Origin: Planctomycetota bacterium
Lineage (GTDB): Bacteria > Planctomycetota > SZUA-567 > H5-PLA8
Assembly (NCBI GenBank): GCA_027493525.1
Contig: JAOSKN010000001.1
Location: 1,488,001-1,552,000 of the forward strand
Direction: 5' to 3'
DNA length: 64,000 bases
Shown here: positions 1 through 64,000 of the stretch, piece after piece
Position numbering within the stretch: the stretch's first letter is position 1
Layout: the number at the start of each line of letters is the position of its first letter
The notes under the pieces: model-generated
The model's database searches: none
Seen by the model: the letters and a program-made list of their open reading frames with translations, nothing else
What the model was told of the DNA's origin: nothing
Made by a program: the position numbers and the translations under genes

Positions 1-230
1 TCTCGCCTCCGCTCGAGGATGCCAATCGCCGCGCGCCGCTCTTCGCGCTCGTGGGCGAGAAGAGCCCCTCCGCCGCAGCCTGGGCCAAAGCCGCGACCCT
101 CTGGCGCAGCCAGGGCGTGCCGCTGGCGCTGAACTCGATCCCCGAAAGGGGCGATGAGTGGCTCTTTGACGATGCGCGTTTTGATGAGCTGTTGAAGTGG
201 TTAGCGAAACTCCCCGTCCGAAATCCATAA
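1..230 (+). CDS. C-terminal fragment of a possible alpha/beta hydrolase
   Basis: An open frame enters from the left edge and ends at TAA 228-230, giving about 75 residues. The visible part has a hydrophobic strand (PLFALVGEK) followed by helices and ends ERGDEWLFDDARFDELLKWL. This resembles the last beta-strand, the loop that would hold the catalytic histidine, and the final helix of dienelactone-hydrolase-like proteins. No catalytic residue can be assigned in the fragment, so the family is a guess. The start lies outside the window. Confidence 0.55.
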   Translation, partial: SPPLEDANRRAPLFALVGEKSPSAAAWAKAATLWRSQGVPLALNSIPERGDEWLFDDARFDELLKWLAKLPVRNP

Positions 231-239
231 CGGCAGGTC

Positions 240-300
240 GTGTTATAGTTTTTCATAACACCCAAATTTCCTTCCGTTTTCCCTTGCAGTGTTATGAAAA
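240..300. repeat. GTGTTAT inverted repeats, possible operator
   Basis: GTGTTAT at 240-246 faces ATAACAC at 255-261. A longer perfect 12-base inverted repeat pairs 250-261 (TTTTCATAACAC) with 289-300 (GTGTTATGAAAA). Three half-sites in 60 bases of AT-rich non-coding DNA resemble a regulator binding region. No regulator is identified. Confidence 0.4.
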
Positions 301-423
301 CCAGTTATCTATCCTCTTGCTTTACACAACATCTAGCGCAATGGAGCGCTCAACACAGAACCTAGAGTCGTAGCGTCTGCGCGAGCTACAATCCCCCCAC
401 TAGTTCGCGTTGGCGTTTACGAG

Positions 424-453
424 ACCGGAGGTCGCAAGACCTCCGGTTTTTTT
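424..453 (+). terminator. Strong intrinsic terminator
   Basis: Perfect 10-bp stem (ACCGGAGGTC 424-433 with GACCTCCGGT 438-447) closed by a GCAA tetraloop and followed by seven T (447-453). It ends a transcript coming from the left, either the partial hydrolase gene or a small RNA in the preceding gap. Confidence 0.9.
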
Positions 454-597
454 GTGCCCATTTTTTTCCATAAGTCCTTGTGCGCTATCCCGTCACAGTG
501 CCCGTTCGATCCGTTGACCCGCGCGGGGTCATTTAGGGTTGAACCCCAGAAGGCTTTAGATAGAGTCGTTCGAACCTGGGGAGGTTCTTCCATCGTT

Positions 598-3500
598 ATG
601 CGTTCGCGCGCTTGGCGTTATGTGATTGCAGGAGTAGCGGCGCCGCTGAGCGTGCTGCTGCTCGTGTGCATCGTCGGGCAGCGCGTGCCTCCTCAAGTTC
701 CGTACGTCCCCGCCCCGCTCGCGGCGGAGCCCGACCCGGAGGCCAAGGCCGACGCGCGCGTGACGCTCGAAGCCTTCCCCCATTGGGGCGGCGGCTGGTC
801 GAGCGCCGCCGAAGACGGCGCGCATTTCTTCGACCGCGCGCGGGCGCAGGAACTCCGCCAGGCTGCCGGAGCGCAGGCGCGGTACGTAATCGACCTGAAC
901 GCGCGCGCGATCCTGCCTGACCCGGCGGTTAAGCCCGAAGAACTCGTCCCCGCCGGAGCGCCGCGGACGCTGCTCCTTCAGTTCAAGGCACAGCCGAGCG
1001 AAGCGCAGAAACAGGAACTCGCGCGGGCCGGCGTCGAGGTGATCCGCTACCTCGACGGGCACGCCTACCACGCGCGCGGCACGCGGGAGGCCTTTGCGGC
1101 GGCGCGCGCGAAGGAGTACGTCCGCGCGCTGGCGAAGCTCGACGCGCGGGACAAGCTGCATCCGCAGGTCTTCGCCGGGCGCAAGCCCGAATACGCGAAG
1201 CTCGGCGAAGGCATCTACGGCTACCGCCTGCTGGCCTACCCGGGCGCGCGACTGGACGAACTGAAAGCGGCCGTGGGCGAGGCCGGGGCGTCGCTGGTTC
1301 CGCAGGCCCCCAGCGTCCTGGGCCCCATGTTCGGGTTCAGCGGCGACGACAAGGCGATCCTGGCCCTGGCGGCGCTCCCGCAGGCGCGCTTTGTGAATTA
1401 CCTGCCCCCGCCGCCGGCCAAGCGCGACGCGACCACCGACCAGAACACCAACGTCACCGATGTCCGCGACGGCCCGCTGGCGCTCAGCGGAGCCGGCGTG
1501 GAGGTCGCCGTGCGCGAGGTCGAGAAGACGGGCACAGGGATCCAGCCCACGCCCGAAGACGTCCACGTGGATATCGAGCTCAACTACATCGACGAGGACT
1601 TCGACTCCGGCGCGCCCTTCGATCCCGATCACGCCACGAGCGTCAACGGGCAGATCGGCGGCCAGGGGGTGCAGGTCCCGAACGCCAAGGGCATCGCGCC
1701 GGGCGTCTTCCTTCACGGCTACGACCTGTACCCGCTGAATATCGACGCTTTCGCCACCGACGACATCGTGAACGCCGACGAGTTGCTGAGCGTGCGGCTG
1801 AGCAACCACTCCTACGGCCCCACCGGCGAAGGCGACGGGAGCTACGACACCATCAGCGCCGACTGGGACCAGGTCCTGCGCGACGGCGCGCTGGGCGAGG
1901 GACTCCTCGCCATGATCGCCAGCGCCGAGATCTCCCCCATCCGGCACAAGCAGATCGACTTCTTCAGCGGGATGAAAAACAGCATCTGCGTCAGCGCCAC
2001 CAACGACACGGCGCACTGCGGCGACGACGACCCCGCCACGCCCGTCGCCAGCGGCATCGCCTCGTTCGTGGACTTCGGCCCGATGCTGGACAGCCGCATC
2101 AAGCCCGACTGCGTCGCGCCCGGGACCACCATCACCCTGATCCGCGGCCTTTCCAGTTCGACCGTCAACAACGGAACCTCCTTCGCCAGCCCGGTCGTCA
2201 CCGGCATCCTGGCGCTGATCTTCGAGCACTACATCAACCGCAACCTGGGGCTGGAGCCGAGCGCGGCGCTGGCCAAGGGGATCCTGCTCAACGGCTGCAC
2301 CGACATCGGGAAGGCCGGCCCCGACGCGCGCTACGGCTGGGGCATCTGCAACGCCGAGAAGAGCGTGGACCTGATCACGCGGCACTTCGACACGCCCGCC
2401 GACCCGCTCTTCTTCGAGGGCGCCGTCGGGACCAACGACACCGACGAATACCTGATCGGCGTCTCCGGCGCCGAGACGGTCAAGGTCATGCTCGTCTGGC
2501 TCGACGCCGGCGGGGATCCCATGGCCGCCAAGGCGCTGGTGAACGACCTGGACCTGGAGGTCGTCAACCCCAGCGCCACGACGCTCTTTCCGTTTTCGCT
2601 GAACGTGAACTCCTTCGGCGCAAGCCCACAGGGCAACGAACAGAACGACCCGCCCGCCACCACGACCGGCGCGAACCGGCAGGACACCGTCGAGCAGGTC
2701 GTCGTGGTCAACCCGCCCTCCGGCGCCTACACGATCCGCGTCAAGGGCTTCAACGTGCCCTACGAGGACAACCCCGGCGACGGGCAGCGCTACGCCGTCG
2801 TGGTCTGCAAGGGCGCCGCGATCTCCGCGACCCTGGCCTGCGTCCCCGAAGCGCCCGGCAAGAACGTGAGCGGCGTCACCTACTTCCCCGTCGGCGGCGG
2901 GAACGCGAACTTCACCGTCAACATCGCCGGCGGCGTGGCCCCCTACACCATCGATTGGGACCTCGACGGCGACGACACGGTCGACAGCACCGACGTGACC
3001 AACTCGACCAGCTTCGCCTTCCCCGCCAACCCCTACATGTATCCGGCCGTGGTCGACGCCGACGACGACTTCTATCTGGCCAAGGCCACGATCACCGACA
3101 GTTCCGTCCCGCCCTTCGTGACCACGGCGACGCGCCCGGTCACGGTGCTGGTCCCGCCGACGGCCATCGCGGCCGGCGCGCCGGACTTCGGCGAAGCCCC
3201 GCTCAACGTCTTCTTCAACGGCAGCGCCTCCCTGGGCGTGATCGAGACCTACACCTGGGACTTCGGCGACTCGTCGATGGAGACCAACCCCGTCCCCACC
3301 ACCACGCACCTGTACGAGGACGTCGGGCTCTTCGGCGTCACGCTCACCGTCACCGACGTGGTCGGGCAGACGGGCAGCGACAACTCGCTCCTGATCGAGA
3401 CGACCAAGCGGCTGCGCACGGCCTACACGCAGCGCTTCGTGGGCTCGGTCAATTACCTGAAACGGACCGGGCGCTTCGCGCTGGTGCTCGTGACGCCCGA

Positions 3501-3942
3501 CCTGGCGCTCTCGTCGCTGGCCTACCGCAACGCGCTGCAGGCCCAGACCTACGCCGGGCGCGGTTACGACTTCTACATCAACGGCGACGAGACCACGGGC
3601 GAGCTGCTGGCGACCTTCGTCACCGACAAGTACGCGCGCAACCAGCCCCGGGATCGCTACCGCTCCTTCCGCATCCTGCTCCTGCGCAGGGGCTGGATCC
3701 TCATTACGTGGTCGGTCAAGGACGACCCGGAGTCCCCCGGCGATCCGGAGGCCGTCGCCACGATCTTCGAGGACAATTTCATGGGCGAGTTCGACCCGAG
3801 CACCGACAAGAACGACCCGCTGACCGACATCGAATTCCCCGTCGCGGTGGACACCCAGGACGCGACCTATCGCGCGACGTTCAAGCTGATCTTCACCAAC
3901 ATCCGCGGCATCGCCGGGCGCGTGATCGGGCGCAAGCCGTAG
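598..3942 (+). CDS. Secreted subtilisin-like (S8) protein with PKD domain
   Basis: About 1114 residues. ATG 598 is preceded by GGGGAGG (578-584) and opens a signal or anchor helix (residues 9-27, basic then hydrophobic). The S8 fold spans roughly residues 280-610. The serine motif GTSFASP is intact (Ser near 528) and the histidine lies in HATSVNG (near 345). The usual catalytic Asp strand reads VAVREVE (near 303), with Glu where Asp is expected, and the oxyanion-hole Asn segment (AxGN) reads AMIASAEI. A beta-barrel like the kp43/PPC type follows (about 620-740), then a PKD-like repeat and a clear PKD domain (YTWDFGD near 886). The unrecognised C-terminus is about 170 residues. Probably exported; proteolytic activity is doubtful given the substitutions. 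Confidence 0.85.
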   Translation: MRSRAWRYVIAGVAAPLSVLLLVCIVGQRVPPQVPYVPAPLAAEPDPEAKADARVTLEAFPHWGGGWSSAAEDGAHFFDRARAQELRQAAGAQARYVIDLNARAILPDPAVKPEELVPAGAPRTLLLQFKAQPSEAQKQELARAGVEVIRYLDGHAYHARGTREAFAAARAKEYVRALAKLDARDKLHPQVFAGRKPEYAKLGEGIYGYRLLAYPGARLDELKAAVGEAGASLVPQAPSVLGPMFGFSGDDKAILALAALPQARFVNYLPPPPAKRDATTDQNTNVTDVRDGPLALSGAGVEVAVREVEKTGTGIQPTPEDVHVDIELNYIDEDFDSGAPFDPDHATSVNGQIGGQGVQVPNAKGIAPGVFLHGYDLYPLNIDAFATDDIVNADELLSVRLSNHSYGPTGEGDGSYDTISADWDQVLRDGALGEGLLAMIASAEISPIRHKQIDFFSGMKNSICVSATNDTAHCGDDDPATPVASGIASFVDFGPMLDSRIKPDCVAPGTTITLIRGLSSSTVNNGTSFASPVVTGILALIFEHYINRNLGLEPSAALAKGILLNGCTDIGKAGPDARYGWGICNAEKSVDLITRHFDTPADPLFFEGAVGTNDTDEYLIGVSGAETVKVMLVWLDAGGDPMAAKALVNDLDLEVVNPSATTLFPFSLNVNSFGASPQGNEQNDPPATTTGANRQDTVEQVVVVNPPSGAYTIRVKGFNVPYEDNPGDGQRYAVVVCKGAAISATLACVPEAPGKNVSGVTYFPVGGGNANFTVNIAGGVAPYTIDWDLDGDDTVDSTDVTNSTSFAFPANPYMYPAVVDADDDFYLAKATITDSSVPPFVTTATRPVTVLVPPTAIAAGAPDFGEAPLNVFFNGSASLGVIETYTWDFGDSSMETNPVPTTTHLYEDVGLFGVTLTVTDVVGQTGSDNSLLIETTKRLRTAYTQRFVGSVNYLKRTGRFALVLVTPDLALSSLAYRNALQAQTYAGRGYDFYINGDETTGELLATFVTDKYARNQPRDRYRSFRILLLRRGWILITWSVKDDPESPGDPEAVATIFEDNFMGEFDPSTDKNDPLTDIEFPVAVDTQDATYRATFKLIFTNIRGIAGRVIGRKP

Positions 3943-4127
3943 GCGATCTCCGTGCCACGGCCGCCCCGTGCCGAACGCCGGGCCTTTTTCCCATCTTCAT
4001 ATTTCGCGCGGACGGCTACCGGCCAACCTCTGGCTTCGCCCCGCGCTTCGAGCTAGACTTTCCACGGTGGCGTTTGGAGCGCATTCATGCGCGCGCCACA
4101 GCGGCCCGTAGCCTGAGCAGCCTGCCC

Positions 4128-4574
4128 ATGAACGCGCCCACACCGTCCGCCCACGAACGCTACCCCGGCGGAGACGCTGCCTTCATTCTTGGCGTCTGCC
4201 TGATCCTGCTCGGCCCGCTGCTCGTGCTGGTCTCCTGCATCGGATACGCGGGGGAGGAAGCCGAGGGCCTCGCCATCCTGGCCTGGTCGTTGGGCCTGGC
4301 CCTGATGGGCGCGATCTCCCGCACGGCCGGCGACGGCCCAGTCTGGGCTTGGGAACTCCCTTTCTATTTGGCGCTGATGCTCATCGTAACGGGCGGGCAT
4401 CTCGCGGCGGGGCTGTACTTTGCGACAGCGCATTATACTCAGCCGGCAATTCGGGAATTCGGGTTCGGTTCCCACCTGGGCGCCGCCGTCTGGTGCCTCG
4501 CTGTTTCGCCCATGGGCTTCCTGGCCGCCAACCGGCTAGCCGGCCGACTGCGCCAATTAAGTAAGGGCCACTAG
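4128..4574 (+). CDS. Small four-helix membrane protein, unknown
   Basis: 148 residues from ATG 4128. Four hydrophobic segments are visible: about 18-40, 48-64, 78-100 and 117-138. The short N-terminus is hydrophilic and the C-terminus basic. No family is recognised. The gene stands alone, 185 bases after the S8 gene and 55 before the next. An upstream in-frame extension exists but overlaps the S8 gene out of frame, so the ATG next to the first helix is preferred. Confidence 0.6.
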   Translation: MNAPTPSAHERYPGGDAAFILGVCLILLGPLLVLVSCIGYAGEEAEGLAILAWSLGLALMGAISRTAGDGPVWAWELPFYLALMLIVTGGHLAAGLYFATAHYTQPAIREFGFGSHLGAAVWCLAVSPMGFLAANRLAGRLRQLSKGH

Positions 4575-4629
4575 TCCCGGCTCTTTGCCTGCGCTAGGAT
4601 AACCGCGCCGCCGGTTCGGAGCTTCCTCC

Positions 4630-5346
4630 ATGCGCGCCATCCTGCTGACGCTCCTGCTGGCCTCCCTGCTCTCCGTCCAGGCCGCCGAAACCGCCGCCCC
4701 TGCCGAGTCCACCGACTGGCGCGCCGAACTGAAGGCCCGCCTCGCGCGGAAGGTCACGCTCGAGATCCACGAGGCCGACGCCGAGTCCGCGCTCGCGATC
4801 CTGGAGAGCGAGACGAAGCTCGAACTCGTCGTCGATCCGCGCATCGCCCGCCTCCCGGACGCTTCGCGCGCCTTCACCTTCCGCGCCGCCGACGAGCCGC
4901 TCTACGACGTGCTCGTGCGCCTGGTCGCCGAGGCCGGCCTTGCCCTCGACCGGCTCGACGGCAAGCCCTTCGTCACCCACCCTACGCTGCCGCGCGGCGA
5001 GAAGCTGGGCTTCTTCGACGTCCGCGACCTGGCCCCCGGCGACAGCCGCGAGAAGAGCGCCGCCGAACTCCTGCTGGCCGCCGACCGCGCCTACTCCTGC
5101 TGCCCCCATCTTCTCGAGAACGAAAAAGCCTACGACCGCAAGGCCCGCGACCTCGTGCGCGAACTGCGCGAACGCCTCGCGCCGGAGTCCTGGAAGGACG
5201 CCAAGGCCTCCGCCGAGATCGTCCGCGGCATGCTCGTCGTCTCCCAGCGCGGCGAGGTCATCGCCCAGGTCCGCCCCTACCTCGAGGGCCTCCGCCAGGG
5301 CGCCGCCGCGCCCGACCTGGACTGGAAGAAGAGCAAGCGCCGCTGA
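4630..5346 (+). CDS. Secreted STN-like domain protein
   Basis: 238 residues. ATG 4630 follows GGAG (4618-4621) with an 8-base gap. A signal peptide spans residues 1-19 (LLTLLLASLLSVQA). Residues 35-115 have the pattern of a secretin/TonB short N-terminal domain: VTLEIHEADAESALAILE, then LVVDPRI, then EPLYDVLVRLVAEAGL. A later FFDVRDL motif resembles the YDVRDL stretch seen in planctomycete exported proteins. The tail is Lys/Arg-rich. There is no secretin channel domain, so this is a free STN-type protein of unknown role. Confidence 0.7.
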   Translation: MRAILLTLLLASLLSVQAAETAAPAESTDWRAELKARLARKVTLEIHEADAESALAILESETKLELVVDPRIARLPDASRAFTFRAADEPLYDVLVRLVAEAGLALDRLDGKPFVTHPTLPRGEKLGFFDVRDLAPGDSREKSAAELLLAADRAYSCCPHLLENEKAYDRKARDLVRELRERLAPESWKDAKASAEIVRGMLVVSQRGEVIAQVRPYLEGLRQGAAAPDLDWKKSKRR

Positions 5347-5535
5347 CCGCCGCGTTCGGAATCCCACCGGCCCGAAGTCCGCGCGCGAGTCCTCGCCTGC
5401 CTGAATGCCCCGCGCCAGGCGCGGAACGACCCGCTCTCGAAACGGGAGCCCTCCCGCAAGCCCTGACCGCCCCGTTTGGCGCTCCCGCTTCCCGGCTCCT
5501 TCGGTAGGGTGGTGGCGGACCCGGGAGACAAAACC

Positions 5536-7203
5536 GTGAACCCCAACGCCAGCGCGGAATTCGCCGAACACCGCATTCCCATGCGTGACGGGACCCGGCT
5601 GCAAGCGTTCCTGCTCCTGCCCGCCGGCGCCGGCCCGTTTCCGGGCCTCCTCGCGCGCTGCATGTACGGCACGGAGATGGTTCGCGAGAAGGCGCGCAAG
5701 TTCGCCGCGCGCGGCTACGCGGTGGTCCTGCAGAACGTTCGCGGCCGGCTGGGCAGCGAAGGGCAGCTCACCGGCGACGCGCGCAGCCCCGAGGACGGCT
5801 ACGACACGCTGGAGTGGATGTCCCGGCAGGCCTGGTGCAACGGGCGCATCGGGACCTTCGGCGGCTCGGCCCTCGCCAGCGTCCAGGCCGCCACGGCCTT
5901 CCTCGCCCATCCCGCGCACCGCGCCATGTGCCCGCAGGTTCTGCCCTACGGGCTGATGAGCCGCCTCGGCGGGGCGTTCATGTTCAGCCAGATCGCGCAG
6001 TGGCTGTACTTCTCGCAGAGCGGCGCGGAGCTGAAGCCCTACGACGCCGTCGACTGGATGCCGCACCTCCACCGCCTGCCGCTGACGAGCGTGCTGGACG
6101 AACTGGGCGGCTGCGTGGAGCTGTACCGCGAGCGCGTCACCCGCATCTTCGACGATTATTTCCAACTCGACCCGCCCGAAGCCTTCCGGCGGCTGAACAC
6201 GCCCAACCTGATGGTCACCGGCTGGTACGACCACTGCGCCACCGGCCCCGTGGACTTCTTCATGCTCACGCGCCGCCACGGCACGCAGGCGCAGCAGGCG
6301 CGGACGCACTTGGTCGTCGGTCCCTGGGACCACGCCTGCGACACGACCTCCGAGCCCCACGAGTACGACTTCGGCCCCGAAGCCAACCGCAACCACCTCG
6401 CCGCGGAACTGGACTTCTTCGCGCGGCACCTGCGCGGCGACGCGAGCCTTGCCCCGCTCCCGCCGGCGCGGATCTTCGTCATGGGCCGCAACGCCTGGCG
6501 CGACGAGGCCGAGTGGCCGCCGCGGCGCACCGTCGAGACGAAGTTCTACCTGCATTCGGACGGCGAGGCCCGCGGCACGCGCCGGCACGGAGCGCTCTCG
6601 ACGGTGGCCCCGGGCGGCGAGCGCCCCGATCCTTTCGTCTACGATCCGGCGCACCCCGTCCCGACCCTGGGCGGGGCCAACAGCCACCCCGCCCGCGCCC
6701 TGCCCATGCGCCGCGGCCCGCGCGACCAGCGCCTCGTGCTCTACCGCGACGACGTGCTGGTCTACGCGAGCGCGCCGCTGGCCGAACCGCTCGAAGTCAC
6801 CGGTATGCTCAAGCTGGTCCTCTACGTCTCTTCGTCCGCGCGCGATACGGATTTCACCGCGAAGCTGATGGACCTCCGCCCCGACGGCAACGCGCGGCTG
6901 CTCAGCGACGGCATCGTCCGCGCGCGCTACCGGAACGGGACGCGGAAGCCGGAGTTCCTCGCGCCGGGCGAGGTCGTCCGCTGCGAGATCGACCTCTGGT
7001 TCACCAGCAACGAATTCCAGGCCGGGCACCGCATCGGGCTGGCGGTCTCCAGCAGCAACTTCCCGCGCTTCGGGCGCAACCTCAACACGGGGGGCGACAA
7101 CGAGCGCGACGCGGAGTTCGTCCGCGCCGAGCAGCTCGTCTATCACGACGCCGCGCGCGCGTCGCACCTGCTGCTGCCGGTCATTCCGCGCGGCGGAAGT
7201 TGA
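5536..7203 (+). CDS. CocE/NonD family hydrolase
   Basis: 555 residues from GTG 5536, chosen because GGGAG (5523-5527) lies 8 bases upstream; the in-frame TTG at 5476 has no such site. The alpha/beta hydrolase core has its nucleophile in FGGSALAS (Ser near 111), acid in VTGWYDH and histidine in GPWDHA. The C-terminal third (from about 340) is the jelly-roll of the X-Pro dipeptidyl-peptidase C-terminal family, ending in SSSNFPRFGRNLNTGG, which is typical. The family cleaves esters, amides or acyl-peptide bonds; the substrate cannot be read. No signal peptide, so probably cytoplasmic. Confidence 0.88.
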   Translation: MNPNASAEFAEHRIPMRDGTRLQAFLLLPAGAGPFPGLLARCMYGTEMVREKARKFAARGYAVVLQNVRGRLGSEGQLTGDARSPEDGYDTLEWMSRQAWCNGRIGTFGGSALASVQAATAFLAHPAHRAMCPQVLPYGLMSRLGGAFMFSQIAQWLYFSQSGAELKPYDAVDWMPHLHRLPLTSVLDELGGCVELYRERVTRIFDDYFQLDPPEAFRRLNTPNLMVTGWYDHCATGPVDFFMLTRRHGTQAQQARTHLVVGPWDHACDTTSEPHEYDFGPEANRNHLAAELDFFARHLRGDASLAPLPPARIFVMGRNAWRDEAEWPPRRTVETKFYLHSDGEARGTRRHGALSTVAPGGERPDPFVYDPAHPVPTLGGANSHPARALPMRRGPRDQRLVLYRDDVLVYASAPLAEPLEVTGMLKLVLYVSSSARDTDFTAKLMDLRPDGNARLLSDGIVRARYRNGTRKPEFLAPGEVVRCEIDLWFTSNEFQAGHRIGLAVSSSNFPRFGRNLNTGGDNERDAEFVRAEQLVYHDAARASHLLLPVIPRGGS

Positions 7204-7424
7204 CGCGGGCAGGGCGAGCCGTTAGACGGAGCGTAAGCCTGTTGGTTTTTACACTTTGTGCAGCGGAGGTTGGTCGGAAGTCGGTGTGCCGTCTTTGATC
7301 CGAGTGTTCAAAAAACATCAGTGACAATCCGTCGAGAAGAAATCGGGGTTGGGCGCCCGCAACCTAACCCCAGCCCATCAGGGAAGTTCGCGAACCGGAT
7401 CGAGGATGAGCGACTACGGGGAAT

Positions 7425-7440
7425 TGGCCTCAATCTTGAT
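7425..7440 (+). promoter_or_regulatory. Possible sigma-54 promoter of glnB-glnA
   Basis: TGGCCT-N5-TTGAT matches the -24/-12 layout TGGCAC-N5-TTGCA in spacing and in the GG doublet, but has GA instead of GC at -12. The distance to the glnB ATG is 60 bases. Nitrogen genes are classic sigma-54 targets and an NtrC-type activator is encoded at 35.4 kb. The missing -12 C keeps confidence low. Confidence 0.3.
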
Positions 7441-7455
7441 AGGCATTCAGAGTCC

Positions 7456-7477
7456 GTCCCGGATCAGGGTCCGGGAC
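7456..7477 (+). promoter_or_regulatory. Leader hairpin before glnB
   Basis: GTCCCGGA (7456-7463) pairs perfectly with TCCGGGAC (7470-7477) around a 6-base loop. It lies 23 bases before the glnB start and is not followed by a T-tract, so it is not a terminator. It may shape the leader or mark a binding site. Confidence 0.4.
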
Positions 7478-7499
7478 CTTCCGAAAGGGTCTGTCGATC

Positions 7500-7847
7500 A
7501 TGAAGCTGATTGAAGCGATCATCCAGCCGTCGCGTCTCGAAGCGGTCAAGGAAGCTTTGAGCGAGGTCGAAGTGGTGCGTCTGACGGTCTGCGACGTGCA
7601 GGGCTTCGGCCGGCAGAAGGGGCGCACGGAGATCTACCGCGGCCACGAGTACACGGTGAACCTGTTGCGCAAGGTCAAGCTCGAGATCGCGGTAAACGAC
7701 GACTTCGTGGAGCCGACGATCCAGGCGATCATCCGCGGCGGCCGCTCGGGCGAGGAAGGGCAGATCGGCGACGGCAAGATCTTCGTCCTTCCGCTGGAAG
7801 ACTGCGTGCGCATCCGCACCGGCGAGCGCGGTCCGGAAGCCATCTGA
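7500..7847 (+). CDS. glnB: Nitrogen regulatory protein P-II
   Basis: 115 residues; PII trimer-forming sensor of 2-oxoglutarate, ATP/ADP and nitrogen status. The T-loop GFGRQKG...YRGHEY is intact, including Tyr51, the residue uridylylated in proteobacteria. The C-loop RIRTGERG is intact. The B-loop reads [15 protein letters not shown], three residues longer than the usual TGKIGDGKIF. AAGGG (7485-7489) precedes the ATG. The gene is followed 124 bases later by glnA, the usual PII-GS pairing, suggesting joint control by nitrogen. Confidence 0.96.
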
Positions 7848-7922
7848 CGGATTTCGAAGGTTCTCGACGGCATGCACCGGGGGGCGCTGGGCCACTCCGC
7901 GCGAGTCGTGGGATTCGGGTGA

Positions 7923-7939
7923 GCCGCCAGGGAGGCGGC
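7923..7939 (+). promoter_or_regulatory. Hairpin between glnB and glnA
   Basis: GCCGCC (7923-7928) pairs with GGCGGC (7934-7939) around a 5-base loop, 33 bases before the glnA start. There is no T-tract. It could affect relative expression of the two genes, but this is inference. Confidence 0.3.
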
Positions 7940-7971
7940 CGTACAGGCGTATCGGGTTAAGGAGCTCGGAC

Positions 7972-9399
7972 ATGGCAAAGACGGCGAAGGACGTCCTTGA
8001 ACTGGCGAAGTCCAAGGGCGTGAACACGGTGGACTTCCGCTTCATGGACTTCATCGGAACGTGGCAGCACTTCTCGACGCCCATTCGCGAACTGACCGAG
8101 GAGATTTTCGCGGACGGCCTGGGCTTCGACGGCTCCTCGATCCGCGGCTGGCAGGGCATCCACGAGTCCGACATGCTCGTGATCCCCGTCCCCGACACGG
8201 CCTTCATCGACCCCTTCTACAAGGACCCCACCCTGGTCCTGATCTGCAACATCCAGGACCCCATCACCCGCGCCGACTACAGCCGCGACCCCCGCAACAT
8301 CGCGCTCAAGGCCGAGAAGTTCCTCAGCAGCACCGGCATCGGCGACACGGTCTTCGTCGGCCCCGAGGCCGAGTTCTTCGTCTTCGACAACATCCGCATC
8401 TACGGCCAGACCAACGCCGCGGGCTACGAGATCGAGTCGGAGGAAGGCCACTGGACCAGCGGCCGGCCCGGCAGCGAAACGCGACCCAATCTGGGCCACG
8501 ACATCCGCCCCAAGGAAGGCTACTTCCCCGTCCCGCCCATCGACCAGCAGCAGGATCTGCGCAACGAGATGATGCTCACGATGGAACAGATCGGGCTCAA
8601 GATCGAGCGTCAGCACCACGAGGTCGCCACCGCCGGGCAGGCCGAGATCGACTTCGTCTTCGACACCCTCGTCAAGACCGCCGACAACCTGATGAAGTAC
8701 AAGTACGTGGTCAAGAACGTGGCCAAGAAGCACGGCAAGTGCGCCACCTTCATGCCCAAGCCGCTCTTCGGCGACAACGGCTCCGGCATGCACACGCACC
8801 TGTCGATCTGGAAAGGCGGCAAGAACGCCTTCGCCGGCAGCGGCTACGCGGGCCTCTCCGATATCGCGCTCTTCGCCATGGGCGGCGTCCTCAAGCACGC
8901 CCGCGCGCTGACCGCCTTCACCAACCCGACCACCAACAGCTACAAGCGCCTCACGCCCGGATACGAGGCCCCCATCAACTTGGCTTACAGCGCCCGCAAC
9001 CGCTCGGCCTGCCTGCGCATCCCGATGTTCAGCAACAACCCCAAGGCCAAGCGCTTCGAGTTCCGCTGTCCGGACCCGACCTGCAATCCGTACCTGGCCT
9101 TCTCCGCCCTGCTCATGGCCGCCATCGACGGCATCCAGAACAAGATCGATCCGGGCCGGCCGCTCGATAAGGACATCTACGACCTGCCCCCGGACGAGCT
9201 GGCCAAGGTGCCCAACACCCCCGGCAGCCTCGACGAGGCCCTCGAAGCCCTGGAAGAGGACCACGAGTTCCTGCTCAAGGGCGAGGTCTTCACCACCGAC
9301 GTCATCGAAGGCTGGGTCAACTACAAGCGCAAGAAGGAGTCCGACCAGGTCCGCCTGCGCCCGCATCCGCACGAGTTCTACCTGTACTTCGACATGTAA
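7972..9399 (+). CDS. glnA: Glutamine synthetase type I
   Basis: 475 residues, normal for GSI. It makes glutamine from glutamate, ammonia and ATP. Recognisable elements are [10 protein letters not shown] near the N-terminus, [11 protein letters not shown], the ATP/metal segment [30 protein letters not shown] and [20 protein letters not shown]. The segment DIYDLPPDE holds Tyr403, equivalent to the adenylylated tyrosine, so it belongs to the GSI-beta type. AAGGAG (7959-7964) lies 7 bases before the ATG. It forms a unit with glnB and is closed by a terminator at 9432. Confidence 0.98.
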
Positions 9400-9431
9400 T
9401 TTTCGAGCGGCCTGCGCCGCGACGGCAATCG

Positions 9432-9467
9432 GAACGGCGGCCCTAACCGGGTCGCCGTTCTCGTTTT
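9432..9467 (+). terminator. Intrinsic terminator of glnB-glnA
   Basis: A 12-bp stem with one G-T pair (9432-9443 with 9449-9460), loop TAACC, then TCGTTTT. It lies 32 bases after the glnA stop. Confidence 0.85.
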
Positions 9468-9601
9468 AGAGCCGATTCTTACTTGGTGCGCCGAAGCTCT
9501 TGGATTGGCCGAATTACGTCGAAAGATTCGCGTCCATTCTGTAACGTAGTAGTGCCAGCCGGACTCGGATTCATTAGCACGTTCACCTGAGGGAGCGTTT
9601 C

Positions 9602-11671
9602 ATGCGCATGCGCGTTCTGCCGTTCCTGGCCCTGATCCTGGTCGCGCTCCCGGCGTTCGTACGCGCCGAGGACGCCCCGCCGGCTCCGCCGACGCCCGAG
9701 CAACTCCAGCAGTGGATCAAGCAGCTCGGCGACGAGAACTTCCAGACCCGCACCGAGGCCCAGGAGAAGCTCCTGAAGGCCGGCGGCGCCGCCCTGGAGC
9801 CGCTCAAGGCGCAGCTCGAGGCCACCCAGGACATCGAGGTCAAGAACGCGATCAACGGGCTGATCCTCAGGCTCAAGTGGGTCGCCGTGCGCGACGAGGC
9901 GGACTACCTCGACCTCTTCCCCGCCAACACCGCCATGGCCGTCCGGCTCGCTTCGACGGCCAAGTCGTGGGAGAAGCTCAAGGGCACCGGCCTGGGACAG
10001 CTCCTCGCGGGCGAGGATTTCAAGCCCCTCCTCGCCATGCTCGATGCCAAGGCCCAGGGCGCGCCGGAATTCCAGCTCTTCCTCAAGTGGCTCAGCCGCT
10101 TCAACGGGCAGGTCGCCGGGGGCATCTGGGCGCTCAACCCGATGGACCCGCAGGGCATGGGCATGGCGGCGATCCTGGAACTCCCCGCCGAGAACCCCGC
10201 GGCCGTCTTCCAGGAATTCCTGACCGACACCGGGATGGGCCAGAAGCTCGAGAAGGACGTCTCCAAGGGCTTCGACCTGTACCTCGGCCCGCAGGGCCAG
10301 GGGGCGCTGGCGCTGCTGAAGCGGCACCTCATCGTCGCGCCCAACGCCGACTCGATCCTGAAGGTCGCCGACGGGCTGGTGGAACCCGCGGCGGAGCGCT
10401 TGACCGGCTCCGTGGCCTACTCGCGCCTGCGCCCGCACCTGGGCGGCAACCCCGAGTTCCTCGGCGTGATGAACGTCCCGGCCTACCAGGAAATGCTCGG
10501 CGGCATGATGGGCATGATGGTTCCCGGCTTCGGCGAACTGATGGGCAAGCTCGGCTACGACGCCATGGAGACCGTCGCGATGGCGACCTACATCGACGGC
10601 CCGCTCGTAGAGGACCGCATGCTGGTCAGCATGCGCGCGGATCCCGATGGCAAGAGCAAGATCGGCAGGCTGATGGAGATGGCCTGGAAAGGCGCCACGC
10701 CCCTCAAGGACGTGCTGGCCCTCGCCCCCGCCGGCTCCGTCGCCGCGGGGTGCGGCTACATCGAAGGCGCGACCGCCTACGAGTACCTGCTCGACTACTT
10801 CAAGAACATGGCCGAGTTCCAGGCGCAGATGGGACTGCCCGGCGCGCCGGCCGGCTTCGACGCGGAACTCAAGAAACTTGAAGAGACGGCCGGGCTCAAG
10901 GCCGCCGACCTCGCCGGCGCGATCCAGGGGGATTTCGTCTACTGGGCCAAGCTCGGCGACGGCCTGGTCCCGCCGGACTTCGGCGCCGTCGTCGCCTGCG
11001 CCTCGCCCGAGAAGGCCGCCGAACTGGGCGCGAGCCTCGAAAAGGCCTTCAACGCTTTGGTCAAGGCCGGCGCAGGGAAGGAAGCCCCGGCCGTCGAGGT
11101 CCAGCAGAAGGACGCGTACAAGATCTGGGTCGAGTCGGAAGACAGCCCGCTGCTTGAAGATCCGCAGCGCAAGCTGGTGCCCTATCGCGCGTGCTGGGCG
11201 GTCCACGGGTCGCGCATCCTGATGGGCTCCTCCACCGCGTCCCTCGCCGCGCGGCTCAAGGCCCTCGACGCCGGCGAACCCGGGTACGACCCGGCGAAGG
11301 CGCTTCCGGCGGAGGCCGCGGGCCAGGCCGGCCCCAAAACGCTGATGGTCCTTGAACTGCCCACCCTGCTCACGTTCGGCGCGCAGAACGGCCTTCCGCT
11401 GGCCGCGGCAGCCCTGCCGATTCCCGAAGTCCAGAAGGCCGCGCTGAGCCTCAGCCAGAAACCGGAACTCTTCAAGACCCTGCCCCCGATCTCCGTGGCC
11501 GGCTACCCCCCCGTGGACGGCGTGCAGAAGACGGTGATCCGTTCGCCCGCGGGCGTCGTGCCGCTGTACGGCGCGGCGCTGGCCGGATTTTTCATGTACA
11601 TGAGAGTCGGCGCGCTGGAGCCGCCCGCGCCCGGAGGCCGCGCGGTACCGGGCGGCGGCGATGGGTTTTGA
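9602..11671 (+). CDS. Secreted DUF3352-like protein with HEAT-like N-terminus
   Basis: 689 residues with a signal peptide (residues 1-21, ending VRA|ED). GGGAG (9591-9595) supports ATG 9602. Residues 33-85 form a HEAT-like pair (LGDENFQTRTEAQEKLLKAG then EVKNAINGLILRLK), a module common in exported planctomycete proteins. The long remainder alternates beta-strands and helices with phrases such as FPANTAMAVRLAST, as in DUF3352-type proteins. The family function is unknown; no catalytic motif is visible. A short hydrophobic stretch lies near the C-terminus. A single gene unit. Confidence 0.6.
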   Translation: MRMRVLPFLALILVALPAFVRAEDAPPAPPTPEQLQQWIKQLGDENFQTRTEAQEKLLKAGGAALEPLKAQLEATQDIEVKNAINGLILRLKWVAVRDEADYLDLFPANTAMAVRLASTAKSWEKLKGTGLGQLLAGEDFKPLLAMLDAKAQGAPEFQLFLKWLSRFNGQVAGGIWALNPMDPQGMGMAAILELPAENPAAVFQEFLTDTGMGQKLEKDVSKGFDLYLGPQGQGALALLKRHLIVAPNADSILKVADGLVEPAAERLTGSVAYSRLRPHLGGNPEFLGVMNVPAYQEMLGGMMGMMVPGFGELMGKLGYDAMETVAMATYIDGPLVEDRMLVSMRADPDGKSKIGRLMEMAWKGATPLKDVLALAPAGSVAAGCGYIEGATAYEYLLDYFKNMAEFQAQMGLPGAPAGFDAELKKLEETAGLKAADLAGAIQGDFVYWAKLGDGLVPPDFGAVVACASPEKAAELGASLEKAFNALVKAGAGKEAPAVEVQQKDAYKIWVESEDSPLLEDPQRKLVPYRACWAVHGSRILMGSSTASLAARLKALDAGEPGYDPAKALPAEAAGQAGPKTLMVLELPTLLTFGAQNGLPLAAAALPIPEVQKAALSLSQKPELFKTLPPISVAGYPPVDGVQKTVIRSPAGVVPLYGAALAGFFMYMRVGALEPPAPGGRAVPGGGDGF

Positions 11672-11704
11672 TACCTCCAAAGCGTCTGGTAACGGTCGTG
11701 CGAC

Positions 11705-13120
11705 TCACTCCTTGCGGTCAAGCCCCGTCGAAATCCATTCGATCGGCTTGGCCGTAAGGCCATTCTCAAACGCTGGATCTTCGGCACGGGCTTGTTCCGA
11801 GAACCGGAAGGTCTGCAATTTCCCTTTGATGTCCTTGGCCGGCAGCCCCACACAGGCATCGAGCAGAGCGTCCCATTCCGCCCCGGCCACATCTCTCAGG
11901 CCGCGCCGCCAGAGTACGTATTGAACTAGCTCCGTTCCACGAAGCACCGTTTTTCCAAAGCGTGCTTGCTGGTAGGCCTCGTCGGGAACCGCCCAAGTAG
12001 CGTGGCAGAAGCGCCGTACGAGGTCTGTTTTCTCGTCGCCTTCGAGCCAGGTAATCTGATGTTCCTTGGGTTCCCATCGGCCGTTACTGACCAAAGGCTC
12101 TATCGGGCATTCGAGTCGGACGTTGTAGTGCTTCGAGGTGAAAACGCCCTGGATATCGCCGAGCAGCAACCACAAAGCAATGCCTACACTCAACAGGCTT
12201 TCTTGGGTTGGGATACCTGGCTTGGCGTTCTGATCGGCGCCCAATTGTTTGGCAAGCGAAAGAGCCAGAGCCTGGAACTCCTGAGTCGGGACGACGCTGG
12301 CGTTGAAGGATGCTTCCGCCGCGGCGGTCGAGGAAAGGAAGCGGAGCGCATCCGGTAAAGCCTCTGTCGGATCGAGCCCCATCTTTCGAACCACGGTCTC
12401 CTGGAGCATCCCCATCAACAGAGAATGTCCGCGCGACGGAACGCGGTCTTGTACGGCCCGAAGCGCAGCAGGTAGTTGGTCGATCTTGAAGTAGTCCTTG
12501 CTGGCCAGGCGCAGGACGACGCGCGCTACGGTATGCTCGCGCGCTTCGCGCCGCCTCTCGGAGACTTCCTCGGCCAGCCATAGCTGCATGAAGATCTCTT
12601 TCAGGTCCGCACGCAAATCCTTGTCGAGAAAGGTTTGCAACTTCGCCCATTGAGGCGTCTCACCCAATTCCTGTCGAAACCAGAGCAAGATCAGGTCGGC
12701 CAGGTGATCCAGCGCGACGCGTTTGCGCTCCCAGGATACGCTCAAGTCCTCTTTGCCCTGAAGATCCTCGACGTAGCTGGCAAAGTAGCCCATGGTCGAG
12801 TCGAAGCGCCGGTAGGCCCCGTCGCCCTGGGCTTCATTCTTGAATAGTCCGGACAAGTCCATCTCGAACCGCGGACGATCCTTCAGGCTTCGTCCTTCCT
12901 TGCCGTAGGCGGCCTGCAGCATTTGGATCTGTTCCGCGCTTGGCGCGCACTTGACGTAGCCGCCCGACAGGTTCCGATTCTCCGCCTGGAAGAGCAGCCG
13001 CCGTCGAACCTTCTCGCCCTCAGGCTTCAATGTGATGTCGTACGTCTCCTTACATCCAGCGCATGCCAGGAGCACCAGCCACGCCACCGCGTACGCCCGC
13101 GCACTGGTCATGGGAGACAC
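11705..13120 (-). CDS. Predicted lipoprotein, unknown
   Basis: 471 residues. The N-terminal hydrophobic helix leads to LLACAGC, giving a lipidation cysteine at 20 or 23. After it come beta-rich YDITLKPEGEKVRRRL and a long, mostly helical region. The opening pattern (Tyr-x-x-x-x-Pro-x-Gly-x-x-x-x-Arg just after the lipid Cys) is one I associate with conserved planctomycete lipoproteins of unknown role. The gene converges on the preceding exported-protein gene with 33 bases between stops. Confidence 0.6.
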   Translation of the reverse strand: MSPMTSARAYAVAWLVLLACAGCKETYDITLKPEGEKVRRRLLFQAENRNLSGGYVKCAPSAEQIQMLQAAYGKEGRSLKDRPRFEMDLSGLFKNEAQGDGAYRRFDSTMGYFASYVEDLQGKEDLSVSWERKRVALDHLADLILLWFRQELGETPQWAKLQTFLDKDLRADLKEIFMQLWLAEEVSERRREAREHTVARVVLRLASKDYFKIDQLPAALRAVQDRVPSRGHSLLMGMLQETVVRKMGLDPTEALPDALRFLSSTAAAEASFNASVVPTQEFQALALSLAKQLGADQNAKPGIPTQESLLSVGIALWLLLGDIQGVFTSKHYNVRLECPIEPLVSNGRWEPKEHQITWLEGDEKTDLVRRFCHATWAVPDEAYQQARFGKTVLRGTELVQYVLWRRGLRDVAGAEWDALLDACVGLPAKDIKGKLQTFRFSEQARAEDPAFENGLTAKPIEWISTGLDRKE

Positions 13121-13220
13121 CCTCCAATTCGCGCTGTATTGAGTAGGACAGCCTGCGAATGACGCACGACCGACGTTGCCGTTACCGGAGTCCAGAGTTC
13201 TGTCACCGGTCCCCCGCCCT

Positions 13221-14039
13221 TCACTCCTCGAACGCCGCCACGTCCCAGTCGATCAGACGCTCCCGGCGCGGCTCGGTGTCGAGCCGGCGCAGTTCCTCAT
13301 CCGTCAGCGACCAGTCGAAGACGTCGAGGTTCGCGGCGAGATGCTCGCGGCGGCCGGCCTTGGGGATCGCGCCGATCCCTTTCTGCACCAGCCAGCGCAG
13401 CGCGACCTGCGCGGCGGACTTTCCGTGCGCCGCGCCGATCCGCGCGGCCAGTTCGTCGTCGCGCCAGCGCCCCTTGCCCAGCGGGCTGTAAGCCACCAGC
13501 GCCACGCCGCGTTCGGCGCAGAACGCGCGCAGCGGCTCCTGGTTCAGGTGGATGTGGTACTCGATCTGGTTGCACGCGATCGGGCAGGCGTTCAGCGCCA
13601 GCGCTTCCTTCAGCCGCGAGACCGTGAAGTTGCTTACCCCCGCGTGCCGGATCTTGCCCGCGTCGAGCAGTTCCGCGAAGGCGCCGAGCGTCTCGCCCAG
13701 CGGCACGTCCGCATTGGGCCAGTGGATCAGCAGCAGGTCGAGGTACTCGAGCTTGAGGTTCTTCAGCGAGGCCTCGCACGACTTGAGCGCCGCGCCGCGG
13801 CGGAGCGAATCGCGCCAGACCTTGGTGGTGACGAAGAGCTTCTCGCGCGGGGCCTTGGCCTCGGCCAGCCCGCGCCCGACCGCCGTTTCATTGCCGTACA
13901 TCGCCGCCGTGTCGAAGTGCGTGTAGCCCAGTTCCAGCGCCTCGGCCACCGCGCGCGCGCAGGCGGCGCCGTCGAGCTTGTAGGTGCCCATCCCAAGGCT
14001 CGGCAGGCTCGCGCCGGAATTCAGCGTCAGGTGCGTCAT
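13221..14039 (-). CDS. Aldo/keto reductase
   Basis: 272 residues. NADPH-dependent carbonyl reductase of the AKR superfamily, closest in style to 2,5-diketo-D-gluconate reductases. The catalytic tetrad is visible: Asp43 and Tyr48 in HFDTAAMYGNE, Lys73 in VTTKVW and His106 in LLIHWPNAD. The cofactor-binding tail PKAGRREHLAANL is present. GGGGGAGG sits 8 bases upstream of ATG 14039. It lies 14 bases downstream of the small gene 14054-14413, so the two are probably co-transcribed. Confidence 0.95.
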   Translation of the reverse strand: MTHLTLNSGASLPSLGMGTYKLDGAACARAVAEALELGYTHFDTAAMYGNETAVGRGLAEAKAPREKLFVTTKVWRDSLRRGAALKSCEASLKNLKLEYLDLLLIHWPNADVPLGETLGAFAELLDAGKIRHAGVSNFTVSRLKEALALNACPIACNQIEYHIHLNQEPLRAFCAERGVALVAYSPLGKGRWRDDELAARIGAAHGKSAAQVALRWLVQKGIGAIPKAGRREHLAANLDVFDWSLTDEELRRLDTEPRRERLIDWDVAAFEE

Positions 14040-14053
14040 AGGGCGCCTCCCCC

Positions 14054-14413
14054 TCAGCGCTCCACCTCGTCGTGGATCGACGAGGACGGCATCGCCGGCA
14101 GGTCGCCGGCCAGGATCTTCTTCGCGATCCCCAGCACGTCGTAGACCACGCACGCCGTGGCCGCGCCGATCAGCGCCTGCTGCCAGGTCTCGGCCGAACG
14201 CCACGCGTCGGGCGGCGGATCCCGCAGCACCGAGAACTTGAGCAGGTCCTCCAGTTCGTCCGTCGCGCGGAGGATCTCCTGGACCTGCTCGTGCAGCTCC
14301 GGCTCCAGTTCGTCCAGGTCCGCGACCTGCACGTCCGGACGCTGCGCCCGCGCGCGCTCCAGAAACAGGTTCGCCTCGCGGTACAGCATCGTCAGCCACT
14401 GCGAGCGTTCCAA
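14054..14413 (-). CDS. Small helical protein, unknown (TTG start)
   Basis: 119 residues, acidic and mostly helical, with coiled-coil-like heptads at about 25-60. No family is recognised. The start is TTG 14413: a very strong Shine-Dalgarno GGAGGAGG (complement of 14421-14428) sits 7 bases upstream, and the first ATG comes eight codons later without a site. The site abuts the end of the foldback element at 14427-14595. Probably an operon with the aldo/keto reductase. Confidence 0.65.
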   Translation of the reverse strand: MERSQWLTMLYREANLFLERARAQRPDVQVADLDELEPELHEQVQEILRATDELEDLLKFSVLRDPPPDAWRSAETWQQALIGAATACVVYDVLGIAKKILAGDLPAMPSSSIHDEVER

Positions 14414-14426
14414 GCGGCGTCCTCCT

Positions 14427-14595
14427 CCAGTGCCCTGTAACCGAAATCCGTTGCGCGTTTTGGGGTGCTTTTGACCGTGCTCTTCGTTCCGCTCCGATCG
14501 TCGTATCTTCTCGATACGTCTATTCTCCGCGTGCCTCGATCACGGTCAAAATCCCTCCCCAACCGCATCAACGTGTTTCAGTTCCAAAACACTAG
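14427..14595. mobile_element. 168-bp-class foldback element, copy A
   Basis: A nested palindrome centred at 14510: TTTTGACCGTG (14469-14479) pairs with CACGGTCAAAA (14541-14551), and an inner hairpin CGTATC/GATACG spans 14502-14518. Read on the minus strand, bases 14551-14468 align without gaps to 59625-59708 of copy B at 65 of 84 positions, including AACGAAGAGCACGG and CGTGATCGAGGC. The outer ends also match (CTAGTGT..TGG at one end, CACTGG against CACTAG at the other). It fits a decayed non-autonomous MITE. It fills most of the 356-base gap between divergent genes; the rest (14596-14769) shows nothing else. Confidence 0.7.
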
Positions 14596-14769
14596 GCGCC
14601 AAGTCTACCACCCGGCCGCCCAACCCGTAATCCGCAATCTCCGCGAACGAGCCGCTTGGAGTGGGAAAGCGGCCGCGCGCGCGAGCGGCGCGCCCTGGAC
14701 GCCTGCGCCGCCTGCATCTACACTGAATCGGACGAAGCCGCGTCTACGCTTTCACGAAGGGAGCCCGCC

Positions 14770-15333
14770 ATGCCCAAGCCGCCGCAACTGCCCAAGATCG
14801 AGTACGGCACGCTCTGGGAGGCCGGCCAGACCTGGGATGCCTGGCTGAAGGCCTGCCAGGGCCCCGCGCAGGACGAGATGAGCGGGATCTACGCCTCCGC
14901 CGAGGTTCCCGCCGACGTCGCCGCCGCGCTCCAGGGGCTCAAGCGCCCGGTCCACGTGCTGGCCATCGCCGAAGACTGGTGCGGCGACGTGCGGCGGAAC
15001 ACGCCGGTGCTGGCCAAGGTCTGCGCGGCCTCGCCCAACGTCCGCCTGCGCCTGATCGACAAGGAGAACCACCCGGACGTGATGGTGCGGTATCTCACCA
15101 ACGGCGCCGAGGCCATCCCAATCTTCCTCTTCTTCAACGACAAATTCGTGGAGGTCGGCAACTGGGGCCCGCGCCCCGCGGCGTGCAAGCTCTTCATGGC
15201 CCGCGGCAAGGGCTGCGGCGACCTGGAGGCCGCGCGCGCGAAGATCAAGGAATACTATCAGGCCGACCGGCACCGCACGACGGTGAAGGAACTCGCCGAC
15301 CTGATCGGCATCGCCGGCGCGGAGCGCGTGTAG
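14770..15333 (+). CDS. Thioredoxin-fold protein (Thioredoxin_9-like)
   Basis: 187 residues from ATG 14770, with AAGGGAG (14757-14763) 6 bases upstream. The thioredoxin fold is marked by HVLAIAEDWCGDVRRNTPVL and the cis-Pro region EAIPIFLFF. The active site keeps one cysteine (WCGDV) in place of CxxC, as in the EDWCGD-type family, so classic disulfide exchange is unlikely. No signal peptide. Role unknown; it may act in peroxide or thiol handling, which is inference. Confidence 0.85.
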   Translation: MPKPPQLPKIEYGTLWEAGQTWDAWLKACQGPAQDEMSGIYASAEVPADVAAALQGLKRPVHVLAIAEDWCGDVRRNTPVLAKVCAASPNVRLRLIDKENHPDVMVRYLTNGAEAIPIFLFFNDKFVEVGNWGPRPAACKLFMARGKGCGDLEAARAKIKEYYQADRHRTTVKELADLIGIAGAERV

Positions 15334-15341
15334 CTTTAATT

Positions 15342-15459
15342 CACCACGGAGTCGCGGAGAACACGGGGCAGGACGGGGAAGGTGAGCAGGAGGAACGAGG
15401 CATCGACCTCGTTACCCGAACCTCTCCGTCGTTCTCCGTGTCTCCGTGCCTCCGTGGTT
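15342..15459. repeat. Palindromic intergenic element (CCACGGAG type)
   Basis: It lies between two convergent genes. The outer arms are CCACGGAG (15344-15351) and CTCCGTGG (15450-15457). A second pair is CGGAGAAC (15355-15362) with GTTCTCCG (15431-15438), and a central hairpin is ACGAGG (15395-15400) with CCTCGT (15407-15412). It resembles the CCACGGAG-rich dispersed repeats I recall from many environmental genomes. It may also serve as a two-way terminator. Confidence 0.65.
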
Positions 15460-15468
15460 TCAAGGAAT

Positions 15469-16419
15469 TCAGTTCAGCTTGTCGAGCTGGTTCTGGTACT
15501 CGGCCTCGGTAATCTTGCCGGCCTTGAGTTCCGCGTTGAGCCGGTCGATGGTCGCCTTGTGCTGCGCCTGCTTGGCCTCGACTTCGCCCTTGTGCTCCTG
15601 GTAGGCCTTCTCGCCTTCTTTCTTCGCGCTCTTGAAGGCCTCGCGCAGCTCCTTCGCGCCCATCTTGCCGCCGCTGGCGAAATACTGGTCGGCCACGCGG
15701 CCCAGGCCCCAGGTCGTGGCGAACGACGCGGCCGCGCCCACGAGCGAGCCCCAACCCGGCACGAACTTGATCAGGTTCGTCACGGCGATCCGCGCGGCGG
15801 TGCTGCCCAGCGCGCCCATCATCAGGCTCTTCGCGGCGGCGCGGTCCACCTTATGGTTCCAATACTGCCCCACGTCGCGGATCATCTTCACCTGGATCCC
15901 GATCACGATGATGTCCGTCGCCACCGAGACCAGCGGCACGGGATTGGCGCCCAGCACCGTCGCGATCAGGCTGTACTTGAGGATGTCCGCGTCCACCTCC
16001 TTGCGCCGCTTCTCGGCGTCGTGGATCGGCACGATCCCGCTCGGCGTCAGCGTGTCGCGGAACTCGCCGTAAAGCTGGCCCAGCAGCGAGTAGCTCTCCT
16101 CGCTGATCCCCAGCCGGCCGCGGATCGTGTCGAGCATCACCTGCTCCTTGCTCGTGCACTTCCCGTCGGCGTGCGCCATGCTGTAGGCGCTCTGGAAAAG
16201 CGAGTCCTTCGCCTCGGAGGACTTGAGCTTGCCCAGCTCGGCGTTGAGGTCGATCTGTTCCTGGAGCAGCCCGTCCAGCGTGGCGCCTTCGGGCAGCTTC
16301 ACCGTGTTCAGCAGATCTTCGAGCGCCGAGCGTTCCTCGGGCTGGATCACCCCGTCGGACTTCGCCACGCAGAGCACCACGCGCAGGCTGGCCAGGGCTT
16401 CCGTTTCGCTGATCGGCAT
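15469..16419 (-). CDS. TerB-like/DUF697-like membrane protein
   Basis: 316 residues from ATG 16419, chosen because GGAGG (complement of 16427-16431) lies 8 bases upstream. The N-terminal half carries two TerB/DjlA-like acidic motifs, AKSDGVIQPEE and AHADGKCTSKE. The middle has hydrophobic helices (about 135-170 and 195-235; LKYSLIATVLGANPVPLVSV) in the style of DUF697. A charged coiled region follows, then a SHOCT-like end (LKAGKITEAEYQNQLDKL). Probably a membrane-associated stress or tellurite-type protein. Exact function unknown. Confidence 0.7.
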   Translation of the reverse strand: MPISETEALASLRVVLCVAKSDGVIQPEERSALEDLLNTVKLPEGATLDGLLQEQIDLNAELGKLKSSEAKDSLFQSAYSMAHADGKCTSKEQVMLDTIRGRLGISEESYSLLGQLYGEFRDTLTPSGIVPIHDAEKRRKEVDADILKYSLIATVLGANPVPLVSVATDIIVIGIQVKMIRDVGQYWNHKVDRAAAKSLMMGALGSTAARIAVTNLIKFVPGWGSLVGAAASFATTWGLGRVADQYFASGGKMGAKELREAFKSAKKEGEKAYQEHKGEVEAKQAQHKATIDRLNAELKAGKITEAEYQNQLDKLN

Positions 16420-16587
16420 CGATTCGTCCTCCATAAATGGATTGCGAATGGACCGCCGCAAGCCGCGGCGCGCCCTCGAGCTTGTATTACGGCGTGGACA
16501 TTACAGAACGTCGCGCGATCCTTTTCAAGGCCAATTGAAACATTCGGGATCCGGCCATCCCTCGGGCCGGGTTTTCAGGTAAAAAAT

Positions 16588-16603
16588 CGCGGAACGTTCC
16601 GCG
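16588..16603. promoter_or_regulatory. 16-bp perfect palindrome, candidate operator
   Basis: CGCGGAACGTTCCGCG lies in the 234-base region between divergent genes, 50 bases before ATG 16654. Its symmetry suits a dimeric regulator. No regulator is known. Confidence 0.35.
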
Positions 16604-16653
16604 GGCTGCGCGGTCCAATACCAGTGCACCGTCGTTACCCCTGGAGACTTGCC

Positions 16654-17505
16654 ATGCGGCGCGCGCCCATCTTCGTCCTGCCGTCCCTGGTCCTCAGCCT
16701 GTGCGCAGCTTTCGCGGAGGACGCCGCGCCCCTCGCCACGCTAATGGTCGGCCTGCGCAGCGAGGAATTCGAGGCGCGCGTGGCCGCCGAAGCCGGCCTG
16801 CGCAAGGCCGTGCTCGAGGGGCGCGAGGACGCCGTCAAGGAAGCGCTCGAAGCCGCCCGGAAGGCGCACCCGGACGACGACGAACTGAAGCACCGCGGCG
16901 CGCGGCTGCTCAACGCCTGCGAGGGCGGCCCCATCGTTCACGGCCTGCGCCTGCGCCTGCTCGCCGAACCCCAGGCGGGCCAGACCGAGTTGGGCATGCG
17001 CGCGCCGTTCAACGAACGCCCCAGGCTCGTGCTGCGCCTGACCAACCTGAACGCGCACGCCGTGCAGGTGCCGCGCTCGTCGTATCCGTGCTTCTATCAT
17101 TTCAAGCTGGACGTCGTGCGGTTGGACGGCGCGGAGCGCGTGCCCCTAAAGGTCATGTGGGACCTGTATCCGACCAAGGACATGGAGATGCCGCACCAGG
17201 ATTTCGTCACGCTGGAGCCCGGCGGCTGGATCGAGCAGAACCTGGAGCTGCTGCTCCGCGAAGGCTACCTCATGATGACCTACGCGCGGGGCTTCACGGG
17301 CTTCCAGAAGCAGGTCGAGAATGGATTCGCGGCGCTGCGCAAGCCCGGGCGCTACGAACTGACGGGGCGCTACCGCCGCGAAGGCCACGATGGCGACGGC
17401 CCGGCGCGCTACGAGGGAAACGTGGGGCGCAAGCCGGAGATCGCGCTCTGGGCGGGCGAGATGGTCCGCACCAAGCCGGCCATTCTGAACGTGGCGGAGC
17501 CCTGA
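16654..17505 (+). CDS. Secreted protein, unknown
   Basis: 283 residues. ATG 16654 follows GGAG (16643-16646). A signal peptide spans residues 1-21 (PSLVLSLCAAFAED). A short helical HEAT-like stretch covers about 25-88. A beta-rich domain follows with PRLVLRLTNLNAHAVQVP, which reads like an immunoglobulin-like domain seen in exported planctomycete proteins. No catalytic motif. The gene converges on queE, 10 bases apart. Confidence 0.6.
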   Translation: MRRAPIFVLPSLVLSLCAAFAEDAAPLATLMVGLRSEEFEARVAAEAGLRKAVLEGREDAVKEALEAARKAHPDDDELKHRGARLLNACEGGPIVHGLRLRLLAEPQAGQTELGMRAPFNERPRLVLRLTNLNAHAVQVPRSSYPCFYHFKLDVVRLDGAERVPLKVMWDLYPTKDMEMPHQDFVTLEPGGWIEQNLELLLREGYLMMTYARGFTGFQKQVENGFAALRKPGRYELTGRYRREGHDGDGPARYEGNVGRKPEIALWAGEMVRTKPAILNVAEP

Positions 17506-17515
17506 ACCGCTCGGC

Positions 17516-18172
17516 CTACACCCCGCGCGTCGCCGGATGCCAGATGTGCTTGTGAAGCTGCGCCTGAAAGCGCGCCGGCGGCGGCAACCTGTCGTCGAGG
17601 ATCCAGCGCGCGAGCGCCTCATACTCCAGCTTTCCGAAGACCGGGCTGAAAAGGATCGCCTTCGCGCGCGCGCCCAGGTCGTATTCGGCGATGCGGGCCT
17701 TGGCCCACTCGTAGTCGGCCCGGTCGGCGATCACGAACTTGAGTTCGTCGCGTGCGGGCTTCAAATGCGCGAGGTTCGCCCAGCGATTGCGCCGCTCCTC
17801 GCCGCTGCCCGGGCACTTCAAATCCATGATCGTGTGCACGCGCGGGTCCACCGGCGCGAGGTCGTGGCTCCCGGCGGTCTCGAGCAAGACCGTGTGCCCG
17901 GCGTCGGCCAGCCGCGCCAGCAGCTCGTAACAGCCCTGCTGCGCCAGCGGCTCGCCGCCGGTGACCTCGACATGCTTGCAGCCGAAGGCCGCGACGCGCG
18001 CGAGGATCTCGCCCAGTTCGAGCGCCTGGCCCTCGTGGAACGCGTATTCGGTGTCGCACCAGACGCAGCGCAGCGGGCAGCCGGTGAGGCGCACGAAGAC
18101 CATCGGCACGCCGGCCCAGGAACTTTCGCCCTGGATGGAATGGAAGATCTCGTTGATCAGCATGGGCTGCAT
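17516..18172 (-). CDS. queE: 7-carboxy-7-deazaguanine synthase
   Basis: 218 residues. Radical SAM enzyme that turns 6-carboxytetrahydropterin into 7-carboxy-7-deazaguanine in queuosine/preQ0 synthesis. The QueE opening INEIFHSIQGESSWAGVP is present, and GCPLRCVWCDT holds the CxxxCxxC cluster motif. VEVTGGEPLAQ is the SAM-binding GGE. ATG 18172 is preceded by GAAGG inside the end of the sulfatase gene region, with only 11 bases between the genes, suggesting co-transcription. No other que genes are in the window. Confidence 0.95.
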   Translation of the reverse strand: MQPMLINEIFHSIQGESSWAGVPMVFVRLTGCPLRCVWCDTEYAFHEGQALELGEILARVAAFGCKHVEVTGGEPLAQQGCYELLARLADAGHTVLLETAGSHDLAPVDPRVHTIMDLKCPGSGEERRNRWANLAHLKPARDELKFVIADRADYEWAKARIAEYDLGARAKAILFSPVFGKLEYEALARWILDDRLPPPARFQAQLHKHIWHPATRGV

Positions 18173-18183
18173 GAAGAGCCTTC

Positions 18184-19419
18184 TTATCCCTTGCCTGCCG
18201 CGCTTCGCGACGGGAATTCGGCCTTCACTTCGGCGTCGAATTTCACGATCATGCCGCGCAGCTTCTCGACCACCTCGGGGAAGTTGTCCTTCAGGTTGTA
18301 GCTCTCCTCGGGGTCCAGGTCCATATCGAAGAGCTGCGGCATCTCGGCGCGCTCCTTCCCGTCGAAGCCCTTCGCGATATGCAGCTTCCACTTTCCCGCG
18401 CGGACGGCGTTGAGCATGTCGCCCTGGTAGAAGTAGAGCGCCTCGCGCTCGGGCAGCGCGCCGCCCTTCAAGGCCGCGCTGAGATCCTTCCCGTCGAAGG
18501 ACCGCGCGGGCGCCGGGACGCCGGCCAGCGCGCAGGCCGTCGGCGCGAGGTCCAGCAGGCTCGCGGGCTCGTCGATGACCCTACCGGCCGGGAGCGTCCC
18601 CGGCCACTGGGCCACGAAGGGCATCCGCACGCCGCCTTCGTAGACGTCGAACTTCCGGCCGCGCAGCGCCCCCGCGCCGCCCTCGAACCACGGCCCGTTG
18701 TCGCTCGTCACGACCACGAGGGTGTTCTCGATCAGCTTCAGCTCCTCGAGCCGCTCCATGATCCGGCCGAGGTGATGGTCGATGCATTCGATGGTGTCGC
18801 CGTACGTCCCCGCGCGCGACTTGCCGCGGAAGGCCGGCTCCACATGCAGCGGGATGTGCGGCATGGTGTGGGCGAGGTAGACGAAGAACGGCCGCGCGCG
18901 GTGCTCCTCCATGAACGCGAGCGCCTCGTCGGTGTACTGCTTGGTGAGCCACTTCTGATCCACCTTTTCGGCGACGACCTCTTCGTTGCGGTAAAGATGC
19001 AGCGGCTGCATGTCGTTGCTGTAGAGCAGCCCGAAGAAGCGCTCGAAACCGTGGCGCGTGGGGTAGTGCTCGGGGCGGCAGCCGAGGTGCCACTTGCCGC
19101 AGCAGAGCGAGGCGTAGCCGGCCTGCTTGAGGCGCCCGGCGAGCGTGACGTCCGCTTCGCGCAGGCCGTGCGCGTCCTTCGGGAAGAGCACGCGCGGGAG
19201 CCCCGCGCGCTGCGCGTAGCGCCCGGTCAAGAGCGCGCAGCGCGAGGGCGTGCAGACCGGCGCGGCGCTGTACATCTGCGTGAAGCGCGCCCCGCGCGCG
19301 GCAATGCGGTCCATCGCCGGCGTGGAAATGGCGCGCGAGCCGAAGCAGCTCATGTCGCCGTAGCCCATGTCGTCCATGAACACGACGATCAGGTTCGGCG
19401 GGCGCTGGGCATCGGGCAT
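18184..19419 (-). CDS. Sulfatase
   Basis: 411 residues of the alkaline phosphatase/sulfatase superfamily; it would hydrolyse sulfate esters. The metal-binding Asp16-Asp17 lie in FMDDMGYGD. The signature CTPSR (Cys56, converted to formylglycine in active enzymes) is intact, followed by LLTGRY. Downstream come HTMPHIPLH and TSDNGPWFEGG with the second metal site. No signal peptide, and the length is short for an exported sulfatase. No formylglycine-generating enzyme is in the window. AAAGGA precedes ATG 19419. Confidence 0.93.
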   Translation of the reverse strand: MPDAQRPPNLIVVFMDDMGYGDMSCFGSRAISTPAMDRIAARGARFTQMYSAAPVCTPSRCALLTGRYAQRAGLPRVLFPKDAHGLREADVTLAGRLKQAGYASLCCGKWHLGCRPEHYPTRHGFERFFGLLYSNDMQPLHLYRNEEVVAEKVDQKWLTKQYTDEALAFMEEHRARPFFVYLAHTMPHIPLHVEPAFRGKSRAGTYGDTIECIDHHLGRIMERLEELKLIENTLVVVTSDNGPWFEGGAGALRGRKFDVYEGGVRMPFVAQWPGTLPAGRVIDEPASLLDLAPTACALAGVPAPARSFDGKDLSAALKGGALPEREALYFYQGDMLNAVRAGKWKLHIAKGFDGKERAEMPQLFDMDLDPEESYNLKDNFPEVVEKLRGMIVKFDAEVKAEFPSRSAAGKG

Positions 19420-19482
19420 GAAGGGTCCTTTCGGAAGTGGGGCGCTCCAGTGTAACCGAACGCGTGAAGTTCTTGGCTTCCG

Positions 19483-19517
19483 GTTTACTGTTCACCGTTC
19501 ACCGTTCACCGTCTACT
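19483..19517. repeat. Heptamer tandem repeat
   Basis: Three exact GTTCACC units (19490-19510), flanked on each side by a variant unit (GTTTACT and GTCTACT), giving five heptamers. It lies between the divergent sulfatase and hydrolase genes. Confidence 0.8.
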
Positions 19518-19567
19518 ACAATTATTCTCTTTCCCCGCTACACTATTCAGCAACCCGAGGATCTCCC

Positions 19568-20350
19568 ATGACCCGCCTCGACGACCTGCCCTACGCGCCC
19601 GAACACGGCTTCCGCGGCCTCGGCGACCTGTACCTGCCCGCGCGGCCGGAGGGCGCGCCGGCGGCGCTGGTGATCCACGGCGGCGGCTGGAACGCGATGG
19701 ACAAGCAGGGCCTGGCGGGCGTCGCGGCGCTCTTGGCCGAACACGGCTGGGGCGCGTACGCGATTAACTACCGGCTGCTGGATCAAGCGCCATGGCCGGC
19801 CTGCGGAGACGACTGCCTGCGCGGCGCGCAGTTCCTGCTCGAAGCCGGGCACGCGGCGATGCGCCCGCTCGACCGCTCGCGCTTGTTCGTCGTCGGCGCC
19901 TCCGCCGGCGGGCACCTCGCGCTGATGACCGGCCTGCGCCTACCGCCCGCGCGGGTGCGGGCGATCGTGAGCATCGCCGGGCCGACGGACCTTGCGCTGC
20001 GCATGAAGGCGCTGGGCCCCGAACGCTACCGGAAGTTTCTGGGCGTCGAGCGCGACGAGGAAGTCACGCCCGAGGCGCTGCGCCCGGCCTGCCCCGTCCA
20101 CCTCGCGCGACCGGATTCTCCGCCGCTGCTCTGCATTCACAGCACGTGCGACGAACTGGTCCCGCCGGAGCAGTCCGAAGCGATGGCCGCCGCGTACCGG
20201 CGCGCGGGCGCGGAGGCCGAAGTCTTCCTCTTCAAAGGCAACGACAAGCTTCACGGGATCTGGGACCCGGCCACGTCGAACCCGCGCCGCTTGACGCCCG
20301 AACCGGCCGGCGCGCTCCTGGCCTTCGCGGAGCGGATGCTGGCGGATTAG
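19568..20350 (+). CDS. Alpha/beta hydrolase (esterase/lipase-like)
   Basis: 260 residues from ATG 19568 with GAGGA upstream. The oxyanion motif is HGGGW (37-41), the nucleophile is Ser112 in GASAGG, the acid is Asp195 in CDELVPP and the histidine is His229 in KLHGIW. This layout matches the hormone-sensitive-lipase or acetyl-esterase type. No signal peptide. Substrate unknown. Confidence 0.88.
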   Translation: MTRLDDLPYAPEHGFRGLGDLYLPARPEGAPAALVIHGGGWNAMDKQGLAGVAALLAEHGWGAYAINYRLLDQAPWPACGDDCLRGAQFLLEAGHAAMRPLDRSRLFVVGASAGGHLALMTGLRLPPARVRAIVSIAGPTDLALRMKALGPERYRKFLGVERDEEVTPEALRPACPVHLARPDSPPLLCIHSTCDELVPPEQSEAMAAAYRRAGAEAEVFLFKGNDKLHGIWDPATSNPRRLTPEPAGALLAFAERMLAD

Positions 20351-20458
20351 GGGGGCCGGCGGCGGAACGGTATTGAAGTCTGAGAAACTGGCTCGACAAT
20401 GTTCGCGAGGTTCAGAGGCCGCCGCGTGAAGCGAATATACCGCAGAGATCCTTCCGAG

Positions 20459-21130
20459 ATGCCCGCTTATACGCCTACGCAAGTGGGGGCGTATCTTCGC
20501 GTGCCCGTAGGGACGATCCGCGCCTGGACCTCCGGCGTGGAGTACCCCGGCAGCCCGAGCCGCCGGCCCTTCCGGCCCATCGTGAAACCCGACGATGCGC
20601 AAGGCCGCCTGCTTTCGTTCAAGAACCTCGTGGAATTGCATGTCCTCGCCGCGCTGCGAAGACAGCATCGGATCAAGCTGGACAGTGTGCGGCGCGCCAT
20701 CGAATACCTGGCTCCACTGAGCAAGCGGCCGCTGGCCGATCTCGATCTGCTGGCCGACAAATCGTCGGTGCTGGTGGATCGTTACGGCCAGCTCGTCAGC
20801 GCGAGCGAGAGCGGCCAAAGCGTCATGCGCGAGGTCATGAAGGATTATCTGGCGCGAGTGGACCGCGCGCCTTCGGGCCAGCCGGGCCGGTTTTTCCCCT
20901 TCGTTCTGCGGCCCGAATTGCCCCTGGCCGAGCAGCCGCGGTTTATCGAGATCAACCCGAAGCGTGCGTTTGGGCGGCCCTGCGTGGCGGGCGTGGCCGT
21001 GCCTACGGCCGAGATCGCGGAACGTTTCGTCGCCGGTGATGCCATGAGCGATATCGCGGAGGATTTCCAGATTTCTCTCGCTCTCGTGGAAGAGGCTATC
21101 CGGTTTGAGCAGCGTACCATCGCGGCCTGA
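20459..21130 (+). CDS. DUF433 protein, putative antitoxin
   Basis: 223 residues from ATG 20459; an earlier in-frame ATG at 20399 is possible and neither has a good ribosome site. The N-terminus YTPTQVGAYLRVPVGTIRAW looks like a MerR/excisionase-type helix-turn-helix. The C-terminal 60 residues (FIEINPKRAFGRPCVAGVAVP...FVAGDAMSDIAEDFQI) are a clear DUF433 domain, a usual partner of PIN-like toxins. It overlaps the next gene by 26 bases. Probably DNA-binding antitoxin and autoregulator. Confidence 0.85.
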   Translation: MPAYTPTQVGAYLRVPVGTIRAWTSGVEYPGSPSRRPFRPIVKPDDAQGRLLSFKNLVELHVLAALRRQHRIKLDSVRRAIEYLAPLSKRPLADLDLLADKSSVLVDRYGQLVSASESGQSVMREVMKDYLARVDRAPSGQPGRFFPFVLRPELPLAEQPRFIEINPKRAFGRPCVAGVAVPTAEIAERFVAGDAMSDIAEDFQISLALVEEAIRFEQRTIAA

Positions 21131-21512
21131 GCGTCTGACGTTCTTCATTGACCGCAGCCTGGGTACCGGCGTCGGCATCGCGCTTCGAGAGCACGGGTAT
21201 CGCGTTCAACTTCACGAAGGCCGCTTCCGGCGCCGGGAGAGCAACGACACGGAATGGCTTGCGGCTGCCGGGATGAACCGCTGGGTGGTGCTCACCAAAG
21301 ACCAGAACCTGCGCTACAATAAATTGGAAAAGGAAGCCTTGATCCAGAGCGGCGTGAGGGCCTTTGTCGTAACCGCGGGCGGGCTGACGCGTCAGGCGCT
21401 GACTTCGCTCCTCCTTATGCACATGCCCAGGATCGTTGAACTTTCGGAATCGGAACTGCCACCCTTCGTCGCCCATGTAACGAGAACCAAGGTCTCGATC
21501 ATGGACTTGTAG
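21105..21512 (+). CDS. PIN-like (DUF5615-type) putative toxin (TTG start)
   Basis: 135 residues from TTG 21105. GGAAGAGG (21088-21095) sits 9 bases upstream inside the antitoxin gene, and no ATG is available, which decides the start. The PIN-like fold is marked by FFIDRSLG (first acidic residue), NDTEWL (middle acidic residues) and VVLTKDQNLRYN (third Asp). In this superfamily the acidic cluster binds Mg and cuts RNA. Translational coupling with the DUF433 gene supports a toxin-antitoxin pair. Confidence 0.8.
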   Translation: MSSVPSRPERLTFFIDRSLGTGVGIALREHGYRVQLHEGRFRRRESNDTEWLAAAGMNRWVVLTKDQNLRYNKLEKEALIQSGVRAFVVTAGGLTRQALTSLLLMHMPRIVELSESELPPFVAHVTRTKVSIMDL

Positions 21513-21606
21513 TGCGCATCTCCTTGCCTTCACGTTGTCCGCAGGTCCATTCCGCTTAGGATCTGCGAAGCTTGCGGTGCGTTCTGCCGGTCCAAGGAGC
21601 CATGCC

Positions 21607-22311
21607 ATGGCCAGCCAGATCTTCGCGATGGGCGGGGGCGGGTTCACCGGGCCGCGGGGCGGGCCGAGCGCGATGTTCCGGCATATCCTCGCCGCGACCG
21701 GAAAGAAATACCCCAAGGTCTGCCTCGTCCCCACCGCCACCGGCGACAAGCGCGAGACCGTCGCCGACTTCGTCTACGGCATGAATCGCCTCCGCGCGCA
21801 CCCCAACTTCCTCTCCCTCTACAGCGTCCCGACGCCGGACCTCGAAGACTGGATCATGGACTTCGACGCCGTCTACGTCTCGGGCGGCAACACGCGGAAC
21901 CTGCTGGCGCTCTGGAAGGCCTGGGGCCTCGACGCGGTGCTGAAGCAGGCCTGCGCGCGGGGCGTGATCCTCTTCGGCGGCAGCGCGGGCGCGATCTGCT
22001 GGTTCGAGCAGGGCAACTCGGACTTCATCGCCGACGAGTTCAACCCGCTCGACGCGCTGGGCTGGCTCCCGGGCTCGCTCTGCCCGCACTACGGCGACGA
22101 GAAGGACCGGCGCGCGTCCTACCAGGGCATGGTCGCCGACGGGCGGCTGAAGCCGGGGTATGCGCTGAGCGACCGCGCGGTGCTGCATTACGTGGACGGG
22201 AAGCTCCACGAAGCGCTGCTTGAGTGGGAAGAAGCCGGCGCCTATCGCGTCGAGCGCGGCCCCGACGGCACGGCGGTGGAGACGAAGCTGCCGGCGCGGC
22301 TGGTGGGGTGA
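21607..22311 (+). CDS. Peptidase S51 (dipeptidase E-like)
   Basis: 234 residues from ATG 21607; AAGGAG (21595-21600) lies 6 bases upstream. Nucleophile Ser126 is in LFGGSAGAI, and YVSGGNT (near 91-96) is typical of the family. Family members cleave Asp-X dipeptides or cyanophycin-like bonds. The last 76 bases are repeated at 23480-23555, downstream of the following module. Confidence 0.92.
   Translation: MASQIFAMGGGGFTGPRGGPSAMFRHILAATGKKYPKVCLVPTATGDKRETVADFVYGMNRLRAHPNFLSLYSVPTPDLEDWIMDFDAVYVSGGNTRNLLALWKAWGLDAVLKQACARGVILFGGSAGAICWFEQGNSDFIADEFNPLDALGWLPGSLCPHYGDEKDRRASYQGMVADGRLKPGYALSDRAVLHYVDGKLHEALLEWEEAGAYRVERGPDGTAVETKLPARLVG
22236..22311 (+). repeat. Left copy of 76-bp direct repeat
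   Basis: The 3' end of the S51 peptidase gene including its stop codon. It matches 23480-23555 at 71 of 76 positions with no gaps. The two copies bracket the MNT/HEPN module. Confidence 0.9.
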
Positions 22312-22322
22312 GGCGATGGCGA

Positions 22323-22336
22323 AATGCGGAATGCGG
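22323..22336. repeat. Heptamer repeat (two AATGCGG units)
   Basis: Two exact AATGCGG copies followed by a third, diverged unit (AATGACA), just after the S51 stop codon. It is one change away from the ATTGCGG array at 23561. Confidence 0.7.
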
Positions 22337-22435
22337 AATGACAGCCTCAAAGGCGCTGTGTTTAGGTTCCTCTAGAACTAGAAATGCTGCGTCTTGGTTC
22401 TCGCAAGTTAAAAATGAGTGGTAAAACCACGCAAT

Positions 22436-23023
22436 ATGGATGCCTTGGCGGAGCTGCTCTCGTCGCGCGTGAAGGCAGAGATCCTGCGCCTGCTCTTTGG
22501 GCTGGGGCGACGGGAACTGCATGTTCGCGAGTTGGCCCGTCAGGCCGGCCTGAACGACGCGACGGTCCGCCAGGAGTTGAAGCGCTTGGGCGGTCTGGGG
22601 TTGATCGCCGCGCGTCGAGACGGCAATCGGACCTACTACGGCGCGCGCACGGATCACCCCCTTTACGGCGAGCTGCACAATCTGGTGCTCAAGACTTCAG
22701 GGCTGGCGGACGTCTTGCGTGAAGCATTGATTCTGCCGGGCATCCGTGCGGCCTTCGTCTTCGGCTCGCTGGCCTCCGGAAAGGAAAGGCCCGGCAGCGA
22801 CGTGGATTTGATGGTCGTAGGTAAACCCGGCCTGCGGCAGCTCGCCGCGGCGCTCGCCGGCGTGCCAGAGCGGCTCGGCCGCGAAATCAATCCGCATGCG
22901 CTGAGCGCCGAGGAGTTCGCGCGGCGCAAAAAGGCCAAAGACCACTTCTTGACTCAGGTGTTGGACGCGCCCAAGCTGTTCGTCGTTGGGGACCCGCATG
23001 AGCTTGAAAGAATGGGCGGCTAA
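22436..23023 (+). CDS. Winged-helix/MNT nucleotidyltransferase, putative antitoxin
   Basis: 195 residues from ATG 22436; GTG 22418 is an alternative, neither with a clear ribosome site. Residues 1-75 form an ArsR-like winged helix (LHVRELARQAGLNDATVRQELKRL). Residues 100-190 are a minimal nucleotidyltransferase with AFVFGSLASGKERPGSDVDL, holding Gly110-Ser111 and the Asp122-x-Asp124 pair. MntA-type enzymes AMPylate a HEPN partner in type VII toxin-antitoxin systems. The next gene overlaps by 26 bases and encodes that partner. Confidence 0.85.
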   Translation: MDALAELLSSRVKAEILRLLFGLGRRELHVRELARQAGLNDATVRQELKRLGGLGLIAARRDGNRTYYGARTDHPLYGELHNLVLKTSGLADVLREALILPGIRAAFVFGSLASGKERPGSDVDLMVVGKPGLRQLAAALAGVPERLGREINPHALSAEEFARRKKAKDHFLTQVLDAPKLFVVGDPHELERMGG

Positions 23024-23439
23024 CGGCTGGCTTCGAGCGCATCGAAGCAGTCGCAAAGAAATCGAAGGGTTGCTGTCCATCGTGGACCGCGACCTCAAGG
23101 ACGCCGGCGAACCGGACATCTCCGCGGACTGGCGCTTCGGCATCGCGTACAACGCCGCCTTGAAGCTCTGCACGATCCTGATGCACGCGAGCGGCTACCG
23201 GCCCGAAAAAGGCGCTCCAGCATTTCCGCACGCTTCAAGCCTTGCCGCTGATCCTGGGTGCTGCGCGCAAGGCCGACGCCGCGTACCTCGATGCCTGCCG
23301 GATCAAGCGCAACACGGTCGAGTACGACATGGCCGGCACCGCGACGGACAAGGACGCCGTGGAACTGCGCGCCTTTGCGGCGCAACTGCGCACCGACGTG
23401 CTGAGCTGGCTGAAAGGGAATCGCCCGGAATTGCTGTAG
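22998..23439 (+). CDS. HEPN-domain protein, putative toxin (frameshifted)
   Basis: ATG 22998 has GGGGA upstream and overlaps the MNT gene. The first half reads MSLKEWAANGWLRAHRSS...ALKLCTILMHASGYRP. The second half continues in the next frame as HFRTLQALPLILGAARK...CRIKRNTVEYDM. Removing one A from the A5 run at 23206-23210 joins them into about 146 residues. The RNxxxY stretch (RNTVEY) is the family's active-site region in HEPN RNases. Either a real inactivation of the toxin or an indel in the assembly. Confidence 0.75.
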
Positions 23440-23479
23440 CCCGTTCGCGGCGGAGCCCATGACGACGGGTGGTGGAAAG

Positions 23480-23555
23480 CGGCGCCTATCGCGTCGAGCG
23501 CGGCCCCGATGGCACGGCGGAGGAGACGAAGCTGCCGGAGCGGCTGGTGCAGTGA
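23480..23555 (+). repeat. Right copy of 76-bp direct repeat
   Basis: Duplicates the S51 gene end (22236-22311) with five substitutions and no gaps. It still reads as the peptidase tail ending in TGA, but without the rest of a gene. Confidence 0.9.
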
Positions 23556-23560
23556 TTCCC

Positions 23561-23588
23561 ATTGCGGATTGCGGATTGCGGATTGCGG
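23561..23588. repeat. Heptamer tandem repeat (four ATTGCGG units)
   Basis: Four perfect contiguous copies of ATTGCGG, starting five bases after the duplicated S51 tail. Confidence 0.9.
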
Positions 23589-23960
23589 AATAAAAGACCT
23601 GACCCCCTCGACACTGACTACGATTAATTATTATAAATTAACTCGTGTACGTGCGCGTATGGGATTAGAACGGCATAAACCGCCGCTGTCCGCCCGGCTC
23701 GCGCCGCGCCGCCGGCCGCATGTCGTCGGGCTGCAATCAGACCCCTAAAGTACGAGTCTATGATTCACCGGATACAGACAAGAGCTTGCTCTCGACCCTT
23801 GGGCTATATGCCCACGATAAGCACATATATGCAACTTTTTTACGGTCTCGTTGACGCTCGTGCGCCAATTACCGCCTCCAGGGTTCCGCGCCAGGCTCCC
23901 AAGCCCAGCGCCCAACCCCCGGCGCTCGAAACCCAAGCTCCAGACCCCGAACTACGGCGG

Positions 23961-23983
23961 TGCACCACGGTGCATCTTTTTTA
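23961..23983 (+). terminator. Terminator-like hairpin
   Basis: TGCAC (23961-23965) pairs with GTGCA (23970-23974) across a 4-base loop, followed by TC and six T. The T-run and ACGGTCTC are shared with 23835-23849. The stem is weak, so activity is uncertain. Confidence 0.35.
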
Positions 23984-24031
23984 CGGTCTCTTAGACTGAT
24001 GTTTGAAGCCTCCGGACGCGCCCCTCATGGT

Positions 24032-24045
24032 GGTTCACGGTTCAC
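24032..24045. repeat. Heptamer repeat (two GGTTCAC units)
   Basis: Two exact GGTTCAC copies followed by a degenerate unit (GGCTTGC). The motif is a rotation of the GTTCAC core seen at 19483-19517. Confidence 0.55.
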
Positions 24046-24122
24046 GGCTTGCCGTTCCAATGCGCGCTAACCCACCCTCTTGTTTTCACGTCCAACTCCT
24101 ATAGGATCAATAGGTTGTGCTG

Positions 24123-26968
24123 ATGAACCCAAACCCGCGCGCGCTACGAGCGGCCTTGCCGCACGGGCGCTTCCTTCTAGTAGTCCTCGCTTCGGCGTGG
24201 GCTCTGGGCGGTTCGTGCGCCTTGCGCGCGGGGGAGGCCGGATCGCCGCCGGAAGTCCGCGTCGCCAAGGCCGACGGGAAGACAGATCCGGATCAGAAGC
24301 CCGTCGCTGGCAAGGACGATCCGCCCAAGCCCGACCAGACCCCGCCCACCCCCCCGACCCGCCCAAGCCCGCGCCGGACCCGCTGCCACTGGCTGAGGTT
24401 CTCGACCTGGGCGAGTTGCTCGCGCCGGCGGCCACCGAGAAGCAGGCTTGGACCGTTGGCCGCGAGGAAGGCGGAGCGCGCCCGGCGCTCGGCCCGCGAC
24501 CCGGAGATCCGGAATTCCAGCGCGCGTTCCCCGAGGACGACGGGCCGGCCCCGCTGGGCCGCCCGCTCACCGGCCCTGCCGGGAAGGATGCGCGCCATCC
24601 CACGCGGAACGATCCAGAGTACCCGCGCCGCTGGCCCGCCGACGAGGAACGCTTCGCGGCGCAGCCCGTTCCGCGCGGGACGGCGCCGGAGCAGGCGCGG
24701 GAAGACCGGCCGCGCTTCACCTTGAACCAGGGGCTCGACGATCCGCGGGCGCAGTTGGACCAGGCGCTCGCGGCGCCGCTCCCGCCGCTGCTCGAGGCCC
24801 CCGCCGCGCCGCACGCCCCGGGCGGGTCCGCGGAGGCTTCGCCGCAGCCGGCGCGCGCTCCGGATGGTTCCAAGCCCGCGCCGCTTGAAACTCCGGGCAT
24901 CGAGCGGGCCTCGTCCACGGACACGCTTACGCTGAACGAGATCCTCAAACTCAAGCCGAAGGACCAGCCGGCGGTGCGCAGCGGGGAAGAGGTCGACGAA
25001 CGCTTTCAGAACCTGCTGGGTCTGATCCGCCGCAACCAGGACGCCCTGAAGACCCGCGCGCCGCTGAAGTCCGCCGCCGAGCCGGCAGCGGAAAACGAGG
25101 ACCCCGACGCGTACGTCGAGACGCGCGACCCGAAGGCCGTCTCCGCGCTGGACTTCTTCCTCAAGGACCGCCCGCAGGGAATCGTACAGGGCGTGGTGCT
25201 GGACGCCGAGACGCGCCAGCCGCTCCCGGCGCGCGTGCGGGTGGTGGACGCCAGCGACCTCGCGCAGGCCGCGCCGCTGCCGGACCTGGGCTTCTGGTGC
25301 AACGGGAGCTTCCGCGTCCCCGTCGCGGCGGGAAAGGTGAAGATCGAAGTCAGCGCCGGGCGCTTCCGCTCCAGTTTCCTCAAGGGCGTGGACGTGGAGC
25401 CCGGCAAGGTCGCGACGGTGGAGGCGGTTCTCGCGCGCCCGCGCGCCTTCGACTTCGCCTTCAAAGGCTGGTATCTGGCGGATCTGAACCTGGGGCTGCG
25501 CGCGGGGCGCGGCGAGCGCCCGCTCTGGCTCGGCGCGCGCCCGGTCGTCGCCGACGCGGTCCTGGCCGCGTACGCCGAAGGGGTGCAGGTGCTGGGGCTG
25601 GCGATGCCGTGGGACCTGGGCGAAGAAACGCTCCCGGCGCCGGAAATTCTGGAGTTCTTCCAGCGCCTCCAAGGCCCGCGCCTGACGCTCCTGCCGGTCT
25701 TTCGCGGGCCGCGGCATCCGTTCTGCGGCAACGTGCTGGGGCTGGGGCCCGCGACCTGGGAAGGCCTCCCCGATCTGCTCAACGACCCGCGCGACTGCCT
25801 TCGCGACTGGCTCGAAGACATCCGGCAGCGCGGCGGCGTCTCGGCCTTCGCCGACCTCGCCGGGCGCGGGACGGTCAACCCGCGCGAGGAGCTCCTGCCG
25901 CTCCTGCCGGGGCTGATGCGCGACGGCTTCTACGCGCCGGCCGACGCCACCGCGCGGCTGCATGCCCCCGCCGAACTGCCCTTCGACACCATAGTGGGCC
26001 CGGCCTACGACGCGCTGGCCTTCGACGGCTCGGAGGCCGCGGCGCGGATCTGGTTCAACCTGCTCGACGAGGGCTACCCGGTCCCCGTCTTTGGCGCGGG
26101 CGGCGGGAGCCTCGAAGGCGGGCGCGTCCCGCGCGGACAGACCTTCGTGAACGTGCCGGGCGTCCCGGCGCCGGAGAAGATTCTCGAGGCCGTCCGCCGC
26201 GGGCACAGCGTGGTCAGCTTCGGCCCCGCCGCCTTCGTCAAGGTCTTCGAGCGCGACAAGGGCCCGGGCGAGCGCCTCCCCGCCGACGGCCGCCCGCTCC
26301 AACTGCAGATCCAGGCCTACGCCTCCTTGGATCCCGGCGCGCGGCTGGAGCGAATCGAGATCGTCCGCAACGGGAAGGTCATCCACAACGAAAAGGTCAC
26401 CGAAGGCCTGACCCTGCTCAACGACTTCCGCTTCCCCTTCAAGGAGGAGCGCAACGCCTGGTATCTGATCCGCGTCGTGGAGGTCGTCGGGCGCGGGCCG
26501 GAGACCGAACGCTACGCCTGGACCAACCCGATCTTCTTCGACACCCGCAACCGCGAGCTTCCGCGCCCCACCGAGACGCGCGTCCAGGGGGTCCTGCGCG
26601 CTCCCGGCGGCACCCCGCTCCGTGGCGCGGTCACGATCGTCGAGCCCGGCCGCGAGACCCGCGAAATCCCAGTGGGGCCCGACGGGCGTTTCGAGTTCAA
26701 GCTTGCCACGGCCGGCGCGATGATCTTCCACGCCCCGGGCCACGCGCCGGCGCTGAAGCGGGTTTACAACGAGCCTCGAATTCAGCAGGCCCTGGGCGCG
26801 CTGCATACCGAGCGCGAGGCCGGCCTCGAGGAGGCCCTGAGCCGGCGCTCGATCTTCGGACAGTGGCGGCTGCTGGTCGCGGAACTGAACGAGGACGTGG
26901 TCTTAACCCTCGCCGAACGCCTCCCGGAAGATGCGCAGGTGCAAGGACTTGAATCCAAAGAAAAGTAG
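24123..26968 (+). CDS. Large exported protein, degenerate CehA/McbA (PHP)-like (frameshifted)
   Basis: About 948 residues once joined. ATG 24123 opens a signal peptide (residues 15-38) and a Pro-rich linker. The reading then changes frame at a C7 run (24349-24355), where one more C would give an unbroken protein. Residues about 350-455 hold a carboxypeptidase-regulatory-like beta domain (GIVQGVVLDAETRQPL). The next region resembles CehA/McbA metallohydrolases (FKGWYLADLNLGLRAG, WTNPIFFD), but the metal motif DLHxH reads DLNLG, so metal binding is probably lost. A second regulatory-like beta domain follows near 825. A non-enzymatic surface role is plausible. Confidence 0.65.
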
Positions 26969-27253
26969 CGTTCCGGGCTGGAATTTGTCTAGGGTTCCGA
27001 CGCCAAAGTGGTCTTTCCTCCGCGGTATGGCTAGGGATATAATGCCCACAGGGCACATGGTGCTTTGGCGCGGGGGCTGAAATTCCCTACCACGACCCTC
27101 ACAGGGTGTCGATTCAGGTAAGCCTTGACATGCGTTGAGGCATTTACTACAAGGGTGGTTCGCGCTAAGTTGTTAGCAAATGGGGAGCTATGCGTTCGCC
27201 CGGGTCTCACCACTTGGGCGTGGCGCTGCTTCCAAAGGGAGGAACGCCAGGCG
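26969..27253. other. Promoter-bearing gap
   Basis: 285 bases without a gene. It contains a perfect -10 hexamer TATAAT at 27038-27043 with a poor -35, a small hairpin TGCCC-ACA-GGGCA (27043-27055), and the better promoter listed at 27125. Confidence 0.5.
27125..27153 (+). promoter_or_regulatory. Sigma-70-like promoter
   Basis: Perfect -35 TTGACA (27125-27130), a 17-base spacer, and -10 TACAAG (27148-27153, four of six). It is 100 bases before the start at 27254. Confidence 0.55.
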
Positions 27254-29836
27254 ATGGTTAACGCCACGTTTCGACGTACCGCTGCTCCCCTGATGATGGG
27301 GTTGCTGCTTGCGATCGTCGGGTTCACCTACTCTTTGGCGACGCCAGGCGTGGGAAGCCGGGCCTTCGTGGAACCGCCCGCGTGCCAGTTGCCCGCGCTG
27401 GGCGTGGTCACTGGCGCCGACAGCGACAAGGTCGCTTCGGACATGTGCATGGACCTGGGCACGGCGGTGGTGGGCCGCCAGTTCACCCGCCGGATCAACG
27501 TTCGCGACGGTTTCCCACCCTACGAGTTCTCGCTGGTTACGCCGCTGCCGGACAATTCCACCCTGGTCATCGACAGCGCGACGGGCGTGATCACCGGGAC
27601 GCTGCGCGCGCCCACCCCCGACGCCGTAAACGTGATGGACGATCCGGGGACCCCGCTGGTGGACGAATCCGTGCCGGTTACGGTTTCGTGCCTGCCCCAG
27701 GTCGTAACCTTCATGGTGCGGATCCAGGACAACAACCCGGACACGCTGTTCGACGACTTCACCTTCACGTTCTGCATGACCATCGCGCCGATTGATCAGG
27801 CTACGGTACGCATCGAGGAGGCGACCAACGTCGATACGCTCACGCCGCCCTCGTCGCCGCCCGCGACGTTCATCGGCGAGGCGCCGGGCATGGTGGTCTT
27901 CCCGCCCGGCCCTCCGTTCCCCGACAACAGCAACGACGGGCTGGTCAACGACCTGCCGTCGGGTCTCCAGCGCCAGCCCTACCGATATCAGTTGCACGCC
28001 AACGGCGGTAACATCTTCGGCGGCACGCCGGTGCTGACGACGTTCAACCCGGTGGATTCCGACGACCTGAGCAACTTCCCGGGCTGGATCACGCCCAACA
28101 GCGCGGGCATCTTCTCCGCGACCAATGGCCCGTCGACCTACACGTTCACGGCCGACGATCGCTTCGCGGATTTCCCCACGACGAGCGATCCGGTCCTGCT
28201 GGATCTGGTGGTTCGTTCGACCAACGACTTCGGCCTTCCCGGCTCGACGGAACAGGTCTTCCTGGACGTCTTCGATCCGACCTACGTGCCCGGCGTGCCC
28301 ACCATTCCCGTGAGCGCCTTCGGTTCGCTCTGCGTCGGTTCCCAGGGCATCATCGTCAACCTGGCGAATCCGCTGACGGCGACCCTGCCTCCCGATCCGC
28401 TGGACCCGCAGGACACGGTCCACGACGGCGACCAGTGGACGATCACCTACGACGCCTTCACCGACCCGCTGGTGGCGTTCGAACTGGACCCGGACAGCCC
28501 GCCCCTGCCCGAAGGCATGACCCTCAGTTCGACCGGCCTGATCGGCGGCACGCCCAGCCGCGCGGGGGACTACACCTTCCTGGTGCTCATGATCAAGACC
28601 AACCCCGACACCGGCGAGGAAGAAGAGCGCATCACCCAACAATTGTTCATCCACATCGAGGCGGGGCCGGTGACGTCCCAATTCGTGATCCAGACCGGCT
28701 CGATCAACCTCGACTTCGGCCGGACGAACGCCGATTCGCTGCGCTTCACCATGTACGTCGCCAAGGACCTCGTGAACAGTCCGGCGCAATTAGACGGTGC
28801 GACGCTGGAAGTCTCGATCGGGCAGCAGTTGAGCGACGTGCTGACGCCCTTCCATTTGAGCGAACACATCCTCGGGGGAAGTTTGAACTTCGGCGGCCGC
28901 GGCATCAACTGGCCGCCCAAAACCGTCCCGGGGCAGCCGGCCAACCTGTACTTCCAGGACGCCCGGGTGCTCGTGCAGCCTTTGAATCCCAACAACGGGC
29001 TGATGAAGATCTTCGTCTCCAACGTGAACCTTAAGGACGCCATCGGCGCGGGCTTCGTGGCTTTCGCCGACGCCATTGAGGTTCCCATCACCATCTCGAT
29101 CACGGGCGGTCCCGCCAATTTGAACCTGACCTTCGACGAGGTCGTGACCTTCGATTACACGCAGCGCGCCAATAGAGGCATTCTCACGACCTACAAGGGC
29201 CCCCTCGGGGCGACCCTGGGCATCGGCCAGTTCATGGTTAATTCGGCCAGAGGCCGCATCGTCTTCGACCCGCCAACCGGCAGCGATACGCTGGACATGA
29301 CCCTGAGCGGCTTCATCCGCGCCGCCGACCGCCTGCCCATCGATTTCTCGGACGCCACCTTCCCGGTCCCGGCCGGGCACACGAAAGTGCTGTCCATCCT
29401 GATGGGCGGCCAATGCGTGATGCAGTTGGAAGATCCTTCGGGCACGGTCGGCTTCAAGCAGGTCGGCGTCGGCCCCGACACGATCGTCATCCGGCCCCCG
29501 AAAACCCTGGCCGTCGATCCGCACGACCGGACGGGCATTTCGCAGTTCATCATCAATAACAGGACCGGCACCTTCACGCTCAGGACGGTCGCCCCCGCCG
29601 TCAACGCGGCGAAGATTCTGGGCTCCCCCGATCCGGGCGGGCTTATCGGAGGCATCGCCGACGCCGACCCGGGCTACGTCATCCTGCCGAACTTCTTGTT
29701 CGAGGTGAACTTGGTGATCCGCCTGACCGACCGGGACGACACGGTCATGCCGCCGACGGAAACGCCCATCAACAGCTACGACTTCCGCTACAACGTCGTG
29801 CTCTTCCGCAAGGGCAACACGATCGGCCTCCGGTAA
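27254..29836 (+). CDS. Exported protein with putative-Ig (He_PIG-like) repeats
   Basis: 860 residues from ATG 27254; GGGAGG (27237-27242) lies upstream. A signal or anchor helix covers about 12-30 (PLMMGLLLAIVGFTYSLA). Two cadherin-like/putative-Ig repeats are visible from phrases such as STLVIDSATGVITGTLRAPTP and MTLSSTGLIGGTPSRAGDYTF, typical of He_PIG domains. The second half is beta-rich, with repeated stretches around FGRTNADSLRF, ARGRIVFDP and NRTGTFTL, suggesting internal duplication. No catalytic motif. Probably a cell-surface or matrix protein. Closed by a strong terminator. Confidence 0.7.
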   Translation: MVNATFRRTAAPLMMGLLLAIVGFTYSLATPGVGSRAFVEPPACQLPALGVVTGADSDKVASDMCMDLGTAVVGRQFTRRINVRDGFPPYEFSLVTPLPDNSTLVIDSATGVITGTLRAPTPDAVNVMDDPGTPLVDESVPVTVSCLPQVVTFMVRIQDNNPDTLFDDFTFTFCMTIAPIDQATVRIEEATNVDTLTPPSSPPATFIGEAPGMVVFPPGPPFPDNSNDGLVNDLPSGLQRQPYRYQLHANGGNIFGGTPVLTTFNPVDSDDLSNFPGWITPNSAGIFSATNGPSTYTFTADDRFADFPTTSDPVLLDLVVRSTNDFGLPGSTEQVFLDVFDPTYVPGVPTIPVSAFGSLCVGSQGIIVNLANPLTATLPPDPLDPQDTVHDGDQWTITYDAFTDPLVAFELDPDSPPLPEGMTLSSTGLIGGTPSRAGDYTFLVLMIKTNPDTGEEEERITQQLFIHIEAGPVTSQFVIQTGSINLDFGRTNADSLRFTMYVAKDLVNSPAQLDGATLEVSIGQQLSDVLTPFHLSEHILGGSLNFGGRGINWPPKTVPGQPANLYFQDARVLVQPLNPNNGLMKIFVSNVNLKDAIGAGFVAFADAIEVPITISITGGPANLNLTFDEVVTFDYTQRANRGILTTYKGPLGATLGIGQFMVNSARGRIVFDPPTGSDTLDMTLSGFIRAADRLPIDFSDATFPVPAGHTKVLSILMGGQCVMQLEDPSGTVGFKQVGVGPDTIVIRPPKTLAVDPHDRTGISQFIINNRTGTFTLRTVAPAVNAAKILGSPDPGGLIGGIADADPGYVILPNFLFEVNLVIRLTDRDDTVMPPTETPINSYDFRYNVVLFRKGNTIGLR

Positions 29837-29855
29837 ACGCGAGCCCCGCGCCGCA

Positions 29856-29889
29856 GAAACCGCCCGCGCTCGCGCGGGCGGTTTCGTTT
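29856..29889 (+). terminator. Intrinsic terminator
   Basis: A 13-bp perfect stem (29856-29868 with 29873-29885), loop CTCG, then GTTT. It lies 19 bases after the stop of the exported repeat protein. Confidence 0.85.
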
Positions 29890-29935
29890 GGCGCCCCCGC
29901 TTTCCCTCCTCCCGCGCGCGGAGTACGATGGGTCC

Positions 29936-31312
29936 ATGAGCGACGCGCCGCCGGAAGCCCCGCCCCTCTGGCGCCTGGTCTGGGAGAAGGTCCGGGCCGA
30001 CAACATCCCCCTGCGCGCCGGGGCGCTCTCCTTCACCACGCTCGCCTCGCTGCTTCCGCTGACGGCCATCGTCCTGGCGGTGCTATCCGGGCCGGCCTTC
30101 GAGGAACAGCGCGAGCGCGCGCTCGACCGCGTCGCAGGCGCGCTGGTCCCCGCGCCACTGGGCAACGAGTACGAGTACCCCATCGACGGAGCGGAGTTCG
30201 AGGACGCGCGCTTGCAAACCATCGCCAAGCTCAAGGGCGACATTCAGGCGGTGATCGCGCAGCTCTCGGGCAACCTCGGGAAGATCGGCATCTTCTCCTT
30301 CCTGGTCCTGCTCTACATCGCGCTGCAGCTCTGTGGGACCGTGGAGGGAGCGTTCAACGCGATCTGGCACGTGCCCGTGGGCCGTTCGGTGTTCATGAAG
30401 CTGGCCGTGACCACGGCGCTGCTGTTCTGGGGGCCGACGGTCGTGATCTTCGCTTTCGCGCTCACGGCCAAGCTGCCCGACCTGGCGCTCTTCCGCTACC
30501 TGCTGCCGCTACTGCTGACCGGGTTCGCCTTCACCGCGCTCTACATGATCATGCCCAACGCCAGGGTGCGCACGGGATGGGCCCTGGCCGGCGGGATGGC
30601 CGCGGCGGTGGCCTGGGAGCTCTGCAAGATCGGCTTCCTCGTCTACATCGGCTACGCCGTGGGCGCGTCGAAGCTGTACGGTTCGCTGGGCCTGGTGCCC
30701 GTCGTCTTCGCGTGGGTTTTCCTGAGCTGGATGGTCGTGCTGGGCGGCGGGGAACTGGCCTACGCGCTGCAAAACCGAGAGGCGCTTCGCGAACGGGGTC
30801 TGGAGAAGCTTCGCGCGCTGGGGCGGACCGGCGACGCCGCGGCGCTGGAGGCCGCGCGCGCGCCCGCGCTGGCGCTGGCCGGAACCCTCGAAATCGCGCG
30901 CCGGTATCGCGAGGGGCTCGCGCCGGGCGGCTCGCGACGTTCGGAACTGGCGAAGGAACTGCGCGTCGAGCCGGGCGAGCTGGCGCGGGCGCTCGAGCGG
31001 ATGCTCGCCGCGGGCCTCCTCGCGCGCGTCGCCGAACCGCCTGCCGGCGCCGACGATCCGCGCTACCTTCCGGCCATCGATCCGGCGCGCTGCGCGCTGC
31101 GCGAAGCCCTGCGCGCAGCGCGCGGACCCGAGCCCGGCCTGCCGGCGCACGAGCGATTTCACGAGGCCGCCGAACTGCTCCTGCGCGCGAACGAGCGCGG
31201 CGAGGCGGACCTCGCCGGAAAGACGCTCGCCGACCTCCTTCCCGTACCTCCGCCAAAGCCCGGCGAAAGCGCCGCGCCGCTCGGCGCGGTGGCCCCCAAG
31301 CCCGCGCCATGA
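29936..31312 (+). CDS. YihY/BrkB family membrane protein
   Basis: 458 residues from ATG 29936. The BrkB pattern is clear: RAGALSFTTLASLLPLTAIVLAV near the N-terminus, LYIALQLCGTVEGAFNAIW, and SLGLVPVVFAWVFLSWMVVLGGGELAYAL. Six hydrophobic helices lie between residues 30 and 285. The cytoplasmic C-terminus has a winged-helix-like region (SRRSELAKELRVEPGELARALERMLAAGLL, about 340-385). The stop overlaps the next start (ATGA), so the lipoprotein gene is co-transcribed. Confidence 0.9.
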   Translation: MSDAPPEAPPLWRLVWEKVRADNIPLRAGALSFTTLASLLPLTAIVLAVLSGPAFEEQRERALDRVAGALVPAPLGNEYEYPIDGAEFEDARLQTIAKLKGDIQAVIAQLSGNLGKIGIFSFLVLLYIALQLCGTVEGAFNAIWHVPVGRSVFMKLAVTTALLFWGPTVVIFAFALTAKLPDLALFRYLLPLLLTGFAFTALYMIMPNARVRTGWALAGGMAAAVAWELCKIGFLVYIGYAVGASKLYGSLGLVPVVFAWVFLSWMVVLGGGELAYALQNREALRERGLEKLRALGRTGDAAALEAARAPALALAGTLEIARRYREGLAPGGSRRSELAKELRVEPGELARALERMLAAGLLARVAEPPAGADDPRYLPAIDPARCALREALRAARGPEPGLPAHERFHEAAELLLRANERGEADLAGKTLADLLPVPPPKPGESAAPLGAVAPKPAP

Positions 31313-31782
31313 AGAACGCATTGCTTCAATGCGCCCCGCGCCTCCTCGCCGCGCTGCTCTTGTGCCTCGCCGCGGCCGGATGCTCGGTATCCGACGGGCC
31401 GCCCGACCCGAAAATCGCGAAGCAACTTGTCGGCGCCTGGGAAGGCCCCGGGCAGGACGGCGGGACGCTGCGGCTCACTTTCCGCGCCGACGGCACGCTG
31501 CGCCAGGTGGTCCGCAAGGACGGCCAGGAGCTGTCGGCCGACCTGACGTACCTGCTGAACACCGCACACGAGCCGATCCGGCTGGATTTCCTCGGCCCGC
31601 GGCTCGGACAGATTCAGACGCTGCTCTGCGGCATCGTCCGCTTCGAGAGTCCGGATCTGCTGCTCCTGCGTACCGTCCCCCTGGGGGTTCCGCGCCCCGA
31701 CGGGTTTGACGAGAAGCACACCTCCAGGCTGGCGCGCGTCGTGGAGGGGGAGCATGCGGAGCAAGTGGACGGAGAGCGGTGA
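31309..31782 (+). CDS. Small lipoprotein, unknown
   Basis: 157 residues. ATG 31309 overlaps the BrkB stop by four bases. Lipobox LAAAGC gives a lipidated Cys25. The body begins LVGAWEGPGQDGGTLRLTFRADGTL, a beta-rich pattern reminiscent of lipocalin-like or copper-resistance-style small beta domains, but no family is certain. It probably works at the membrane with the BrkB protein. Confidence 0.7.
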   Translation: MKNALLQCAPRLLAALLLCLAAAGCSVSDGPPDPKIAKQLVGAWEGPGQDGGTLRLTFRADGTLRQVVRKDGQELSADLTYLLNTAHEPIRLDFLGPRLGQIQTLLCGIVRFESPDLLLLRTVPLGVPRPDGFDEKHTSRLARVVEGEHAEQVDGER

Positions 31783-31817
31783 TCGTTTGGTTAACGCCTC
31801 GGCCGCCGAAAATTGGC

Positions 31818-32486
31818 TCATCTCGACGGTTTAGCGCCATACAGCCCCTTACGCCGAATGTACTCCTCGACATCGCGCCGCAACAAGCCTCGCAGCGGTT
31901 GGCCCGCGCGGAGGCGCTGGCGAATCAAGGTGGAGCTGACTTCGACGCGCTCGATCGGCACGACACTGCGGCGGAGCTTGCGAGCGGCCTCCTCGCCAAG
32001 TTGCTCGCGGATGCGATCCCAGAGCGCCTCGTCGAGCGGCTGCTCATGCCGGGCGGCGATGGCGAAGTCGGCGCACTGGACCAGTTCCCGGACCCGATAC
32101 CAGGTGGGCAGTTCGGCGACGCTGTCGGCGCCGATGATGAACCGGATCTGGGCATCCTTGCCGTAGGCCGCGCGAAGCTCGCGGGCGGTCTCGACGGTGT
32201 AGCTGACCCCGCCGCGCTTTAGCTCCAGGTCGGAGACGCCAAGCCCGCGCATGTTCCGCACGGCGAGGCGGCACATCTCGAGCCGCTCCTCGGCGGACGC
32301 CATGTCGGGATCGCCCTGCTTGTGCGGCGGCGTGGCGGCGGGCATCAAGATCACCGCCTCGAGCGCGGCCTCGGCCAGCACCTGCTGCGCGATGGCAAGG
32401 TGCCCGACGTGGACGGGGTTGAAGGACCCGCCCAGAATGCCGAAGCGGGTGAGGTTTCCCAGGGGCAGGGGCACGGGTTCCGTCAT
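31818..32486 (-). CDS. nadD: Nicotinate-nucleotide adenylyltransferase
   Basis: 222 residues. Converts nicotinate mononucleotide and ATP to deamido-NAD in NAD synthesis. The nucleotidyltransferase motif GGSFNPVHVGHL (19-30), FIIGADSVAELPTWYR and the VSSTLIRQRL signature are all present, as is the C-terminal VEEYIRRKGLY. It converges on the lipoprotein gene. The usual neighbours (proA, rsfS) are absent. Confidence 0.97.
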   Translation of the reverse strand: MTEPVPLPLGNLTRFGILGGSFNPVHVGHLAIAQQVLAEAALEAVILMPAATPPHKQGDPDMASAEERLEMCRLAVRNMRGLGVSDLELKRGGVSYTVETARELRAAYGKDAQIRFIIGADSVAELPTWYRVRELVQCADFAIAARHEQPLDEALWDRIREQLGEEAARKLRRSVVPIERVEVSSTLIRQRLRAGQPLRGLLRRDVEEYIRRKGLYGAKPSR

Positions 32487-32592
32487 GCCGGCCTCTTATC
32501 TTCGATTCCGCGGCTGTCGCACATCGATTAACATACCCTTGCCGGGCGGATCGTCCACGCCGCGCGGGGCGCGTTCATGAAGAAGGCCCGCC

Positions 32593-33372
32593 ATGCCCAA
32601 ACCGCGCAAGAAGAACGTCGAGGACCAGGAAGAGCGCGCCTCGCGGCTGGCCTACGTCGGCACGCTGGCTTCCGGGCTGGCGCACGAGATCCGCAGCCCG
32701 CTGAATTCCATGCGCCTGAACCTGGACCTGCTGCGCGAGCAGCTTGAAAAGGTCGAGCCCGGGGCGCGCGACTCGTTCCGCACGCGGCTGGACCTCATCG
32801 ACCGGGAGGTTGAAGGGCTCCAGCACCTGCTGACGGAGTTCCTCAAATTCGCCCGGCCTCCGCAGATGCAGCCGCTGGCCACGGACATCAACCACCTGGT
32901 CGGGCAGGTCCTGGAACTCGTGACTCCCGAATGCCAACAGGCGCACATCGAGATCGTCCGCGACTTCCAGGAGGACCTCTACCCCGTGCCCGTCGACCAG
33001 GCGCAGCTCGGACGCGGCGTGCTGCTGAACCTGCTCACCAACGCCCGCGAGCAGATCGGCGAGCACGGTACGATCACGGTCCGCACGCGCGACCGCGACG
33101 ACGCGATCGAGGTTCACGTCGAGGACAACGGCGGCGGCGTGCCGCAGGAGCTTGAAGAAAAGGTCTTCCAGGCCTTCGAGTCCACGAAAGAGCACGGCAC
33201 GGGGCTGGGCTTGCCGATCGCGAGGCGGATCGTGATGGAGCACGGCGGCACGCTGACGCTCGAGAACAAGCCGGGCCTCGGCGCGAACTTCGTCGTGCGG
33301 CTGCCGAAGAGCAAGATTCTCGAGTACAACGAAGGAAAGCAGCCCCAAAAAAGCCGCGGCGCGCGGAAGTAA
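32593..33372 (+). CDS. Sensor histidine kinase (NtrB-like, soluble)
   Basis: 259 residues; AGAAGG (32581-32586) precedes the ATG. The H-box is GLAHEIRSPLN (His31), the N-box LLTNAREQI, G1 VEDNGGGVP and G2 GTGLGLP. There is no membrane segment or sensor domain before the H-box, so the input must come from a partner protein. It lies near, but is separated by the ECF gene from, the NtrC-type regulator at 35426, a plausible cognate. Confidence 0.92.
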   Translation: MPKPRKKNVEDQEERASRLAYVGTLASGLAHEIRSPLNSMRLNLDLLREQLEKVEPGARDSFRTRLDLIDREVEGLQHLLTEFLKFARPPQMQPLATDINHLVGQVLELVTPECQQAHIEIVRDFQEDLYPVPVDQAQLGRGVLLNLLTNAREQIGEHGTITVRTRDRDDAIEVHVEDNGGGVPQELEEKVFQAFESTKEHGTGLGLPIARRIVMEHGGTLTLENKPGLGANFVVRLPKSKILEYNEGKQPQKSRGARK

Positions 33373-33391
33373 ATCGGCCGGAATGAAAAGA

Positions 33392-33415
33392 CGGCGGCCG
33401 GGTTCCCGGCCGCCG
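33392..33415 (-). terminator. GC-rich hairpin between convergent genes
   Basis: An 11-base arm (33392-33402) pairs perfectly with 33405-33415. On the minus strand it is followed by TCTTTTC, so it could end the ECF gene transcript; on the plus strand there is no T-tract. Confidence 0.6.
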
Positions 33416-33436
33416 CGCGTACGCCGCCAGAGGGGT

Positions 33437-35164
33437 CTACTGGGGCTGTCGGATCTTCCGTTCCACGGTGCGATCGGCGTGGATCAGGAACTCCCAGTGG
33501 ATGAACTTGTCCTCGCTGCCGAGGCTGGCGGAACGGAAGGTGATCCAGAACGCTCCCCCGGGCCGCGGATTGGCCGCCGGCCCGCGCCAGAGCTTGCCGC
33601 CCACGACGGCCTGCTCCTGCCTCCAGGCGACGCCTTCCTGGCCCAACTCTTCCGAGACGGCGGCCTTCGCGAGCTTGAGGGCCTCGTCGGCGTCGAGCGC
33701 GGCCGGCTTGGCCTCCCCGGCCCTGGTCGCCTTGATTTCGACGCTGACTTCGTTGCTCTCGATCTCGCCCAGCCAGGCGCGGTCCACGATCTTCTCGCCC
33801 ATGATGTTCTTGCCCGTCGAGTCGCCGGTGCGGTAAACGACTCTGATGCGATAGATGCCGGGCCGGTCGAGGAGGTAGTAGCGAGTACCGAAGGCGATGG
33901 GGCGTCTGGGCATGCGATCGCCGTCCCCCGCCAGGGGCTTCATAAAGCCGGCCGCCAGCGTGAGGCCGAAGCCGCCGTTGGGCGAGACCGAGATGTAATC
34001 CCCCGGCTTCGCGCCGTACGGGTGGCCGCCTTGCACGTCCGCGGCGCTCCAGGTCTGGGCTTCGACGCGGCGGCCTTCCGAATCGGCGATCCGGGCCTCA
34101 AAGGCGCCCCAATCTCCCGCCAGAAACGCCATGCCCTGGCGCGGCCCCGGATCGTAGGGCCGCAAGAAGTCGAATGCGGCTTGGGAGACGTTCTTGAACT
34201 CGACTTGCAGGTCCGGCGCCTCGCCAAGCGCGTAGCTCGGCCGCGCCGAAGTGAGGGCCAGCCGCATGCCATTGACCTCGGGGCCTGCGCGCGGGGCCTC
34301 CGGTTGAGCCGGCGCGGGCTTGGCTTCATCGCCCTGCGTCTCGACCACGGGCCGGAGTTCTCCTTCCCGGCCGCGCGCCTGGAAGGCGCTCACGCCTCCC
34401 GCCAGCACCGCCGCCGCCAGCAGCGCCGCGAAGGCGCTCTTCCTGATTCCGCTCCAGAACATGGCTTTCAAAACCTCCTGTGCCGTCAGCATCGCAACAC
34501 CGTTCGCCCCTGCCTTGCCGAGGCAGGCGGCCTGAATGGAAGCGGCAAAACCAGCCGGGGCCGCGCCGCCCCCGGCCTGCCCCAGCAGCGCGCCCAGCGC
34601 GAGGACCGAGAGGCCCACGCCGCGGCGCGCCAGCCGCTCGCGGAGCCGTTCGAGCCCGCGTCGGACGCGCGTGTGGACGGTCTCCTCGGGGCAGCCCAGC
34701 TCCCGCGCGGCTTCCGCCTGCGAGTACCCGTTGAGGTAGCGCAGCACGAGCGCCTCGCGTTGCGCGTTGGGCAGCTCTTCGAGCGCCGCGTCGAGGTGCG
34801 GGCTCAGCTCCGACCACGCGCGGTCTTTCCCGGCCTGGCCCATCGGCGTGCGCATCCCGGCGGCCTCCAGTTCATGGCGCGCGCGGCGCGCCCGGACCTT
34901 GCGGACATCCCTCGCGGCCCAGAGCGCCGTGCGGTGCAGCCAAGCCCCCAGCGCCAAGCCCGCGGGAAGATCCCGCCGTTTCCGCCACAGCACCAGGAAC
35001 GCCGCTTGGGCCGCGTCCTCGGCATCCGCCGAGTCGACCAATACGCGCCGGCAGGCGGCGTAGACCATTCCGCCGTGCCGCTCGGTGAGCCGCGCGAACG
35101 CCTCCTCCGCGCCGGCTCCGGCGAGCGCGGCGAGCAGACCCCGGTCGGAACCCGCGTCGAACAT
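33437..35164 (-). CDS. ECF sigma factor fused to transmembrane and extracytoplasmic domain
   Basis: 575 residues from ATG 35164, set by AAAGGAG just upstream. Sigma region 2 lies at about 20-90 (DAEDAAQAAFLVLW) and region 4 at about 127-180 (LPNAQREALVLRYLNGYSQA). The following ARRGVGLSVLALGALL and ...LTAQEVLKAMFWSGI pattern is typical of planctomycete ECF proteins. A hydrophobic helix spans about 243-262. The remaining 310 residues would then be outside and include a beta-rich domain (MRLALTSARPSYALGEAPDLQVEFKN is the opening). A sigma factor that senses through its own exported domain is likely. No anti-sigma gene is adjacent. Confidence 0.88.
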   Translation of the reverse strand: MFDAGSDRGLLAALAGAGAEEAFARLTERHGGMVYAACRRVLVDSADAEDAAQAAFLVLWRKRRDLPAGLALGAWLHRTALWAARDVRKVRARRARHELEAAGMRTPMGQAGKDRAWSELSPHLDAALEELPNAQREALVLRYLNGYSQAEAARELGCPEETVHTRVRRGLERLRERLARRGVGLSVLALGALLGQAGGGAAPAGFAASIQAACLGKAGANGVAMLTAQEVLKAMFWSGIRKSAFAALLAAAVLAGGVSAFQARGREGELRPVVETQGDEAKPAPAQPEAPRAGPEVNGMRLALTSARPSYALGEAPDLQVEFKNVSQAAFDFLRPYDPGPRQGMAFLAGDWGAFEARIADSEGRRVEAQTWSAADVQGGHPYGAKPGDYISVSPNGGFGLTLAAGFMKPLAGDGDRMPRRPIAFGTRYYLLDRPGIYRIRVVYRTGDSTGKNIMGEKIVDRAWLGEIESNEVSVEIKATRAGEAKPAALDADEALKLAKAAVSEELGQEGVAWRQEQAVVGGKLWRGPAANPRPGGAFWITFRSASLGSEDKFIHWEFLIHADRTVERKIRQPQ

Positions 35165-35425
35165 CCGTGCTCCTTTGAATTCGCTGGCCGCCGCGGACCC
35201 AGCCTTCGGTCGCGCCGCCTTGTCCAGACCTTGAATCACCGTTCTCGCCTCCATCCTATCGAGCAGCGGACACCAGAGGCTCAAGCCGGTTCAGAAATCG
35301 ATCGCACGTTGGAGTTTTTTGTTAACCTGTTCCATAGCTATATGTTGCAAGATTCCGCCGCGGCGGTCATTTTGACACGCGGGGTTGCTTGTCGCCCCCG
35401 CTGCCTCCGCTACGATGAAGAAGCC

Positions 35426-36878
35426 ATGACGCTCGCCGCCAAGAAAGCCTATGCGGTCCTGCTGATCGAGGACCACGAGACCACGCGCATCACGCTTACG
35501 GGCGTCGTGGAGCAGGAGGGCTGCAAGGTGACCGCGGTCGCCTCGGCGGGCGCGGCGCGGGAGAAACTGCGCGAGGAGGAATTCGACCTCGTCGTCACCG
35601 ACCTGCGCCTCCCCCGACGGGGACGGGATGGACCTGCTGCGCGAGACCAAGCGGCTCAGCGCCGGCACGCCGGTGATCCTCGTCACCGGGCACGGCAGCG
35701 AGGAGACCGCGGTCAAGGCGATGAAGGAAGGGGCGTTCAACTACCTCGCCAAGCCGATCGACCTGCACCGCCTGCGCGCGGAGCTCGAGAGCGCGCTGCG
35801 CTGGCGCGCGGCGCAGCTTCAGACCGCCGAGCTGCAGCAGGAACTGCTCACGCGGCGCCGTGGCGACAGCGAGCTGGTGGGGGTCTCGCAGGCGGTGCAG
35901 CAGATCCGCGAGAAGATCCGCCAGGTCGGCCCGACGCACGCCACGATCCTGATCACGGGCGAAACGGGCGTGGGCAAGGAGGTCGTCGCCGGCGCGCTGC
36001 AGGCGGCCAGCGACCGCGCGGGCAAGCCCTTCGTGAAGGTCAACGTCGCCGCGCTGCCGCGCGACCTGCTGGAGAGCGAACTCTTCGGGCACGAACGGGG
36101 CGCTTTCACCAGCGCGGTGCGCACGCGCAAGGGGCGTTTCGAGCTCGCCGACGGCGGCACGCTCTTCCTCGACGAAATCGCCGAATGCCCGCCGGAAGTC
36201 CAGGTGAAGCTCCTGCGGGTGCTGCAGGAGCACGAGTTCGAGCGCGTGGGCGGAAGCGAAACCCTGCGCGCCGACGTGCGGCTGCTCTGCGCGACCAACA
36301 AGGATCTCAAGAAGGAGATGGCCGAGGGGCGTTTCCGCGAGGACCTCTACTACCGGATCAACGTGATCCAGATCCAGATCCCGCCGCTGCGGGACCGGGT
36401 GAAGGACCTCGACGTGCTCGTGCCGCACTTCCTGAAGCAGATCGCGCAGCGCGAGAGCGCCCGCGAGGCGAAAGCGCTCGGCCCCGGCACGATGGAGGCG
36501 CTCCGCGGCTACGCCTGGCCCGGCAACGTCCGCGAGCTGCGCCACGCCATCGAGCACGCCTATCTGCTCACGCCCGGCACGGAGATCCTGCCGGACGCGC
36601 TGCCCGAGGAAGTGCTCAAGAGCGCCGGGCGCGCGCTCGGCGCTTCGGCATCCGGAGCGCCCGCGGCCCCGCAGGGCGAGGCGCTCAGCGTGGGCCTCGA
36701 CTTGCCCATGGAAGAAGTGGAGCGGCGCTACATCCTGGCGGTGTACGAGAAGGCGCGCGGCAACAAGACCCAAGCCGCCAAGATGCTCGGCATCGGTTTG
36801 AAAACGCTCTACCGCAAGCTCGAGAAGTACGGTTTGGGCGGCGACGGAAACGACGAAGCTGCGAAGGATGCAGGCTGA
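35426..36878 (+). CDS. NtrC-type sigma-54 response regulator (frameshifted)
   Basis: About 483 residues after joining. The receiver domain starts VLLIEDHETT, with phospho-acceptor Asp59 in VVTDLRLP. The frame then breaks at the C5 run 35611-35615; removing one C restores LRLPDGDGMDLL. The AAA+ domain has Walker A GETGVGKE, the sigma-54 contact loop GAFTSA (usual GAFTGA), and GGTLFLDEI. A Fis-type helix-turn-helix (GNKTQAAKMLGIGLKTLYRKL) ends the protein. It would activate sigma-54 promoters. The frameshift may be an assembly error. Confidence 0.9.
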
Positions 36879-36915
36879 GTCAAGCCGGCGAACGTGCGGC
36901 CGCGGACCAAGACTC

Positions 36916-37917
36916 TTACTTGTCGCCCAAGCCCAGAATCCCCTTCTTCTTCTCCGTGGGCTCGAAGACGATCTCCCCGCCGTTGCCTTCGTCGTCCATG
37001 ACCTTCAGCAGGAGGTACCAGCCCTTGGCGCCGCGTTGGGCGCTGAGCGCGATCTGGCGGCGGTCGGGCCGGTAATTCTTGAAGCTGGTCTCGATGCCCC
37101 GCCAAAGCGGCTTCAGTTCGTAGTGCTCCTGCCCGGCACGTAGCCGGTCCGCGGCGAAACCGAAGGTCTGCGTTACGTCCTGCCCGTTGGCCTTCTGGAC
37201 CCAGACGAGCGTGCCGAGGTCGATGCTCATGCGCCCCGCGCCGGGCGCGGAACGCGGCGGCTCGCCGACGGGGAACAGCTTGCGGCTCGTCTCCTGGTAT
37301 TCGCCGTCGAGCGTCCCGGCGACCTGGAGCTTGGCGGCGAGGTATTCGGCGCGCGCCGTGAGGTCCGCGTCGCCTTTCAGGTCGCGCAGCAGCGCGAGCG
37401 CTTCGCGGCCTTGCCCTTGTTCGGCCAGGTACTTCGCGTACTCGTAGCGCAGCGGACCGTTGGCCGGCGCGAGCGCGAAGGCCTCGGCGAGAAAACGCTG
37501 CGCGAGCACCCAGTCCTGGTCCTCGAGGGCGAGCTGGGCCATGCGGTACTTCCGCGCGGCCTCCTGCGCCTTGGGCTCGTCGCGGGGCGCGTCGAGGGAC
37601 GGCGCCTGCTTGAGAATCTCGCGGAGCTGCGCCAGGCTGTCCTCGTGCTGCTTCCGGCGCGCGGATTCCTGAAGCGCGGCCTGAACGGAAGCCACCCCGC
37701 GCAGGCTCTCCGGATCGTCGGGTTTCAGTTGCAGCGCCTTGTCGTACAGCGCGCGGGCCTGTTCGAGGTCGCCGCTCAGGAGGCGCTGCTGCGCGGAGCG
37801 GCGCAGTTCGCCGACGGCCTGCTCGACCGTGCCTTCCCCGCCGGGCTCGCCCGCCGCGGCCGGCAGCGCCGCGAGCAGCAGGATGGACAGCAGGCCATAA
37901 CGTCTCGCGAGAAGCAT
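36916..37917 (-). CDS. Exported TPR-like protein
   Basis: 333 residues from ATG 37917, because GGGGAGGG sits 8 bases upstream; longer in-frame starts exist. A signal peptide covers about 1-22 (LLSILLLAALPAAAGE). TPR-like helices span about 30-200 (LLSGDLEQARALYDKALQLKPDD and WVLAQRFLAEAFALAPANGPLRYEYAKYL are the openings of two repeats). The C-terminal 120 residues are beta-rich and unrecognised, ending KKKGILGLGDK. Its target is unknown. Confidence 0.7.
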   Translation of the reverse strand: MLLARRYGLLSILLLAALPAAAGEPGGEGTVEQAVGELRRSAQQRLLSGDLEQARALYDKALQLKPDDPESLRGVASVQAALQESARRKQHEDSLAQLREILKQAPSLDAPRDEPKAQEAARKYRMAQLALEDQDWVLAQRFLAEAFALAPANGPLRYEYAKYLAEQGQGREALALLRDLKGDADLTARAEYLAAKLQVAGTLDGEYQETSRKLFPVGEPPRSAPGAGRMSIDLGTLVWVQKANGQDVTQTFGFAADRLRAGQEHYELKPLWRGIETSFKNYRPDRRQIALSAQRGAKGWYLLLKVMDDEGNGGEIVFEPTEKKKGILGLGDK

Positions 37918-37989
37918 GCTCGATACCCTCCCCATCCGTCCCGCCATGCTATCCGATTCGAGAGCCGCGGCGCCACCCGCCAAGCCGGC

Positions 37990-38589
37990 TCAGGCCGGCG
38001 CCTGGGGTCCGCCTTCCGCTGCCCCGCCGCGTGCCATGTAGCGCAGGACCAGGGCCGCGCCGGCCCACATGAGCAGGAGTTCCGCCGCCAGCAGCAGGAT
38101 CACGCCCCCGCCGCCGGCGAGCCCGAAGACCGTGCCGAGCCCCAGCAGCGCCAGGAGATGCTCGGTGAAGAGGCCCCGGTACATCGCGACCTGCACGCGC
38201 AGCCCGGCGGTGCGCGGATCGTCGGATTCGGGTATCTCGCGCCCCAACGCGCCCAGCACGACGCCGTAGAGGCTCGCGGTGCCCAGCAGCACGCCCAGTT
38301 GTTCGAGCACCAGGCTCCAGCGCGAAGGCGCCTGGGTTCTGAACGTGCCGTCGGGCTCCAGGACCTCGGCGTAGAAGTCGATTTCCCACGCGGTATGCCG
38401 TTCGTGAATGAAGGCGACCGCGTTCATGGCCAGCGACAGGATGATCACGGCGGCCGGCATGAGCAGGGAGCCGGTCCACGCCGAGGCATCGGGGCGACCG
38501 CGGAAGCGCCGCGAGACCCGCACGTAGGCCAAGGCGACGCCGGCAAGGCCCGAAAAGAGCACCAGCAGCTTGGCGAGCATATCCGGCAT
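37990..38589 (-). CDS. Multi-helix membrane protein, unknown
   Basis: 199 residues with about five hydrophobic helices (4-24, 41-62, 92-112, 140-158, 160-183). No motif or family is recognised. It sits between the TPR gene and two other membrane-protein genes on the same strand, so a membrane-associated gene set is possible. Confidence 0.6.
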   Translation of the reverse strand: MPDMLAKLLVLFSGLAGVALAYVRVSRRFRGRPDASAWTGSLLMPAAVIILSLAMNAVAFIHERHTAWEIDFYAEVLEPDGTFRTQAPSRWSLVLEQLGVLLGTASLYGVVLGALGREIPESDDPRTAGLRVQVAMYRGLFTEHLLALLGLGTVFGLAGGGGVILLLAAELLLMWAGAALVLRYMARGGAAEGGPQAPA

Positions 38590-38630
38590 GCGGACAGTAT
38601 AGCGGAAAGGCGGGGCGAGGAGATCGGTCT

Positions 38631-38945
38631 CTACCGAAACCTGGAATCGCGAAGACGGTCCTCATGGCGCTGCAAGCGCGCCTCTTTAATGGCGCCCATT
38701 ATCAGCAATACGCTGCCGAGAAACACGATCCATACCGGATCCTTGCTATTACCCGCCGATGTATCGACCTCAAAGGTAATCCATGCGTACGACCAGCAAC
38801 TGACGCCGAACGCGACAAACATCATGGGCAGGAGATGCAATTGAAACCAGGGACGCTTAACCATTTCCGGTTGCGCCGGTGAAGCGAAATGATCGGCTGG
38901 CTTTCTGGCGCCCGGAGTAGTTGGCGCTGCGACATCGGAGTCCAT
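38631..38945 (-). CDS. Small two-helix membrane protein
   Basis: 104 residues; GAGGAG lies 5 bases before ATG 38945. Two hydrophobic helices (about 37-57 and 71-86), a Pro/Ala-rich N-terminus and a very basic C-terminus (KEARLQRHEDRLRDSRFR). It starts 16 bases after the stop of the next gene upstream and is probably co-transcribed with it. No family recognised. Confidence 0.6.
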   Translation of the reverse strand: MDSDVAAPTTPGARKPADHFASPAQPEMVKRPWFQLHLLPMMFVAFGVSCWSYAWITFEVDTSAGNSKDPVWIVFLGSVLLIMGAIKEARLQRHEDRLRDSRFR

Positions 38946-38961
38946 GGCGCTCCTCGCTTCG

Positions 38962-39805
38962 CTATTCCTTGAGTTCCTCTCCGGGCTTCTCCACGGGCGG
39001 CTTGGGCGCCTCGGGCGGAGGCTGGGTCTCGCCCTTGATCTTCTCGAAGTTGGCGAGTCCTTCCTTCATATATTGGACCGTCGGCAGGCCGGCCTCTTTG
39101 ATCGAAGTCAGGTCGCGGCGGCGGTAGAGCTTCTGGCCGCCCAATTGCTTCGGGCGCACGTCGCCCCAGCGGACCAGGAGATCGAAATACTCGTCGTCGC
39201 GCCCGATCAACTCGCGCGCTTCCCGCTCGGGGATCCAGAGGTTCGGGTCGGGCGTTTTCGCGGTCCCTGGGCCGGGATCCTGCCCGTTCGCGGCGTCGGG
39301 CTCCTGTTCCGTTGCCGCGGCAGGCTTGGACGAACCTCCGGCGGCGATGGCGCGGGTGGCGACGAACCAGCACAGGCCCGCGGCCAGCCCCAGTTCCACC
39401 ACCGTGACCAGCAGGGCCGCGTTGAGCGCCGAGCCGCGCGCGTCGCCCGACTCGTCTTCCTTCGCGTAGCTGGAATACGTGCCCCACGAGCGAAGCACGC
39501 GCTCGATGCAGAGCAGCGAGAAGCCGCCCGCGAAGAGGTAGAACCCCAGCGGCATGCCCGCCGGTCCGAAACGGACGAAGCCGAAGATCTTGGCGAAGCG
39601 CCAGAACCAGAATGGCGATGGCGAGGCCTTCGATCAGGCGCCAGATCGCGCCCAGTCGGGCCTCTCGCTGGAAGATGCGTTCGCGGACCGGCGGCGGCAG
39701 GTTGGCCGCGCCTTGAAGGACCATGCCCTCGGCGATGGACGCCACCACGAAGGCGCCGACGATGCAGAGGATCAGGACGAACTGGATAGGCATCGGCTTG
39801 TCCAC
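38962..39805 (-). CDS. Membrane protein with C-terminal MerR-like helix-turn-helix (frameshifted)
   Basis: About 280 residues from GTG 39805 (ATG 39793 is an alternative). Four hydrophobic helices are seen: FVLILCIVGAFVVAS, a second near 60-70, FYLFAGGFSLLCIERVL and AALLVTVVELGLAAGLCWFVA. The frame breaks near 39605 after EGLAIAILV; removing one base gives AILVWRFAKIFGFVRFGP. The cytoplasmic tail has a Pro/Glu linker and then WIPEREARELIGRDDEYFDLL..KLYRRRDL, which resembles a MerR/excisionase winged helix. The combination is unusual; DNA binding is inferred only. Confidence 0.6.
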
Positions 39806-39924
39806 GCTACCACAGAGTAGATAGGACTATATACGAACGGGACGGGAGGTCTTTCGGCAAAACCGGAAAGGTTCCGCAGACACCAGCGGGACAACGACTT
39901 CCAGGCGAAGGGTGGTCGGTGAGA

Positions 39925-41601
39925 TCAGCGCTCGAAGCGCAGGCGGCCGAAGGTCGCGGGCGGGAGCGCGCCGACGGGCCCGGGCGCAAACCAGCCCGAG
40001 ACGCCTTCGCCCGGCACGCTGCGCGTGAAGTTCGCCCCGCACTCGAACGCCTTGCGCGGCGGCTTCAGGCCCATGGCCTTCCATGGAATGGTCATCAGGG
40101 CCTGGAAGGTCCGTCCCAGCCACGCCGACGCGACCTGCCAGCGCGGCCGCCACGCCGGATCGTCGCGCGAGACGCCAAAGCGGAACGCGCCCGCGCCGGT
40201 GACCAGGAAGGCCATGTAGTAGATGCGCTCGTTCCAGGGATCGACGACGAAGGCCAGTTCGTGCCCGGGCGCCATCCGCTCCGCGCGCCAGGCGACGTAC
40301 ACCGCGCGCCGGTCCCAGGCCACGCGGAAGGCGGTCTTGAAGCCGCTCAGGCCCAGGCCGGGCGTCTTGCTGTGGCGCTGAAAGCCCTCCCGCCACGCCG
40401 CGCCGCGCCAGAAGCCGCCGCGCAGGCCCGGCGCGCGCGCAACGGGGCCAGCCTTCACGGCACGCAGCGGATGCGGATGCCCGTTCTGGAAGCCCGCGAC
40501 GATTCCTCCCGCGTTGTTCTGCCGCAGGACCGGATGCTCGAAGACTACGATCTCCTTGGCGCCGGCCTGCGCGGCTTCCAGCATGCCGTCGGCGAGCATC
40601 TGCGCGGGCTCCCACTTGCCGTAGGCGGCCAGGCCCGGACAGAAAGCCGCTTTGCCGGTCTTGAGCTTCCGGAAGGCCCGCGCGTCCCGCGCCACCGCGC
40701 CCTTCGCGGCCATCCCCGGCCCGATGCCGTCGAAGTATCCGCCGCGGAACCAGGGGATGAGGTTGTCCACCAGGCCTTCGCGCCCCCAGCGTTCCACGTC
40801 GAGGAGCCCGGCCTCCAGATTGTGCGCCGGGTGGACCAGCGCCGCGACGGGCTTGCGCCGCGCGTGCACCTGCTTCGCGAGGCGCCGCACCAGTTCGGTG
40901 ATGTAGTCGGCGCGATAGCGGATCCAGCGCGGGTCGGCGTTGGCCTCGGCGTCCGGTCGAAAGCCATGCCGTGATTCGAATGCTTTGAGGATGAGCGGAT
41001 CGAAGCCGAGGATCGAGACGTTTCGCTCGTCCACCAGCCGGCCGTGCTCGTGCAGCCCGCGGCGCCAGAAGTCGAGCATCACGCCGTCGAAGCCGCGGGC
41101 GAGGATTTCGGCAAGCACGCGGAGCTTGTAGCGCCGCACGCCCTCGTGAAAGAAACAGAGCCGCGAGCGAAGGCGCTCGCCGCGGAGGTTGACTTCCTGG
41201 TATTCCGGATGCTCCAGCGCGAAGCGCGCCACCGGCGGCACGGCGTGCGCTTCCTCCACGAGCGTCCACCACGCGTGGATCTCCATGCCCAGCACGCGCG
41301 CCCACTTGCAGGCGGCCTTGAGCGAGTCGAAGGTCCCGAACGTGTAGAGGCTGAAGAGGTCGGTCAGGAAGCCGTACGCGGCGCGGTCCTTCGGCGAGCC
41401 CGGCTCCGGCTCCGGGCGATGCAGCGGCTCGGCAACCTTGCTCGGGTAGAGCGCGAAGCCGCCGTGCTGCACGCGCCAGTAGACCTTGCGCACGCCCTGC
41501 TCGTAGATCCAGGTCAGCAGCGCGCCGACGTAGCGTTCGTCGGACATCTGCGCCTGCGCGGTGGTGGAGACGACGACCGGAGGCGCTTCGCGGCGGGGCA
41601 T
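39925..41601 (-). CDS. Glycoside-hydrolase-like TIM barrel with CBM9-like tail
   Basis: 558 residues. Residues 15-380 have the pattern of family-10-like glycosyl hydrolase/GHL proteins: LLTWIYEQGVRKVYWRVQ, KWARVLGMEIHAWWTLVEE, FDGVMLDFWRRG and an acidic barrel end. Residues about 415-555 resemble a CBM9/DOMON-type sugar-binding domain (FRVAWDRRAVYVAWRAE, DPWNERIYYMAFLVTG, TIPWKAMGL). No signal peptide is visible. A role in carbohydrate use is likely. The catalytic acid cannot be assigned with certainty. Confidence 0.7.
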   Translation of the reverse strand: MPRREAPPVVVSTTAQAQMSDERYVGALLTWIYEQGVRKVYWRVQHGGFALYPSKVAEPLHRPEPEPGSPKDRAAYGFLTDLFSLYTFGTFDSLKAACKWARVLGMEIHAWWTLVEEAHAVPPVARFALEHPEYQEVNLRGERLRSRLCFFHEGVRRYKLRVLAEILARGFDGVMLDFWRRGLHEHGRLVDERNVSILGFDPLILKAFESRHGFRPDAEANADPRWIRYRADYITELVRRLAKQVHARRKPVAALVHPAHNLEAGLLDVERWGREGLVDNLIPWFRGGYFDGIGPGMAAKGAVARDARAFRKLKTGKAAFCPGLAAYGKWEPAQMLADGMLEAAQAGAKEIVVFEHPVLRQNNAGGIVAGFQNGHPHPLRAVKAGPVARAPGLRGGFWRGAAWREGFQRHSKTPGLGLSGFKTAFRVAWDRRAVYVAWRAERMAPGHELAFVVDPWNERIYYMAFLVTGAGAFRFGVSRDDPAWRPRWQVASAWLGRTFQALMTIPWKAMGLKPPRKAFECGANFTRSVPGEGVSGWFAPGPVGALPPATFGRLRFER

Positions 41602-41687
41602 ACGGGGCTGGCTCCTGGTGTCGGCAGTCCCTGGAACGGGGGGTGCGGCGGGCGAGACGTCCGCCTTGCGCCAGCTTCAGCGGCCGT

Positions 41688-43361
41688 TCAAGGGCGCATG
41701 CCTTCGAAGGTGTTCCCGCCGGCCAGGACGGCCTGGGTGAGCTTTTCGCCCAGCCCTCGAAACGGCTGGTGGCCCTCGGCCGGCGCTGGCGCGTCGGCGA
41801 GCTTGAAGACGTTCTTCTCGATTCGCACGGTCATGTTGACTTCCTTGTTCCACGCCGCGGAGATCCAGAGGTGGTTGCTGACGAAGGTGTTGTCGTGAAG
41901 GTACAGCACGTATTGCCCGGGCTGGGCCGGCCCCTGGGTCATGCCCACGAAGAAGATCGAGGAAGCCCACTGCCCGCTCTTGCCGTACTCGCCGATGTGC
42001 GTCTTGGCGTATTCGGTCAGCGCAACGAAGGTGTTGCCGTAAACCTCGTTCATCGCGTCGGGCAGATAGCAGGCAACGTTCAGGGGCGTCGCGGGCACGT
42101 AATCCCATTTCTCATCCGGGAGCTTCTGCGTGATGCGCATGAAGTTGCCGTACACCTTGCAGCGTACGGCTTCTTTGCCCTCGAACTTGATCCCGTGGAG
42201 TTCGACGCGGCGTTCCTTGAACGGCCGCGAGCCCTGCGGCATGTCGTCGAGCGTCATGTGGCCCTTGGTGTCGAGCCAGTTGTCGTGCAGTTGGATCTCA
42301 GGCCCCGTCAGGTGCACGCTGCGCCCGGTGGAGGTGACCTTGTTGTGGTGGAGTTCCGCCTTCGGGCAGTTCACGGAGAAGGCGTATCCGTTCACGTACT
42401 GCTGGTGGTGCCGCACGTCGTTGTGGTGGATTTGTGGAGGGCTCTGCGCGGGCGGGTGCTTGCCGCCGGAGACGCGCATGCCGATATGGCAGCCCTCGGT
42501 GAGCAGGTTGTCGTGGACCTCCACGCCGTCGCCGATGTCGTCCAGGCGCAGCAGATCGTTGCCCGGATAGTGGCGGCTCTCGAGGACCTTCACGCGGCTG
42601 TAAAGGAGGTTGTGGTGAATCCGCGCGCCCACGCAGCGCCCGAAGAAGCGCATCGGGTAGGCGTTGGGCAGATGGACGTCGGTCGAGATCCCGAAGATCT
42701 CGGCGCCCTGGTCGCGATACCGGCTCTCGACGCAGGAACTGTAGTTCCCCGAGCGCCGGCCTTGGACGATGTGGCCGTTGCGGACCGTCGCGCGGCCCTT
42801 GCAGGCGATGTGGACGCCGTAGACCTGCTTGTCGGTGTCGTCCCCGAAAGTGAGCGTGTGGCCGTCGAGATCCAGCGTCACGTCGTCGGCCTTGATCTCG
42901 ATGGCCGTGCCGGGGGCCGTGAAATCCTGGCTCAGCACGTACGTCGCGCCGGCGCGGTCCAGCACCAGCGTCGCGCCCGACGAGGTCCCCGGCAGGTACA
43001 CGGCATCTTTGAGCTTGCGCGTCTGGAAAGTGCGGTCGCCGCTCTTCCGTTCGGCGCCGTTCTGGATCACGACCATGCGGTAGTGATAGGTCGCGTCCGG
43101 CTTCAAGCTCTTCAAGCGGTGGAACTGAGACCAGCGCGCTTCTTCGGCGGCGGGCGTGCGCTGCCCGTATTGCGCGTCGAGCCCGTATTCGACGTAACCG
43201 GTCGCGGCCTCTTCGATCCGCCCCAACTGCCAGTAGACGAGCGCGGAAGTTTCGGCGGCGTGGACGAAGGGGCGCGCGAAGGCTTCTTCCTCGTTCGCCT
43301 CGGCGCGGCCGAGCGGCAGGATCGCCAGAGCCACCAGGGCAAGGATTCCCGCGTGCTTCAT
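41688..43361 (-). CDS. Exported right-handed beta-helix protein
   Basis: 557 residues from ATG 43361 (CTTGGAGGC upstream). A signal peptide covers about 1-19 (ILALVALAILPLGRAEA). Residues 35-130 look like a fibronectin type III-like domain (TSALVYWQLGRIEEAATGYVEYG). From about 150 the sequence repeats short parallel-beta-helix rungs (VTLDLDGHTLTFGDD, ARIHHNLLYSRVKVLES, VEVHDNLLTEGCHIGMRVSG, AELHHNKVTSTGR), as in pectate-lyase-like proteins. Polysaccharide binding or cleavage is likely. It is divergent from the UbiD gene. Confidence 0.78.
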   Translation of the reverse strand: MKHAGILALVALAILPLGRAEANEEEAFARPFVHAAETSALVYWQLGRIEEAATGYVEYGLDAQYGQRTPAAEEARWSQFHRLKSLKPDATYHYRMVVIQNGAERKSGDRTFQTRKLKDAVYLPGTSSGATLVLDRAGATYVLSQDFTAPGTAIEIKADDVTLDLDGHTLTFGDDTDKQVYGVHIACKGRATVRNGHIVQGRRSGNYSSCVESRYRDQGAEIFGISTDVHLPNAYPMRFFGRCVGARIHHNLLYSRVKVLESRHYPGNDLLRLDDIGDGVEVHDNLLTEGCHIGMRVSGGKHPPAQSPPQIHHNDVRHHQQYVNGYAFSVNCPKAELHHNKVTSTGRSVHLTGPEIQLHDNWLDTKGHMTLDDMPQGSRPFKERRVELHGIKFEGKEAVRCKVYGNFMRITQKLPDEKWDYVPATPLNVACYLPDAMNEVYGNTFVALTEYAKTHIGEYGKSGQWASSIFFVGMTQGPAQPGQYVLYLHDNTFVSNHLWISAAWNKEVNMTVRIEKNVFKLADAPAPAEGHQPFRGLGEKLTQAVLAGGNTFEGMRP

Positions 43362-43585
43362 GGCGTGCGCCTCCAAGGGGAACGAATCGCACCGATCTCT
43401 TCTGCTCCAGCGTACACCGCCCCTGCGCCAGCCCAGTGCTACATCACCGCTATTCAACATGGGACGATCCAACCCGCATCCCGATGGCGGGTTGCTTCGC
43501 GAAGGCGCGCACGGTCGCGGCGCTATATAAGGAAGCCTGCAACTTCGAATGGGCCAGCGCGGCAGACCCCCGAGGGCTTGAATCG

Positions 43586-45029
43586 ATGCGCGACCTCAGG
43601 CAATGGATCGTCGGCGTCCGCGACCTTGGGCTGCTCAAGGACGTGCGCGGCGCGGATTGGGACCTGGAGGTCGGCGCGCTCACCGATCTGAACGTCAAAC
43701 ATCGCAAGCACACGCTGCTTTTCGATGGGCTCAAGGGCTACCCCGAAGGCCACCGCATCCTCACCGGCGCGCTGCTCGATGCGCGGCGCGTGGCCCACAC
43801 GCTGGGCCTGGCGCCCAACCTGAACAACCTGGCGCTGGTCCGGATCCTGCGCGCCAAAGTCGAGCACGCGCTCCGCTCAGCCGGAGAGTACCCCATTCGC
43901 TACGTCGAGGACGCGCCGCTCTTTGAGAACGCCCGGCGCGGGGCGGAGGTGGATCTCTTTTTCGCTGCCGGCGCCGCGCTGGTTCGAGGAGGACGGCGGG
44001 CGGTATCTCGGCACCGCCGATACCGTGGTGACGCGCGACCCCGATTCGCCCTGGGTCAATGTGGCCACGTACCGGGTCATGATCCACGACCGGAACACGC
44101 TGGGCATTTTCATGGAGGCCTCCCGCCACGGCCGGCTCCAGATGCAGAAGTATTTCGAGCGCGGCCAGCCCTGCCCGGTGGCGATCTCCTTTGGACATCA
44201 CCCGTCGCTTTTTCTTCTGGCCGGCACGGAGGTGCCGCAAGGGCTGTCGGAGTATCACGTGGCCGGAGCGATGCTGGGAGAGCCTTACGCGGCCGTCAAG
44301 GGCCCGGTGACGGGCCTCCCCCTGCCGGCCGACAGCGAGATCGCCATCGAGGGGCACATCGTGGACGAGCCGCGCGACGAAGGCCCGTTCGGCGAGTTCA
44401 TGGGCTACTACGCGGGCGGCCGGTCGCCCGCGCCCACGATCAAGGTCGAAGCGCTGTACCACCGCAACCGGCCGGTCCTGCTGGGCACCTGCGCGGGCCG
44501 CCCGCCGTACGACTACTCCTATTTCCGCTGCCCCATGCGCGCGGCGCTGATCTGGGACATCCTGGAGCGCGCGGGGATCGCGAACGTCGCGGGGGTCTGG
44601 TGCCACGAGCAGGGCTACTCGCGCGCATTCACCGTCGTCGCGCTGAAGCAGGCCTTCGCGGGGCACGCGCGCCAGGCCGGCTACGTGGCCTGCCAATGCC
44701 GTCCCGGCGCGGTCTCGGGGCGCTACGTGGTCGTGGTCGACGAGGACATCGACCCGACCAACCTCGACGAGGTCGTCTGGGCGATGTGCAGCCGCAGCGA
44801 TCCGGCCACGGGCCTGGAGATCGTCCGCGAAACCCTCGGCACGCCCATCGACCCCATCGCCGAGCGCCGGGACGACAAGAGCATTCTCGAGTACACCAGC
44901 TCGCGCGCGATCGTGCTCGCCTGCAAGCCCTTCGGGATGCTCGTACGCAACGAATTTCCAAAGGTCGTGGAGGCCGGCGCGGATCTGCGGGCGCGGGTGC
45001 GCAAGGAATTCCTGGATCTCTTCAAGTAG
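43586..45029 (+). CDS. UbiD family decarboxylase (frameshifted)
   Basis: About 480 residues after joining; ATG 43586 has GAGGG upstream. Prenylated-FMN-dependent decarboxylase. Diagnostic stretches are HTLLFDGLKGYPEGHRIL, VATYRVMIHDRNTLGIFM, PVAISFGHHPSLFLLAGTE, and DEGPFGEFMGYY with the conserved Glu. The frame breaks at T5 43958-43962; removing one T gives EVDLFSLPAPRWFEEDGG. No ubiX-like prenyltransferase is in the window. A divergent hairpin (43470-43494) lies in the leader. Substrate unknown, probably an aromatic or alpha,beta-unsaturated acid. Confidence 0.9.
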
Positions 45030-45041
45030 CGCGCCGCGGCT

Positions 45042-45788
45042 TCAGTACATCACCTGCCCGCCGTCGACGGTAAGCACCTGCCCGGTGATGAAGGAGGCCT
45101 CGTCGGAGGCCAGGAAGAGCACCGCGCCCACAAGGTCTTCGGGGACCTGCTCGCGCGGGATGGCGCGCGCGGCCGCGCGATTCGCAAAAGAGGTTTGGGG
45201 AATCGCCGCCTTCGTGGCGTCCGTGGTCACCAGCCCCGGCGCGACCGCGTTCACCGTGATCCCCGAGGCTCCGAGTTCCCGGGCCAGCGCGCGCGTGAAG
45301 CCTATGACCGCGCCCTTGGACGTGACGTAGTGCAGCACGCCCGGCGCGCCGGCGAGGGCCGTGTTGGAGGCGATGTTCACGATCCGGCCGCGGCCGCGTT
45401 CGAGCATCGCCGGGACCGTCGCGCGCGCGGCCAGGAAGCAGCCCCGCACGTTCACCGCCATCACCCGGTCCCACTCCTCGACCGGAATCTCCGTCCAAGG
45501 CCTCGCGGGCAGCAGGGCGGTCCAGAGCGCGGCGTTGTTCACCAGCACGTCGATCCGCCCGTAGCGCTCAAGCGCCGCGCGGGCCAGCGCCGCCGTGCTG
45601 GCCTCATCGGCCACGTCGAGCGCCACGCCCAGGCCGTCGATCTCTTGCGCAACGTTCCCTGCCTGGTCCGCGTCGAGGTCCGCCACGACGACGCGCGCGC
45701 CCTCCGTGGCAAAGGCCCGGCTGAAGGCCTGGCCGATGCCCCGGCTGCCTCCGGTTACGACGATGACTTTCCCGTCGAAGCGGCTCAT
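45042..45788 (-). CDS. Short-chain dehydrogenase/reductase
   Basis: 248 residues, classical SDR fold. The cofactor motif is TGGSRGIG (13-20), with VLVNNAA for the Rossmann core, Ser in NIASNT and the YxxxK pair in HYVTSKGA. The C-terminal VLTVDGGQVMY is typical of FabG-like enzymes. It converges on the UbiD gene and is divergent from the XRE-cupin regulator, so it may be under the same regulator. Confidence 0.93.
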   Translation of the reverse strand: MSRFDGKVIVVTGGSRGIGQAFSRAFATEGARVVVADLDADQAGNVAQEIDGLGVALDVADEASTAALARAALERYGRIDVLVNNAALWTALLPARPWTEIPVEEWDRVMAVNVRGCFLAARATVPAMLERGRGRIVNIASNTALAGAPGVLHYVTSKGAVIGFTRALARELGASGITVNAVAPGLVTTDATKAAIPQTSFANRAAARAIPREQVPEDLVGAVLFLASDEASFITGQVLTVDGGQVMY

Positions 45789-45905
45789 GGATTCCTCGCG
45801 TTGGAGTCGGATACCGCGCCTCCGGCCATTTTAGCGGCAATTTCCGCGCCGCCAGAGCCGCAACGCGATCTCCGCCAGGAAAGGACTTGCCGCGCGCGCC
45901 GTTCG

Positions 45906-45928
45906 GGTGTATCTAAATACCGTACACC
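45906..45928. promoter_or_regulatory. Candidate operator of the XRE-cupin regulator
   Basis: GGTGTA (45906-45911) and TACACC (45923-45928) form a perfect inverted repeat with an 11-base spacer that itself includes GTAT/ATAC symmetry. It lies 16-38 bases before ATG 45944 and between divergent genes, the usual place for autoregulation. Confidence 0.5.
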
Positions 45929-45943
45929 TGGAGCCCGCCATCC

Positions 45944-46501
45944 ATGGACGACCGGCAGCTCGGAACGCGGCTGCGCGCCTTGCGCGAGGCGCGTAAGCGC
46001 TCGCTGCGCAGCGTGGCCCGGGAAGCCGGGATCGCGCTCTCCTTCGTCGCCGCCGTGGAGAAGGGGCGCAACAGCATCTCCGTCGCCAAGCTCAAGACGC
46101 TCCTCGACGCGCTGGGCTCCAACCTGGGCGCCTTTTTCGGCGATGCCGCGCCGCCGGCCTCCAAGGTGGTGTACCGAAAAAACGAACTGGTCGAAATCTC
46201 GGGGCAGCGCCGCGGGCTCTCCTACCGGGAAGTCGCCGCCGGCCGGCCCGGCCGCGCCCTGCAGGTGCTCGTGGAGTCCTATGCCCCGGGCGCCGACACC
46301 GGGGCCGAAAGATACCGGCACGAGGCCGAGGAGGCCGGGGTGGTCCTGAAGGGCAGGCTGGAACTGACCGTGGACGACGAGGTCCATGTTCTGGGCCCCG
46401 GCGACGCGTACTACTTCGACAGCCGCCGCCCGCATCGCTTCCGCAACGCCGGGAAAGGCGTAGTCCAGGCCGTCTCGGTGAACACCCCGCCGAGTTTCTG
46501 A
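45944..46501 (+). CDS. XRE-family regulator with cupin domain
   Basis: 185 residues. The N-terminal helix-turn-helix (about 6-60) reads LGTRLRALREARKRSLRSVA...FVAAVEKGRNSISVAKL, the XRE pattern. The C-terminal cupin (about 105-180) has GVVLKGRLELTVDDEVHVL and GDAYYFDSRRPHRF. Such proteins repress catabolic operons and bind a small effector in the cupin. It lies 125 bases before the dehydrogenase gene and probably controls that operon and itself. Confidence 0.93.
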   Translation: MDDRQLGTRLRALREARKRSLRSVAREAGIALSFVAAVEKGRNSISVAKLKTLLDALGSNLGAFFGDAAPPASKVVYRKNELVEISGQRRGLSYREVAAGRPGRALQVLVESYAPGADTGAERYRHEAEEAGVVLKGRLELTVDDEVHVLGPGDAYYFDSRRPHRFRNAGKGVVQAVSVNTPPSF

Positions 46502-46626
46502 GACTCGGCGGGAGCTGAGGAGCACGGGAGCGTCGTGGCGGAGACTGGCGTCGGATCGTAGGCGCAACGGAGAAGCGGCAAAAGCCCGCGCGGCTGCGGG
46601 CGCGCAAGACCTAAAGAGGAACAGAC

Positions 46627-48132
46627 ATGGCCGAGCAAGCATTTGGCGACCCCAGCGAACTCCTGATCGACGGCAAATCCGTCCCGGGCCGGGGCGAAAC
46701 CACGCGCGAAATCCGCGACCCGGCCGACGCCGAGGTGCTCGTCGCCGCGGTGCGCGAGGCCGACCTGGAGCAGACACGGCAGGCGTGCGACGCCGCGCAG
46801 CGGGCGTTCCCCGGCTGGGCGGCTACGCCCGCGCCCGACCGCGCGCGCATCCTCTTCCGCTTTCGCGCGCTGATCGAAGAGCGTTTCGATGACCTCGCGC
46901 GCCTGATCGTGCGAGAGAACGGCAAGTTGCTCAGCGAGGCCAAGGGCGACGTGCGGCGCGGGCTGGACGTGGTCGAGTTCGCCTGCGGCATCCCCAGCCA
47001 CCTGATGGGGACGAACCTGCAGGACGTGGCGAGCCTGGTGGACGCGTACTGCGTGCGCGAGCCGCTGGGGGTCTGCGTGGGGATCCCGCCGTTCAACTTC
47101 CCGGCCATGATCCCGCTGTGGACGATGCCGATCGCGGTGGCGTGCGGCAACACGTTCATCCTCAAGCCGGCCGAGAAAGCGCCGCTGACGGGCTCGCTCC
47201 TGGCGCGGCTTTTCAACGAAGCGGGGCTGCCGCCGGGCGTGGTGAGCGTGATCCACGGCGGCGCGGTCTCCGGCGGCTGGGTGGCGATGAACAGCGCCGT
47301 CAAGGCGATCACCTTCGTCGGTTCCACGCCGGTCGCGCAGGAACTTTATTCGCAGGCCGCGCTCCACGGCACGCGCACGCAGGCCCTGGGCGGCGGGAAG
47401 AACTTCCTGCTCGTGATGCCCGACGCGGACCTTGCGCAGAGCGCGCCGGCGCTGGTCGGAAGCTGCTTCGGCTGCGCGGGGCAGCGTTGCCTGGCCGGCA
47501 GCGTGGTCGTAGCGATCGGAGATGAGACGAGGCAGGAGCGCGTCGTGGAAGCATTCGTCGCCGGCGCGCGCGAGCTTCGCCTCGGCCAGGGCTTCGACGA
47601 ACGCGCCACGATGGGCCCCTTGCACAGCGCCCGGCACAAGGAAAAGGTCGCGCAGACCATCGAACTGACCGCGAAGGCCGGCGTAAAGCTGGTGCTCGAC
47701 GGTCGGGGCGCGCGCGTTCCTGAATTCCCGCGCGGGCATTGGCTGGGACCGACGGTATTCGACCGAGTGCCGCCCAACTCGATGCTCGCGAGCGACGAGA
47801 TTTTCGGCCCGGTCGTGGCCGTGCTGCGCGCGAAGAACCTCGAGGAGGCGATCGGCTTCGCCAACATGAGCCGATTCGGGAACTCGTCTTCGATCTTCAC
47901 CAACGACGGCGCGGCGGTCCGCACTTTCCGCGCGGGCATCCAGTGCGGAATGCTGGGCGTGAACCTCGGCGTGCCCGCGCCGATGGCGGCCTTCTCCTTC
48001 GGCGGCTGGAAGCAGTCGCTTTTCGGCGACACGCACGTCTACGGTCCCGACGCGATCCATTTCTACACGCGCAAGAAGGTCGTCACCGAGCGCTGGTTCG
48101 GCGCGACGCGGCCGCACGAGGGCTGGGTGTGA
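46627..48132 (+). CDS. mmsA: CoA-acylating (methyl)malonate-semialdehyde dehydrogenase
   Basis: 501 residues, normal for the family. Oxidises methylmalonate or malonate semialdehyde with CoA and NAD to propionyl- or acetyl-CoA. Features are GVCVGIPPFNFPAMIPLW, FILKPAEKAPLT, FVGSTPVAQEL, GGGKNFLLVMPDAD in place of the usual GAKNHxVVMPDAD, and catalytic Cys in FGCAGQRCLA. AAAGAGGA precedes the ATG. Followed by an AGXT2-like aminotransferase, which fits valine, thymine or beta-alanine breakdown. Confidence 0.93.
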   Translation: MAEQAFGDPSELLIDGKSVPGRGETTREIRDPADAEVLVAAVREADLEQTRQACDAAQRAFPGWAATPAPDRARILFRFRALIEERFDDLARLIVRENGKLLSEAKGDVRRGLDVVEFACGIPSHLMGTNLQDVASLVDAYCVREPLGVCVGIPPFNFPAMIPLWTMPIAVACGNTFILKPAEKAPLTGSLLARLFNEAGLPPGVVSVIHGGAVSGGWVAMNSAVKAITFVGSTPVAQELYSQAALHGTRTQALGGGKNFLLVMPDADLAQSAPALVGSCFGCAGQRCLAGSVVVAIGDETRQERVVEAFVAGARELRLGQGFDERATMGPLHSARHKEKVAQTIELTAKAGVKLVLDGRGARVPEFPRGHWLGPTVFDRVPPNSMLASDEIFGPVVAVLRAKNLEEAIGFANMSRFGNSSSIFTNDGAAVRTFRAGIQCGMLGVNLGVPAPMAAFSFGGWKQSLFGDTHVYGPDAIHFYTRKKVVTERWFGATRPHEGWV

Positions 48133-48133
48133 A

Positions 48134-48168
48134 GATTGACGATTTGAGATTGTGGATTGACGATTGAA
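48134..48168. repeat. Heptamer tandem repeat (GATTGAC type)
   Basis: Five contiguous 7-base units that start with GATT (GATTGAC twice, with GATTTGA, GATTGTG and GATTGAA), immediately after the mmsA stop codon. Confidence 0.75.
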
Positions 48169-48198
48169 ACAGCAGGTGTGCGTGAATTTTAGACGTGG

Positions 48199-48226
48199 TC
48201 GTCAATCGTAAGTCGTCGGTCGTAAA
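48199..48226. repeat. Heptamer tandem repeat (GTCGTAA type)
   Basis: Four contiguous 7-base units (GTCGTCA, ATCGTAA, GTCGTCG, GTCGTAA), ending 22 bases before the ATG of the aminotransferase gene. Confidence 0.65.
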
Positions 48227-48248
48227 CGGAAGCAGGGAGGTTTTGCAC

Positions 48249-49520
48249 ATGGGTTCAGCGAGCCAATACGAGAAATTTCTGATGCCGGTGGTCGCCAAGG
48301 GCGTGGAGCCGCTGGAGATCGAAAGCGCGAAGGGCTGCACGGTCCGCGGCGCGGACGGCAAGGAGTATCTCGATTGCTTCAGCGGGATCTCGGTGGTCAA
48401 CGCGGGGCACGGGCACCCGAAGGTCCTGGCGGCCGCGCGCGCACAGATGGAGAAGCTCGTCCATTGCTGCTCGTACGTCTACCGGGTCCCCGCGGTGGGC
48501 GAGCTGGCCGAGCGGCTCGCCGAGGCCGCGCCGGGGCGGCTGCGCAAGAGTTTCTTCTCGAACAGCGGCGCCGAGGCGCTCGAGGGCGCGTTGCGCCTGG
48601 CAAAGAAAGCCACCGGCAAGCGCGAGGTGGTCGCGCTGGGCTACTCCTTTCATGGCCGCACTTTCGCGACGCTCTCGATTACCGGGAACCGCGCGCGGAA
48701 GACCGGCGGCGGGCCGTACATGCCGGGCGTGGCCTTTGGCCCGCCGCCGTACTGCTACCGTTGCCCGCTAAAGCTCGACCCGTCGAACTGCGGGACGGCC
48801 TGCGCCCACGCGCTCGCCGATACGCTGAAGCAGCAGACTTCCGGCGACGTGGCCGCATTCGTGGCCGAGCCCATCCTGGGCGAGGGCGGCATCCTGGTCC
48901 CGCCGGACGAGTACTTCCAGATCGCCGTGCCGATCTTCCACGAAGAAGGCGCGCTCTTCATCTGCGACGAGGTCCAGACCGGTTTCGGGCGGACGGGCAA
49001 GCTCTTCGCCATCGAGCACTACGGCGTCTCGCCCGACATCCTGACTCTGGCCAAGGGGCTCGCCAACGGCTTCCCGCTGGGCGCGTTCATAGCGCGCGAG
49101 CCCGTCTGCGATGCGCTGCAACCCGGCGAGCACCTCAGCACTTTCGGCGGGAACCCCGTCGCCGCCGCCGCCGCCGTCGCGAACCTGGAGGTTCTGCGCG
49201 AGGAGCGGTTCGTCGAGAACGCCGCCGCGCGCGGAGGCGAACTGTTGGCGCGCCTTGGCAGGCTCAAGGAGTCGTCGAAGCTCGTCGGCGACGTGCGCGG
49301 GAAGGGCCTGATGATCGGAATCGAACTGGTGAAGGACAAGAATTCCAAGGAGCCGGCCGGCGCCGAGGCCAAGGCCCTGCGCGCGCGGTTGCGCGAAGAG
49401 GGCTACCTCGTCGGTGTCGGCGGGCCGTACGGAAATGTGCTCCGCCTGCAGCCGCCGCTCTGCATCGATGCCGACCAATGCGACCGCGTGGCCGGCGCGC
49501 TCGAGGGGGCGTTGGGATAG
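48249..49520 (+). CDS. Class III aminotransferase (AGXT2-like)
   Basis: 423 residues from ATG 48249; GGGAGG (48235-48240) 8 bases upstream. PLP enzyme of fold type I. The Lys-containing motif is ILTLAKGLANGFPLGAF; ICDEVQTGFGRTGK holds the PLP-pyridine Asp. The insert YCYRCPLKLDPSNCG is characteristic of alanine-glyoxylate/3-amino-2-methylpropionate-type transaminases. With MmsA next door it would supply (methyl)malonate semialdehyde from a beta-amino acid, which is inference from context. Confidence 0.92.
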   Translation: MGSASQYEKFLMPVVAKGVEPLEIESAKGCTVRGADGKEYLDCFSGISVVNAGHGHPKVLAAARAQMEKLVHCCSYVYRVPAVGELAERLAEAAPGRLRKSFFSNSGAEALEGALRLAKKATGKREVVALGYSFHGRTFATLSITGNRARKTGGGPYMPGVAFGPPPYCYRCPLKLDPSNCGTACAHALADTLKQQTSGDVAAFVAEPILGEGGILVPPDEYFQIAVPIFHEEGALFICDEVQTGFGRTGKLFAIEHYGVSPDILTLAKGLANGFPLGAFIAREPVCDALQPGEHLSTFGGNPVAAAAAVANLEVLREERFVENAAARGGELLARLGRLKESSKLVGDVRGKGLMIGIELVKDKNSKEPAGAEAKALRARLREEGYLVGVGGPYGNVLRLQPPLCIDADQCDRVAGALEGALG

Positions 49521-49561
49521 GACATCGGACTTGGAATTTGCCCTGAATTCGGAACTCAAAG

Positions 49562-50728
49562 ATGTCTGATCTTGCGGTGAAACAACTCCTCGAACTGCTC
49601 GCGATCCCAGGGCCGCCGGGGAAGGAGCAGCTCGTCGCCGAACGGATCCAGGCCATGCTGCGAGAGGCCGGCGTCCCCGATTCGGCCATGGGTTTCGACC
49701 GCGCACAGGATCGGAGCGAATACGGTGGCGAGACCGGCAACCTGATCGTGCGGCTCGACGGGAACGGCCGCGGCGCGCGGCGGCTCTTCAGTTGCCACAT
49801 GGACACGGTGCCCAACGCGGCCGGGACGCGGCCGGTGGTCGAGAGCGAACGCGTCGTCAGCGGCGTCGCGGGCAAAGCGCTGGGCGGGGACAACCGCACG
49901 GGCTGCGCCGCGGTGCTGGAGGTCGCGCGAGCGCTGAGCGCGCGGAAGGGCGACCACGCGCCGGCGACGCTGGTCTTCCTGATCCAGGAAGAGGTGGGCC
50001 TGGTCGGCGCGCGGGGGCTGGACCTCCAGCGGCTCGGCGCGCCGTTCCCGTCGCTCGGCTTCAACTTCGACGGCGGGAAGGTCGACGAACTGGTCACGGC
50101 GGTGATCGGCACGCGGCGCTTCACCATCGAACTGACCGGGCGCGAGGCGCACGCGGGCGCGCATCCCGAGGAAGGCGTCTCTTGCGCGATCGTGGCCGCG
50201 CGCGCGTTGAGCGAACTCCACGCGAACGGCTGGCACGGCCCGATTGAAAAACCCGATGGGCGCGGCTCGGCGAACGTCGGCATCCAGAACGGCGGCCAGG
50301 GCAGCAACGTGGTCATGCCGCGCATGAGCATCCTCGCCGAGGCGCGCAGCCACGATCCGATATTCCGCAGGCGCATTGTCGCGGCCTGGGAAGATGCCTT
50401 CCGCCGCGCTGCCGCGGAAACCCGGAACGCTCGGGGCGACGGCGGCTCGGTCGCGTTCGGTCCCGGGCCGGCCTACGAGGCCTTCGTGCTGAGCGAACGC
50501 GAACCGGCGGTGCGGCTCGCGCTCCGGGCCGCGGAGGAATTGAAGGTCCCATTGAAGCGCGTCTCCAACAACGGCGGCATGGACGCGAACTGGCTCACGG
50601 CGCACGGCATCCCCACGGTGACGCTCGGCGTCGGCCAGCGCAACGTCCACAAGCCCGACGAATGGATCGACCTGCCCGAGTTTCGGCGCGCTTGCGCCCT
50701 CGCCTCTAGGCTGGCGACGTTCTCCTGA
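49562..50728 (+). CDS. M20 family peptidase (peptidase T-like)
   Basis: 388 residues. The metal ligands are seen in SCHMDTVP, GGDNRTGCAA and IQEEVGLVGARGL (catalytic Glu-Glu), with a final His in GVGQRNVHKPDEW. The dimerisation insert lies at about 180-290. It resembles tripeptidase T/PepD-type aminopeptidases. The gene lies 41 bases after the aminotransferase and 17 bases before another M20 gene, so it belongs to the same unit. Substrate unknown. Confidence 0.88.
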   Translation: MSDLAVKQLLELLAIPGPPGKEQLVAERIQAMLREAGVPDSAMGFDRAQDRSEYGGETGNLIVRLDGNGRGARRLFSCHMDTVPNAAGTRPVVESERVVSGVAGKALGGDNRTGCAAVLEVARALSARKGDHAPATLVFLIQEEVGLVGARGLDLQRLGAPFPSLGFNFDGGKVDELVTAVIGTRRFTIELTGREAHAGAHPEEGVSCAIVAARALSELHANGWHGPIEKPDGRGSANVGIQNGGQGSNVVMPRMSILAEARSHDPIFRRRIVAAWEDAFRRAAAETRNARGDGGSVAFGPGPAYEAFVLSEREPAVRLALRAAEELKVPLKRVSNNGGMDANWLTAHGIPTVTLGVGQRNVHKPDEWIDLPEFRRACALASRLATFS

Positions 50729-50745
50729 ACCACGGAGCACGCACG

Positions 50746-52038
50746 ATGCCGACGCCCGATCGCGCCACGCTGGGCCAAGCCATAGCCGCGCGCCGCGGCT
50801 GGGCCGTCGAGACGCTGAGCGCGTGGGTGCGCTTCGCGAGCGTGCTGGGCAGCGAAGGCCCGGCGCAGGAGTTCATCGCCGAGGTCTTCGCAACGCTGGG
50901 GCTTGAGGTCCGCCGCGAGCCGCTCGACATGGAACGCCTGCGCGCGCTGCCCGGCTACGGGCCGCCGGCCTGGCCATGCGATGGAAAAGCCAATGTAATC
51001 GGGATCCACGATCCCGGCTCGAACGCGAAGCGCAGCCTGGTCTTCAACGGGCACGTGGACGTAGTCAGCCCCGAGCCGGCTCGGCTCTGGAGCGCGCCGC
51101 CGTTCGAGCCGCTCGTGCGCACGGTTGACGGGGAGACGTGGCTCCACGGGCGCGGCGCCGGCGACATGAAAGGCGGCGTCGTCTGCTATCTGTGGGCGCT
51201 GGCCGCGCTGCGCGACTTGGGCCTGGAGCCCGCCAGCCGCGTGGTCTGCCAGTCGGTCGTCGAGGAAGAATGCACGGGCAACGGAGCGCTGTCGGCCTGC
51301 GCCAACGGACATTTGGGCGATGCGTGCATCGATCTGGAGCCCACCGACGAAGGCCTCGTGCGCGCTCAAATCGGCGTGCTCTGGTTTCAAGTGCGTGTGC
51401 TGGGCCGCACCGAGCACGCCAAGGGCACGCAGTCGGGGGTGAACGCGATAGAGAAAACGTACGCTCTGATTCGCGCGCTGCGCGAACTGGAGGAAAGCCT
51501 GAATTGCCGCGAGCGCATCCCGCTGGCTTATCAGCACGTACCACATCCCATCAACCTCAACGTAGGCATCGTACGCGGCGGAGACTGGGCCAGTACGGTG
51601 GCTGGCGAATGCGAATCTCACTTTCGCATTGCGCTCTTCCCCGGCGAGAAGCTCGAAACGCGTATGGCTCAGGTGCGCGAAGCCATCGAGGCCGCCGCAG
51701 CGCGCGACTCCTGGCTCTGCGCCAACCCGCCCGAGATCGAGTTCACGGGCTTCCGTGCGGAAGGCTGCATCTTCGACACCGAGTCCGATCTGGCGCACGC
51801 CCTTCAAAGCGCACACTCCGCCTGGCGCGGCGAACCCGCCTGCTGCCAGGATTCGAAGGCGACCACCGACACACGCTTCTTCAACCTGTATTACCATACG
51901 CCCGCCACCTGCTACGGCCCGAAAGCCGCGAACATCCACGGAGCCGACGAGCGAGTCTGCCTCGACTCGATGCAGCGGGTCGCGGAGGTGCTCTCGAGCT
52001 TCGTGGCCGACTGGTGTGGGGTGCGGGTTCGAGGTTGA
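50746..52038 (+). CDS. M20 family deacylase (ArgE/DapE-like)
   Basis: 430 residues. Motifs are NGHVDVVS (first metal ligand), GRGAGDMKGG (bridging Asp), and VEEECTGNGAL (catalytic Glu pair); NIHGADERVCLDS gives the last His. It resembles acetylornithine deacetylase/DapE proteins. As it follows a peptidase in the same operon, a role in freeing amino acids or beta-amino acids from acyl or peptidyl forms is plausible, but unproven. Confidence 0.9.
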   Translation: MPTPDRATLGQAIAARRGWAVETLSAWVRFASVLGSEGPAQEFIAEVFATLGLEVRREPLDMERLRALPGYGPPAWPCDGKANVIGIHDPGSNAKRSLVFNGHVDVVSPEPARLWSAPPFEPLVRTVDGETWLHGRGAGDMKGGVVCYLWALAALRDLGLEPASRVVCQSVVEEECTGNGALSACANGHLGDACIDLEPTDEGLVRAQIGVLWFQVRVLGRTEHAKGTQSGVNAIEKTYALIRALRELEESLNCRERIPLAYQHVPHPINLNVGIVRGGDWASTVAGECESHFRIALFPGEKLETRMAQVREAIEAAAARDSWLCANPPEIEFTGFRAEGCIFDTESDLAHALQSAHSAWRGEPACCQDSKATTDTRFFNLYYHTPATCYGPKAANIHGADERVCLDSMQRVAEVLSSFVADWCGVRVRG

Positions 52039-52079
52039 CCCCTCTTGTTTCACCTGTTCCACCCGCTACGCTGTGCGGC

Positions 52080-54655
52080 ATGTTTCGTGACCTGCTGAAG
52101 AAGCATCCCGTCCTGCGTTACGGCGCGCTGCTGGCCTGCTTGCTGGCGGCGGGCGTGACGGTCTGGATCTCCTATCTCGCCAACCCTTCGTCGGCGCCAT
52201 GGTTGGCCGCGCTGTATCTCACCGTAGGGGTACTGCTCTCCACGCTGCGGCGCGTGGGCGAACCTGGCCTGTACCGCAGCTTCGCGCTTTACCAGCTCTG
52301 CGTGCTGGCGTACTTGTGGATCGTCTGGACCGTATACGTCACGCCACCCGGGCCGGATCCGGCCGCGACGGCCGAAGCGCTGTATTTCCTTTTCCGCTGG
52401 TTCGGGATCGGCGGGTGTTACGTGGCCGCCGGCCTGCTGCACTTCACCATCCGCTTCGCGCGCGCCGAAGGTCGGATCTGGAGCTGGATCGAGGGCGGAG
52501 TCTGGCTGGCCGCGGCGGGCTTCCACGTGCTCCAGTCCTGCGGCCTGATCTCCGAAGCGATGATCTACGCCGGCAATAAGTGGGTCCCATCCTTCTCGGC
52601 CTATTACCCCTATTTCTTCGGCTACATCTCCTTCGTGCTGACGCTGGCCCTGGGGCTCCCGGTGGCAAAGGCCGTTACCGCGCGCAGCCGCGCGCTCAGG
52701 CTGCAGATGTTCTACTTCATCGTCGGCGCGCTGCCTGTGTGGGTCTCCTGCTGGACGCACTTCCTGATGAGCATGGGCTTCCGCTTGCCCGGGCTGGGCG
52801 GGATCATGTATCTGGCGCACGTGGCGATCCTGGGCTACGCGGTGCTGGTGCGGCGAGTCTACGACGTTTCGGTGGTGATCCGGCGGGGGCTGGCGTACGC
52901 GACGATCAGCGTGCTGATGGGGCTGCTCTACGCGGGCCTGATGGCGGCGAGTTGGCGCTGGCTGGGCGCTCAGGAACTTTTCCACGGAATCCTGGCGACG
53001 ACCGCGTTCCTGGCGCTGGCCGGCCTCCTGTACGCGCCGCTGCTGCATCTGATGCAGGGGTGGGTGGACCGGGTTTTCTTTCGCGCCCGGGCCGACCGCG
53101 AGGCCCTGCTGGCCGAACACGCGCAGCAGATGGCGTCCACGCTGAGCCTGGACGAGGTGATGCGGCGCATGGCGGACCTCTTGCGCCGGGGTCTTGACGC
53201 GCGCCGCGTGATTCTTTTCCTCGTGGCCTCTTCGGGCGCGCCCGAGGCTTATGGCGTGCAGGGCGAGTCCTTTTCGGCGGCTCGCGAGATGAGCGATGAC
53301 TCGGGCATGGCCGATTGGCGCCGCTGGCTCGCGCGTGAACGGCCCACGGAGTGCAGGGTCGTTTCCGGCGAACGCGATGCGGCGCCGGAGGCCGGGCTGC
53401 GGATGACCGAGGGCCGCGAATACCTCGCCGTGCCGGTGCGCCACCGCGACGCGACCCTGGCCTGGGCGATCCTGGAGCCCAAGCGCGCCGACGAACCCTA
53501 CGAGCCCGACGAGCTGCTCTTCGCACGGACCGTGGCGGGCAACGTCTCCGTGGCCCTGCAGAACGCGCGGCGGTACGCGCAGATCGAACAGCTCCAGCGC
53601 CTCGCGCGGCAGACGATCGCGGGACTTTCCGCCGGCGTGCTGCTGCTGCGCGAAGACGGCTCGATCCTGCTTGACAACCCCGCGGCGCGAAAGCTCCTGA
53701 GCGCTTCCGATCCGCCCCCGCCGCGCTCGCCGATTACGCCCGCGACCGCCCGGAGCCGCGCGAGGTCTTTCTCACGGCGCTCCGCGACGGCGCGGCCAGG
53801 GAAAACGTGCCGCTCGATTGGCAGGCGCCCGAACCGTGCTTTGTGCTCTGGAGCTTCCGCCGCCTCACCGACGACCCCCAGGAAGGCGCGCTGTATCTGC
53901 TCCTGATCCACGACCTGACCGCGTACAAGGCGCTGGAAGCGGAAGTCCGCCGGCAGGAAGGCCTGGCGCAACTCGGGCGCATGATCGCGGCGATCAACCA
54001 CGAACTGAACAACCTGATGCAGCCGGTGCGCTACCAGGTCTCCAAACTGGTGGACCTCGAAATCGACCATCCCGTCTTCCAGCGCGCGCAGGCCTTGATC
54101 CCCGAGCGCCTCGCGGCGATGGAACGGATGCTCCAGGGCCTCCGCGACTACGCCCGGCCCCTGGAACTCCGCGCACGACCGCTGGAGCCGCGCCCCCTGC
54201 TCGAGTCGGTCCTGCGCGACTTCGAGGCCGAAGCCGCGCGCGACGGAGTGGCGCTGAGTCTGGCGGCCGTACCAAACCTGCCGGAGGTCCAGGGCGACGG
54301 GACATGGCTGCGGCAGGTATTCCACAACCTGGTCCGCAATGCCATCGAAGCCAGTTGGGGCCGGCCCGGCCCGGAAGTCCGCCTGCGCGCGGACGCGCAG
54401 GACGGCGAACTGATCGTCGAGGTCTCCGACAACGGCGCCGGCGTCGCCCCGGAACTGCGCGAGCGAATCTTCGAGCCGTTCTTCTCGACCAAGGAAGACG
54501 CCGGCACCGGACTGGGCCTGCCGCTCTGCCGCAAGATCGTCGAGCGGCACGGCGGCCGGATCGAACTCGAAAGCGCGCCCGGCGCCGGGGCGCGCTTCAT
54601 CGTCCGGCTGCCCGCGGCCGCCCGCCGTGACGCCGCGGCCACCGCGGCCACCTGA
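52080..54655 (+). CDS. Multidomain membrane sensor histidine kinase (frameshifted)
   Basis: About 858 residues after joining. The N-terminal part has about nine hydrophobic helices (residues 12-335), with a histidine-kinase 7TM-like region. A GAF domain lies at about 370-510 (QQMASTLSLDEVMRRMADL...AVPVRHRDATLAWAILE), then a short PAS. The frame breaks at C5 53715-53719; one more C would restore ADYARDRPEPREVF. The kinase core has His641 in INHELNNLMQP, VRNAIEASW, SDNGAGV and GTGLGLP. No response regulator is adjacent. Confidence 0.87.
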
Positions 54656-54853
54656 TGCCGCCCCGCCCTTTCCGCCACCGTGCAGCACTACACTGAATTT
54701 GTGCAATCCGCTCCCGAGCGCCCGAACGGTACGCCCCGCCAGTTCACTGGCATGAAAGGTTTTACGAAATCTTTCCAGATCGACCCAAAAGGCGCTGCGT
54801 TTGCCAACCCATAAGTAAAGAGGAAGCACCGCACCATGGGGAGGGTGGCAACC

Positions 54854-55384
54854 ATGAACAGAAAGCGCAGGCGGGCGATTCCCAGTTTGATACTTGGCGA
54901 CAACCTGGTCGCGCGGTTGGGCCTTACGGGCTGCCCGGTTGTACGGAGCGCCGGGGAGGTCGCGCAGCTCTTTGAAGACCTGACGAAGTTGCAGCGCGAG
55001 ATTCTGGTGCTCGGCGGCGTGGACAGCCAGTTGCGCCTGCTGCATTGGGATCTGTTGGCCGTCGGCGCGCACGACCACGTCTTTCTCCGGGTGGGCGAAG
55101 TCTTCCAGACGCCGCTGCGGGAAGGCGCGCACGGTATCTTTCTGGTCCATAACCATCCTTCGGGAAGCCTGCGCCCCAGCCTTGCCGACCGCCAACTGAC
55201 GCGCCTGGTCGCGGAAACCGGCGCCGGGTTGGGCTGCCCGCTCTTCGACCACGTGATCGTGTCGCGCGAAGGCTACGCCAGCCTGATGACGCGCGCGCTG
55301 ATCCGGCTCCAAGAGCCGGATCAGGACCTGCGCCGCGCCGCCGAGCGCAAGCGGAATTACCGCTACAAGGCCGCGAATCACTGA
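54854..55384 (+). CDS. RadC-like JAB domain protein, short
   Basis: 176 residues from ATG 54854 (GGAGGG upstream); ATG 54836 is possible. The JAMM metal motif is LVHNHPSGSLRPSLADRQLT, with His99, His101, Ser109 and Asp112. The usual N-terminal helix-hairpin-helix part of RadC/UPF0758 proteins is missing, and a short LILGDNLVARLGLTG stretch takes its place. Not flanked by mobile genes. Role unknown. The 180-base upstream gap shows no gene. Confidence 0.85.
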   Translation: MNRKRRRAIPSLILGDNLVARLGLTGCPVVRSAGEVAQLFEDLTKLQREILVLGGVDSQLRLLHWDLLAVGAHDHVFLRVGEVFQTPLREGAHGIFLVHNHPSGSLRPSLADRQLTRLVAETGAGLGCPLFDHVIVSREGYASLMTRALIRLQEPDQDLRRAAERKRNYRYKAANH

Positions 55385-55555
55385 GTCCGTATGGGCCGCC
55401 GTTCCATGCTGGAAGGCGTTAGCACGGCGGGGGTTGGGGATTCGTTGAGGAGACTGGCTTTGCAGGAATAGACAAGAAATCGACAGCGACGGCCAAGGCG
55501 CCTCCGGCGGGGACAGGGTATCGATACTAGAACAACGCACGGGAGACCCTGAACC

Positions 55556-56482
55556 ATGAAGCTCAGCGCCAAGCAGATCGCGAAGTTCGAGGAAGACGGC
55601 TTTCTGATCCTCGAGAACGTCCTCAGTGACGCGGAACTTCTCCCTGTCGAAGCCGGCATCACCGCCTGGATCGACAAGAAGGCGCGCGACCTGCAGGCCG
55701 GCGGGCACCTCAAGAACCTCCACGAGCACGAAGACTTCGCGCACCGCTACGCCCGCATCTACGCCGAATGCCGTGACATCGGCGGCGGGCTGGACCTGAT
55801 GCACTCCTACATCCCCGAACTTTTCGCTTTCCTGCGCAATCCGAAGCTGATGGAGACCGTCAAGGGCCTGGTCGGGCCGGAGATCCTCTGCAATCCGATC
55901 CAGCACCTCCGCGCCAAGCCGCCCGCGCAGGGCATCGCCGACGGGCAGAAGATGAACGTGCCGTGGCACCAAGATAGCGCCGTCACCTGGGAGGAAGCCG
56001 ACCGCAGCAACATCGTCACGACTTGGATCCCGCTGGTGAATACCAACGCGCAGAACGGCTGTATGGAAGTAATCCCCGGCGCGCACAAGCTGGGGCAGCT
56101 TGAGCACCAGGCCGAAGGCGGCACGATGATCAAGCCCGAGGTCATGCCCGCGACCAAGCCGGTCCGCGCCGAGATTCCGCGCGGCGGGCTGATCTTCATG
56201 TCCCGCTTCACCCCGCACCGCAGCACCGACAACATGACCGACGGCGTCCGCTGGAGCCTCGACCTGCGCTACCAGCCTGTCGGCCAGCCCACCGGCCGCC
56301 CGTTCCACCCGGCCTTCGTGACCTACAGCGAGTCCAATCCCGCCTCGGTCCTCACGAGCTGCGACGAGTGGAAGCGCATGTGGAAGGACGCACTCGAGCT
56401 GGCCAAGGGCATCCCGTGGCACCGCACCGCGCCGATGGAGAAGCGCCGCCAGGCGATGGCGACGGCGGGCCTGACGTACTAA
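55556..56482 (+). CDS. Phytanoyl-CoA dioxygenase family protein
   Basis: 308 residues. Fe(II)/2-oxoglutarate oxygenase fold: metal ligands His138 and Asp140 in PWHQDSAV and His221 in SRFTPHRSTDN, with Arg232 (GVRWSLDLRY) for 2-oxoglutarate. The start MKLSAKQIAKFEEDGFLILEN is typical. Substrate unknown; planctomycetes encode many of these next to sugar or sulfatase genes. It precedes the convergent lyase gene. Confidence 0.92.
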   Translation: MKLSAKQIAKFEEDGFLILENVLSDAELLPVEAGITAWIDKKARDLQAGGHLKNLHEHEDFAHRYARIYAECRDIGGGLDLMHSYIPELFAFLRNPKLMETVKGLVGPEILCNPIQHLRAKPPAQGIADGQKMNVPWHQDSAVTWEEADRSNIVTTWIPLVNTNAQNGCMEVIPGAHKLGQLEHQAEGGTMIKPEVMPATKPVRAEIPRGGLIFMSRFTPHRSTDNMTDGVRWSLDLRYQPVGQPTGRPFHPAFVTYSESNPASVLTSCDEWKRMWKDALELAKGIPWHRTAPMEKRRQAMATAGLTY

Positions 56483-56487
56483 TAGAT

Positions 56488-56515
56488 GGACGAAGGATGA
56501 AATGGGAAGGATGAA
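56488..56515. repeat. Heptamer tandem repeat (GGATGAA type)
   Basis: Four contiguous 7-base units (GGACGAA, GGATGAA, ATGGGAA, GGATGAA), five bases after the dioxygenase stop codon. It is related in composition to the minus-strand units at 56657-56684. Confidence 0.65.
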
Positions 56516-56546
56516 GGGGCGCGAGCCTCTTCATCTTTTTTTGCCC

Positions 56547-56653
56547 CCTCTCCCTTTGAGAGAGGGGCCGGGGTGAGGGAGTTATACGCCGCGCGCGCTC
56601 AAACCCTCACCCCGGAGCCCTTGCAAGCTCGGGCTCTCGACCCCAGGGAGAGG
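56547..56653. repeat. Nested palindromic element (CCGGGGTGAGGG type)
   Basis: Outer 9-bp terminal repeats CCTCTCCCT (56547-56555) and AGGGAGAGG (56645-56653). An inner perfect 12-bp pair CCGGGGTGAGGG (56568-56579) and CCCTCACCCCGG (56604-56615). A further GAGCCC/GGGCTC hairpin (56615-56620 with 56631-56636). It resembles the CCCTCACCCCGG dispersed repeat I recall from many bacterial genomes. Heptamer arrays flank it on both sides. Confidence 0.75.
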
Positions 56654-56656
56654 ACT

Positions 56657-56684
56657 ACTTCATACTTCCTATTTCATACTTCAT
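56657..56684. repeat. Heptamer tandem repeat (ACTTCAT type)
   Basis: Four contiguous 7-base units (ACTTCAT, ACTTCCT, ATTTCAT, ACTTCAT), just past the lyase stop codon. Confidence 0.7.
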
Positions 56685-56695
56685 CCTTCTGGTGC

Positions 56696-59456
56696 TCACG
56701 GCATCCACGACCCGACCAGTTTGAGTTCGCCATTCTCGCCTGCCACGTGCCCGTTGCCGGGCTTCTCGAGCGTCCACGTCGAACCGCCAAAGGCCGCCGA
56801 GGCGCCGCCGCTCCAGACCAAGCGTTCGAGTTTCCCATCCTTCAGCCTCGCGACGAGCACGCGCGCGTCGGACTCGAACCCGCCGGCCTTCCAGGCGCCG
56901 GCCGCGTGCGCGACGTAGACGCGCGTCTCGGCGCCGTCCTTCTCGAAGGCCGCGCCGGCGAGGCCCGGTCCGCCGTCCTCGAGTTTGCGGAGCTTCTCGA
57001 CCGGCGCGCCCCAGGGCGTGACCTGGAGCGCCGCGGCGAAATCGGCTACCTTGGCCTTCTGGCGCAGCACGACGATATGGTCCTGGTCCGGGCCAAGGCA
57101 AACGGCGGCCTCCTGCCCCGGCGCGCCCGCCCAGCTAACGGTGAGTTCCGTCTTCGGCGTCTTCCACGCTTCGCGCAGAAGTTCGGCCGCGGATTTCACT
57201 TCGCCGACGATCAGGAGTTGATAACCGTCGTGAGTGCCGAGCGGCATCAGCTCCTTTCCTTCGATGAAGATCTTATCGGCGCCCACCAATTGCCCCCCGG
57301 TAGCGATAGGTGACCGCCCAGTCGTGCTCCCGCGCGCTGGCGCCACGGTACAGGTCCACCAGCGCGTCGCCGGTGAAGACCGCGGTACGGTCCAGCAGCA
57401 CGCCCGGATACGCCCCGGCGGCCTCGCCGCGCATCAGCTTCACAGGCCCGGCGTCGTGGAAACAGAGCAGCTTGCCGTCGCAGGCCATCTGGCTGCGTCC
57501 GTCGACGATCATGGTGTTGTGCGCAACGGTCTGCACGGTCCACTCGTGATGCTTCGGATCCTCGTAGCGGTGCATCGAGGGCTCCCCGCCCAGTTCATCG
57601 CCTGCGGCGTAGACGATCAGGTTTAACTTGTCGAAGTGCCCGTGCGGCCCGCCGTGGCGGCCGTAATCCATCAGCACGAAGGTCTCGGGATCGCGCAGGA
57701 TCGCGTAGCCGAGCGTCTTGAAGACGGTGCTGGGATACTGGATCTTCTCGGGCTCGGGAAGTTTGTCGTACACGACCGTCGGATAATAGACCGAGGGGCT
57801 GATCACGAGCTGCCGCGGAGCGACATTGACCAGGTAGGCATAGGCCGGATCGCGGTAGCGCAGCCACGCGTAGTCGTAGATCATCGCCTGCCAGTCGTCG
57901 AGTCTGGCGCGGCCGGAGTCGTTGATGCCCGCGCAGGTGCCGTCGGGGTAGGCGTAGCGGAAGACCGCGTCGAAGGGCAGCTTGATCCGGCAGTCCTCGA
58001 AGCCCCACAGGTCCACGCCCTGCCGCGCGGCGACCTCGAGCACCGCCGTGAGCGCTTGCAGCGCGAACATCTGGTAGCCGATGGTCCCCTCGCCCCACAT
58101 GCCGTCTTCGCCGATTCCGGCCTGCAGGTTCTTCTTGGTGTCCCAGACGGCGAGGTCCACCAGGTCCTTGTCGCCCAGCACCGCGCCGCCCATGATCGTG
58201 GCGAGGTTGTAGAAATTAGTCCAGTTGCCGACGACGGTGGGCTTGGCCGGGCGCGGCGGCGTGGCGGAGCGCCAGTCGGGCTTGGACTTGTCCAGTTCCG
58301 CCGCGAGGGCCTTGGGATCCTTGAGGTGGATCATCGTCAGGCACGGGCGGATCAGGCCGTTCTCGATCCTGGCGCGCTCTTCCTCGCTGAGCGTCTCGTG
58401 GATGCAGTCGAAGGCCACGAGCTGCGGGATCAGCCACATCGCCTCGCTGAGGCGCTGCGCCATCACCTTCGACGTGTCGCTCCTGTTGACGCCCTTGTGG
58501 ACGGGGTACTGCTCGTAAAGCCCCGCGTAGCCCAGCACGATCTCTTTCGCCTTTTCGGCATACTTCTTCTCCCCCAAGAGCGCGTAGGCCACGCCCAGGC
58601 CTCCGGCGTACTTGCTGAGCAGGTCGTGTTGCTTGGCCAGCGGGTCGCCGCGGTCCTTGAGCTGCGCGCCGGGACCCTTCGGGTCGGGAAACTCGACCTT
58701 GTGCGCGTACGCCTCCTCGCCGCGGGCCTTCAACGCCTCGTACGCCTCCTTCGCGCGCTCGGACGTCGAGATCTTTTCCTTCAGTTGCTTCAGTTCCTCG
58801 GGCGTGAGCAGCAGGCACGGATGCTGGCCGGGCTCGGCCTTCGGCGGCATGTGGACCTTTTCGGGTCGCGCGGCCTGCTCGTACGATGGGATATCCACGT
58901 AGGCCGGCGCGGCCGGATCGTGGCCGGGCAGCGCGAGCTTCGCGCTCAGGTCGGCCGTCGTCCAAACCGCGACCTCCCCCAGGCCGCCCCATTTCACCTC
59001 GCCGGGATGGTGGCTCTTGACGGTGATCTTGAACGAGCGAACCTCCTTGCCGATCGCCAGATCCTGCCACGCAGGCTTGCGCTTCTCGGGGCGCTTGAGT
59101 TCCAGCGTCTGCTCCAGCTTGGTGCCGTCGTCGAGTTCGACCACGATCTCCTTCGCGGCCTCTTCCTTGTCGTAGTCGCTGGCCGAGAACGAGAGCTTCT
59201 CGATGGGCAGCTTGTCGAGAAGTTCGACTACGAATGTGTACGGCGCGCCTTCCAGCACGCAGCGGCTGTGCACGTTCCCATCGAAGGCGTTCTCGGGCGG
59301 CGTCTCGGCGTTGCGGCGAACGTCCGGCGGCAGTTCCAGCGCGACCCGCGCGCCGTACTCAGGGAGCGCGGCGTTGAGCAGCCTGGGCGACGCTTCGCCG
59401 GCTCCGGCGGAGAGGGCGCACATGGCCAGACAGGACGACAGGAAACCGAAGCGCAT
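56696..59456 (-). CDS. Heparinase II/III-type polysaccharide lyase (frameshifted)
   Basis: About 919 residues after joining; ATG 59456 has GGGAGG 7 bases upstream and opens a signal peptide (1-21). Residues 30-180 look like a discoidin-type sugar-binding domain (NAFDGNVHSRCVLEG; GLGEVAVWTTADL). An alpha-toroid spans about 200-470 (LTPEELKQLKEKISTSERAK; NWTNFYNLATIMGG). A lyase beta-domain follows with YGRHGGPHGHFDKLNLIVYA and VAHNTMIVDGRSQM. The frame breaks in the poly-G at C6 57293-57298; one G fewer gives YRGQLVGADKIFIEGKEL. Cuts uronic-acid-containing glycans; exact substrate unknown. Confidence 0.85.
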
Positions 59457-59785
59457 TTTGCGGACCTCCCAGAACATTGCTAATCTTCACAAAATACTAC
59501 ACCATCAACCCATTGTTAAATTAGCTAATAATCAAGCGCCATGGATAAAGTCCAGCCGATTAGAAATCCCCTGGACCGGTGCTAGTGTAGTGGTTCACTC
59601 AGCTTGACGTTTATGCGCCGGTCATTTTGGTCGTGATCGAGGCGCGTGAAGGGGCGACGTATCAGGCAGATACGGCCACCGGAACGCAACGAAGAGCACG
59701 GCCGAAAGGGCCAAGCAGAAACGTCAAGAAGGGTGAGCCACTACACTAGGATGCCGAGTCCAACCTTTATATGGAGCGCTTCGCG
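59457..59785. other. Gap filled by a foldback element
   Basis: 329 bases between divergent genes. Besides the foldback element at 59582-59749, the first 120 bases are AT-rich (several ATTA/TAAT stretches) and may hold the lyase promoter, but no clear hexamers are seen. Confidence 0.5.
59582..59749. mobile_element. 168-bp foldback element, copy B
   Basis: Terminal inverted repeats start with the perfect 12-mer CTAGTGTAGTGG (59582-59593) against CCACTACACTAG (59738-59749), and extend imperfectly inward for about 31 bases (CTTGACGTTT against AAACGTCAAG). A central hairpin CGTATC-AGGCA-GATACG (59658-59663 with 59669-59674) is centred on the element. CTAG may be a 4-bp target duplication. No transposase. 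The core 59625-59708 matches copy A. It ends 36 bases before the acyl-CoA ligase start. Confidence 0.85.
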
Positions 59786-61483
59786 ATGAAGCTCAGCTAC
59801 GACCACGGCGTCTCGGACATCCCGTTGCTCGGCGAGACGATGGGTGAGGTCTTCGACCGGATCGCCAAGGAGTTCGCCACGCACGAGGCGCTGGTGAGCG
59901 CGCACGAGAACCTGCGCCTGACCTACGGCGAACTGGCGGCGGAGGTCGAGCGCGCCGCGCGGGCGCTCCTGGCGCTGGGCCTGCAGAAGGGCGAGCGCGT
60001 CGGGGTCTGGTCCACCAACCGCAGCGAATGGACCGTCATGCAGTTCGCCGCGGCCAAGGCCGGGACGATCCTGGTCAACATCAACCCCGCCTACCGGCTC
60101 CACGAACTCGAGTACGCGCTCACGCAATCCGGCACGAGCTGTCTTGTCCTCGGCGACGGCTTCCGCGACGCCGACTACACGGCGATGCTCCACGAACTGA
60201 TCCCCGAGACGAAGCACGGGCACGGCGAGTCCCTGCACGCGCCGCGTTTCCCGAACCTGCGCCACCTCGTCCACCTGGGCAAGGTGGGGCACGCCCCGGC
60301 GCACCGGCGCGACGCGATGCTGAGTTGGAAGGAGTTCCTCGCGCGAGCCGGCGAGGTCGCGCCGGAACGGCTTGGCGCGCGGCAGGCCGACCAGGATTTC
60401 GACGACCTGGTCAACATCCAGTATACGTCCGGAACGACGGGCTCGCCGAAAGGCGCGGCGCTGACGCATCACAACATCGTCAACAACGCCTGGTGGACCG
60501 CGCATAAGATGCGCTTCACGCACCAGGACCGGCTCTGCATCCCCGTCCCCTTCTACCACTGCTTCGGGATGGTCCTCGCCAACCTGGCCTGCGTGACGCA
60601 CGGCGCGACGATGGTCCTCCCCGGGCCGTACTTCAGCCCGCTGGCCACGCTGGAGACCTGCGCGCGCGAACGCTGCACGGCGCTCCACGGCGTCCCGACC
60701 ATGTTCGTCGCCGAACTTCAGCACCCGCGCTTCAAGGAGTTCGACCTCTCCAGCCTCCGCACGGGCGTGATGGCCGGCGCGCCATGCCCCATCGAGGTCA
60801 TGAACCGCGTGATCGAGGAGATGCACTGCCGCGAGATCCTGATCGGGTACGGGCAGACCGAAGCCTCGCCCCTCACCAACATGACCGATCCGGACGACCC
60901 GGTGGAACTGCGCGTCGGCACCGTCGGGCGCACGATGCCGCACCAGGAACAGAAGGTCGTCGATCCCGCCACCGGCAGGACGCTCCCGCGCGGGCAGCAG
61001 GGCGAACTTTGCTTCCGCGGGCATCACGTCATGCCCGGCTATTACAACAACGCCGAGGCCACCCGCGCGGCCATCGACGCGCAGGGCTGGCTGCATAGCG
61101 GCGACTTGGGCGTCATGGACGAAGCCGGCTACGTGCGCATCACCGGCCGGCTGAAGGACATGATTATCCGCGGCGGCGAGAACATCTATCCGCGCGAGAT
61201 CGAGGAGTTTCTCTTCACCCACCCCAAGATCGCGGAAGCCTACGTCTTCGGCGTGCCGGATACATTCTACGGCGAGCAGGTGATGGTCTGGATCCGCCCG
61301 CGCGAAGGCGTCGCGCTGAGCGAGGACGAAATCCGCGCCTTCTGCCAGGGCCGGATCGCGACCTTCAAGATCCCCAAGTACATGAAGTTCGTGACCGAGT
61401 TCCCCACCACGGTGACGGGGAAGGTCCAGAAGTTCCGCATGCGCGAGATCGCGACACGGGAGCTGGGGCTGGAGGGCCCGTAG
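59786..61483 (+). CDS. AMP-binding acyl-CoA ligase
   Basis: 565 residues from ATG 59786, favoured by GGAG (59773-59776) and by the family opening LSYDHGVSDIPLLGETMG; ATG 59771 is an alternative. The P-loop is YTSGTTGSPKGAALTHHNI, with GYGQTEASP, the hinge and catalytic region GRLKDMIIRGGENIYPREIE and Lys in TVTGKVQKF. It activates fatty or aromatic acids with ATP and CoA. The upstream foldback element may supply or alter its promoter. Confidence 0.93.
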   Translation: MKLSYDHGVSDIPLLGETMGEVFDRIAKEFATHEALVSAHENLRLTYGELAAEVERAARALLALGLQKGERVGVWSTNRSEWTVMQFAAAKAGTILVNINPAYRLHELEYALTQSGTSCLVLGDGFRDADYTAMLHELIPETKHGHGESLHAPRFPNLRHLVHLGKVGHAPAHRRDAMLSWKEFLARAGEVAPERLGARQADQDFDDLVNIQYTSGTTGSPKGAALTHHNIVNNAWWTAHKMRFTHQDRLCIPVPFYHCFGMVLANLACVTHGATMVLPGPYFSPLATLETCARERCTALHGVPTMFVAELQHPRFKEFDLSSLRTGVMAGAPCPIEVMNRVIEEMHCREILIGYGQTEASPLTNMTDPDDPVELRVGTVGRTMPHQEQKVVDPATGRTLPRGQQGELCFRGHHVMPGYYNNAEATRAAIDAQGWLHSGDLGVMDEAGYVRITGRLKDMIIRGGENIYPREIEEFLFTHPKIAEAYVFGVPDTFYGEQVMVWIRPREGVALSEDEIRAFCQGRIATFKIPKYMKFVTEFPTTVTGKVQKFRMREIATRELGLEGP

Positions 61484-61489
61484 CGCGCC

Positions 61490-64000
61490 TCAGGGATCGG
61501 CGCCGGTTGCTTCGTCGATGCGTTCAAGGAGCAGCTCCCGCAGTTCAGGTGTTGCAGACCGCAGCGCATCATCCAACGCCTTAAGTCCCGGTTCCCCGAA
61601 GCGAAAAAAGTTCGCGCAACGCGCGCAACGCATCGCTGTGACATCCTGCCCAAAGCATCGGCGCCTGGGCCGTTTTGATCAGCAGTGGAATGGCGCGCGA
61701 ATCACCGGTGAACGCCACCTGATCCGCGAGAAGCAGATTGAATTCGTGCTTCCGAAGGCACTCCGCGAAGGCCTCGAAGAGCGCATCGCGCAATGCCGGC
61801 GTCGGATGCAGCGGACCTTCGAACATGCGCGGGGCGGCAGCCACGGCTGGGGAACCCTTGGGATCCAGTCCGCACCGTTCGCGCAGCGCCTTGCAGGCCT
61901 CCCGCCATTCGTCCAGCGCGTCGAGACGGCGCGCAAGGGGAAGCCGCTCCACGGCGTTCAGGCTGCCTTCATCGCCCAGATCGCGCAGGACCCTCAGCGC
62001 CGCGCGGCGCACGTCAGGGTTGCCCTCGCGCGCAAGAAATTCGATCTGCAGCAATTCCACCGCTTCGACCTTGGAAGAATCGTGCAACGCCTGCAGCGCG
62101 AAGATCACCGCCTCGGGGCGGGCGTGCTCTTCGGCGAGCACCGCCTCGCATGCGCGGCGTTGTTCGGCGTCGCCCTGAAGCGCAAGCGCTCGCGCGTACT
62201 TCAGGCGCAGGTCCTGGTCCAGCGTGGTCTCCGCCCCCGCGCGCAACGCCGGCAAAAGCTCCGGTAACTTCAGCGCCTCAGCCAGTTCCACCGCCCAACC
62301 GCGGCGCGCGTTGGCCTCGTCCTCCGGCGGACTCAGGTCATCCCGGACCAGCGGGACGTCCGGATTCAGCTCGCGCTCCATGCATTCGACGATCCGGCTG
62401 CGGTCAGCTTCGTCGCCCGCATGAAAGAGCACGTACGCCGCCCAGAACGCATTCCGAGACTCGATACGTTTCCGGATAAGCGCGTCGCATCGAAACCGCG
62501 TGCGCGCATCGGCAACCTGAATGAGCGCCTCGGCGATCCGTTTCATGGGCGCGTGGGCCTCGTACGAGGTCTCCAGCAACTTCCACAATAGGCCTTCCTG
62601 CTTCGCGTCCGGCATGACGACGAGATACTCCAGTGCGTACGGCAGCAGTTGGGTATGGCGCTCCTCCAGGACGGTCCGGGCGACCTCTCGAATCTCCGGC
62701 ACGCGCTCACGGGTGCCGTAGACCAGCATGGCGCGGCGAGCCTCTTCGCCTTGCGCAGCCAGTACCGCCAAGTTCTTCTCTTCGTCGGGCGTGAGCCGGC
62801 CTGCAAGCCTGGAGAGGGCCTGGAACCAGGCCGCAATGGGCTGGCGGACAAAGGCCTTGCGGACATAGGGCAGGCGGTCGAACCCGGCATGCTCGGCCAT
62901 GGGGTCGGCCAGTTGATAGCGGCAGCACTGCCTCAACCATAGGCAAAGGTCCCACGCCTCCGCCTCACCGGCGGCGAAGAGCAGCGAAAGCTTCTCGTCT
63001 TCAAGGCCCCCGCCGCAGAGACCGTCCCATAGTTCCTGCTTGAGCCACGGCACGGCGCTCCGGTCGCCGCGCTCAATCAGGCCGCGCGCGGCTTGCAGGC
63101 GTTCCTCGGGCTTGCCGTTCGCAAAGACGTTGCGGAGGTATGGCAGCGCGTCGTTCGCATCGAGGTAAGAAACCATGCTCATGCCGCGCAGGTCCAGGGC
63201 GTGTGCGGCGGCATGTGCAGGGTCCAGTTCCAACAGCGCACGAAAGGCTTCTGGGGCACCCTCCTTCTGGCGACAGATCCTGGCGAGTGCCGGAACCGCC
63301 TGCGGACTACCGATCGTCACGAGGGCCTGGGCGGCAGCCTTGCGAACCACTTCTTCACTTTTGTCCGACTCGAGCTGGTTCACGAGCGGCTCAAGCGCTG
63401 GGACATGCTTCCATGCACCCAGGGCACGGATCGCAAAGCACTTATAGCCATAGTACGCATCTTGCCGGACCAGGTAGGCAAGCATCGAAGGAGCCGCACG
63501 TGGGTCGTTGATTTCCAGCAGCGCACTCAAGGTATGCATGATGAGGTTTTGGTCGCCTTCCACCAGCAGCTTGCCTAAGGGTTCCAGCGCATGGGTCGAG
63601 TGGATACGACCGAGGAATTCGATGCAAGTATTGGCCTCCATCTTTTTCGCGTAGTCATCGGCCTTGGCATCCTTGGGCAGGCATTGAAGGAAAAACGTTT
63701 CGAATTCCGGGCATCCGTAGAACGCAAGCGCTTCGAGAAGGACCTGGCGCCGCTCCGGCTCGCCGGCCATCAGGCCTTGTGCCGCGCCCAGCGTGACTTC
63801 GGGATGTGCGCGCGCGAAAGCGCGCGCATTGCGTGCCGTGTTCCTTTCCGCCAACGAAATGGATGGAGCGTACGGCCCCGTATGCCAATACGGATACTTC
63901 AGGAGCCAAGCCTTGGCCTGCGCTTCGACGCTGGGCTCTTGCGCTTGGACCGCCAGACCGCAAACGCACAGCGCACCAGCCAGGAATAACCCGGTCGATT
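61490..64000 (-). CDS. Exported HEAT-repeat protein (5' end outside window, frameshifted)
   Basis: More than 830 residues. The start lies beyond the right edge; the visible N-terminus FLAGALCVCGLAVQAQ is a signal peptide. HEAT/armadillo-type helix pairs repeat throughout, for example THALEPLGKLLVEGDQNLIMHTL, EVVRKAAAQALVTIGSPQAVPAL and PDVRRAALRVLRDLGDEGSL. The frame breaks at A6 61604-61609; one base fewer gives LRELFRFGEPGLKALDD and ends at 61490 rather than 61581. It converges on the acyl-CoA ligase with a 6-base gap. A scaffold or binding protein of unknown target. Confidence 0.8.

Follow-up and report, generated by a model that had tools for sequence, protein, structure and literature searches.

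About 100 short elements in the genome of this Planctomycetota bacterium are probably MITEs that have one conserved 83-nt core in common, predicted to fold, and that carry apparently interchangeable ends likely recognised by different transposases acting in trans. By its features, as read from the DNA letters, the family is a MITE of a variant kind, in that its lineage appears to be defined by the core and not by the ends. The initial annotation of the window (the whole 64,000-nt stretch that was analysed) had left the choice between a MITE and a structured RNA or regulatory element. The MITE is supported by 100 core matches, target duplications, inverted repeats and three end types with matching transposons. 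Of the second option, the structure stands, as the stems covary, and a host function is not supported: there is no Rfam match, no orientation bias and no significant G-U preference.

Copies in the window and in the genome

Both elements described in the window are present where they had been placed (Table 1). Their cores agree without gaps at 65 of 84 positions (14551-14468 on the minus strand against 59625-59708 on the plus strand), and the runner-up ungapped placement of the A core on the same strand of the window, with a score of 48, is that of A against its own palindrome. When copy A was used as a query against the whole genome, copy B was matched at E=2.3e-12. The central CGTATC/GATACG hairpin is likewise found in both copies. 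The sequence CGTATCNNNNNGATACG is exact at copies A and B and occurs at no other place even with two mismatches; since 1.6 loose matches are expected by chance, the hairpin letters alone are little proof. Two details of the first description required correction. The sizes of 169 and 168 bases become 163 and 162 bp once the target bases are left out, and the shared ends, initially read as CTAGTGT..TGG, represent a TA inside CTAG, with CA in place of TA at one end of copy A.

Table 1. Coordinates of the two elements in the window and of their parts
Feature	Position	Strand	Remark
Copy A, a 163-bp element of type A (target bases excluded), single long imperfect palindrome	14430..14592	-	Nine more full-length relatives, 85-91%, in a whole-genome search
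CTAG target, one end of copy A (TA = 14593-14594)	14592..14595	.	Target pattern of the type
Opposite target site of copy A, reading CCAG after decay	14427..14430	.	CTA..TGG on its own strand in the target tally
Copy A core of 83 nt, made up of an 11-bp stem, two internal loops and the central hairpin	14469..14551	-	
Copy A second loop motif GCGGAACGAAGAG	14480..14492	-	
Copy A stem end and first loop motif GTGATCGAGGC	14533..14543	-	
Copy A central CGTATC/GATACG hairpin	14502..14518	-	
Copy B, a 162-bp element of type B (target bases excluded)	59585..59746	+	One more near full-length relative, 96%, in a whole-genome search
CTAG target, left end of copy B	59582..59585	.	
CTAG target, right end of copy B	59746..59749	.	
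Copy B core, 83 nt	59625..59707	+	
Copy B stem end and first loop motif GTGATCGAGGC	59633..59643	+	
Copy B central CGTATC/GATACG hairpin	59658..59674	+	
Copy B second loop motif ACGCAACGAAGAG	59684..59696	+	

A family of two copies, as first proposed, is far too small. The covariance model R1, built from 32 cores, gives 107 matches at E<=10 in the 7.46-Mb genome, 100 of them at E<=2.5e-5, where the E-values from the self-built models used here (R1 and a second model, R2) are rough. The initial annotation had named a lack of further copies in the genome as one observation that would count against its claim; the search returned 100 strong core matches, and the claim survives. The extracted set comprises 98 copies and does not include C2:167458 and C3:1889741, which are strong R1 matches.

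Outside the common core, the arms fall into at least nine types with distinct terminal inverted repeats. Among the 98 copies, type F is represented by 33, H by 11 with a single core (a count of 15 for H includes four composite halves), A by 10 including the window copy, C by nine, D by eight, J by four, E by three, and B and G by two each. The remaining cores comprise ten in five composite elements and six that are chimeric or degraded. The length is nearly constant: 79 of the 82 single-core elements with both ends found measure 160-166 bp, and the other three 150-155 bp.

The composite elements consist of two head-to-head cores about 20 bp apart between H-like ends and are found in three genomes of the family, at L151, L152, L155, L134 and L168 in the genome studied, at L103, L108 and L112 in G001, and at L111 in G004. 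Tandem arrangements were also observed. An A and an H element with one common CTAG stand side by side at two unrelated places, L038 (C2:1281071-1281401) and L039 (C1:917505-917836), and a D and an H element are likewise in tandem at C3:1152589-1152900.

Targets, ends and matching transposons

Insertion of the elements is real. The target of type F is CTNAG, and the same N stands at both ends in 26 of the 29 copies with both ends readable (G in nine, A in six, T in six and C in five; one quarter expected to be identical, p=4e-13), which indicates a 3-bp TNA duplication and independent insertions. Among the 49 copies of the other types, TA is found at both ends in 32 and the full CTA..TAG in 22, while in the rest the target has decayed at one or both ends. 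The ten cores from the five composite elements were removed from these counts of ends and decay. The CTAG target duplications that had been suggested as a check are present, in the form of TA in CTAG for the non-F types and of TNA in CTNAG for type F. In genome G001, the gene to the left of copy B (56805-59376 in the window) is kept and the right-hand gene (59771 onward) is not beside it; because gene order is broken near copy B, an empty-site comparison for this copy is uninformative.

The search for transposons with matching ends was successful for types E, F and H and returned none for types A, B, C, D, G and J. For the types of copies A and B, the view that the elements are not tied to a visible transposase still holds. 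For type E, the same genome contains two IS630-type (PF13358) transposons with the end TAGTGCCCCTTGACC, which agrees with type E in 13 of 14 bases; one of the two directly adjoins an E element, and its frame is broken up. For type F, the genome G003, of the same family as the one studied, contains an IS630-type transposon whose open frame spans 395 aa and which has the type-F end AGTACAGCGCCGCAGAAGT on both sides inside a TTA duplication. This exact string also stands at some F copies of the genome studied, and the core is absent from G003 by both R1 and R2. For type H, the start of an IS5-type (DUF772) transposase frame in G004 lies some 75 bases inward of TAGCAGCCCGTTGAAAAAGGGAGCGG, which is identical to the right arm of H over 26 bases; this transposon runs off its contig, so that one end and part of the interior are seen. 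Plasmids of Mesorhizobium and Sinorhizobium carry CTAG-flanked 1.5-kb stretches with similar ends (two mismatches to H in 18), and the first rhizobial stretch is annotated as IS5 family and matches DUF772 and DDE_Tnp_1. A search of plasmids for type-J ends gave nothing useful.

As far as the sequence of the planctomycete transposons extends, R2 detects no core in them, at E<=1 for L061, L062 and the G003 transposon L211 and at E<=0.1 for L290. Its best match inside the Sinorhizobium stretch reaches 12.0 bits (E=0.05). Since the E and F ends are those of IS630-type transposons, the H ends those of an IS5-type transposon, and the core is missing from the parts seen, the ends can be assigned to two transposase families or more, and the core to none seen.

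Two further transposon regions were recorded. L293 (G055:C65) is an IS5-type transposon with ends TAGCAGCCTGTCGGAGTT, situated about 115 bases from a core-bearing element. L204 (G020:C252) is an IS630-type gene region with weakly type-A-like ends, TAGTGTTCCGTAAAG and TAGTGCTGTGTAAAG, so that the type of copy A may have a distant partner in it.

If the core were a passive filler, short same-ended elements with other interiors should be common. In the genome studied, all 15 convergent H end pairs less than 400 bp apart enclose the core, as do 28 of the 31 F end pairs within the same distance, which gives 43 of 46 for the two types combined. One of the three coreless F pairs overlaps a weak R1 match (C3:591097, E=0.1). 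Unpaired single ends number four for H, two of them without a nearby core, and 26 for F, 18 of them without, the F ends being counted at places with up to two mismatches. At up to three mismatches, the F-end pattern occurs at 151 places and the reversed pattern still at 30, so that some of the single F ends are due to chance.

In the proposed mechanism, each transposase would cut its own type at the ends and paste it into CTAG or CTNAG. The element itself would be non-autonomous and would rely, for movement in trans, on any transposase able to read its ends. A new type would arise when the ends of a different transposon become joined to the core, probably via recombination or template switching inside it. 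Three chimeras in which two types are joined inside the core (G/A at C3:676814, F/E at C1:763929 and H/F at C3:1478272) show the kind of exchange by which the core could gain new ends.

The family could also be an ordinary MITE lineage derived from one ancient transposon, in which the ends diverged stepwise together with their transposases, without exchange, and the core is what remains of the parent. Such a descent would fit the TAGTG or TAG start and the CTAG-like target seen in most end types. It would also fit the gradation within the arms, which change from the outside inwards, as the inner-arm sequence (TATGCGCCGGT..CATTTTG) is common to types B, D and F, and inner arms are likewise common to A and C and to E and G. 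A single ancestor is nevertheless unlikely, because the ends of E and F and those of H lead to two different transposase families, the target duplications differ (TA and TNA), chimeric copies exist, and the matching transposons have no core in their seen parts.

Fold of the core and gene context

The fold used for the alignment comprises a stem of 11 bp, then an A.G mismatch and two pairs, a GA x GAA loop, one G-C pair, the GC x AA loop and finally an inner stem. Between types, the core stems differ on both sides and the two internal-loop motifs stay. The alignment A3 includes 36 sequences across types, genomes and phyla. Its paired cells amount to 96.9% of 576, a share inflated by rows partly picked by pairing score, compared with 74.9% after shuffling and 37-45% when the sequences are slid. 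Changes on both sides affect 13 of the 16 pairs. The covariation of the hairpin stems, which the initial annotation had proposed to examine, is present between families: double-change cells number 103 against 23.9 in shuffled alignments, and none of 500 shuffles reaches 103. Over six types, divergence in the loop motifs is about half as fast as elsewhere (0.025 versus 0.052-0.061). Type D is the exception, with faster divergence in the loop motifs (0.065 versus 0.029-0.036 elsewhere). In columns 15 and 70 of A3, the unpaired loop letters seem to covary, G with A or A with C (CGAGG/ACGAAG versus CAAGG/ACGCAG), much as if they formed a non-standard pair that is retained.

As an independent check, a pattern search of 84,980 genomes by the two loop motifs alone returned ten loci, eight of which pair as predicted. 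At L179, L180, L181, L182, L184, L186 and L188, 9-11 of the 11 stem positions pair, and L185 folds alike; the stems of L183 (4 of 11) and L187 (6 of 11) do not pair. The stems of L179-L182 and L186 have little or no sequence in common with the window. L184 and L188 sit in genomes also reached by other searches (G004 and G055). The pairing count leaves out L185, which is near-identical to L186; C3:1323714 could not be placed.

A location directly upstream of a gene start, reported for copies A and B, is not general for the family. With a rough gene caller, 25 of the 98 core places lie between convergent genes, 35 between genes of the same direction and 15 between divergent genes, while 12 overlap a gene call and 11 are incomplete. 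A comparison of G-U with A-C decay gave 21 versus 8 kinds in a first count on the core stem and 68 versus 54 (p=0.12) in a fairer within-family count; with composite halves removed, the preference for G-U is not significant (62 versus 53 kinds, p=0.23), and RNA-level selection based on this comparison was dropped as support. Rfam 15 has no match to the window at the gathering score and none to 12 loci at E<=1.

These data bear on the possibility that the core is a cis-regulatory RNA useful to the host, spread by transposition and kept for mRNA processing or insulation, as proposed for NEMIS and ERIC. ERIC and NEMIS RNA affect mRNA, according to the available part of PMC2229807, and the strong stem covariation of the core would suit such a role. 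The ATCGAGG strand also folds better than its complement, at 100 of 106 loci with RNA parameters and at 103 of 106 with DNA parameters. Since L183 and L187, whose stems do not pair, show the same difference, strand stability is not taken as proof. As the elements at same-direction gene pairs are oriented 17 sense versus 18 antisense, by rough gene calls, and the G-U preference in decay is not significant, a regulatory role for the host is distinctly improbable. Instead, the lack of a significant G-U preference and of gene orientation bias, together with the slow loop motifs, is read here as a sign of selection on spread via a folded single strand and not on a function for the host at the individual sites. 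The core may thus help the element to spread when one strand of it, as DNA or RNA, is folded.

It is scarcely credible that the pairing arose only through palindrome correction and gene conversion between copies, without selection on the fold. Copies within a genome can convert, and the chimeras show exchange, yet palindrome correction should erase the internal-loop mismatches. These belong to the least variable positions and are retained in other phyla, in which the stems have no common sequence.

Spread across phyla and likeness to known repeats

The core is detected by R1 in eight of 60 genomes and by R2, at E<=0.001, in 62 of 294 Planctomycetota genomes and 54 of 209 genera, the genome studied being included in each case; copy numbers from the R2 scan are lower bounds, as 15 candidates were scored per genome. 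In the genomes behind the pattern loci, R2 at E<=0.01 finds 67 cores in a Planctomycetota MAG (G309), 51 in a Chitinophagales MAG, 28 in a Desulfofustis MAG, 15 in a Pelomonas aquatica isolate, three in a Pseudomonadales MAG, one in a delta-proteobacterial MAG (E=0.003), one in a Defluviitaleaceae MAG and none in a KSB1 MAG, where MAG contigs can be contaminants, above all in the case of the single Defluviitaleaceae copy. In terms of phyla, several copies are thus present in one Bacteroidota and one Desulfobacterota MAG and in an isolate of the Pseudomonadota. Elsewhere too, the ends differ by lineage, and clear inverted ends are found at some loci and not at every one. At L249, L256 and L260 of Pelomonas, a further conserved stretch, GTCTGCGGCGTTGCAAATCCTCGCCGGG, lies downstream of the core element and resembles a backward loop-motif pair.

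In the available part of PMC2229807, bacterial MITEs are characterised as palindromes of 100-200 bp, for the most part with TA at the ends. Among them is RUP of Streptococcus pneumoniae, about 107 bp long and present in about 108 copies, with a TA target and ends like those of the IS630-type transposon IS630-Spn1 (PMC2229807). Type E has the same relation to the IS630-type transposons of its own genome. Compared by description, RUP differs in having one end type and, in the portion of the text available, no reported conserved core, whereas the present family has one core and at least nine end types. Correia/NEMIS elements of Neisseria are similar short TA-ended palindromes, and R2 aligns one copy over the whole centre in the right register, with only 8.6 bits (E=0.5 in 9,900 bases, E=0.006 in the 116 bases alone). 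ERIC of enterobacteria is also a short TA-ended palindrome (available part of PMC2229807). As a member of the family it was rejected on two E. coli copies, of which L278 scores 2.0 bits (E=5.3) and L277 has no R2 match over the element. REP/REPIN sequences are likewise high-copy extragenic imperfect palindromes. The present family differs from them, as REPs measure 20-40 bp in the accessible text of PMC3733652 and the elements here measure 160-166 bp, with inverted ends and a duplicated TA or TNA. In the available part of a 2024 review (PMC10969869), there is no mention of IS630, of an "internal sequence" or of a "different TIR", and a search of an open-access collection by motif letters and by topic returned no description of the core or of end swapping.

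On a wider scale, there is about an even chance that a cross-phylum lineage defined by the folded core forms a persistent selfish unit, which repeatedly swaps its ends between unrelated transposases, of IS630 type and IS5 type, as its interchangeable hosts, and of which some classical repeats such as Correia may be remote branches.

MITEs are usually sorted by their ends and viewed as relics of one transposon. The model R2 offers a means of collecting elements of the present kind across bacteria, and the family raises the question of what recognises the two-loop hairpin and why nearly all short H and F end pairs carry the core in this genome. A conserved interior combined with ends that vary, even between transposase families, suggests that the interior works for the element.
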